This document shows, in pieces, positions 1-35,275 of a stretch of DNA of 35,275 nucleotides. Location of the stretch: positions 1 to 35,275 of the forward strand of contig JAITOZ010000238.1 in the NCBI GenBank assembly GCA_031289675.1, read 5' to 3'. The stretch comes from Planctomycetaceae bacterium. Its GTDB lineage: Bacteria; Planctomycetota; Planctomycetia; Pirellulales; Thermoguttaceae. The first letter of the stretch is position 1. Each line of letters starts with the position of its first letter. The translations under genes and the position numbers were made by a program. A model generated the notes under the pieces. The model saw only the letters and a program-made list of their open reading frames with translations, did no database searches and was not told the origin of the DNA.

Positions 1-155
1 CTGTCAAGTCCTCGCAAAAGCAACAAATTATTGATGCAATCTTACGATTTGATAAATGATTGTTATACATAGAGTTAGAGTAAATATCTAACTCCTAAAC
101 TTGTCAAGCCCCAAAAAAATTATTGAAAAATTACTCTTGCAAAGAATTGAAAAAT

Positions 156-184
156 TTGATAGACTCTCCCCCGTTGGTTATTTA
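156..184 (+). promoter_or_regulatory. possible sigma-70 promoter for the secreted protease-like gene
   Basis: TTGATA (156-161) and TATTTA (179-184) are separated by 17 bases. The -35 box matches consensus at five of six positions, the -10 only at three, so this is a weak call. An inverted repeat GTTGGT (173-178) / ACCAAC (191-196) lies between it and the start codon at 210. A second stem-loop, GAGTTAGA (72-79) / TCTAACTC (87-94), lies further upstream. I see nothing else in bases 1-209. Confidence 0.25.
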
Positions 185-209
185 ACCTTCACCAACTAGG
201 GATAGCCTG

Positions 210-1082
210 ATGGGCAAGGATGCTCAATTTTTCGTGCGGTTCTGTTTTATTGTAACGTTATTTGTCTTTGCAAGGATTGCAGAGGGACAAACGTTTACCT
301 ACGAAACAGATAATTTTATCATCGTTGATGCGCCGGACGCATTGACGGCAAAACAGTGCGGCGATGCCGCCGAAAAGTACCGCCGCGATTTATCCCTTCT
401 TTGGCTCGGTAAGACACTGCCGGATTGGTCTGCGAAGTGTCCCGTTAAAGTCCGTGTCGGCAGCAATCTCGGTGCCGGCGGAGCAACAACTTTCGTTTTT
501 GATAAAGGCGAAGTTTATGACTGGGATATGGACATTCAAGGTTCCAAAGAACGTATCCTTGACTCCGTGCTTCCTCACGAAATCACGCACATCGTTTTTG
601 CAACCCATTTCCGCCGACCGATTCCCCGCTGGCTTGACGAGGGAGCAGCCGCCTCTGTCGAAAACATTACCGAAAAAAAGAACTACCAGCGGTTATTGCT
701 GACATTTCTGCAAAGCAGGCATCCGCAATGCCTGCCGTTCAATCAACTTGTCGCCGTGAAGGAATACCCCGATGACCCGATGCCGTTTTATGCACAAGGC
801 TTTTCCATCGTTGAATATCTTTTAACGCAGGGAGAACAAGTCGGTATTGAACAGACCGGTCATACGCCGCACCGCCGTTTGGTGCAATTTATGGAAACAG
901 TGATGAACACGGGCGATTGGCAGCCGGCACTGCAAGAACATTACCACATCGACAGTCTCGGTACTCTGCAAACCCGCTGGGTCGCTTGGGTCGGACATAC
1001 AAACAACACACCGGCACAGGAACCAGTTCCGGCGGTAGCACTGGTGAACAGTGAATACGGTAAATCTGTTTATGAACAGTAA
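210..1082 (+). CDS. secreted protein with a gluzincin (peptidase MA-like) HExxH motif
   Basis: The 290-residue product starts with a signal peptide (hydrophobic stretch about residues 8-20, likely cleavage near 26). The zinc-protease motif HEITH is at 123-127, followed by WLDEGAA with a glutamate near 144 that could be the third zinc ligand. This order (HExxH, a short gap, then WLxEG) is typical of the peptidase MA-like family. The protein would act in the periplasm or outside the cell; the substrate is unknown. It converges with the HU gene, one base apart. The start at 210 is chosen because the signal peptide follows directly. Family assignment is fairly firm, but catalytic activity is inferred from the motif only. 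Confidence 0.75.
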   Translation: MGKDAQFFVRFCFIVTLFVFARIAEGQTFTYETDNFIIVDAPDALTAKQCGDAAEKYRRDLSLLWLGKTLPDWSAKCPVKVRVGSNLGAGGATTFVFDKGEVYDWDMDIQGSKERILDSVLPHEITHIVFATHFRRPIPRWLDEGAAASVENITEKKNYQRLLLTFLQSRHPQCLPFNQLVAVKEYPDDPMPFYAQGFSIVEYLLTQGEQVGIEQTGHTPHRRLVQFMETVMNTGDWQPALQEHYHIDSLGTLQTRWVAWVGHTNNTPAQEPVPAVALVNSEYGKSVYEQ

Positions 1083-1083
1083 T

Positions 1084-1404
1084 CTACTGCTTTTGCTTCT
1101 TTATTTTCCCCTTGGGGTTACCGCTCATTATTTGTTCTACCGTTTCTTCCATTGCTTTCCCCGGCTTGAACACAACGACGTGTTTTTCCTGAACGATGAC
1201 CGTCTCGCCCGTTCGGGGATTGCGTGCTTTTCTGCCGGCACGTTTTTTCACTTCGAAGACACCGAAGTTGCGTAATTCAATTCTCCTCTGTTCGACTAAT
1301 GTTTCGATGATGGCATCGAACGTTTTCTGGACGATTTCTTTCGTCTTTTGCTGTGTGAGGTCGAGTTTTTCAGAAATTGAACGGACAATGTCTTTTTTAG
1401 TCAT
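1084..1404 (-). CDS. HU family DNA-binding protein
   Basis: The 106-residue product from the ATG at 1404 begins [14 protein letters not shown] and has the HU/IHF fold: two N-terminal helices, then a beta region ending [13 protein letters not shown], the DNA-binding arm signature, then [13 protein letters not shown] dimers bend and compact DNA. The start at 1404 matches the family start. However, the reading frame stays open upstream to a GTG at 1497, adding 31 residues that look like a signal peptide (KK, a hydrophobic run, then LPVSA). No good ribosome binding site precedes either start. It lies downstream of, and in the same direction as, the lipoprotein gene and may share its transcript. 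The C-terminus is lysine-rich. Confidence 0.88.
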
Positions 1405-1553
1405 AGCAGAAACCGGCAAACAAATTACAGACAGTAACAACAAAAAGCAGGAGATAATCAGTTTCTTCTCATCTGTCCCCTTATCAAAGGGACACACAGT
1501 ACAATAGAACCGGCGAAAGGAATGACCCTGCCGCCGGAATCGTATTACTACTT

Positions 1554-1766
1554 CTACTTCTCTTCGGGTTTCTTTTCTGCCGGTACTGCATCGGCGGGCT
1601 TCGCCGCGTCAGCAGGTTTCGCTGTATCGGCGGACTTCTCATCAGCCGGTGCGGCTGCCGGCGTATCCGATTTCGGTGCCGTTTTCGGTGCGGCTGCCGG
1701 TTCGCAACCGACAGCAAAAAGTCCGAGAGCCGCTGTCATCAGCGAAAGAGCAAACAGTTTCTTCAT
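1554..1766 (-). CDS. small Ala/Pro-rich lipoprotein
   Basis: The 70-residue product begins [10 protein letters not shown] and has a lipobox LFAVGC with Cys at about residue 21, so it should be a lipid-anchored protein. The mature part is low complexity, rich in Ala, Pro, Lys, Asp and Glu, with near-repeats of KPADA. No enzymatic domain is visible. The start at 1766 is well supported by AAGGAG eight bases upstream. The longer open frame to 1817 lacks such a site. The leader holds a small inverted repeat (GGGTTT/AAACCC at about 1805-1822). Confidence 0.75.
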
Positions 1767-1836
1767 TAGTAATCTCCTTGTTAGGGGTGAAATGATTCCA
1801 AGCAGGGGTTTGAACATAAACCCTCTCTACGGCATA

Positions 1837-1864
1837 ATGATAGAGACTATCGCAAAAAAAACAA
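1837..1864 (-). promoter_or_regulatory. possible promoter for the lipoprotein-HU pair
   Basis: On the minus strand TTGTTT (1859-1864) and TATCAT (1837-1842) are 16 bases apart. The -10 is good, the -35 poor. It would give a leader of about 65 bases before the lipoprotein start at 1766. Confidence 0.3.
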
Positions 1865-2327
1865 GGGGGGATAAATTTTTAACCAAAAAAACACCTTCTA
1901 CTCACGAGGTTGTGTTTATTGGGCTTCCCGGCTTCCCTTTTCCCGCTATTTCTGTTATAAAGCGCGGATTGTGCAAACGGTTCCGCCGACGATGAACGAA
2001 TGGCATATCTTCGGCGGTTTAGCGAAATCCTGCATTATTTGGTATTGATTGCCAGAAAGATTCCCCGCTGTTTTGTAACGGATACTCAATGAAAAAACCG
2101 GTGCCGCTCATCGGGAATGTGTGATAAAATGGGTGTCGTGATATATGCGGTAAACGAGAGAGAGTTGTTTAGCGGCACCGCTGCCATCGCATCTGCCTTG
2201 CGGCTTCGTGCGCCGTCTGCACAGCGGGCAGCAAAAGAGCAATCTGTTATGCCGGTTATGCCGGTGAAAAGTTCGGCGAGGGGGGGAATCTCGCAGGAAA
2301 CTGGAAGTAGGAAGTCCGCAGGTGATT
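1865..2327. other. intergenic region with one long inverted repeat
   Basis: This stretch lies upstream of the lipoprotein gene and downstream of htrA. Short open frames here show no family features. The only structure I see is a perfect 10-base inverted repeat, CGGTGCCGCT (2099-2108) and AGCGGCACCG (2171-2180), with a 62-base loop. It could be a transcript-end structure for htrA, but no T-run follows. Confidence 0.4.
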
Positions 2328-3542
2328 TTAATTTACATTGACCGTTCTTGTGCCGATAGTTACTTCAACGGTTATCTTTTGTCCCTTACGGAAAATTTCG
2401 ACCGGCACTTTCGTTCCCGGACTCGAAAGGACGACAATGTGCGACAAATGCAGCGGGTCATTTACTTGCTTGTCCCCCCACCGCACAATAATATCGCCGA
2501 TTTCTAAACCGGCATCCCTTGCCGGCGAATTCGGCGCAAAGCCAACGATTACCGTCCCTTGCGGCTTTTCCTGCTTCATCTGCTCTTTGTCAAAATTTCT
2601 GACCGGATCCATTTCGATACCAAGCCAGCCGTGCTGCACCTTGCCGTGCCGAACAATTTCTTCATACACTTTCTTCGCCATCAAACTCGGTATCGCAAAA
2701 CCGATACCGAGATTACCGCCGGTTTCCGAATAAATCATTGTGTTGATACCGATGAGTTCGCCTTTCACATCGACTAATGCCCCGCCGCTGTTACCTGGAT
2801 TAATTGCCGCATCTGTTTGCAAATACTCTTGCAGACGGGCGATATTGCCGCGGTAGCCCGGCACCGGATTATAACGCTCCGTCGCACTGATAATACCGCT
2901 GGTAACGGTTGCCTGCAAATTATACGGGCAGCCGATAGCAACGACCCGGTCGCCGACTTCAACGGACGTGCTGTCGCCCCAAATGACGCTTTGGAGTTTG
3001 TCGGCATCAATTTTCAGCACAGCAATATCGGTGATGCGGTCTTGACCGAGCAGCGTTGCGGCAAAAGACCGTCCATCGTTGAGAATAACCTTAATATGTT
3101 CTGCGTTGGCGATAACGTGGTGATTCGTCAGGATATGACCGGCAGTATCAACGATAACGCCGCTGCCGACTTCCATTGCCAGATTGTTTCTGACTCGTTC
3201 CGCAGAATGAATCCCGACAACGCTGGGTGCAACGGCTTTGGCAACCCAGACGATGCGTTGTTCAGGCTGCGGTAATTCGGACAGAAGTTGCCGCGCCGCA
3301 TCGGCTTTGGCACGTTCGACTCCCCTGTTCCACGAATAGGCTGTCTGTTCGATTACCGGCGGGATAAACCACGTTGCGGCAACGATAACGATTAGTACGA
3401 GTAAGAGCGGAATACCGCGGACAGACCGCTGCGGCTGCCGAACGTTCTCTGGAACTGGAATCCGCGTTGCGCTTGGCTGCCAGTGCGGCTGCGGAGGGGG
3501 AGGCGGAAGATGATTTTGTCTGTATTCATTCGGTTCACTCAT
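2328..3542 (-). CDS. HtrA/DegP-like serine protease, membrane anchored, one PDZ domain
   Basis: The 404-residue product has a proline-rich cytoplasmic N-terminus (1-40), one membrane segment (about 43-62) and a trypsin-like domain. The catalytic triad is readable: His142 in LTNHHVI, Asp172 in TDIAVLKI and Ser252 in NPGNSGGAL. One PDZ domain follows (about 305-395, starting GWLGIEM), with the usual GDIIVRWG segment. This is the DegS/HtrA layout: anchored in the inner membrane, degrading or sensing misfolded envelope proteins. A 170-base gap separates it from the end of exbD upstream, so it may be transcribed separately. Confidence 0.93.
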   Translation of the reverse strand: MSEPNEYRQNHLPPPPPQPHWQPSATRIPVPENVRQPQRSVRGIPLLLVLIVIVAATWFIPPVIEQTAYSWNRGVERAKADAARQLLSELPQPEQRIVWVAKAVAPSVVGIHSAERVRNNLAMEVGSGVIVDTAGHILTNHHVIANAEHIKVILNDGRSFAATLLGQDRITDIAVLKIDADKLQSVIWGDSTSVEVGDRVVAIGCPYNLQATVTSGIISATERYNPVPGYRGNIARLQEYLQTDAAINPGNSGGALVDVKGELIGINTMIYSETGGNLGIGFAIPSLMAKKVYEEIVRHGKVQHGWLGIEMDPVRNFDKEQMKQEKPQGTVIVGFAPNSPARDAGLEIGDIIVRWGDKQVNDPLHLSHIVVLSSPGTKVPVEIFRKGQKITVEVTIGTRTVNVN

Positions 3543-3712
3543 AACGCTTCTATTGTATCTTTGCCGTCAACGTTTTGCAATACGTACTCCGTTATTCCCT
3601 GATAGTTTGCGTTTTAACCCTGCAATGGGTAATTCGCTAACAAGAGCGATGTGTACTTCAAAGGCTTACACTGCCCTGTTCTCACTGCTTACCGCTCACA
3701 GGTTGCTCGCCG

Positions 3713-4150
3713 CTATTTATCCGCTTGTATTGTCCGCAGAATAAAGCGGGTCAGATTTTCCGACTGACAAAAATCAATTAACTTCAAGACACTGCCGGAG
3801 TTGCTGACGGCATCCGCACGGATAATTACCGTAATCTTTTCCGCAGGCACTTTCATATACTTCAAGACACGAAGTTGAAACTCAAGCGGTTCACGCAGCG
3901 TTTCCAGAGTGTATTCGCTGCCGTTGTAAATGATGTTCCCATTGGCAAGCAGATTCAGCGTCATCGGTTCGGTCGGCGGCACCTCCGGCGGCTGCGCTGT
4001 TTCGCTGACCGGTAATTTAATCCGTTCGTTTTGGTCTGCCGCCGTGAAATTGATGACAAGCGTAAAAAAGGCGATAAGAAGGAAGATGACATCAATCATC
4101 GGTGTCATATCCAACTCGGCATTACGGATTTTTACCGAAGTACGTTTCAT
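3713..4150 (-). CDS. ExbD/TolR-type biopolymer transport protein
   Basis: The 145-residue product has a short cytoplasmic N-terminus, one membrane helix starting at the motif MTPMIDVIFLLIAFF with the conserved Asp used in proton coupling, and a periplasmic domain. ExbD/TolR works with an ExbB/TolQ partner to turn proton-motive force into work at the cell envelope. No exbB/tolQ gene lies beside it, so the partner must be elsewhere. Its ATG overlaps the stop codon of tatD by four bases (ATGA), showing translational coupling at the end of the csrA-hisS-tatD run. Confidence 0.88.
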   Translation of the reverse strand: MKRTSVKIRNAELDMTPMIDVIFLLIAFFTLVINFTAADQNERIKLPVSETAQPPEVPPTEPMTLNLLANGNIIYNGSEYTLETLREPLEFQLRVLKYMKVPAEKITVIIRADAVSNSGSVLKLIDFCQSENLTRFILRTIQADK

Positions 4151-5022
4151 TTTCTAAATATCCTTTCTGCATTTTTATTCGCTGCCGCCGCCGTCATTGC
4201 AAGCGGCTCGTTACGCAATTCGGATAAACGTTTTACAACCAATGCCGCCAATACCGGTTCATTACGCTGCAATTTACCCCGCAGAGGATGCGGCACCATA
4301 AACGGAGAATCGGTTTCGATGAGAAGCCTGTCAAGCGGTATTTGTTTGGCGGCTTCCCAAAGCGGAGCAAACTTGGCATTCCTGTACGTCAGCGAACCGG
4401 CAAAACTAATCATCCAACCGTGTTCAATACATTCTAACGCTTGTTCCGCAGTACCGCTGAAAGCGTGAATCACTCCGATACACAATCTTGCTGCCGTATC
4501 TTTTGCCGCCGTGTTCTGTACAGTAAGGTTTTTTATCGTCCGTATTACCGGCAGTAAATCGTCCCAAGCGTCCCGGCAATGAACCAACACCGGCTTTTGT
4601 ATTTTTCGGGACAGTGCCAAGTGTCTGTATAAAAATTCGATTTGCGTTTTTATCGGGGCATCGTCCCAATATCGGTCTAAACCTGTTTCGCCGACGGCAA
4701 CAACGCCGTCCTGCTCGGCAAGTTCGGCAACCGTCCGCCAATCTTCTTCCGTTGCCAAGTGCGTGTGGTTCGGATGAATACCCACCGCCGGAAAAAAGTT
4801 TTCTCTTTGAGCGGCTAACCCGACACATTTTCGGCTCGAAACCGCATCAACAGCGGGAATCACCACGCCGGTCATTTCAATTTCGTAACCGGCAAGTTCA
4901 TCGGGAACAAGACCGCCGGGGCAAGTTCCTGATTCCAAGCGGCGGAGCAGGGATTTCCTGTCCGAATCGAACTCTTCGCGGTCAAGGTGTGCGTGTGTGT
5001 CAAATATCGGTATTTTGGACAT
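4147..5022 (-). CDS. tatD: TatD family metal-dependent hydrolase
   Basis: The 291-residue product has every TatD motif: DTHAHLD near the N-terminus, VGIHPN, VAVGETGLD, VLVHCRD, GVIHAFSG and LIETDSPF. These provide the two-metal site of the amidohydrolase superfamily. Family members are 3'-5' exonucleases or deoxyribonucleases acting in the cytoplasm; the exact substrate here is not known. Length is slightly above the usual 260 residues because of a short insert near residues 23-45. It lies 21 bases downstream of hisS and overlaps exbD. Confidence 0.92.
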   Translation of the reverse strand: MSKIPIFDTHAHLDREEFDSDRKSLLRRLESGTCPGGLVPDELAGYEIEMTGVVIPAVDAVSSRKCVGLAAQRENFFPAVGIHPNHTHLATEEDWRTVAELAEQDGVVAVGETGLDRYWDDAPIKTQIEFLYRHLALSRKIQKPVLVHCRDAWDDLLPVIRTIKNLTVQNTAAKDTAARLCIGVIHAFSGTAEQALECIEHGWMISFAGSLTYRNAKFAPLWEAAKQIPLDRLLIETDSPFMVPHPLRGKLQRNEPVLAALVVKRLSELRNEPLAMTAAAANKNAERIFRK

Positions 5023-5043
5023 TCGGTATTCCCGGGTTTTATT

Positions 5044-6369
5044 TCAACGGTTACACAAATGCAGCAGCACGTCTTTTTGCGGACAATCAACCGATTCACC
5101 GGTTACGAGGTTCTTTACTTTACACGAATCTTCGGCAAATTCTTCCGCACCGATAATGACGGCAAAACGGAAACCGCGTTTATCCGCATATTTTAACTGG
5201 CTGCCGAGTTTTTTCGCTTCGGGATAAAACTCTACGCCGATGCCCTGCCGCCGAAGTTGCGAGGCAAACCGCAGATAATCGGCTAACCGGTTCTCGGCGA
5301 AATACGGTAAAAAGACGGACACCGGTGTTGAACTTTTTTCGAGCATACCGAGTTCCTCCATCGCTGAAATGAGCCGGTCTAAACCGAGCGAAGCCCCGAT
5401 ACCGGGCAGTTCCTGTTTCGTGTAAAGTTCTGCCAAATTATCGTAACGTCCGCCGCTGCAAACACTGCCGATAGACGGTAAATCGTCCAGAAACGTTTCA
5501 TAAATCGTTCCCGTGTAATAGTCCAAACCGCGGGCGATGGATACGTCTATCGTTATCCGTTCAGAAGCAGCCGTTACACCTTGCGTCTCTTTGGTGAGTT
5601 GTGCTAATTCGCCGATTCCTTGTCCGCCGAGCGCATTACCGGACAACAGTTTTTCCAAAGAGACAAGAATCTGTTCGTTTGTACCGTGTAATTCGGTTAA
5701 TTGCAGCACCGCATCGGCAGCCGTTGCCGGGATACCGGCAATGTCCGTCATCTCCTTCACAACGGCTTCTTTTCCAGCCTTATGGATTTTATCCAAAGCC
5801 CGCAGCACCGGCACCGTTTTATCGGCGATGCCGTGTTTGTCTAAAAGCCCGTTAAGCACTTTTCGGTTGTTAACCCGTATTTTGAAGCGGGTGAATGTCT
5901 TCTCTGTTTTCAGGTCAATGCGTTCGAATAAATCATTTATCACCAATACCGTTTCGATGTCAGCGGTCAGCGACTTCGTACCGATGGTATCGAAATCGCA
6001 TTGCATAAATTCCCGATACCTGCCGGCTTGCGTGTTTTCGCCCCGCCAAACCTTGCCGAAGTGATAACGTTTGAACGGAAACGTCAGTTCGGCAAAATGT
6101 TGTGCGGTGTATCTTGCGAGCGGAACGGTCAAATCGAAACGCATCCCGACCTCCCGATTGCCGTGGTCGGTGAACTTGTATAACTGTTTGTCCGTTTCCT
6201 CGCTGCCTTTCCCTTGCAGGATTTCAAGATATTCCAGAACAGGGGTATCTATCGGACAAAAGCCGTAAGAACGATAGACAGCAGTTGCCGTTTCGATGAG
6301 ATGTTCTCTCGGCAGCATCACTTCGGGCAAAAAATCACGGAATCCTTTTAATGTTCGCGGTGTAATCAT
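5044..6369 (-). CDS. hisS: histidyl-tRNA synthetase
   Basis: The 441-residue product charges tRNA-His. It shows class II features: the N-terminal RTLKGFRDFLP start, motif 2 in FGKVWRGENTQAGRYREF, the histidine-specific RGLDYYTGTIYE, and motif 3 in GIGASLGLDRLI, then the C-terminal anticodon-binding domain (about 345-440). Length is normal. AAGGTG lies a few bases before the ATG at 6369. Only five bases separate it from the small gene upstream, and 21 from tatD downstream, so it sits inside an operon. Confidence 0.97.
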   Translation of the reverse strand: MITPRTLKGFRDFLPEVMLPREHLIETATAVYRSYGFCPIDTPVLEYLEILQGKGSEETDKQLYKFTDHGNREVGMRFDLTVPLARYTAQHFAELTFPFKRYHFGKVWRGENTQAGRYREFMQCDFDTIGTKSLTADIETVLVINDLFERIDLKTEKTFTRFKIRVNNRKVLNGLLDKHGIADKTVPVLRALDKIHKAGKEAVVKEMTDIAGIPATAADAVLQLTELHGTNEQILVSLEKLLSGNALGGQGIGELAQLTKETQGVTAASERITIDVSIARGLDYYTGTIYETFLDDLPSIGSVCSGGRYDNLAELYTKQELPGIGASLGLDRLISAMEELGMLEKSSTPVSVFLPYFAENRLADYLRFASQLRRQGIGVEFYPEAKKLGSQLKYADKRGFRFAVIIGAEEFAEDSCKVKNLVTGESVDCPQKDVLLHLCNR

Positions 6370-6374
6370 ACACC

Positions 6375-6626
6375 TTATTTTACAGATTCCAGAAACTTTG
6401 CCAACTGAGCGGCATCATCGGCGGCGGCGATGTTTTCGATTTGGGCGGCATCAACGCCGATATTGACGAGGGCAACGGTAATCCGTTTCCAGATTTGCTG
6501 CCGTTTTTTTCCTTCGGCAAGATACAGTTCGGTAACCAACTCCGTCAACTTCTGCTGCATCAGCGCATCACGGTTGTTGTAATACCGCTTAATGATTTTT
6601 TCCTGATATGGTGTCCGGTCTCGCAT
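6375..6626 (-). CDS. small helical protein of unknown function upstream of hisS
   Basis: The 83-residue product is predicted mostly helical and charged (MRDRTPYQEKIIKRYYNN...). No catalytic motif or membrane segment is visible and I cannot assign a family. It has a good ribosome binding site (TAGGAG, seven bases before the ATG) and lies 5 bases from hisS and 32 bases from the membrane protein upstream, so it is very likely a real, co-transcribed gene. Confidence 0.7.
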   Translation of the reverse strand: MRDRTPYQEKIIKRYYNNRDALMQQKLTELVTELYLAEGKKRQQIWKRITVALVNIGVDAAQIENIAAADDAAQLAKFLESVK

Positions 6627-6658
6627 AATAATTCTCCTAAACAGCGTACTTTTGAGGT

Positions 6659-7066
6659 CTATTCTCCTATGAAAAGCCGAAAACGGTACAACACTTCCGG
6701 CATCAGACCGGCAGGAACCGGCAAATAGAAGCCGGTAAACGCTTCCAATGCAAAACGGTCATTTTGAGGCAGCAAAAGGAAACCGTGCTGCCGGATTTGA
6801 TAACCTTTAATATCGTTCCAAGCGATAAACCAATGCCGTCCGAAAACAGTTCGGATAATGCCGCCGGCGTTGATTTCAAATTGGATAGGAACAATGACGT
6901 ACCAGACTGTTAGGAGCATTAGAACGAGAGCCGCAAGTGTCGTCATCCAGCCGCTGTAATACCAGACGCAGAGGGCAGTTCCGGCAGTTGCCGAGCCTAA
7001 CACGGCAATAGAAACCTTGCGGTCAACGGTCATCCAGACGGAGTAGCACAGCGGTTTGATATTCAT
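6659..7066 (-). CDS. membrane protein with a PH-like (bPH) domain
   Basis: The 135-residue product has two adjacent hydrophobic segments (about residues 18-35 and 40-60) followed by a beta-rich domain with INAGGIIRTVFGRHWFIAW, resembling bacterial PH-like domains attached to two-helix membrane anchors. The assignment rests on architecture, not on a strict motif. Its start is seven bases after the csrA stop, so it is translated from the csrA transcript. Role unknown. Confidence 0.6.
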   Translation of the reverse strand: MNIKPLCYSVWMTVDRKVSIAVLGSATAGTALCVWYYSGWMTTLAALVLMLLTVWYVIVPIQFEINAGGIIRTVFGRHWFIAWNDIKGYQIRQHGFLLLPQNDRFALEAFTGFYLPVPAGLMPEVLYRFRLFIGE

Positions 7067-7073
7067 TACGTTT

Positions 7074-7274
7074 TCAGCCGGCGGCTTTTAGCCGTTCTAT
7101 TTCGCCGGCAGCCTCTTGCGGAGTGCCTTTCTTCCGCAATTCTTCCCGCAAAATAAGCATACTCTCCGGTGCCTCAATACCCAAACGCACACGTTCTCCG
7201 CAACGGACAACGGTGATGACAATATCATTCCCAATACAAATTTTTTCGTCTTCTTTACGTGTCAGAACCAGCAT
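7074..7274 (-). CDS. csrA: carbon storage regulator CsrA
   Basis: The 66-residue product begins MLVLTRKEDEKICIGNDIVI and continues with VRLGIEAPESMLILREEL, the full CsrA signature, including the RNA-binding first strand and the Arg of the last strand. CsrA dimers bind GGA-containing leaders and change translation or stability of mRNAs, often for motility and surface growth. The start at 7274 is preferred over the longer frame to 7310 because the family begins MLVLTRK and GGGAGA lies about eight bases upstream. It is the first gene of a run leading to hisS, tatD and exbD. No fliW is visible nearby. Confidence 0.93.
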   Translation of the reverse strand: MLVLTRKEDEKICIGNDIVITVVRCGERVRLGIEAPESMLILREELRKKGTPQEAAGEIERLKAAG

Positions 7275-7456
7275 TGTACGTATCTCCCATCTTTCGGTAG
7301 TTATCGTCATTTTGGCAACTCAATATACGGGAAAAACCGCAAAAAGTTTGAAAGAAACTTAAATGTTTGCCGTAAGTATCTTGCCGTCAATGTTGTGGAG
7401 TCAAGACGGGAAAACTGCGGTCTCTATTTTTACGGATAATTTACCTTTCCCGTATT

Positions 7457-8369
7457 TTACTTTTGCTGAAAGTAACTTGTACCGGCTACGCCGAGGAGAA
7501 TCATTACCGTCCCGATGAGATGATGAGCGTGAATGTGTTCGTGTAAAAACAGCCAGCCGGCAGCAACGGCAATGACAGTGGAAAGGTTCAGGAACACAAC
7601 GAATTGAGCCGAAGTAAAACGTTTCAGTATCACACTTGTCAAAATGGTCGTTAATAACGAAGACAATAGACCGAGAAATAATACCGCCGCAATAAAGTAA
7701 CCGTTGCAAAGCAGCACAAAGAATTGTCCGATTGTGCCGCCGGCAATGTGAAATACGAGCGAAATCGGGGTAAAGAACAGAACTCCAATCAGCATCAGAT
7801 AAAAAGTAATTTCCGTTACACTAAACGAACGGATGGACACGCGGTTAATAACGGCGTAACCGGCATTGGCACAGCACGAGAGAAAAATCAAAGCGTATCC
7901 GAACATCCCCCCGGAATAGGCATCGGCACCGCCTTGCATCAGGGTCATATAAACGACACCGGCAACGGAGAGACCGATTGCGGCATATTGTTTGCAGTTT
8001 GTTTTCTCTTTAATGGTAACGGCAGCAAGAACGGCGGTTAGAATCGGTGCCGATGCCGTTAAAATGCCCGCCTCGACAGAGGTTACATAGAGGAGACCGT
8101 ATATCTGAAACCAGAAAAACGCAACCGGATAACAGAAAGCAAAGGGCAGAAACCGAATGAGTGTCCGCCAACGGAATTGAATCGGTTTGCGGACGATGAG
8201 AATGTAAATAGAGAACACGGTAAAAGCCAGCAAAAACCGCCAGGTGAGGGTATCCATTGCTCCGGCGGTCATAACCCCGATTTTGGGCGAACAGGAATGA
8301 GAGACCGATGACGGCTGCATTGATGACGGCTAACAGGAATGCCGTGAGAAAGGAAGGCACCGAATTCAT
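7457..8369 (-). pseudogene. EamA/DMT-family transporter with a frameshift after the first membrane helix
   Basis: The downstream frame (from about 8290 to 7457) encodes most of a ten-helix drug/metabolite transporter: TLTWRFLLAF, the first EamA repeat, then the second with LHEHIHAHHLIGTVMILLG. The missing first helix (NSVPSFLTAFLLAVINAAV, start ATG 8369) is in another frame, ending FLFA just before KIGVMTAGAMD resumes. Removing one C from the CCC at about 8287-8289 joins them into a normal-length protein. This is either a real one-base insertion that inactivates the gene or a sequence error. A shorter protein could start inside the second frame but would lack helix one. Substrate cannot be told. 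Confidence 0.8.
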
Positions 8370-8538
8370 AGAAAACTTGAGTCCGAAAAGAACCGGCAGA
8401 TGACCCTGCAAAACGATTGATTAGGCTCACCATAAACACGCGACAACCTGCTGTGCCGGTTTTGGGCAAACCGCACAGCAAGTCCATTCCCCCGTTGTCG
8501 GCAATCCCAAAACAGTGAAGCAACGCCTCCGAACGGCA

Positions 8539-9075
8539 CTAAAAATTAATTCCCGATAACTCGTTTTCGTGCAGCAAACGCTGTCCTTCGAGGAGAATGA
8601 TAACGGATTCGCCGACCTTGCCCATTCCTTGAATATATTTGGCACTATCGGCACCGGCAGTTTTCGGCGGCGGAGAAATCTGCTCGTCGTCAATATTGCG
8701 GACTTCATTGACGGTATCAACGACCAGACCAACCTGAACTCCGCCGATGTTCACGACCACAATACACGTCCGCTCGTCATAATCACGAGCCTGCATATTG
8801 AATCGCAGCCGCATATCAAGAACCGGTATGACCTGTCCCCGCAGATTCACAACCCCTCTGACATACGGAGGCATATCAGGAACTTCAGTGATTTTCTGCA
8901 TTCCGACGATTTCGGTAACATAGCGAATTTCGATGCCGTAATCTTCATTACCAAGCCGGAATGTCAGGTACATATTCTTCAGCGTGTCTTCATTTTCCAG
9001 AGTTGATTGTTCGATGGTCTCGTTCAACTTGTTTAGTTCGGCAGATGTAACCTTGTTGGGCGAATTGGCTGACAT
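8539..9075 (-). CDS. cheW: CheW chemotaxis coupling protein
   Basis: The 178-residue product has a charged 30-residue N-terminus, then the CheW domain: YLTFRLGNEDYGIEI, VRGVVNLRGQVIPVLDMR, and VGLVVDTVNEV. CheW links chemoreceptors to the CheA kinase in the cytoplasm. No cheA, receptor or cheY gene lies beside it, so this is a stand-alone copy. A GAGG site precedes the ATG, and a clear promoter lies about 70 bases upstream. It fits with the flagellar genes 20 kb away. Confidence 0.93.
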   Translation of the reverse strand: MSANSPNKVTSAELNKLNETIEQSTLENEDTLKNMYLTFRLGNEDYGIEIRYVTEIVGMQKITEVPDMPPYVRGVVNLRGQVIPVLDMRLRFNMQARDYDERTCIVVVNIGGVQVGLVVDTVNEVRNIDDEQISPPPKTAGADSAKYIQGMGKVGESVIILLEGQRLLHENELSGINF

Positions 9076-9137
9076 TGTAACCTCTGTGTGCGTGTTTGTT
9101 GTTAGGAAAAACCGGCACTGAAACCGATATTTCCGCC

Positions 9138-9165
9138 ATTATACATCATTTTCCGAATGATACAA
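9138..9165 (-). promoter_or_regulatory. sigma-70 promoter of cheW with an inverted repeat in the spacer
   Basis: On the minus strand TTGTAT (9160-9165) and a perfect TATAAT (9138-9143) are 16 bases apart. The spacer is almost entirely the inverted repeat ATCATT (9145-9150) / AATGAT (9156-9161), well placed as an operator that would block RNA polymerase. Confidence 0.6.
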
Positions 9166-9388
9166 GATTTTTCAACAGGACATCAGGAACATTCCCATAA
9201 TCTCATTCGGTTTTTATCAAATTTATGACATAACGCACTGGCGCACACTAAAAATTATCGCCGGAGTATAGTCTGGGAAGAAAACTGCCTCACACCAAGA
9301 CACAGACACCGCAGAGAATATCTCGCAATTCCTCCGCGATTTATGTAAAAAGTAGTTTCTATTCCATTCCATAAAAAGGGGTTACGCT
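9166..9388. other. intergenic region between cheW and the NRDE-like gene
   Basis: No gene is visible. Around 9285-9345 the sequence (CACCAAGACACAGACACCGCAGAG, part of it) resembles the degenerate 'cgcagagacgcagag'-type intergenic repeats seen in many environmental bacteria, but only one weak unit is here. Confidence 0.3.
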
Positions 9389-10210
9389 CTAATCGTTTTC
9401 TATTGCAATCTCGTCTTCGTTATCCTTTTGTTTTGCCTCTTTGGCGGCAGCGGCGGCTTTGGCAGCACGTTCCGTCGAAAGAACCTGACGCAGCAACGCC
9501 GACATATCATCGTACGTTTTCATATCCGGCGAACCGTTAGCATACTGCATTATCGAACGCTGCGATTTTTCCGTCAGCGACACCATCATTGACGAAACCG
9601 TTGCAGCGTTTCCCTTACTAAAAATAACTCCCTGTTTCCCCGCCGGATTTGCCCTGCGGGAAAAAGTCCGGCTGGCAACAGCAAAAAAAGAAATTGCCGA
9701 ATCTATTTTTTGGAGCGTCAGTTGCCGGTGAATAAACGCTTGGCGGACATCCGCCGGGTCATTAAGCCGGTTTTCCGAAAGGGTATGCAGACCGGGCGTT
9801 AACTTGACAACGTCAACCTCGTCTCCCCCGTGAACGGCAAAACCGCTCGACCGGTCAACACAGAGAAAATGACAGCCGGCATAAGTCCCTTTTTTCAATT
9901 CCTCCACGGCAATGTCGGCGGCTTCTTCCGCATTGCCTGTCAAGAGCAAATCTCTACACAGCAAACCCCGTGAGCGGGGTTTAGCGGGGATATTTTTTTT
10001 AAGGGTATTCACCACGGCAACAAAGAGTCCGTACTGATTTATACCTGCCCAAGTACCGGAGGAAACACTGTCGATGCCGCAAACCACACGCGGTTTTCCG
10101 GCTTGAATACGCGGCGACAGTGCCGGACGGTCAATCCGTTCTTCCCGGTTCAAGGCAAGCAGCAGCGGAGATTCTTCCGCCGATTGATACTGTATTACGA
10201 GGATTCCCAT
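9389..10210 (-). CDS. NRDE/TANGO2-like protein
   Basis: The 273-residue product matches the NRDE family layout: a hydrophobic first strand, the signature (here NREER in place of NRDE) at about 20-24, then GTWAGINQYGLFVAVVN. The family is thought to share the Ntn-hydrolase fold. Members often begin MC, and this one begins MG, so a possible nucleophile at position 2 is missing. The C-terminal 30 residues are Ala/Lys/Glu-rich and probably disordered. Molecular function of the family is not settled. Confidence 0.65.
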   Translation of the reverse strand: MGILVIQYQSAEESPLLLALNREERIDRPALSPRIQAGKPRVVCGIDSVSSGTWAGINQYGLFVAVVNTLKKNIPAKPRSRGLLCRDLLLTGNAEEAADIAVEELKKGTYAGCHFLCVDRSSGFAVHGGDEVDVVKLTPGLHTLSENRLNDPADVRQAFIHRQLTLQKIDSAISFFAVASRTFSRRANPAGKQGVIFSKGNAATVSSMMVSLTEKSQRSIMQYANGSPDMKTYDDMSALLRQVLSTERAAKAAAAAKEAKQKDNEDEIAIEND

Positions 10211-10335
10211 CAGGAGCGGCTAACGGTAAGTAACGGGCGGTGAGGAGCGGATCGCAAACAAAACGCAATGGTATTGCTGCTTTCCCGCTGTTTTCGGTCT
10301 TTTTTCGTGCGATGCCCTCACCGCCGATGTCCCCC

Positions 10336-10363
10336 ATTATAACATAATTTTCAAATACGGCAA
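10336..10363 (-). promoter_or_regulatory. probable promoter of the NRDE-like gene
   Basis: On the minus strand TTGCCG (10358-10363) and a perfect TATAAT (10336-10341) are 16 bases apart, giving a leader of about 120 bases before the start at 10210. Confidence 0.4.
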
Positions 10364-10409
10364 AATAAAAAACACAGCAAAAAGAGAGGGCTTTTGAGGA
10401 TGCAGCGAG

Positions 10410-10428
10410 TGCCGCCCCCGCGGCGGCA
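10410..10428 (+). promoter_or_regulatory. GC-rich hairpin upstream of the ATPase gene
   Basis: TGCCGCC (10410-10416) and GGCGGCA (10422-10428) form a 7-base-pair stem with a 5-base loop, 30 bases before the ATPase start. It could influence translation or end an upstream transcript. Only the inverted repeat itself is seen. Confidence 0.3.
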
Positions 10429-10457
10429 GGCAAGCCGTTTAATTTTACTCCCCCGAA

Positions 10458-12650
10458 ATGCCGATAAAAGGGAGTGAGGCACTGTCAACACGAATGATGT
10501 ATCAGGCATTTTTCGGTCTAAAAAAACGCCCGTTTTCCGCCGTTCCCGATACCGAATCGTACTTTGATGTCGGTTCGATAGCGGAGTCGCGGAAAACCAT
10601 TGAGAACGTCATACGCTCTTCCGAAGGGATTTCGCTCGTTTTCGGTGCCGCCGGCACCGGAAAAACACTCTTGCTGCGCCTTCTCCGTCAAAATTTTGAG
10701 TGGGATTACACTGTATTGCCGATTATTAACGGGCTGATTGACTCGCCGAAAGTTTTATATCAGCAACTTTTATACCATTTACATCTTCCGTTTGCCGGAC
10801 AAGCGGCGGCGGAACTGCGGATGCAACTCTTTGATTATGTCCGGCAGCAGGTTACCCGCGGCACCGTTTTGTTGTTTGACGAGTCGCAATACCTGTATCC
10901 CGATGTATTGGAAGAAATCCGTCTGTTGGCAGATGAAACCGCCTGCCGGTTCCATACCGTATTAGCCGGTTCTATTGATTTTGAGGAAAAACTGACGATT
11001 CCGCAATTGGAAGCATTCAATCAGCGGGTTGCCGCCCTTTGTTACCTTGAACCGTTCACTTGTGAGGAGACGCTGCGGTACATTACCCGGCAGATACAGC
11101 ATTCTTTTCAAACAGGGTACAGCGTTTCTGCCGCCGAAGCAATGCAGCATTCCGAAGCGAAGGAAGTTCACCGCATCGACCCGCCGCACCGAAATTCCCA
11201 TTTGTTTTTCGGCGAGAACGCAAAACGGCGGATACATACCTTGACGGGAGGACTGCCCCGTTTGGTGAATCAACTCTGCGATAAAACGCTGCGGCTCGCT
11301 GCCGAAAAAAACATTTTCCGTATCGAAGACCTGTCCGTCAATGAGGCTTGGTCGCTGATTCAGCATATCGAACCGGCGGCGGTTGTAGAAGGAGAAAACG
11401 TTATGTCAATGCAAGACATTGACGACATTGTTTCAAAAAAACGGAAAACACTGCAACTGCGTCCTTTTGAGACAACGATTGAGTTCGGTTCGCTGGATGA
11501 TACACCGGACGAAGCAGAGAGTCCCGAAGAGACGGCTGCCTCTGTTCTGTATGACGCTGCTTTGTGCGATTCTGCGATGCCGGCGATGTTGCCTGAATTT
11601 GCCGTGTATAAACCTGCCTATCCCGAATTGGACGATGAAGGCAGCGATGATGCTGTGAACGTTGCCGTTGCTGTCAACGATGCGGTCGCCGAAGAGACAG
11701 CGGACGGCAACGCCGGCGGTAACGCAATGCATCAGGAATCCGGTTTGGAGAATACGAGCCGGCTGCCATCGGTTACCAATAGTCAACTTGAAGATGATAT
11801 GGATGCGAAAACATTGGAAGAGTACGGCGAAGCCGTGTTGAAAGACCGGCTGCCGTTCGTTCGGAAGGAACCGGACTATGCATATCAAACAACCGCTGCG
11901 GCACCCGAAGCCGTCCGCAACATTGAGTATCCCGGCACGTCAACGGGCAGCGTTGTTGTTTTGAATTGGCAGCAGAACGCAAGTAATGACGCACATTTCG
12001 GAGTGGCGTATTCAGAATACCAAAGTCTGGAGAAAGAAAGCGGAAAGCAGGGGCAGAATAATGACGCTGTGTTGAATGGTGGTGTGGTGAATGATACTGC
12101 TAGAGAGAGAACACTGTCCCCGGAATCGGCAATTATCCGCACAGTGTTTAACACAGCGGTTGAAGGATATGCACCGGCACAAAGCAGTATAGACGAAATT
12201 TTTATCGAAACGAAGACAGTCGAAACAAAGACGGTACCGCTTTCTGCCGTCTATAAAGCAGACGCAGATAAGGCGGACGGACGGCAAATGCTCAATCGAG
12301 TGCCGGAGACATCGGATATTGATGCTGCTATCGAAAAACGTTTAGAAAAAGTTGTTGATTGCATTACGGCGGCAGCGGCGAAAATTGAACAGGCAGCCGA
12401 AATAAGTTCAACGGCGGGTCGGCAGATTACAGAATCGGCGCAATTTATTAAAACGGAAATCAAGTCGGCATTACCGTCATACATTGATATGTTTCAAGAA
12501 TTATCAGAGTTTCAAAAGACGGTTTTGTCGGAACTTGATGCGATGCGTTTGAACACGGACTTACTGAATGTAAGGACACTGCTGCCGCGCCGTCAGATTG
12601 CCATCGAGCGCAGTGTTCCGGCAATTGACGTTGATTCGCTTTTTCAGTAA
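10458..12650 (+). CDS. ExeA-type AAA ATPase with a long acidic C-terminal region
   Basis: The product is 730 residues from 10458, or about 717 if it starts at the family-like MYQAFFGLKKRPFS (ATG at 10494 or 10497). The N-terminal 300 residues are an AAA ATPase of the GspA/ExeA group: Walker A GAAGTGKT (63-70), Walker B VLLFDESQ (137-144), then GGLPRLVNQLCD, a sensor-2-like helix. Such ATPases are found with secretion systems and with planctomycete or proteobacterial exopolysaccharide/exosortase loci. The remaining 430 residues are acidic, Ala-rich, and end in a helical, possibly coiled-coil segment (about 610-710). No membrane helix is seen, unlike ExeA itself. It lies near the Wzz/exosortase genes, which supports a role in surface polymer export, but this is inference. 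Confidence 0.8.
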   Translation: MPIKGSEALSTRMMYQAFFGLKKRPFSAVPDTESYFDVGSIAESRKTIENVIRSSEGISLVFGAAGTGKTLLLRLLRQNFEWDYTVLPIINGLIDSPKVLYQQLLYHLHLPFAGQAAAELRMQLFDYVRQQVTRGTVLLFDESQYLYPDVLEEIRLLADETACRFHTVLAGSIDFEEKLTIPQLEAFNQRVAALCYLEPFTCEETLRYITRQIQHSFQTGYSVSAAEAMQHSEAKEVHRIDPPHRNSHLFFGENAKRRIHTLTGGLPRLVNQLCDKTLRLAAEKNIFRIEDLSVNEAWSLIQHIEPAAVVEGENVMSMQDIDDIVSKKRKTLQLRPFETTIEFGSLDDTPDEAESPEETAASVLYDAALCDSAMPAMLPEFAVYKPAYPELDDEGSDDAVNVAVAVNDAVAEETADGNAGGNAMHQESGLENTSRLPSVTNSQLEDDMDAKTLEEYGEAVLKDRLPFVRKEPDYAYQTTAAAPEAVRNIEYPGTSTGSVVVLNWQQNASNDAHFGVAYSEYQSLEKESGKQGQNNDAVLNGGVVNDTARERTLSPESAIIRTVFNTAVEGYAPAQSSIDEIFIETKTVETKTVPLSAVYKADADKADGRQMLNRVPETSDIDAAIEKRLEKVVDCITAAAAKIEQAAEISSTAGRQITESAQFIKTEIKSALPSYIDMFQELSEFQKTVLSELDAMRLNTDLLNVRTLLPRRQIAIERSVPAIDVDSLFQ

Positions 12651-12721
12651 TACCTTTGCAACAGACGCAGGAAATTCAGCCTCCGCCTCCTTATGTTCAT
12701 ATCAACTTGTGATGCCGGGAC

Positions 12722-13079
12722 GTGTTGACGCTACGGCAGAGCGAGCGTAAAACTATGGCTGCAAGCCGGACACTATGCGTTTGCCGTTCCTTGCGGGGCT
12801 ACGTATTGGGTACGTACCATAATCTCCCTGTGGACTGTGGATTGTTGACTTTTCTTTTCTGAGTGGCTAAAATACGAACCGGTTTTCGCTCATCCGAAGA
12901 CCGTTTTGAAAGTCAATTTGCCCTTTTAGAGGGCTGAAAATTCGAGTACGTCAACAACTATTAGAATCGCTTCGGCGAAACATCATTTTCTACGTGACAA
13001 CCGAGTAATCGGGTAGAAGATATATGTTGGATAGCAGAGTTACGTTGCTCCCGTAAGGGGGCGTGCGTGTCTATCCAAC
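12722..13079 (+). ncRNA. candidate structured non-coding RNA
   Basis: The 670 bases between the ATPase gene and the small gene at 13321 carry no convincing protein but many stems. TGTTGACG (12723-12730) pairs with CGTCAACA (12949-12956) and encloses ACGGCA/TGCCGT (12733-12738/12782-12787), a 9-pair hairpin (12880-12888/12895-12903) and GCCCT/AGGGC (12920-12924/12930-12934). After it come TCGC-TTCG-GCGA (12967-12978), TTCTAC/GTAGAA around CCGA-GTAA-TCGG (12988-13018), and a perfect 9-pair stem (13026-13034/13071-13079) capped by GCTCCC-GTAA-GGGGGC (13047-13062). UUCG and GUAA loops occur in the plus sense, which sets the strand. I find no RNase P, tmRNA, SRP or riboswitch signature. Ends are guesses. 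Confidence 0.4.
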
Positions 13080-13320
13080 GGGTAGAATCGGCATTACGCC
13101 TTTTAATTGACGTGATGCACCTCTTTTGTCGGAGGGAATTGTCCCGAATTCTAATAGACGTGTCGCTCCCGTTCCTTGGGCGATTCTTTGTTGCAACTCA
13201 GCAGCCTTTTTCAAATTGAGATAAGTCAACGCCGGCAGACAGGAAACAGGTCTGATTATTGCCTGAACGCAGCAAATGAAAGCAGAACGAACCCTTTCTG
13301 CATTATAAGGATAACGCACA

Positions 13321-13626
13321 GTGATACAGCGGCAACAACCGGTCTCTTTGGCATCTTTTAACGCAAGAGGTTCTGCACAGCCTCAGTTAAACGAGTTGGT
13401 TAAACATTGCGGTAAATACATAGCGCAACAGTATGCACAAGTACAAAAGCCGGCATCAATAAGTACGGACACCATTCGGCGTGTCTTACGCGAAAAACTG
13501 ACTCAAGAGCCGTCAGATGACCTTCTTGCCGATGTCTTCTCTGAACTTTTTTTTCGGGGATTCCTGTCCCGCAATCCGGAAACAGGAGTGCATTTTGTAA
13601 CACACAACAGTATAAGAACATTGTGA
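13321..13626 (+). CDS. small protein of unknown function
   Basis: The 101-residue product starts at GTG with AAGGAT about ten bases upstream. It is predicted helical, with no signal peptide or membrane segment. The second half (TDTIRRVLREKLTQEPSDDLLADVFSELFFRGFLSRNPET) could be a winged-helix-like fold, but I cannot name a family. It follows the structured region and is followed by the large inverted repeat at 13798-13904. It could be real but unassigned. Confidence 0.5.
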   Translation: MIQRQQPVSLASFNARGSAQPQLNELVKHCGKYIAQQYAQVQKPASISTDTIRRVLREKLTQEPSDDLLADVFSELFFRGFLSRNPETGVHFVTHNSIRTL

Positions 13627-13797
13627 CAGGAGTGCCGGACTTCAATAGTGCGTCTCTTTCCTTTGCAGATTCTTGATTTTGGACATTCCGTTTTTCATCT
13701 TTTCATAGAAATTTCAAGCGGCAAAGATGCCTGCATTCCCCAAACTATGGACAGGATGAGTCAAACTGGAGACAGGATAAGGCGAAATCTCTGCAAT

Positions 13798-13904
13798 GGG
13801 TGCGTAAAACTTTATCGGGTATTTTTTTTTTTTTGAAAATAAGAGTTATGCAAGTTTTGTCCCGGTAGGGCTAAAAACAGCACCCGATAAAGTTTTACGC
13901 ACCC
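13798..13904. repeat. perfect 23-base inverted repeat with 61-base loop
   Basis: Left arm 13798-13820 (starts GGGTGCGTAAAAC) and right arm 13882-13904 (ends TTTTACGCACCC) are perfect reverse complements. The loop starts with a long T-run. It lies between two convergent genes, so it may end transcription from both sides. A third, related copy lies at 18679-18703, so this is also a dispersed repeat, perhaps a miniature element. Bases 13627-13797 and 13905-13954 show nothing else. Confidence 0.75.
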
Positions 13905-13954
13905 TCCGAAGTGATGACGGCTCTGAAAACAGAAGAAGGGAAGGTACAGAGCGG

Positions 13955-14530
13955 TTAAAACGAAGCGGTTCTGCCGCGCTGGAACGCCCGTAAGTTGATG
14001 TCGAGAAACTTTGCCTTAACGCTTTGACGCACCGCCTCAAGCCAAGCATCTTCCGGCAAATCAAGATGAACCGACAGCGCACCGAGCAAAATAATGTTTG
14101 CTGCCCTGACATTACCGAGTTCCGCTGCCCAGTCAACGGCTTGCAGATAAACCAATTTCGGGAAATACTGCGACAGCATTTTTTCGTCAATATCAGGATA
14201 CGGCGTTCCGCCGGAAGACGAGGTAACGGGAATAATCTTCTGGTCAGAAACAACGGCGCAGCCGTCATCGGCGAGATAATCAATATACCGCAAACATTCA
14301 AGACGTTCGAGCGAACCGAGTACCTTTGCCGTTTTTTTAGCAACGAGAGGACTGAATACTTCTTTTCCGTAACGGATTTGTGCAACAACACTTCCGCCCC
14401 GCTGTGCCATCCCGTGAACTTCGTTCGTCTTCACATCGTGTCCTGCCGCAGCGGCGGTTTGGGCAATAATTTCGCTTGCCAACAAAATACCCTGTCCGCC
14501 GACACCGACCAATACAACGCTTGTTGTCAT
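13955..14530 (-). CDS. indolepyruvate ferredoxin oxidoreductase beta-like subunit (2-oxoacid oxidoreductase gamma domain)
   Basis: The 191-residue product begins MTTSVVLVGVGGQGILLASE and has GHDVKTNEVHGMAQRGGSV, the signature of IorB and of the gamma domain of pyruvate/2-oxoacid:ferredoxin oxidoreductases. IorB works with the thiamine-diphosphate-binding IorA to convert aryl pyruvates to acyl-CoA, reducing ferredoxin. No iorA gene is adjacent: upstream, 98 bases away, is the Wzz/BY-kinase. The start at 14530 is chosen because it begins right at the conserved VVLVGVGGQG strand; the frame remains open to 14584. Confidence 0.85.
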   Translation of the reverse strand: MTTSVVLVGVGGQGILLASEIIAQTAAAAGHDVKTNEVHGMAQRGGSVVAQIRYGKEVFSPLVAKKTAKVLGSLERLECLRYIDYLADDGCAVVSDQKIIPVTSSSGGTPYPDIDEKMLSQYFPKLVYLQAVDWAAELGNVRAANIILLGALSVHLDLPEDAWLEAVRQSVKAKFLDINLRAFQRGRTASF

Positions 14531-14628
14531 TTTTACAAAGAAGTAGTCAAAACCACCGCCGGTTTGAATTTGTACGCCGTACAAGTTTCAAACCGGAACA
14601 CACTTTCGCAGACGGTCATTATAGACCG

Positions 14629-17121
14629 CTAGTCGGTATATTGCAATAGATGCGCCAGGCGGATTTGCTCCAACTTGTCGGCAAAACCGCCGTCCCTGCC
14701 GGACATTTGGTAGTACGGAATATCTTTTACCACGATGCCGTCAACCGAAGCCCCCGTGTTCACCAATTTACGGAGAACGTCCTCCATTGCGGCAAACACC
14801 GTTTCGCTCTGCCGGACGCAAAGTAAAGTTGAATCCGTACTCGAAGCGATAATTAGCGATTCCGATGCGTTGGCAACCGGCGGCAGCACAATCAGGACGA
14901 GCGAATAATGCTGTTCCAGCATATCAAGCAATTCACGGAAACGACCGTCGCCGAGCAACTCATAAGGGTCAACGTCCAGTTGTCCCGCCGAAAGCAGATG
15001 CAGGTTCGGCTCCTTTTCGTTTGTTACAACGGCTTCACCGAAACCGTTGCGGAATGACAGAACATCGGCTAATCCGATACCCGTCTCTTCGTTGCCGAAT
15101 AGCAGATGCAGCCGCCCGACCCGCATATCCGCATCAATGAGCAGTACCGGACCGCTTTTCATCTGCGCCATCGCTACGGCAATCTGAACGGCAAGGAACG
15201 TTTTTCCGTCATCTCCGGCGACACTCGCCACCGACAGCGTTTTACATCTTCGGAACGGGTCGCTCAACAGGAGATGCGTACACCAGTTATGCACACTTTC
15301 GCGGTACCTTGCCATCCGTTTTCGGAATGTTGCCCCGTGAAGCCACGAAACGGGCGGTTCCATAATTTCGCCGATGAGCACTTGCGGCATCGCCCGGCGG
15401 ATTTGCGAAACGTGATAGAGTCTCGGCTTCATCCGTTCAATGGCGATACTTAGAACAAGCGGAAAACAAAACATCGCCATTGAACCGACAGCAATCATCA
15501 TTATCTGCTTTATCATATTCGGAGCCATCGGTGTCGTTGCTCTGCGCTGTAGAACAATCCTATCCGGTGCGTAACGTTCTGCTTGCAGTGTTACCAAACG
15601 TTCCGAAAGGGCATCGAGAACTTTATTCACCCGTGCGAGTGCTGCCTGGTCAAATGAAACATCTGCGATACTGTTTGACCTTGCACCGGACTTGTCCAAC
15701 TGCTCCTTGTACTTTGTCTGTAAATCCTCAACCTGAATTTCCTGCGAACGAATCTCCATATTTTTTTCCCAGATTTTCCGCTCAATATTGGTTCGGATAG
15801 ACATTTGAAGGGATTGTCCTTTGGTGCTTTTTGCACCTTCAAGAAGGTCTTTGATATTCTTTTCCGCTTCGGCAATTTGAGTGTCCAAATTCTTTACCCG
15901 CGGGTCGTCCGGTCTCGTCAATATAGTTTTCAACGTTTCCTGTTTTACTCTTAAAGAGTCGAGCAGCGCATTTAATCTTTGCAATTCGGGGTCATTTTGA
16001 ATCGCCTCGTAGAGCAATGATGCCGGTATCTGATCGGGACGTTCTAATGTTTCCTCAAGCATTTTTTTGTCGGCACGCAGCGTAACAAGCCGGGTGTCGG
16101 CAAGGAGAGTCTCCCGCAGCAGGGATTCTCCCTGTCCGATACCGGCAACCAGTCCGTCCATTCCGGCGGCGGCACCTTGTGTCGCTGCCGTCTCTATTTT
16201 TTGCCGGATGCTTTCCTGATAGAAATTCGCCGTTGCCGTCTGACGCGCCAATTCCCCGCTCAACTGCCGGACTAAAAGGGCGTTACTGTCTTGCGTCGTT
16301 ACATTGTAAAAATCAAAATACGCATCCACAACGGCATTGACGATTTTCTCCGACTCATCCGGCAGGCTGCACTCCATTGAAACAACGACCATTTCCGACT
16401 TACCATCGGTTCGTACACCAAGTTGCTTTGTCAGCCAACTAACCTTATCTTTTTCACGGACAACACAGGCAAGTTTTGCTACATCGGCATTTTCCAATGC
16501 CTTTTCGAGAATCACCGGACTCCGTATCAAGGAGAACTGAGTATTCACGAATTCATCGTACTTAATCTGTTCTTTCTCGTCATAAATAAATCTCGGTTTC
16601 GTGGAATAAATCCGCATCAAGGCAAACGCAGTGTATTGTGCCGGAAAGGCGATATAAAGTATTCCGGCAGCGAGCAGCGACAGAAAAACAGCAGACGACA
16701 GCGACCATTTCCAGTTTCGTTTCAGACCGGACATCAACAGTAACACCAATATCTGCGGTGTCATTCGGGAAGATTCGACCGGGTCGAGAATCGGAGCCGA
16801 ACGGGGCGGCTTCTGATGATGCAGTAATTCTTTGGAGAGGTTTTCTTGATGATAATACGAATTATCCTCCTGAGAATAGACCGGCTGCGGTTCATAACCC
16901 GCCTGCTGCGGAACGAACCGTCCCTGCTGTTCATCGGGACCTGGAGCATAATAACCGTTTGGCACACCGTCAGAAACCGGCACACCGTCAGAAACATAGT
17001 TCCCCTGCGGAGGAATCGGCTGCCCTGCTGCCGATTCTGTATGCGCATCAACACCGGCACTGCCGAGCGGTTGGTTTGCCCCTAAAGGTATTTCTTCAAA
17101 AGGTACTTCATTATTCGGCAT
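14629..17121 (-). CDS. Wzz/BY-kinase polysaccharide co-polymerase and tyrosine kinase
   Basis: The 830-residue product has a Gln/Pro/Tyr-rich cytoplasmic N-terminus (1-110), membrane helix one (about 139-158), a Wzz domain, a long coiled-coil periplasmic part (about 290-515), membrane helix two (about 540-560), and a C-terminal CpsD/CapB-type ATPase with Walker A VAGDDGKT (634-641) and Walker A' LLIDADMR (660-667). Such fusions set polymer length and control export of exopolysaccharide. The usual C-terminal tyrosine cluster is nearly absent; the N-terminal region has many tyrosines. Residues 44-55 hold a VSDGVP repeat encoded by an 18-base tandem repeat (about 16976-17011). GAGGAT lies eight bases before the start. 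Confidence 0.9.
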   Translation of the reverse strand: MPNNEVPFEEIPLGANQPLGSAGVDAHTESAAGQPIPPQGNYVSDGVPVSDGVPNGYYAPGPDEQQGRFVPQQAGYEPQPVYSQEDNSYYHQENLSKELLHHQKPPRSAPILDPVESSRMTPQILVLLLMSGLKRNWKWSLSSAVFLSLLAAGILYIAFPAQYTAFALMRIYSTKPRFIYDEKEQIKYDEFVNTQFSLIRSPVILEKALENADVAKLACVVREKDKVSWLTKQLGVRTDGKSEMVVVSMECSLPDESEKIVNAVVDAYFDFYNVTTQDSNALLVRQLSGELARQTATANFYQESIRQKIETAATQGAAAGMDGLVAGIGQGESLLRETLLADTRLVTLRADKKMLEETLERPDQIPASLLYEAIQNDPELQRLNALLDSLRVKQETLKTILTRPDDPRVKNLDTQIAEAEKNIKDLLEGAKSTKGQSLQMSIRTNIERKIWEKNMEIRSQEIQVEDLQTKYKEQLDKSGARSNSIADVSFDQAALARVNKVLDALSERLVTLQAERYAPDRIVLQRRATTPMAPNMIKQIMMIAVGSMAMFCFPLVLSIAIERMKPRLYHVSQIRRAMPQVLIGEIMEPPVSWLHGATFRKRMARYRESVHNWCTHLLLSDPFRRCKTLSVASVAGDDGKTFLAVQIAVAMAQMKSGPVLLIDADMRVGRLHLLFGNEETGIGLADVLSFRNGFGEAVVTNEKEPNLHLLSAGQLDVDPYELLGDGRFRELLDMLEQHYSLVLIVLPPVANASESLIIASSTDSTLLCVRQSETVFAAMEDVLRKLVNTGASVDGIVVKDIPYYQMSGRDGGFADKLEQIRLAHLLQYTD

Positions 17122-17291
17122 TGGATTTATCCTCGCATCAAAGGAAAACAGGCAATTCCTGCCGGCTTATCATATACACCGTGCTGACTCATCGTAAAAA
17201 ACGAAAGCCGACTACAAGCAATTTGGATAAATGACTCTTTTTGTCCGCAACCTTTTACAGTTATGGCAAATATATCTATTTTCGGTCTGCT

Positions 17292-18389
17292 CTAAAGCGT
17301 TACACGTCTGAATACCTTGCCGAGATACCAGATGAAAAATCCGAATAAAAACAAGGCGATGAACACCAGTACAAGCCCCGAAAATTCATCGGCAACCACA
17401 CTTGGATTTTGTCCTTCCTTTGTCATCAAGTCGACCAGCGCATTAAAGTGCATAAGCAAAATGCCGGTCAGCGCAATGCGGGAAGCATTGACAAACAATG
17501 CCAACGGCACGGCAAAAACAATGATGACAACATTTTGCCACCACGGGCGGCGCATCAACAGAACAGCAGCAAAGGCGATAGCCATAATGCTGATTAAAAA
17601 CCGGAGACCGCTGCACGCAGATTCCACACCGAGTTCCATCGTGCTTAACCGTATCGTATTTTTTATGGGAATCGCCGGTTCTCCGACGAGTTGCAGCAAT
17701 ACTGCCGCAAACTGAGCCGCAAACGCTTGAAGATGATTGCGCATCAGGACATCGAAAGAGTAGGGTAATTGGAACATAAAAATCAGAAAACTCAGCGACG
17801 GCAAAGCCCAGAGGAAAACCTTCGTGCCGTAGAAAAACCAAACCGCACCGAGAATCCAGAAAAAAATCGACCACTGCTCTATCGCATCCAGATATTGTAT
17901 GCCGGCAACATACCGCATTACAGCATAAACGACTATCGGGAAGAGTCCCAGCCAGTCAGGATTGCAGCGTGTTCCGGGATACGATGCCCGCCGGACATAG
18001 AGAAAATAGGCGGTCAACGGAATGATGAACAAACCGTGTCCGTAATCCAAGGTGTTGAGCCAAGCGTAGGCAATTCTTTCCCACGCCGGAAACGATGCCC
18101 AGATGCAGAGCGGAACACCGATAACGAGCAGCAGCAAAAGCCGGGTACGTTCAAATACCGCATCGACCGGCAGGAGAACCTGCTGCACAACCGTATTTTT
18201 TACCGCAGCGGGACGCGGTGCGCCGTCCGGCGAAGGACTTCGCTTGTCACTTTTCGGCGGTGCGCCGCCGGAAGTAAAGTCTGCCCGTTCCCGCTTCACG
18301 CCTTCGGCAGCAGGGATATTTTGCGCATTAAAACGATGTCCGCCCTCTTCTTTGGACTGCGGATTTTGATTGCCTTGATTCTCCGACAT
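17292..18389 (-). CDS. exosortase-family membrane protease/transpeptidase
   Basis: The 365-residue product has a disordered hydrophilic N-terminus (1-75) and about eight membrane helices. Exosortase motifs are present: VESACSGLRFL with Cys259 and NASRIALTG with Arg304. At the third position, where the family normally has a His in HxxxG, this protein has Asp334 in DEFSG. Exosortases are proposed to sort proteins with a C-terminal PEP-CTERM-like tail, and often sit in exopolysaccharide loci, as here beside Wzz. No protein in the window ends with such a tail. The start at 18389 fits the promoter at 18455-18482, which would leave almost no leader for the longer start at 18446. Confidence 0.88.
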   Translation of the reverse strand: MSENQGNQNPQSKEEGGHRFNAQNIPAAEGVKRERADFTSGGAPPKSDKRSPSPDGAPRPAAVKNTVVQQVLLPVDAVFERTRLLLLLVIGVPLCIWASFPAWERIAYAWLNTLDYGHGLFIIPLTAYFLYVRRASYPGTRCNPDWLGLFPIVVYAVMRYVAGIQYLDAIEQWSIFFWILGAVWFFYGTKVFLWALPSLSFLIFMFQLPYSFDVLMRNHLQAFAAQFAAVLLQLVGEPAIPIKNTIRLSTMELGVESACSGLRFLISIMAIAFAAVLLMRRPWWQNVVIIVFAVPLALFVNASRIALTGILLMHFNALVDLMTKEGQNPSVVADEFSGLVLVFIALFLFGFFIWYLGKVFRRVTL

Positions 18390-18454
18390 ATCGTTCACTG
18401 ATGAAAAACCGGTTTGGTTCAATAGCGGTATTATCCGACACCGCACTTCTCCCT

Positions 18455-18482
18455 ATTGTACCATAAATTTCCCCGCTGCAAA
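18455..18482 (-). promoter_or_regulatory. sigma-70 promoter of the exosortase gene
   Basis: On the minus strand TTTGCA (18477-18482) and TACAAT (18455-18460) are 16 bases apart. Transcription would start near 18448, giving a leader of about 60 bases. Confidence 0.45.
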
Positions 18483-18678
18483 GATAAAAATCGAAAAAAT
18501 CCGGTACATATCCGAAAAATGTACGGATTACAGCGGTGTTTCTGCGGCGAGTACGGTGTACGGCGGGAAAATGCAGGAGTGAAAACCCGGGTTGTGTCAG
18601 GAATTTATTGATTGAGTCGTAGAAGTCCCTTATTTTCCCGTATGTTAACGTTCATTTCAATAAATTTACAACACTACC

Positions 18679-18703
18679 AAAAAATACCCGATAAAGTTTT
18701 ATG
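18679..18703. repeat. third copy of the dispersed repeat seen at 13798-13904
   Basis: AAAAAATACCCGATAAAG (start 18679) continues TTTTATGC and matches the reverse complement of 13801-13826, T-run included, with one change in the last bases. It lies in the gene-free stretch 18483-18803, in which I see nothing else except a small TCGCG/CGCGA hairpin near 18746-18760. Confidence 0.6.
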
Positions 18704-18803
18704 CCCTCCCGCATTTACTCGCCACTCGCCACTAATCACTTTCTTCGCGGCTTCGCGATTATCATTTCCCTTTTTCAAACCGGAAACAGTATGTATCGGG
18801 CAT

Positions 18804-20213
18804 TTATATCTTCGGGTAATCTTCGGATATACTGCCGGCAGAGTTGATACGCGGCAGAAGCCACTGGACGAACGACAGCCGCGAGATAAAACCGACAGGC
18901 ACTTCGTTGTCCATTATCAAAATCTGCTGTGCCGATGTCCGCACAAAAAAATTAAAAACCGTCTGAATCGGCGTATTAAGCGGATACGAGACCACATTGG
19001 ACGAAACAAGACCGGTTATCAGCATCGTTTTGTAGGTTGGACTGCCGATAAGAGGAATAATATTTTTCAACATCACTGTTCCGACATACAATCCTGCTTC
19101 GGAAACCACCGGCAGAATTTCTGTCTCCGATTTCAGGAAACAATTCATCACGTTTTCAAGCGTATCGTTCTGACGGACGGTCAGAAAAAACGGTACGGCT
19201 GCTTCACCGGCATTCACTCCGCCGCAAATCAGGCACATTAAATCTGTTACCGGCAGCGGAGTGTGTTCGGTCATCATTTCCGAATAACGGACAACCCGGT
19301 TGCGTCCCTGCTCTTTGGCTTGCAGCAGTCCTGCATCGGCACTGTCAATGAGTTGTTCAAGCGTTTGAGATGAATCGCTGCGCTCGGCGACACCGAAACT
19401 GATGGTAATCGGAATCACGAGGTCTTTCTTTTTTATCGGATTGGACTCAAACTGCTGCCGGAGCCGGTCAGCCCATTCAAACGCCATTTGCTCGTTGCAG
19501 CCCGACAGCAGGGCAACGAATTCTTCCCCGCCGTAGCGGCACAGCAAATCAGTCGAGCGTGAATAATTCCGCATTATCGCCGCAATTTCTTTCAAAACCA
19601 CATCTCCGGCGGAGTGTCCGTGAATATCGTTAATGCGTTTGAAAAAATCACAGTCGAACATCACACAGGAAAGCGGCGACTTGTTTTTGCCCGACCTGTC
19701 CCACATCGGAGCGGCCGTTTTGAAAAAGGAAAGCCGGTTAAGGAGTGCTGTAAGAAAATCGTATTTTGCAGCGAATTCCAGCGATATTTCCAGTTGCCGG
19801 ATACGCCGGGCAGCGTTCATTCGTGCCTGCAATTCCATCCGCAAATCCGACAAGGAGGACACCGATTTTTCGATAAAATCATCGACTCCGGATTCCAGTC
19901 CCTCCATCAGCAGACTTTTGTTTGACTGATTGGTCATCAGCAGGATGTACGAGTAATGCGGCAAAACCTTTCGGGCGTGCAGTTGCCGGATGCGGCGGGT
20001 CAATTCGAGACCGTCGAGACACGGCATCATTGTGTCCGTGATAAGAACGTCGGGACATTCCTGCAACACCATTTGAAGAGCTTGATTACCGTCGGCAGCG
20101 GTACGGACTTTATGCCACTTCTGTTCCAAAAGATGCGACAGGAGCGACACGACAGCAGGGTCGTCATCGACAATCAAAACGTTCGATACCGGATTGTCGT
20201 CATTAGAGTGCAT
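18804..20213 (-). CDS. response regulator with diguanylate cyclase (GGDEF) and CBS-pair domains
   Basis: The 469-residue product has a receiver domain (about 11-130) with acidic pocket DDD (16-18), phosphoacceptor Asp60 in LITDTMMP and Lys116. A GGDEF domain follows (about 150-310) with an intact active site GGEEF (228-232) and an intact inhibitory site RSTD (219-222) five residues before it, so it should make c-di-GMP and be product-inhibited. The C-terminal 140 residues resemble a CBS domain pair (about 338-455), normally an adenine-nucleotide sensor. No histidine kinase lies beside it. It is a likely input to the exopolysaccharide genes upstream or to motility. The ATG at 20213 is preferred to the longer frame to 20264. 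Confidence 0.88.
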   Translation of the reverse strand: MHSNDDNPVSNVLIVDDDPAVVSLLSHLLEQKWHKVRTAADGNQALQMVLQECPDVLITDTMMPCLDGLELTRRIRQLHARKVLPHYSYILLMTNQSNKSLLMEGLESGVDDFIEKSVSSLSDLRMELQARMNAARRIRQLEISLEFAAKYDFLTALLNRLSFFKTAAPMWDRSGKNKSPLSCVMFDCDFFKRINDIHGHSAGDVVLKEIAAIMRNYSRSTDLLCRYGGEEFVALLSGCNEQMAFEWADRLRQQFESNPIKKKDLVIPITISFGVAERSDSSQTLEQLIDSADAGLLQAKEQGRNRVVRYSEMMTEHTPLPVTDLMCLICGGVNAGEAAVPFFLTVRQNDTLENVMNCFLKSETEILPVVSEAGLYVGTVMLKNIIPLIGSPTYKTMLITGLVSSNVVSYPLNTPIQTVFNFFVRTSAQQILIMDNEVPVGFISRLSFVQWLLPRINSAGSISEDYPKI

Positions 20214-20257
20214 AGGCAATTCAGGAGTCCTTTGTATCCGGCAGTATAACATACGCC

Positions 20258-20286
20258 TTGACAATTAGAAATAGACAGGCGACAAT
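20258..20286 (+). promoter_or_regulatory. possible promoter of the solute symporter gene
   Basis: A perfect TTGACA (20258-20263) and GACAAT (20281-20286) are 17 bases apart, giving a leader of about 105 bases. A second candidate, TTGTAC (20331-20336) with TATACA (20355-20360), lies closer to the start. Between them is a GC-rich palindromic segment (20312-20334, AGACC...GGTCT around GCCGGCCGGC). Confidence 0.4.
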
Positions 20287-20395
20287 GTTCAGTGAGGGTG
20301 CAAGACCGCCGGCCGGCTGTGGTCTCGCCGTTGTACACATAACCGTGTGCTGATTATACACCATCAGACTCCCAATTTCACTCCTATCAATCATT

Positions 20396-22366
20396 ATGGA
20401 CTGTGCTGTTACCGACATTGCCGTTTTCTTCGGCTTCCTCGCCGTTGTTCTCGTTATTGCCTTCATTATGGGAGGGCGGGATAAAAAGAAAGAGGCATCC
20501 GCCGCCAGCGAGGATTACTTCCTTGCCGGTCGCGGCTTGGCTTGGTGGCTCATCGGTATCTCGCTCATTTCGGCAAACATCTCTGCCGAACAATTCGTAG
20601 GGATGCCCGGTCAGGCGGCACGCAATATTGGTTTGGCGATTGCATCTTACGAATGGATTGCTGCCGTTTCGCTGGTCATTGTTGCTTTTATCTTTTTGCC
20701 CAGATTTTTGAAAGCCGGTGTCTATACGGTTCCGCAATTTTTGGAAACCCGCTACAACCGCTTATGCCGGACGCTGATGTCCTTGTCGCTGCTGGCAATT
20801 TACGCTTTCGTAACAATCACAGCCGTCAATTATGCCGGTGCGAAGGCGTTTTCGGATATTTTCGGCGGGCAGGTTTATTTCGGTATCGAACTGAATATTA
20901 CCACATTCTGCTGGATTCTCGGCTTCTTTGCGGCGGTCTATGTGTTGTACGGCGGGTTAAAGTCGGCAGCGTGGGCGGGTTCGCTGCAAGGCACGGCGTT
21001 GATTCTTTGCGGCGTGATTATCCTGTTTTTTGCCTTGCAGAAACTCGGCAGTGTTGATAAATCTGTGCTGGAATCGGCAATGCAGGCATTGGATTTTTCC
21101 GCCGAAAAACAAGCGGAATTGCTGCCGAAACTGGAAAATGCCGGTGCCTATGAACGCTTCAGCGTGTTAAACGCAGACAAGTTGCGGATGAATCTGCCGT
21201 GGACGGACTCCATTTTGCCGATTACTGCTTTGATGTTCGGCATCTGGATTCCGAACCTGTATTACTGGGGACTTGACCAACACATTATGCAGCGGACGCT
21301 CGGTTCCCGGTCATTAGCACAGGGACAGAAAGGTATTGTGCTGGCGGCGTTTTTGAAACTGATTATTCCGTTCATCGTGATTTTTCCCGGCTTGATAGCA
21401 TTTAATCTTTATAATGTTGAAATGAAACAGCGTGCGTTTGAAGGCAAGGGCGGTTTTGAGGCATTGAAAGCGGAACGGGAAAAGTTGGGGCAACTTTTCG
21501 ACTTTGACGGCAAATTTGCTTCGTTCTATCCTGAAGAGGCTAAAAAAATGATTGCGTTCAACGCTGGCAAGACCGGTGTGAAAACCCCGGAAGACCTGAG
21601 TGACCCGCTCAAAGCCCTCGGCGAACACAAAACCCAACTTATCAAAGCGAATTTCGGCAAACAGATTTCCGGTTACGATTACGATTCCGCCTTTGGGTTA
21701 CTCTTAGCGAATCTTGTACCGAAAGGCGGACTTTACGGCTTCGCTTTGGCGGCTCTGTTCGGAATGGTCATTAGTGCAATGGCGGCAATGCTCAACGCCG
21801 TTTCGACTTTATTCAGCATTGACATTTACAAAGAATTTTTTCACCGCAGAGCATCGGAAAAGGAAATCGTTTTTGTCGGAAGAATCAGCGTTGTCGGCTT
21901 TATGGTTCTCGGCTGCTGTCTCGTGCCGGTACTGGACAATCCGAAGTTCGGCGGAATTTTCAATTTCATTCAGGAATTTCAGGGATTCATTTCGCCGGGG
22001 ATTTTGTGTGCGTTTATGTTCGGGTTCTTCGTACATAAGGCACCCCGCTGGTCGGGGACGGTGTCGATTCTGTTAAGTCCCGTGATTTACGGGGCGTTGA
22101 TGTTCCTGCGTCCGAACACAGCGTTCCTTGACCGGATGAGCATTACGTTTTGCACGATTGTTATCGTGCTGCTGCTGCTGCGGCTACGGTTTCCGATGAA
22201 AGAAGCGTTCAAACTCAAAACGAACACGGCAATGGATTTGGCAACTTCAAAGGTTGCGGTGTTCTTCGGCATCGTCATTGTCATTTTGACAGCGGTGTTA
22301 TACGCCTATTTTTGGGACTACAATACGCCGATGTTTGCCGGTTTTTGGGAGAGTTTCACGAAGTAA
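20396..22366 (+). CDS. sodium/solute symporter (SSS family)
   Basis: The 656-residue product begins with a membrane helix, then the SSS signature (SEDYFLAGRGLAWWLIG, SLISANISAEQFVGMPG), and has about 13-14 helices. It would import a sugar or related solute with sodium. SGLT-like members fit the pattern, but the substrate cannot be read. Two extramembrane inserts are unusual: about residues 222-280 and about 340-428, the latter highly charged (EKLGQLFDFDGKFASFYPEEAKK). These make it longer than typical members of about 500-560 residues. It is transcribed divergently from the diguanylate cyclase. Confidence 0.9.
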   Translation: MDCAVTDIAVFFGFLAVVLVIAFIMGGRDKKKEASAASEDYFLAGRGLAWWLIGISLISANISAEQFVGMPGQAARNIGLAIASYEWIAAVSLVIVAFIFLPRFLKAGVYTVPQFLETRYNRLCRTLMSLSLLAIYAFVTITAVNYAGAKAFSDIFGGQVYFGIELNITTFCWILGFFAAVYVLYGGLKSAAWAGSLQGTALILCGVIILFFALQKLGSVDKSVLESAMQALDFSAEKQAELLPKLENAGAYERFSVLNADKLRMNLPWTDSILPITALMFGIWIPNLYYWGLDQHIMQRTLGSRSLAQGQKGIVLAAFLKLIIPFIVIFPGLIAFNLYNVEMKQRAFEGKGGFEALKAEREKLGQLFDFDGKFASFYPEEAKKMIAFNAGKTGVKTPEDLSDPLKALGEHKTQLIKANFGKQISGYDYDSAFGLLLANLVPKGGLYGFALAALFGMVISAMAAMLNAVSTLFSIDIYKEFFHRRASEKEIVFVGRISVVGFMVLGCCLVPVLDNPKFGGIFNFIQEFQGFISPGILCAFMFGFFVHKAPRWSGTVSILLSPVIYGALMFLRPNTAFLDRMSITFCTIVIVLLLLRLRFPMKEAFKLKTNTAMDLATSKVAVFFGIVIVILTAVLYAYFWDYNTPMFAGFWESFTK

Positions 22367-22660
22367 AACGAAAAGCCAATTTTTGCTTATCGAAATTACT
22401 GACAAGACGTTAATGAAGTGCGGTTCGCGTTTGCTCTTGAGTGTGTCCGTCCGTCGCGTACCGTGCAGCGATAGATAGCGGCAAAGGCAGTTCTATCGCA
22501 GGCATTTGCAGTCCGTTGTCCGTATCATTTGTCGGCAGAACGGGTTATGATGCCATGACGCGGAGCGTTCATCAACTTTTAGTTCAAGCAACAGGACAGC
22601 AGACTCCCTCCCACAGCGCAACTTTTCCGTTACAACAAAAGTCACCGCCGTCAGGCAGAA

Positions 22661-23857
22661 CTAATCGACATTAAACTTTTTTGCATCTTTTAATTTTTGC
22701 ACCGCTCCCGCTGTAACCTTGGAGTTGTTCTTCAGAGTCACCGCCGTCAAGTTCGGCATCGTAAGCAGCGTTGCCAGACCGGCATCGGTCACGCCCGTCG
22801 AATTCAATATCAGCGTTTTCAGTTTCGGTAACTTGACAATCGTTTCCAGCGACTTGTCCGTAACCGGTACGTCCCAGATTTCAAGCGTTTCCAGTTCCTT
22901 CAGATACACCAAATTCATTATGCCGATGTCTGTTACAGACGGCAATTCATCAAGATAAAGTCTTTTCAGCGTAGGCAGTCCCCGAAACACTTCTAAACCG
23001 CCGTCGTCCACCGGCAATCCCCGCAGCGTTAAGCGGTTGAGTTTCAAACCTTTGAGTTCAATGAGACCGGAGGAATCGAAGTTTTCACAGCGGAAAATAA
23101 TCAAACCCGTCAGATTCGCCATCTGCCGGATATACTGCCCCGCCGCACCCGTAATACTGAAATCCTGTATTTCAAGGTTCGTCAGATTCTTTGCCGCAAC
23201 AAGTGCCTGCAAACCCTCATCCGTAACGGTTTGCGCCCTGTGCTTCAAACTTTTCAATGTCTTTATTTCCGCCAAGGCGGCAAGCCCGCTGTTCCCCACG
23301 TTTGCCGCCCGAATATCGAGGGTTTTCAAATTCGGCATCGTTGCGATATTCATAATGCCGAACTCGCTGATACCGCAAAAGAGCAGCGACAGCGACTCCA
23401 AATTTTGCAATCGGGCTATATCCTTCGTTGATTCATCTGTCAATCGGGTTTCGGACGAAAGGTCGAGATGGACCAACTGCGGAAAAGCATCGGCAATCGC
23501 TTTGACGGCAGCATCCGTAATTCCGCCGTTTGTCAGGTTCAGTGCCTTTAATTTTTTCAAACCGGTCAGTTTCACGACATCGTCATCGCTCAAGTCTCGA
23601 TAATTCGCAACGTGCAGCGATTCGAGGTCGGTCTGTTGAGCAAAGAGGCTGAATGCCTCCGGTTTCAGAGCAGAACCGTCTTTGAACACGATTTCTTTGA
23701 TATTATTGCCTGAAACGGTGCAAACGCCGTTTAACTGTTTAATCCGCCGGACAGCGTCCTGCACAGTGTTGGAAACGGTTGAATCGCTAGTAACGGTCGC
23801 ATTGAAAGACCAGTTTGCGAGAACGGCAACGAGAAAAGCAAAAAAGGTGTATCGCAT
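22661..23857 (-). CDS. secreted or anchored leucine-rich-repeat protein (RNI type)
   Basis: The 398-residue product starts MRYTFFAFLVAVLANW, a signal peptide or membrane anchor. From about residue 55 it is made of roughly a dozen LRR units of 22-25 residues, with the pattern LxxLxxLxLxxTxVTDxGL of RNI/AMN1-like repeats common in planctomycetes. LRR proteins bind other proteins; the partner is unknown. A perfect TATAAT on the minus strand (23875-23880) lies just upstream, giving a leader of about ten bases, but no good -35 is seen. The 294 bases from 22367 to 22660 hold nothing I can identify. Confidence 0.82.
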   Translation of the reverse strand: MRYTFFAFLVAVLANWSFNATVTSDSTVSNTVQDAVRRIKQLNGVCTVSGNNIKEIVFKDGSALKPEAFSLFAQQTDLESLHVANYRDLSDDDVVKLTGLKKLKALNLTNGGITDAAVKAIADAFPQLVHLDLSSETRLTDESTKDIARLQNLESLSLLFCGISEFGIMNIATMPNLKTLDIRAANVGNSGLAALAEIKTLKSLKHRAQTVTDEGLQALVAAKNLTNLEIQDFSITGAAGQYIRQMANLTGLIIFRCENFDSSGLIELKGLKLNRLTLRGLPVDDGGLEVFRGLPTLKRLYLDELPSVTDIGIMNLVYLKELETLEIWDVPVTDKSLETIVKLPKLKTLILNSTGVTDAGLATLLTMPNLTAVTLKNNSKVTAGAVQKLKDAKKFNVD

Positions 23858-24059
23858 ATATGTTTTCGGCAATGATTATATCGGCTTCGAGTGTGTTGTA
23901 TCTGGATGGAGCGAAGCGGCAATTCTCCGCACACCGTAATTATCCCTTTCATTGGGCTATCCGTCAAGCCCCGTCATTTATTTTATCAATCCGCTATGAT
24001 GCCTCTTCAAAGGCTAAATTGGTCTTTGCATAAAAACGGTCTTGTAAGCCTGTTTTATG

Positions 24060-24423
24060 CAATTATCTATGCCAGGCCCCTAATCTTTTGTTTTAGCAAA
24101 AAGCGGACAGCATCTTTACAGTGACCATTTCAGGTCATATAACGCTCTTGATGTCTCCGAATTCAAGCATTTGCGAACCAATCGTTCAAAAGAAATGCTG
24201 AAGGCAAAAATCACATAATGGCATCGAAAACTTTGGGAATCAGGCAAAGAGACCTCTGCGGAGGTTCAACGGAATTTCAAAAACAAGTTTCATTTGTTTC
24301 TCAAAGAATGTGAGTTCCGCTTCAATTACGGACAACCGAAAAAAACGATTGACCGCTCTGAAAAAGTAGATTAAAACAACTTCAAAATTGCCTTCCTTTT
24401 AGACAATTATCTATGCCAGCCCC
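24060..24423 (+). mobile_element. decayed IS1595-family (ISXO2-like) element
   Basis: Read with frameshifts from 24123 to 24374, the sequence encodes the C-terminal part of an ISXO2-like transposase: DHFRSYNALDVSEFKHLR, then HNGIENFGNQAKR, then LFLKECEFRFNY. Two or more frameshifts and missing N-terminal coding show it is dead. A repeat CAATTATCTATGCCAG occurs in the same orientation at 24060-24075 and 24404-24419, each followed by a C-rich end, probably element ends. Same orientation suggests two right ends from successive insertions, not one intact element. Confidence 0.75.
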
Positions 24424-24629
24424 TTATTATATGCTATTGTTTTCAAAAGCAAGTATAACGCCGCGCCTGTAAAGTGAAACACGCCTGTTATGAGACTGTT
24501 CGCAAATTTCTAAAAAAAAACGAATTGCAGCCGCAGAAGAAAGAATGTTGGGTAATTCCGCCGGAACAAGATTCCGAGTTTGTTGCCAATATTGGTGTCC
24601 CGATATTTCCGTTAAAAACGCTATTTTGA
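24424..24629 (+). mobile_element. decayed IS630-family transposase fragment
   Basis: Bases 24424-24485 encode LLYAIVFKSKYNAAPVK, the IS630 N-terminus, then a frameshift. From 24486 the frame gives CYETVRKFLKKNELQPQ and WVIPPEQDSEFVANI, the linker before the IS630 catalytic domain. The part between is deleted and no DDE domain remains. The first 62 bases match 28841-28902 on the opposite strand at 60 positions. It abuts the IS1595 remnant, which seems to have inserted in it. Confidence 0.75.
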
Positions 24630-24708
24630 GTCATATATCTTGACGGAGACGGCAAAAAAAGGAGAAAACACGGCGGAACCACCGAGAAACTGCCGAATTC
24701 ACAGCGTT

Positions 24709-25914
24709 ATGGTGTTTCTGTTCCGCTGCATTCCGGTTCTTGTCTTGACGGTGTTTGTCTTCGCCGGCACCGCAGTATCCGCGCAAAGTCCGTCCGCTCC
24801 AATACTGCCTGAACTGACAGAGACAAATGTTCGGAACCTGATGATACCCTTTGAAATCCATTCTGCTAGCAGCATTGACCCGATTAAGGAAGTAGAATTA
24901 CTCGTTTCACAGGACAAAGGCAAGCACTGGCATATCGTCAGCCGTCTTCCGGTTACTGCAAAGAAGTTCGTCTATAATGCGCCGAACGACGGTGAATACT
25001 GGTTTTCATTCCGAACGATGAGCGTATTGGGAAATGTCAGCGTAGTGCCGTCCGTTCCGCAACTTCGGGCGGCGGTGAACACGTCTGTGCCGCAGCCGCT
25101 GAAAAAATCGGTAGAAAATCTGACGGGACAGCAGGAGACGAAAACGGAGCGGCAGAGCGAATCGGGTCCGATTACACCGCCGAAACCGGAAAAATTCCGA
25201 AGCGGAATGAGGAAAGCGGAAACTCCGCCGCTTATATCGGAACAGATTGTACCGGAGCAGATTATGCCGGAGCCTGCGCCGAAAACGCCTGGTGATACGG
25301 TACAGCAAAATCCTGCACGGCAAATTTCTGTCCAACCGTTGCCGTCGTTTTCAGACTGGGAAGTCATCCCAAGCCAAAACAAGCCGGACAAATTACCCGA
25401 TGACAAATTACTTGACGACATATTAGGCGATATGGATTCGTTTTTTGATATTCAGCCGGCAGCATTGCAAGCGGCGGCACCGCAGCCAGCACGAAATACA
25501 GTCAGTTCCAACGGCAAGGCTGCATCGGCAAAATCGGTACTGCCGTCTTTTCCGCCGTCCGGTTTAGCGGCAGATGTCAAAACGAAAACGGAGGCAGTGC
25601 CGGCGGGCAAAATTGCCGGTCTTTCGCTGAATACCGAAAGCAGCCGACCGCAGGTGATTGTTCAGTGGAGTCAGGGCGATGTACTCTGGCGGGACGCACA
25701 AATCGATGTACTGCGGAGAACGGACAAGGATGGACCTTGGCTGCCGATTTCAATGAACTTACCCAACACGGGCGAGTATTGGTGGTTTGTAACACAGGAA
25801 GATATGAAACCGTTTTTTCTGATGCTTCGAATTCGCAGTATTCACGGCGGTACGCAAACGGACACAACGGCAAGGGCGATTGCGATTAAGCCGGAGGATA
25901 TGCGGCGGCAGTGA
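24709..25914 (+). CDS. secreted protein with two related beta domains, function unknown
   Basis: The 401-residue product starts with a signal peptide (MVFLFRCIPVLVLTVFVFAG, cleavage likely after AVSA). Two segments look alike: about residues 27-105 (IKEVELLVSQDKGKHWHI ... GEYWFSFRTMS) and the last 80 residues (AQIDVLRRTDKDGPWLPI ... GEYWWFVTQ). Each has a strand, a 'DKGxxW' turn and a 'GEYWF' strand, as in fibronectin-like or Ig-like folds. The middle 200 residues are Pro/Gln-rich and probably disordered. An upstream TTG at 24640 in the same frame is possible, but the ATG at 24709 places the signal peptide at the terminus. Likely periplasmic or cell-surface. Confidence 0.6.
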   Translation: MVFLFRCIPVLVLTVFVFAGTAVSAQSPSAPILPELTETNVRNLMIPFEIHSASSIDPIKEVELLVSQDKGKHWHIVSRLPVTAKKFVYNAPNDGEYWFSFRTMSVLGNVSVVPSVPQLRAAVNTSVPQPLKKSVENLTGQQETKTERQSESGPITPPKPEKFRSGMRKAETPPLISEQIVPEQIMPEPAPKTPGDTVQQNPARQISVQPLPSFSDWEVIPSQNKPDKLPDDKLLDDILGDMDSFFDIQPAALQAAAPQPARNTVSSNGKAASAKSVLPSFPPSGLAADVKTKTEAVPAGKIAGLSLNTESSRPQVIVQWSQGDVLWRDAQIDVLRRTDKDGPWLPISMNLPNTGEYWWFVTQEDMKPFFLMLRIRSIHGGTQTDTTARAIAIKPEDMRRQ

Positions 25915-25946
25915 GCGGCGTATTGTGACACGGTCTTCGGCTCTGC

Positions 25947-26741
25947 TTAAAGAACCGGCTCACTGACAGGGCGAACCCAGATGTTGCGGAACTTGACGCT
26001 CGAACCGTGTTCTTGTAGCGAAATCGAGCCGGTTTCTTTCTGCAAGGTTTTAGGAAGCGTCCGGTGAAGCGTTGTACCGAGAAGTTCAGCATTATTTTGA
26101 ACCAGAACACCGTTATAGAAAACGGTAACATAAGCGGGACGAGTCTGTTTTCCATCTTCGATTTTCGGAGCGGTGAAAATGATGTCGAAACTTTGCCACT
26201 CCGCCGGTTTTCGGGCGGGATTCACCAGCGGCGGATACTGTCCATAAACGGCACCGGCATTGCCGTCCGCATAAATGTAACTGTCGTGCGATTCCAGTAT
26301 TTGGATTTCAATACTGCCGTCGAGAAAAAACACGCCGCTGTTTCCCCAATGCATTCGGTCTTCACGTTTTCCGTCCGTCATCCACTCAATATGCAGTTGG
26401 CAGGTGCCGAATTTTGCTTTGGTCTGAAGCGTGCCGGTCCTTTTAATGTCAAAGATACTGTTTTCAATGACTTGCAGATTTTTTCCTTTCCACTCATTGA
26501 GGTTTGTCCCGTCGAAGAGGATGACGGCATCGGACGGCGGTGTTGCTCCGATATCGCCTTGCCCCGGAGCCGTCTTGACTGGTTGCGGGCGGTTCTGGTC
26601 GTGTATTTTCCACCGCGAGTTAGGCAACTGCGGCGTGTCGGTATAACCCGGTGCCTCTTCGCCCCGAAGCATTGTACCTGCTGCCGGTATAAGGCAAAAT
26701 AAAGCGGAAAATAACACGGAAACTGCACAAAATGTCTTCAT
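25947..26741 (-). CDS. DUF1080 / 3-keto-disaccharide hydrolase-like secreted protein
   Basis: The 264-residue product begins with a signal peptide (MKTFCAVSVLFSALFCLIPA). The DUF1080 signature is clear: VILFDGTNLNEWKG, then FGTCQLHIEWMTD, GNSGVFFLDGSIEIQILES and, at the C-terminus, GSISLQEHGSSVKFRNIWVRP. This concanavalin-like fold is very abundant in planctomycetes and includes 3-keto-glycoside hydrolases. The start at 26741 is chosen over upstream frames (to 26816) because the signal peptide begins there. It converges with the secreted protein gene, 32 bases apart. Confidence 0.88.
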   Translation of the reverse strand: MKTFCAVSVLFSALFCLIPAAGTMLRGEEAPGYTDTPQLPNSRWKIHDQNRPQPVKTAPGQGDIGATPPSDAVILFDGTNLNEWKGKNLQVIENSIFDIKRTGTLQTKAKFGTCQLHIEWMTDGKREDRMHWGNSGVFFLDGSIEIQILESHDSYIYADGNAGAVYGQYPPLVNPARKPAEWQSFDIIFTAPKIEDGKQTRPAYVTVFYNGVLVQNNAELLGTTLHRTLPKTLQKETGSISLQEHGSSVKFRNIWVRPVSEPVL

Positions 26742-26906
26742 TTGTTCTTGATTTTCTGTTGAGTTTTGCCGCCTGCGAGCGGATACCTTTATTGCAGGCA
26801 TCGTACATTCTAGCAAAGTTACAGAAACCCGGCAACCGGTGTACAGACCGGTATTATTCTTGACAAACTTCGTGCGGAAGGGTTTAATGGGTTACGTCCT
26901 CTTGCG

Positions 26907-26940
26907 CATATGCCGCCGCATATGCCGCCGCATATGCCGC
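26907..26940 (+). repeat. 12-base tandem repeat carrying start codons
   Basis: The unit CATATGCCGCCG occurs twice and a third, partial time, each with an in-frame ATG. The unit length is a multiple of three, so changes in copy number would keep the frame and only add or remove MPPH at the N-terminus. Confidence 0.85.
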
Positions 26941-28358
26941 AATACCTCGCTGTCGATTGGGATGATGCCGAATGCCGGTTCGCAGCCGCTGCCGTCCAGA
27001 AAAATTCTCTTTTCGTAGAGCATTACGGCAGCGTTCCGCTTGAAAAAACTGAACAAGATACCGAATGGGCTAATCTGTCGGCAACGCTCCGAAAAGTCTG
27101 CAAAGACCGGAATATCGGCAATGTTCCCTCCGTGCTGGTTCTCGGCAGACATCAAACCGACTGGCTCTATCAGCAACTGCCGAATTGTAACGAAAATGAA
27201 ATTCCGGTTCTGTTAAAAAATCAAGTACTTCGGGAACTGCCGGCTTTTGCCGATTTCGACCCGCTTGATTATATCGTTCTTGACCGCAGTACGGACGGCT
27301 GTCAACTGCTGGCATTAACAATGCACTTGTCCCGCCGGCAGCAACTGACAAAAACTTTTCGTAACATTTATCATCCGCCGCAGCGTATCGGGTTTCGTGC
27401 CGTTGATGCTGCCGAGGCGGTATTTGCCGATGACAGCCTTTGGTTTGAAGGGGAAAATACCGTTTCATTAATCGTGAACGCCGCCCGCTGTGATGCTGAT
27501 TTAATACTCGCTGTCCATAAACAAATTCGGTCTATACGTTCGTTTCGTCTGCCGGAAGATAATCCGCAGCAAAGCCTTATTGCCGAAATTCAGCGGACAA
27601 TCACAGCCGGTTTCGGCGGCGTTGATTCGACTTCGCAGGATTTAACACCGCAGCGTCTTATTCTTTTCGATGAAGCCCTTGCCGGTGAATTGGCGGACTT
27701 GGAGTTAGATATCCGGATTTTCAATCCTTTTTCGTTACCTAATGTTTCCGTTACAAATATACCGGAGACGGTATCGCCGTATGTTCCGCTGATTGGTTCG
27801 CTCTTGGCAGTGCAGCACAAGACCGGTATCGACTTTCTGCATCCGAAAGAAGCACCGCAGCCGCCGAATTATCGGCGTTCGGCATTATTGGCGGCGGTGT
27901 GTGCCGGCATCATCGGCTACGCTTTGTATCACTGGAATCAGGGCGTTGTACGGGGATTGGAAACGAAATTAGCGGAGGTGCAAAAAGAACACCAAAGCGT
28001 TGCCGGCGGGTTGCAGATGATTCAGCCGGGCTGGAACGTTTTACGTCAGACGCAGATTTGGGAGTCGCAAAATGTTCTTTGGCTTGATGTATTGAAAGAC
28101 TTGTCGCAGATTTTGCCCGGCGGGACGGATTTGGTGGTCTTGCAGATGTCCTTTGCCGCAGGACAGGCGAATAACCCGCAGATTAAAGGAGTCATTACGT
28201 TATCGGGAATGGTGCGCGACCCGCAGGTGTTGCGAAAATTACAGAGTGACCTTCAAGCGACACAGCGGTATCGGATGCAAAGTCCGGTGCCAGCGGCGAA
28301 TCCGGCGGGCGGCGGTTATCCGTGGCTATTCAAGGCGGCGGTGTACAGGATGCGCTAG
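26910..28358 (+). CDS. PilM/GspL-like protein fused to a PilN-like segment
   Basis: The 482-residue product has an N-terminal cytoplasmic part (about 10-310) resembling the actin-like PilM/GspL fold (QYLAVDWDDAECRFAAA; later LIAEIQRTITAG), one membrane helix (about 324-343) and a C-terminal periplasmic part with a coiled coil and a PilN-like end (WLDVLKDLSQILPGGTDL ... ITLSGMVRDPQVL). This is the plan of type II secretion/type IV pilus inner-membrane platforms. No other pilus gene is adjacent. The start lies in a tandem repeat with three in-frame ATGs (26910, 26922, 26934); which one is used cannot be told. Confidence 0.7.
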   Translation: MPPHMPPHMPQYLAVDWDDAECRFAAAAVQKNSLFVEHYGSVPLEKTEQDTEWANLSATLRKVCKDRNIGNVPSVLVLGRHQTDWLYQQLPNCNENEIPVLLKNQVLRELPAFADFDPLDYIVLDRSTDGCQLLALTMHLSRRQQLTKTFRNIYHPPQRIGFRAVDAAEAVFADDSLWFEGENTVSLIVNAARCDADLILAVHKQIRSIRSFRLPEDNPQQSLIAEIQRTITAGFGGVDSTSQDLTPQRLILFDEALAGELADLELDIRIFNPFSLPNVSVTNIPETVSPYVPLIGSLLAVQHKTGIDFLHPKEAPQPPNYRRSALLAAVCAGIIGYALYHWNQGVVRGLETKLAEVQKEHQSVAGGLQMIQPGWNVLRQTQIWESQNVLWLDVLKDLSQILPGGTDLVVLQMSFAAGQANNPQIKGVITLSGMVRDPQVLRKLQSDLQATQRYRMQSPVPAANPAGGGYPWLFKAAVYRMR

Positions 28359-28365
28359 TACCCCA

Positions 28366-28947
28366 TCAATCTTTACAATATGGATAAATATGTTTTAGTT
28401 TTATTCTGGCGTTTTCTGTTTTGAATTGCCAATCCATTGCTTCGCCGGAGTTGTTCCTCACATCCTGCCACGCACTTACTTCTTTGCGGTACTCCTCAAT
28501 ATTACCAATGCACCGATTCAAATATTGACGCTGTAAAACACTAATCTCTATCTCCTCCGCCCAATCCTTCTTTGTCCGACGGTCTCGCACCGACACCCGC
28601 CGCCAATTCTTCAACGCTTGAAAAAACATAAAGTTTGCCGCCGTGCCGTTACGAATATATTGATATCGTAACGCCGGGTGTCTCACGTTGTTTGCGATTC
28701 AGTGCAGACTCAAAGCCTTGTTCAACGAAGCATTGCTTGACGTTATAGACTGTGTTGAAGTGACAGTGAAACTGTTTCGCAATGTTTTCATCGCTGTTTT
28801 TGGTTTTACCGTTACCTGTATCAACAGCGAGCAATATGTCGGCGTGTTTCACTTTACAGGCGCGGCGTTATATTTGCCTTTGAAAACAATAGCATATAAT
28901 AATTGCCGTTCTTCGTCGGTAAGCGTTACTCTATATTTTTTAACCAT
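28366..28947 (-). mobile_element. internally deleted IS630-family transposase
   Basis: From the ATG at 28947 the sequence reads MVKKYRVTLTDEERQLLYAI, frameshifts at a 5-base insertion near 28850, continues KHADILLAVDTGNGKTKN with the helix-turn-helix (FHCHFNTVYNVKQCFVEQGF), then jumps, with loss of the linker, to YIRNGTAANFMFF and TKKDWAEEIE of the catalytic core. After a second deletion it ends RQYLNRCIGNIEEYRKE ... WQFKTENARIKL. The catalytic DDE residues are largely lost. The element is non-functional. Its 62-base segment 28841-28902 is an inverted copy of 24424-24485. Confidence 0.85.
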
Positions 28948-29203
28948 AGAAACCTCCGTGTAATAAAAAATCAAACAACGGCAGCGTTATAACTTCTTGA
29001 AAAAATAATGTCAGTTAATAGTGTCATAAATTTGAAACGGATAGGATAGTAGATTCTTTTGGCAACATCTTGTGCCAGCATTCAAAATACAGAGCAAATG
29101 TTGAATTGTCGATTCCCTTTTTAGCGTTTCCCCCCCCACTAAAATCGCTCTTGCCGTTTTACTGCCGAATCGCTACTCTCCGCTGAACAATGCGGAGGTT
29201 TGT
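28948..29203. other. gap where flgB would be expected
   Basis: No open frame of useful length is seen. A C-run lies at 29132-29140. flgB usually sits directly before flgC; it is absent here, with an IS remnant in its place. Confidence 0.4.
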
Positions 29204-29611
29204 ATGCTCAAAATAATGGATATAAGCACAAGCGGTCTCATATCGCAGCGGATACGAATGACCGCCATCGCCAGTAATTTAGCCAACATTACTTCAACAC
29301 GCAACGAAAACGGCGAACTGAAACCTTACGACCCGCGTTTCGTCAAATTTCAGGAGGATAATACGATTGGTCCCAACGGCAGTGCCGGCGTTTTCGTTAA
29401 AGAAATTGCCCGTGATGAATTACCGCCGATACGAAAGTACGTTCCGTTTCATCCCGATGCCGATGAACAAGGTTTCATCAATCTGCCCCGCATCAATTTA
29501 GTAACCGAATTTACCGATGCCATCGAATCACAACGCTCCTACGAAGCCAACCTCGGCGCAATGGACGTAACAAAATCAATGGCAAGCCAAACGTTAAGAA
29601 TTATCTCATAA
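29204..29611 (+). CDS. flgC: flagellar basal-body rod protein FlgC
   Basis: The 135-residue product begins with the rod-protein N-terminus (MDISTSGLISQRIRMTAIASNLANITST), and ends with the matching C-terminal helix (AIESQRSYEANLGAMDVTKSM ... TLRIIS), the two halves that pack together in axial proteins. FlgC forms part of the proximal rod in the periplasm. GGAGG lies six bases before the ATG. Its stop overlaps the start of fliE by one base (TAATG). Confidence 0.95.
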   Translation: MLKIMDISTSGLISQRIRMTAIASNLANITSTRNENGELKPYDPRFVKFQEDNTIGPNGSAGVFVKEIARDELPPIRKYVPFHPDADEQGFINLPRINLVTEFTDAIESQRSYEANLGAMDVTKSMASQTLRIIS

Positions 29612-29976
29612 TGAACGGAATCAGCGGAATTTACGGCGGTATCGGGACAACAGCGCATCATCGAATCGGCGAACTCGAACACCGTCAGGGGATGGGGAAA
29701 CTCGGCTATAAAATGGACGACCCCGACCGTCCGATGACGGCAGCCGAAATCAAAAAGACATCGTTCAAAGACCTTGTTCTCGGCGGTGTCGGCGAAGTCA
29801 ATATGCTGCAGCAGCGGGCGGACGGTGCTATCGAAAAGTTAATGTGCGGCGGAGAAATCGGAATGGCAGAAGTGTTAACTGCCGTACAAAAAGCCGACAT
29901 CGCCTTCAAAATGATGATGCAGATGCGCAACAAATTAGTGGCTGCGTATCAGGAAATACAAGGTATGCGGGTTTAA
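29611..29976 (+). CDS. fliE: flagellar hook-basal body protein FliE
   Basis: The 121-residue product has a variable N-terminus and the FliE core (FKDLVLGGVGEVNMLQQRAD, then MAEVLTAVQKADIAFKMMM, VRNKLVAAYQEI-like end MRNKLVAAYQEIQGMRV). FliE joins the MS ring to the rod. Start at 29611 is set by overlap with flgC. Slightly longer than the usual 100-110 residues. Confidence 0.92.
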   Translation: MNGISGIYGGIGTTAHHRIGELEHRQGMGKLGYKMDDPDRPMTAAEIKKTSFKDLVLGGVGEVNMLQQRADGAIEKLMCGGEIGMAEVLTAVQKADIAFKMMMQMRNKLVAAYQEIQGMRV

Positions 29977-29980
29977 GAAT

Positions 29981-30031
29981 AATTGAAAATTGAAAAATAT
30001 TTTCCATTTTCAATTTTCCATTTTCAATTAA
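29981..30031 (+). repeat. AT-rich inverted repeat between fliE and fliF
   Basis: GAAAATTGAAAA and TTTTCAATTTTC form a perfect 12-base inverted repeat with a short loop, and CCATTTTCAATTTT is repeated in tandem (about 30003-30030). It lies inside the operon and could attenuate transcription or set mRNA stability between fliE and fliF. Confidence 0.7.
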
Positions 30032-30036
30032 AATAG

Positions 30037-31785
30037 ATGTTAGAGCAAGCAAAAAAATTCTACGCATTGTTGAAAGACCTGTTTTTGAGTATGACACTCG
30101 GAAACAGAATCGTTGCCGCCTTGCTTCTGACAATGCTGCTGTTCTCATTCGGTTATCTTATCGTCGGCAGTATCAAGCCCAGCGACCCGGGCAGCGATGT
30201 CGTGTTTCTTTACAACCATTACCGGTTTAGTCCCAACGAAATGCGCGCAGCCGAAGCAGCCCTGCGGCTGGAAAATAAAAACGGACATCAATGGATAGGC
30301 GACCAGTTACAAGTACCGGCAAAATACGTTGCCGCTTATACCGCCGTCCTCGCCGAAAACAACGTCATTGAAAAAAACGGTTTGGCTCGGCAAATGACCG
30401 CAAAAAATCTGACGGCGTGGCAAAGTGCCAAGATGATGGACGTGCAGATGATTGCCTCAAAAGAAAAAGATTGCGCCGATGCAATTAAAATGCTCGGCGG
30501 CATTGCCGACTCAATGGTCATCAGCAATAAACGTCCCGATTGGAATCACAACGTTTGGGCAAGAACTCAAGTCTTTTCCGCTGCCGTTACCATTGAAACG
30601 ATTGAAAACAAGCCCCTCGATGATAATACGGTTGCCGCTATCGCCAGAATTGTTACTTCCGTCTTCGGCGTAACCGATATGAAAGAAATCAGCATCGTTG
30701 ATACCAAAAACAGCCGGGCATACAACGGTAACGGTGAAGAACAGAGCGGTTCACAGGGCGTTTATCTGCGGCATCAGCGCAAGTATCAGGACGATTTCAA
30801 TGCCCGCATCTATCAATTTCTGCCGCCGATAGAAGGAATGAAAGTCGAAACGGCAGTGGAACTGACGACATACAGCAACGAAGAGTATTTTGATGTCGAA
30901 CACCGCAAGCCGACGGTACTCGTTGACCACTCGATGGATTATCAGTTTCACAAGGAAGGTTACGACCGATTTGCCCGACCGGGACAGGTTGCGCAGTTCA
31001 GCCGTCCGTTGATTGACCCGTCAGCGAATGTCAGTGCGAAAGATATGACGGACGAGAAGAAAAACGAAAAGGAAACAACGAACGCTCTGCCCGGTCGGGA
31101 AACGAAACGGACAGAGATTCCGTATATTCCGCTGCGTGTCTTGGCTTCTATTCACATACCCCGCGAACATATTCGGGCAACGTGGTTACAAAAAAACAAA
31201 CGTGCCAATGAACTGCCGCCGGAACCGACACCGGAACAGTTGCTCGAAGAACAAAATGTGATGACGCAGGACACAAAACGCAGTGTCGCTAAAATTTTGG
31301 AACTGTACCGAAGTCCGAAGGTTGCCGACCCGCTGGAAATTGTTGAGGTTACCTTTTACGACCCGATTAAACCGGACGTGAAAATAGAGACAACGTGGGA
31401 AAAAATCCAAATGTTTTTACAGCATCATTGGCAGACATTGAGTTTGATGGGATTAGTTTTATGCGGTTTAACGGTGTTGTGGTCGCTTACAAAACCGCAA
31501 AAGCCTGACCCGATTGTTATTTACGAAGGACTTGAAACACCGCTTGAAGCGATTGATGCCCGGCTGAAGGCGAAAGCAGATGCGGAGGCAGAAGCCCAGA
31601 GAGAGGCGGATGCAGCCGTTGCGGAACAGGAAGAACAGATTGAGCGGCAATTAGATTCGTTCGGTTCGATTCATTCGCTTAAGGACGAAATTGCCGCTCT
31701 GATAGCGGAAAATCCCGAAGCCGCCGCCGCCGTTGTCCGCCAATGGATAGGCAATGCGGTACTGCTCGATAAGCCGACAGCGTAG
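30037..31785 (+). CDS. fliF: flagellar MS-ring protein FliF
   Basis: The 582-residue product has membrane helix one (about 25-46), ring-building motifs (RBM) in the periplasmic part (RBM-like region to about 230, with ISIVDTKNSRAYNG), a collar region rich in charged residues (about 240-450), membrane helix two (about 467-485) and a cytoplasmic tail with a coiled-coil stretch (AKADAEAEAQREADAAVAEQ). The extreme C-terminus, NPEAAAAVVRQWIG, is the FliG-binding motif of FliF (compare NDPxxVAxVIRQW in enteric FliF). It forms the base of the flagellum in the inner membrane. Sequence elsewhere is very divergent, which is usual for planctomycetes. Confidence 0.92.
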   Translation: MLEQAKKFYALLKDLFLSMTLGNRIVAALLLTMLLFSFGYLIVGSIKPSDPGSDVVFLYNHYRFSPNEMRAAEAALRLENKNGHQWIGDQLQVPAKYVAAYTAVLAENNVIEKNGLARQMTAKNLTAWQSAKMMDVQMIASKEKDCADAIKMLGGIADSMVISNKRPDWNHNVWARTQVFSAAVTIETIENKPLDDNTVAAIARIVTSVFGVTDMKEISIVDTKNSRAYNGNGEEQSGSQGVYLRHQRKYQDDFNARIYQFLPPIEGMKVETAVELTTYSNEEYFDVEHRKPTVLVDHSMDYQFHKEGYDRFARPGQVAQFSRPLIDPSANVSAKDMTDEKKNEKETTNALPGRETKRTEIPYIPLRVLASIHIPREHIRATWLQKNKRANELPPEPTPEQLLEEQNVMTQDTKRSVAKILELYRSPKVADPLEIVEVTFYDPIKPDVKIETTWEKIQMFLQHHWQTLSLMGLVLCGLTVLWSLTKPQKPDPIVIYEGLETPLEAIDARLKAKADAEAEAQREADAAVAEQEEQIERQLDSFGSIHSLKDEIAALIAENPEAAAAVVRQWIGNAVLLDKPTA

Positions 31786-31944
31786 AACCAAAATCGGCTC
31801 TATCGCCATTTGGAAAAGAAAAACGATAAATCGCAAAGCCGCGAAGGACACGAAAAATATAAAAGACAATACATCAAAAAAAATTCTGCGGTCTTCGCGC
31901 CTGTGCGGTTAGGAAACAAAAAAATAGTTACGGTATAAATCATT
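31786..31944. repeat. intergenic stretch with a 'CGCGAAGGACACGAAAA'-type repeat
   Basis: Around 31831-31915 are CGCGAAGGAC and GTCTTCGCG, an imperfect inverted repeat around an A-rich core. This resembles dispersed intergenic repeats of environmental bacteria. It separates fliF from the following gene and could fold in the transcript. Confidence 0.4.
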
Positions 31945-32841
31945 GTGGCTGAAGATAAACCGGTAAAAAAGAAAAAAAAGGAGCCTGATTACAGCAAGAT
32001 GCCGGTCTTTCCGAACCGGCTCGCCGAGTTTGCGCAAATACAAAACGGATTATCGCAGGAAGAAATCGTCAAACTGTTCAAGTCGCTTGCCAAGGTCAAT
32101 GAAAACCTGAAAGTCGTTCGGCGCAGACCTGTACCGGGCAAACAAATATCAAAAGAAGTCGGCGGCAAACAGCGGGAAATGCCGATAGCCGATGCCGTTG
32201 AATACGAAAAGAAACGTTTTACGGACAAGAGCGAAAAAGAAAAAAAAGTCGATGAATTGCTTGGTTTGGAATCCGGTACACTCGTTGCCCGCAACGCCGT
32301 CGGTGATTCGGTTTATCCCCGCCGTTTGTCGCCCGATGATATTGTCCGTTATGCCGAATCAGCCGATGAAAAACTGCAAATACTGGATTTAGAGCGGTCA
32401 AGACCGCCCCGTATTTTTTCGCCCCGTGAAGAGACGGTATTCGATGTGATGCTTCTGATTAAAAGATATGAAGCGGTACGGGTTGCAAAAAGAATAGCAC
32501 AGCGGCAGCGGACGGGCGTTCTCAGTAAGACGATGGAGGAACTCGAAGCGGAGTATGCGGAATGGCTTCGAGTGATGCGGGGCGACCCGCCGCCGGAAAC
32601 GGAAGAGGAAGCGGCTGCGCGGATGGTCAAAGAAGCGGAAGAACAGATTCTCGAAGAAGCCCGTCAAGCCGCAGAGGCGGCGCGAAACTTCGATAAATTG
32701 GAGAGCGTGTTCACGTTAGTGGACGATGTAACGGAATTGGTAAAAGACAATCCCGAAGCCGCCGCTGCCGTTGTCCGCCAATGGATAGGCGAAGCCGTTT
32801 TATTGGACGGAAGCGGACAAGCAGCGGGCAAGTCCGAATAA
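31945..32841 (+). CDS. soluble protein with a FliF-like FliG-binding tail, inserted between fliF and fliG
   Basis: The 298-residue product starts at GTG, has a lysine-rich start (MAEDKPVKKKKKE), no signal peptide and no membrane segment, and is rich in charge and helix (about 40-60 and 160-250, the second with a coiled-coil look, KEAEEQILEEARQAAEAARN). Residues about 260-290 are VDDVTELVKDNPEAAAAV, then VRQWIGEAVLLD: the same FliG-binding motif as in FliF next door, 14 identical residues in a row. I know no named family for the remaining 250 residues. Position, orientation and tail suggest it sits at the MS-ring/C-ring junction, competing with, replacing or extending the FliF tail. Function is inference. 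Confidence 0.75.
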   Translation: MAEDKPVKKKKKEPDYSKMPVFPNRLAEFAQIQNGLSQEEIVKLFKSLAKVNENLKVVRRRPVPGKQISKEVGGKQREMPIADAVEYEKKRFTDKSEKEKKVDELLGLESGTLVARNAVGDSVYPRRLSPDDIVRYAESADEKLQILDLERSRPPRIFSPREETVFDVMLLIKRYEAVRVAKRIAQRQRTGVLSKTMEELEAEYAEWLRVMRGDPPPETEEEAAARMVKEAEEQILEEARQAAEAARNFDKLESVFTLVDDVTELVKDNPEAAAAVVRQWIGEAVLLDGSGQAAGKSE

Positions 32842-32893
32842 AGTGAATAGCGGTGAGAGATAAGCGGCAAGTTTTTTTATGTAACAAATATCA

Positions 32894-33754
32894 ATGATGA
32901 ACGGAATCAAGAAGACGGCGTTATTTTTGAGCGGACTGGACTTTGCGGCAGTCGATACCTTGTTGAGCAGGCTCGATGCGGACTCGGCGAGACAAATCCG
33001 GCGGGAAATGCTGTCCATCAAACACGGCAGCATCAGCAGCGGCGTTTCGGATAAAATCGACAACGAATTTATTAAGAAAGCCGGTTGGACAGCCAACGTC
33101 CGTCAGCGTCCGGCAGTGGAGACATTCGACCGAAAATCAGCACCGCCGGCACGTTCAGCAACTGCGCCGGCAACATATCCGGCACCGAAACCGCAGCCGC
33201 GGCAGCCTAAATACACGGCAGAATCCTTCGTTCCCTCCGTGCGTCCCTTCGGCTTTTTGCAGGATTGGTCTGACGAAGATATTGCCGCTGCCGTTGCCGG
33301 TGAACTTCCGCAAACCGCTGCGGTTATTCTGGCAAACATTCCGCAATCGAGAGCCAAAGAGATACTCCTTGCGCTGCCGCCGAAAATGCAAAACGAGGTG
33401 ACAGTCCGGCTTGCACATTACGAAGAGCCGCCGCCGATTGCCGTCGAGGAAATCGAAGCAGCCCTGCTCGAACGCTCTCCTGCACGGAGTAAGGCGGGTG
33501 TCTCCCGAAGTGCCTTGTCCCGATTGGAACGCTTAAACGACAAAGAATTGTCGCTGGTGTTTCACAGTGTTGATTTACGCATTGCTGTTACTGCGCTGGT
33601 CGGAATGAAACCGGAATTTATTGAACGTGTTACAAAAAGGTTCTCACCGACAGAGGAATACGAGATGCGTCTGATTGTCAAACATCTCGGCAGCGTCCGG
33701 CAGGAAGATATTGACGCAGCAAGAGAAAAAATTGCAATAATAATGGAAAACTAA
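32894..33754 (+). CDS. fliG: short, divergent flagellar motor switch protein FliG
   Basis: The 286-residue product has a reduced N-terminal domain (1-62, KKTALFLSGLD), a Pro-rich linker (about 70-112), a middle ARM domain (113-191) with ELPQT (137-141) for the family's EHPQT and VILANIP, then directly the C-terminal helices (about 206-286, RLERLNDKELSLVF and LGSVRQEDIDAAREKI). Canonical FliG is about 330-340 residues. The segment between middle and C-terminal parts, which holds the ARM-C repeats and the MFVF motif, is missing. FliG links FliF to the rotor and converts stator force to torque. It ends two bases before fliH. Confidence 0.88.
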   Translation: MMNGIKKTALFLSGLDFAAVDTLLSRLDADSARQIRREMLSIKHGSISSGVSDKIDNEFIKKAGWTANVRQRPAVETFDRKSAPPARSATAPATYPAPKPQPRQPKYTAESFVPSVRPFGFLQDWSDEDIAAAVAGELPQTAAVILANIPQSRAKEILLALPPKMQNEVTVRLAHYEEPPPIAVEEIEAALLERSPARSKAGVSRSALSRLERLNDKELSLVFHSVDLRIAVTALVGMKPEFIERVTKRFSPTEEYEMRLIVKHLGSVRQEDIDAAREKIAIIMEN

Positions 33755-33756
33755 AG

Positions 33757-34680
33757 ATGCGAGTAGCGAACAAAACATTTCGTCCAGCCCCTTTTAACTT
33801 CGTTGATTTGGAGGAAAAGGCAGCGGCTTACCTTGCCCAAGTGAAGACGCAAGCCCTGCAACTTGCCGAAGATGCACGCACCGAAGCCGCCCGTGTTCGG
33901 GAACAGTTAATCAAGGAGCGGGAAAAAATTACTCTTGATATCGAACAGTCCCGCTCAAAAGCCCGGCAGGAAGCCGAAACGCTGCGGAAACAATTAGATA
34001 CGCTGAATCAAAAATTGCAAACAGAAGAAGATAATTTTGCGAAGCGGAAAGAACAACTCGAAGTAGAAGCGGTGAATTTGAAATCACAGTTAAAACAGAA
34101 CGAAGACCTTGCGCGGAAGACCGGTTATGAAGACGGTAAAAAACTCGGTTACGATGAAGGACACGCCAAAGGTTATGCTGACGGCGAATTACAGGCGAAT
34201 GTCGATTACAATGACCGGCTGCAGCGGGAGGCGGAGTTGCAGATAGCGGCAAAGTTGGAAACGCTTATGCCGGCGGTGTCGTCAATGGTCGAACAGTTGG
34301 CAGCGTCAAAGGAATCGTTTTTGCAGCGTTGGGAAAACAGTGCGGTTCGGGTTGCGGTTTCGATAGCGGAAAAGGCGGTGAGCGAGCAATTACCGATGAT
34401 GCCGAATGTTCCGCTGCATTTGCTTCGGGAAGCGTTGGAACTGGGGGCGGGGAGTACATCAATGCGGATACGGCTTAATCGGGACGATTATGCAGCGATG
34501 CGCGGACACGTTGAAATGTTTGTTAAGGAGATAATGCGTACGGTACCGGCGGACATATTGCCGGACGATTTGGTATCGGCGGGCGGCTGCATATTAGAAA
34601 CGTCTTACGGAGTGATTGACAACCGCATTGAAAAGCGTCTTGGACGGATAGCGGAGGAGTTGATTCCGGCGGATAATTGA
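33757..34680 (+). CDS. fliH: flagellar assembly protein FliH
   Basis: The 307-residue product has a long coiled coil (about 18-125), the FliH/YscL glycine repeat with GxxxG steps (GYEDGKKLGYDEGHAKGYAD, about 126-145), then the C-terminal domain that binds the FliI ATPase (about 165-300). FliH holds the export ATPase at the base of the flagellum. fliI, which often follows, is not here; instead come a promoter and a tRNA gene. It follows fliG by two bases. Confidence 0.88.
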   Translation: MRVANKTFRPAPFNFVDLEEKAAAYLAQVKTQALQLAEDARTEAARVREQLIKEREKITLDIEQSRSKARQEAETLRKQLDTLNQKLQTEEDNFAKRKEQLEVEAVNLKSQLKQNEDLARKTGYEDGKKLGYDEGHAKGYADGELQANVDYNDRLQREAELQIAAKLETLMPAVSSMVEQLAASKESFLQRWENSAVRVAVSIAEKAVSEQLPMMPNVPLHLLREALELGAGSTSMRIRLNRDDYAAMRGHVEMFVKEIMRTVPADILPDDLVSAGGCILETSYGVIDNRIEKRLGRIAEELIPADN

Positions 34681-34704
34681 CATTGAGCGATTAGCCGTTA
34701 TAAT
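34677..34704 (+). promoter_or_regulatory. near-consensus sigma-70 promoter of tRNA-Pro
   Basis: Perfect TTGACA (34677-34682) and TATAAT (34699-34704) are 16 bases apart. The -35 box overlaps the fliH stop codon. It should drive the tRNA gene strongly. Confidence 0.75.
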
Positions 34705-34710
34705 GGCAGC

Positions 34711-34746
34711 AGCAAGGTGTTGGGTGGTAGCAAGGTGTTGGGTGGT
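34711..34746 (+). repeat. 18-base tandem repeat in the tRNA leader
   Basis: AGCAAGGTGTTGGGTGGT occurs twice in a row, perfectly, between the promoter and the tRNA. It begins at about the expected transcription start, so it would lie in the 5' leader removed by RNase P. Confidence 0.85.
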
Positions 34747-34761
34747 AGGGTGTGTGGGTTT

Positions 34762-34837
34762 CGGGGCGTGGCGCAGCCTGGTTTAGCGCGTCTGACTGGG
34801 GGTCAGAAGGTCGCAGGTTCAAATCCTGTCGCCCCGA
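34762..34837 (+). tRNA. tRNA-Pro (anticodon GGG)
   Basis: The acceptor arms CGGGGCG (34762-34768) and CGCCCCG (34830-34836) pair fully, with discriminator A. The anticodon arm is TCTGA-CTGGGGG-TCAGA, so bases 34-36 are GGG, reading CCC/CCU codons. The T arm is GCAGG-TTCAAAT-CCTGT. No CCA is encoded; it would be added later. Confidence 0.96.
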
Positions 34838-34844
34838 ATGGCAA

Positions 34845-34879
34845 AAAACACCATAAAACTCCTTGTTTTATGGTGTTTT
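34845..34879 (+). terminator. rho-independent terminator after tRNA-Pro
   Basis: AAAACACCATAAAAC (34845-34859) and GTTTTATGGTGTTTT (34865-34879) form a perfect 15-pair stem with loop TCCTT, followed by a T-rich stretch. It starts eight bases after the tRNA. Confidence 0.85.
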
Positions 34880-35275
34880 GTCTTGTTCACTCTTTTTTGT
34901 TTTTTGTTTTGTATTGTGTTAAATAGTGCAACTTTGTACAATAAAGTTTCATTTTTTAGTGCAACTTTTAGTGCAACGCTAGGGCAGATGGGAACACTGA
35001 TACGAACGTGGAAAACGATACCGATACCGGCTACGGTCGAATCAAAAAAACCACAAAACCTGACCGGAGACGGTTTACAACGATTTTGCTTCTCCGCCGG
35101 AATGAAAATGGTTTGCACAGTAAAAGCCTCAAACGTTTTCGTTATTGGTTCACAGACAATTCACGGCTTTTTTGTTTGAAAAATCCGTGAAGCCGCAAAT
35201 TGCCGTTTTCGGTTATTTCCAGTAACGAAAAAGAATTGTTCTTCAAACCGGAACCTTCAATCATTGCTGAAATTG
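34880..35275. other. repeat-bearing stretch, possible remains of an integration site
   Basis: No clear gene is seen. AGTGCAAC occurs three times in the same orientation (34925, 34958, 34970), the first two followed by TTT. A piece at about 34988-35050 reads MGTLIRTWKTIPIPA, and a second frame gives SKSLKRFRYWFTD (about 35127-35165), faintly like the N-terminus of a tyrosine recombinase split by a frameshift. This is a weak reading. The window ends here. Confidence 0.3.

Follow-up and report, generated by a model that had tools for sequence, protein, structure and literature searches.

What occupies the gene-free interval 12651 to ~13320, flanked by an AAA ATPase gene (10458–12650) and an orphan open reading frame (ORF; 13321–13626), on this Planctomycetaceae contig? 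(Positions refer to the window, i.e., the whole 35,275-nt stretch of DNA that was analyzed.) The original prediction was a folded RNA at 12722–13079, recognizable by dense stems with UUCG and GUAA loops. Those stems and loops are indeed present on the plus strand (UUCG at 12971–12974; GUAA at 13005–13008 and 13053–13056), but the limits assigned to them are wrong: the left third (12722–12844) is at the level of shuffled sequence in its folding and lacks homologs, and the RNA continues past 13079 to about 13196–13212. The segment 12880–13205 forms a more stable fold than 100 of 100 dinucleotide shuffles (z = −3.68), as does 12700–13090 relative to 99 of 100 (z = −3.13), whereas 12655–12844 is indistinguishable from its shuffles (z = −0.65). 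No homologs of this left part, which lies 5′ of the promoter described below, were recovered, as genome searches align only from query position 194 onward. The two halves, nonfolding (12655–12844) and folding (12880–13205), are separated by a promoter-like site at 12845–12873, and the RNA extends from this site to about 13212, with a conserved multihelix core of ~260 bases at ~12942–13196. Two covariance models, whose E values are both rough, recover this core: R1 (145 positions) matches 12942–13084 with 126.7 bits, and the full-length R2 (312 positions) matches 12907–13211 with 201.9 bits.

The promoter is of the sigma-70 type, with TTGACT (12845–12850) and TAAAAT (12868–12873) separated by a 17-nt spacer; transcription of the window RNA would start near 12880. 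When 8 or more of 12 consensus bases and a spacing of 16 to 18 nt are required, a promoter lies 5′ of 119 of 145 copies, against a background of 6.4%, and in the promoter-bearing copies, the −10 element mostly ends 100 to 107 nt ahead of the core. At the inferred 5′ end, a 9-bp hairpin is predicted by folding (CGGTTTTCG/CGAAGACCG, 12880–12903). The same hairpin occurs upstream of a bioB-like gene (named by eye) on contig C8 of the same genome, where the segment at 16828–16919 (L002) is 81% identical to window positions 12844–12933, covering the promoter and 5′ hairpins; the RNA core is absent there. Just ahead of the core, a short hairpin, P0 (12919–12934, TGCCC/GGGC), is present in both alignments of the family (A1 and A3) and is longer in most homologs.

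The core is closed by helix P1, which pairs 12949–12956 with 13189–13196 in the homolog alignment; its outer two pairs are broken in the window copy, and one of its A-U pairs (columns 68/345) becomes G-C in 10 sequences. The long-range helix proposed originally (12723–12730 with 12949–12956) includes the true 5′ strand of P1 but assigns it the wrong partner: the proposed partner is an exact 8-mer match that lies outside the RNA, and we reject it because homologs support the pairing with 13189–13196. Within P1, hairpin P2 (12967–12978, UUCG loop) is supported on alignment A1 only, its position being shifted between two sequence groups in A3. Helix P3 (12987–12993/13013–13019), in which five of seven pairs change on both sides, carries an inner extension, P3b (13001–13003/13010–13012), with a GUAA loop. 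No other helix varies or covaries as much as P4 (13025–13033/13073–13080), in which 9 of 10 pairs change on both sides; an additional GC-arm pairing within it (GCG/CGC), as judged by eye, is inconsistent between copies and was discarded. P5 (13048–13052/13057–13061), with a GUAA loop, is paired in 99% of alignment cells. P6 (13086–13089/13136–13139) encloses P6a (13091–13097/13112–13118) and P7 (13120–13123/13132–13135); these three helices are paired in 97%, 95%, and 99.5% of cells, with two, four, and three pairs, respectively, changing on both sides. P8 (13163–13167/13179–13183) is paired in 98% of cells, and its outer U-A pair becomes C-G in 17 sequences. Helices P1, P3, P3b, P4 through P8, and P6a can be mapped onto the window. 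A further pairing, of 13042–13045 with 13158–13161, crosses P4 and would thus form a pseudoknot; at its outer pair, 13 of 49 copies have A-U, 21 have G-U, and 11 have G-C (45/49 in all), and because these changes are one-sided, we regard the pseudoknot as moderately supported.

Compensatory changes in the homologs, which had been suggested as a check on the stems, are extensive and exceed both shuffled and slid controls. Alignment A1 (21 copies) holds 69 pairs, 28 of which show changes on both sides. In alignment A3, consisting of 49 diverged full-length copies and used to test the named 54-pair structure, a standard pair is present in 91.9% of cells (versus 83.2% when shuffled and 37 to 51% when partners are slid), 26 of the 54 pairs change on both sides, 269 cells carry two-sided changes (versus 90 when shuffled), and the covariation score is 0.329 (versus 0.173 shuffled and at most 0.102 slid); not one of 500 shuffles attains the observed value for any of the five measures. 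Compensatory changes in nearly every helix indicate selection for the fold. The tetraloops themselves vary in sequence among homologs, the P2 loop being UUCG or UUAG and the P5 loop GNNA.

The absence of any known RNA signature, as first reported from the letters alone, was borne out by covariance-model searches: Rfam 15 at gathering score, applied to the window and 13 homologous loci, returned no match except a tRNA elsewhere in the window, and a relaxed scan of 12840–13325 gave chance matches only (E of at least 2.2). No earlier description of the RNA was found in the literature searched, which was a limited selection. The large RNAs OLE, GOLLD, ROOL, and raiA are usually present in single or few copies. 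The RNA resembles them in its multihelix fold and many conserved positions but differs from them in having no Rfam match and in accompanying different genes in dozens of copies. As a clade-restricted structured RNA found by covariation, it is also comparable to the motifs obtained by comparative genomics by Weinberg et al. (2010; PMC2864571), such as Rhodopirellula-1 and Acido-Lenti-1. Acido-Lenti-1 has an Rfam model, which the RNA does not match; the entry naming Planctomycetes is Rhodopirellula-1, which has no Rfam number in the table of PMC2864571 and hence falls outside the Rfam-based comparison.

Searching related genomes with the sequence uncovered dispersed homologs: in a DNA search of its own genome and 60 relatives, window positions 12937–13195 proved to belong to a family represented dozens of times in congeners. 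Overall, ~150 distinct copies were recovered. The window genome holds about 6, and the richest genomes (G013 and G016) at least 44 to 50 each; all are fragmented metagenome-assembled genomes (MAGs) in which contig ends truncate many genes, and these counts are minimum values. R1 matches occur in 17 of 20 congeners and extend to a second genus of the family (15 to 16 copies in G028), and a family-wide search, with matches in 22 of 119 genomes, added a third. R2 applied to 397 genomes of the order again returned three genera, all of one family, and beyond them, a single weak, partial match among 392 genomes of the phylum. This match (L277; G471:C1:647761-647870), in another family of the same class, scores 25 bits over 110 nt and is probably due to chance, or else a distant relative; a pattern match in Myxococcales (L179) is attributed to chance, with a profile score of only 8 bits. 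Copies in genome G006 (L018/L061 and L029/L087) retain the 5′ part of the RNA and have lost similarity in the 3′ half, and may be truncated or decaying copies. The covariation, the dozens of copies per genome, and the lack of a counterpart in Rfam strongly support the earlier suggestion of a new RNA class: this is almost certainly a new, clade-restricted, multicopy structured RNA.

The hosts appear to be mostly termite-gut Planctomycetota. A conserved-pattern scan of named genomes found at least 80 loci, and among the matches listed, 79 of 80 belong to MAGs named “Planctomycetaceae bacterium,” with bin names (Lab288P3, Th196P3) that resemble gut-compartment bins of a termite study (PMC7024585). 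That study classed its Planctomycetia planctomycete MAGs as Pirellulaceae, and a second termite study (PMC9137090) reported one Thermoguttaceae MAG. Judging from its genus, the window genome would likewise be of termite-gut origin.

Most copies directly precede a gene. Enough readable downstream DNA is available for 110 of 150 distinct copies, and 71 of these lead into a prepilin-like N terminus by an automatic test, with further such cases visible among the copies that fail it; three of the prepilin-like proteins were typed by Pfam as SBP_bac_10/DUF1559 plus N_methyl (the N-terminal methylation motif). The copies fall into a main and a divergent group. For the main group, an ORF of at least 100 aa starts within 120 nt in 56 of 62 copies, and a Shine-Dalgarno sequence is present for all 63 of the ORFs that start 75 to 110 nt after the RNA. 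For the divergent group, such an ORF starts within 60 nt in 28 of 40 copies, against 10% in a random control that is itself an upper bound, since internal ATGs are counted. The divergent-group genes are unrelated to one another and encode GYF_2-type proteins (in several genomes of two genera), GTPase-like proteins, lipoproteins, RmuC, a methyltransferase, an HNH protein, and a DUF1559-like prepilin; recurrent association is seen for the DUF1559/N_methyl type, in most copies, and for the GYF_2 type, in several genomes. A low Shine-Dalgarno rate in divergent copies (8 of 30) equals the background of these genomes (~32% of 336 ORFs; 4 of 18 window genes) and is therefore uninformative, and the idea that the RNA substitutes for a Shine-Dalgarno sequence was dropped. 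Downstream of one copy, L052 encodes (1819–2088) a 90-aa protein that looks ubiquitin-like by eye (no Pfam match), followed by a possible E2-like ORF.

Many copies, their own promoters, and a position usually just ahead of a gene suggest a control element on the mRNA, and we consider it probable, at roughly two chances in three, that the family is a new class of cis-acting structured 5′ leader that controls the adjacent gene. That the copies instead constitute a stand-alone, trans-acting RNA family, with promoters 5′ of genes by chance and transcripts that are processed or end before the genes, is unlikely, although it would suit the ornate fold with its conserved unpaired positions, the separate promoter of each copy, and the lack of a recognizable gene after the window copy and some G006 copies. 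A simple scan also marks terminator-like stretches between RNA and gene in 90 of 137 copies, but their tails are mixed U/A, making them weak, and no clear terminator was seen. Against independent transcripts stand the stretch between RNA and gene, which contains a second promoter by the same criterion in none of 137 copies, the tight start-codon distances across unrelated gene families, and the 45 to 50 near-equivalent copies in one genome, a number unusual for a trans-acting RNA. Less likely still is a passively duplicated promoter-leader block, spread with prepilin families or by recombination, whose structure serves as an mRNA stabilizer or transcription start cassette. Main-group copies do have promoter, leader, and prepilin N terminus in common, many copies, like repeats in general, are found close to contig ends, and joint duplication of leader and gene could account for part of the main-group link to DUF1559; yet a passive block fits poorly with compensatory changes in nearly every helix and with its presence in three genera and before unrelated genes, whose shared tight distance makes duplication of a single gene family hard to invoke. 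Finally, a mobile element or integron attC site is highly improbable: the family is multicopy and the ends of the hairpin at 13026–13079 (GTTGGAT...ATCCAAC) fit the attC core-site consensus, but homologs keep the pairing of P4 while its sequence varies freely, so that the conserved core-site sequence required of attC is not seen, P4 lies inside a larger RNA, conserved units of which come with their own promoter and at a consistent distance from the gene, and collections of phages, plasmids, and viral contigs contain no matches to the RNA.

How a cis-acting leader might operate is suggested by an alternative 3′ hairpin, P9 (13187–13203; weak in the window copy), in which the 3′ strand of P1 pairs with the bases just after it. 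A P9-like stem occurs in 31 of 43 divergent copies (7.5 on average in 300 shuffles, maximum 14), and the pairing is kept by different sequences (TTGCG/CGCAA, TTGCCG/CGGCAA, and TGGCG/TGCCA); it also occurs in 117 of 117 main-group copies, a count that is weak as independent evidence because their sequences are nearly identical. Some copies lack P9, and no clear sequestered or anti-Shine-Dalgarno element was found for the RNA. Because P1 and P9 are mutually exclusive, they may constitute a two-state switch, a reading that we hold tentatively, at somewhat less than even odds. From features observed in silico (structure, copy number, promoter, position ahead of genes, and the overlap of P1 and P9), we infer a scheme for transcription, switching, signal, and direction of control. 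Transcription of every copy would begin at its own sigma-70-type promoter and continue into a gene starting ~15 to 50 nt (divergent group) or ~75 to 110 nt (main group) after the RNA. The multihelix domain closed by P1 would compete with P9, which forms beside the start region from the same 3′ strand, and this choice, governed by a common signal (a ligand, a protein, or an RNA), would set translation of, or elongation into, the leader's own gene, such that one signal reaches dozens of genes, mostly prepilin-like DUF1559.

Leaders of this kind have precedents in riboswitches and orphan cis-regulatory leaders, among which the c-di-GMP GEMM motifs occur in many copies per genome in some bacteria. 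Points of likeness are the probable position as a structured 5′ leader with its own promoter, the many copies per genome, the location of many of them before genes for surface or secreted proteins, and, at the 3′ edge of the core, the possible switch to a second pairing. The RNA nevertheless does not match the GEMM covariance models or any Rfam riboswitch, its fold is different and larger, and a riboswitch-type ligand is only hypothetical here. It is possible, again at somewhat less than even odds, that we are dealing with a new, large riboswitch-like class of insect-gut Planctomycetota whose P1/P9 switch puts dozens of genes of one cell under one signal; the proteins encoded by these genes would then be prepilin-like and others, largely membrane associated or secreted. 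Planctomycetota have very large families of DUF1559 prepilin-like proteins that await explanation, and a common structured leader on dozens of the genes would offer a direct handle on the control of these proteins and perhaps their role. A genome regulated by ~50 copies of one ornate RNA would, if true, be exceptional, and the fold is a fresh candidate for ligand discovery.

In the window itself, the proposed link between the RNA and the following small gene holds as a rule of the family and is weak for this particular ORF. The ORF at 13321–13626 (plus strand, 101 aa, GTG start) may be the controlled gene, but it is an orphan of doubtful coding status: it matches neither a Pfam nor a PHROGs family, no homolog turned up in 60 related genomes, and its codon score of 0.076 lies above the 95th percentile of off-frame sequences (0.044) and below the 5th percentile of real genes (0.153). 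A dispersed repeat (13205–13259), directly 3′ of the RNA, intervenes between the two; it shares 78 to 82% identity with sites on four further contigs of the same genome (L003 to L006), where no RNA core was found. The genes flanking the RNA (AAA_22 ATPase, 10458–12650; AAA_31/CbiA, 14629–17121; exosortase, 17292–18446) suggest an exosortase/exopolysaccharide cluster. A miniature inverted-repeat transposable element (MITE)-like element with long inverted ends (GGGTGCGTAAAACTTTATCGGGT / ACCCGATAAAGTTTTACGCACCC) lies at 13798–13905 and is related to dozens of places in the same genome (89 matches).
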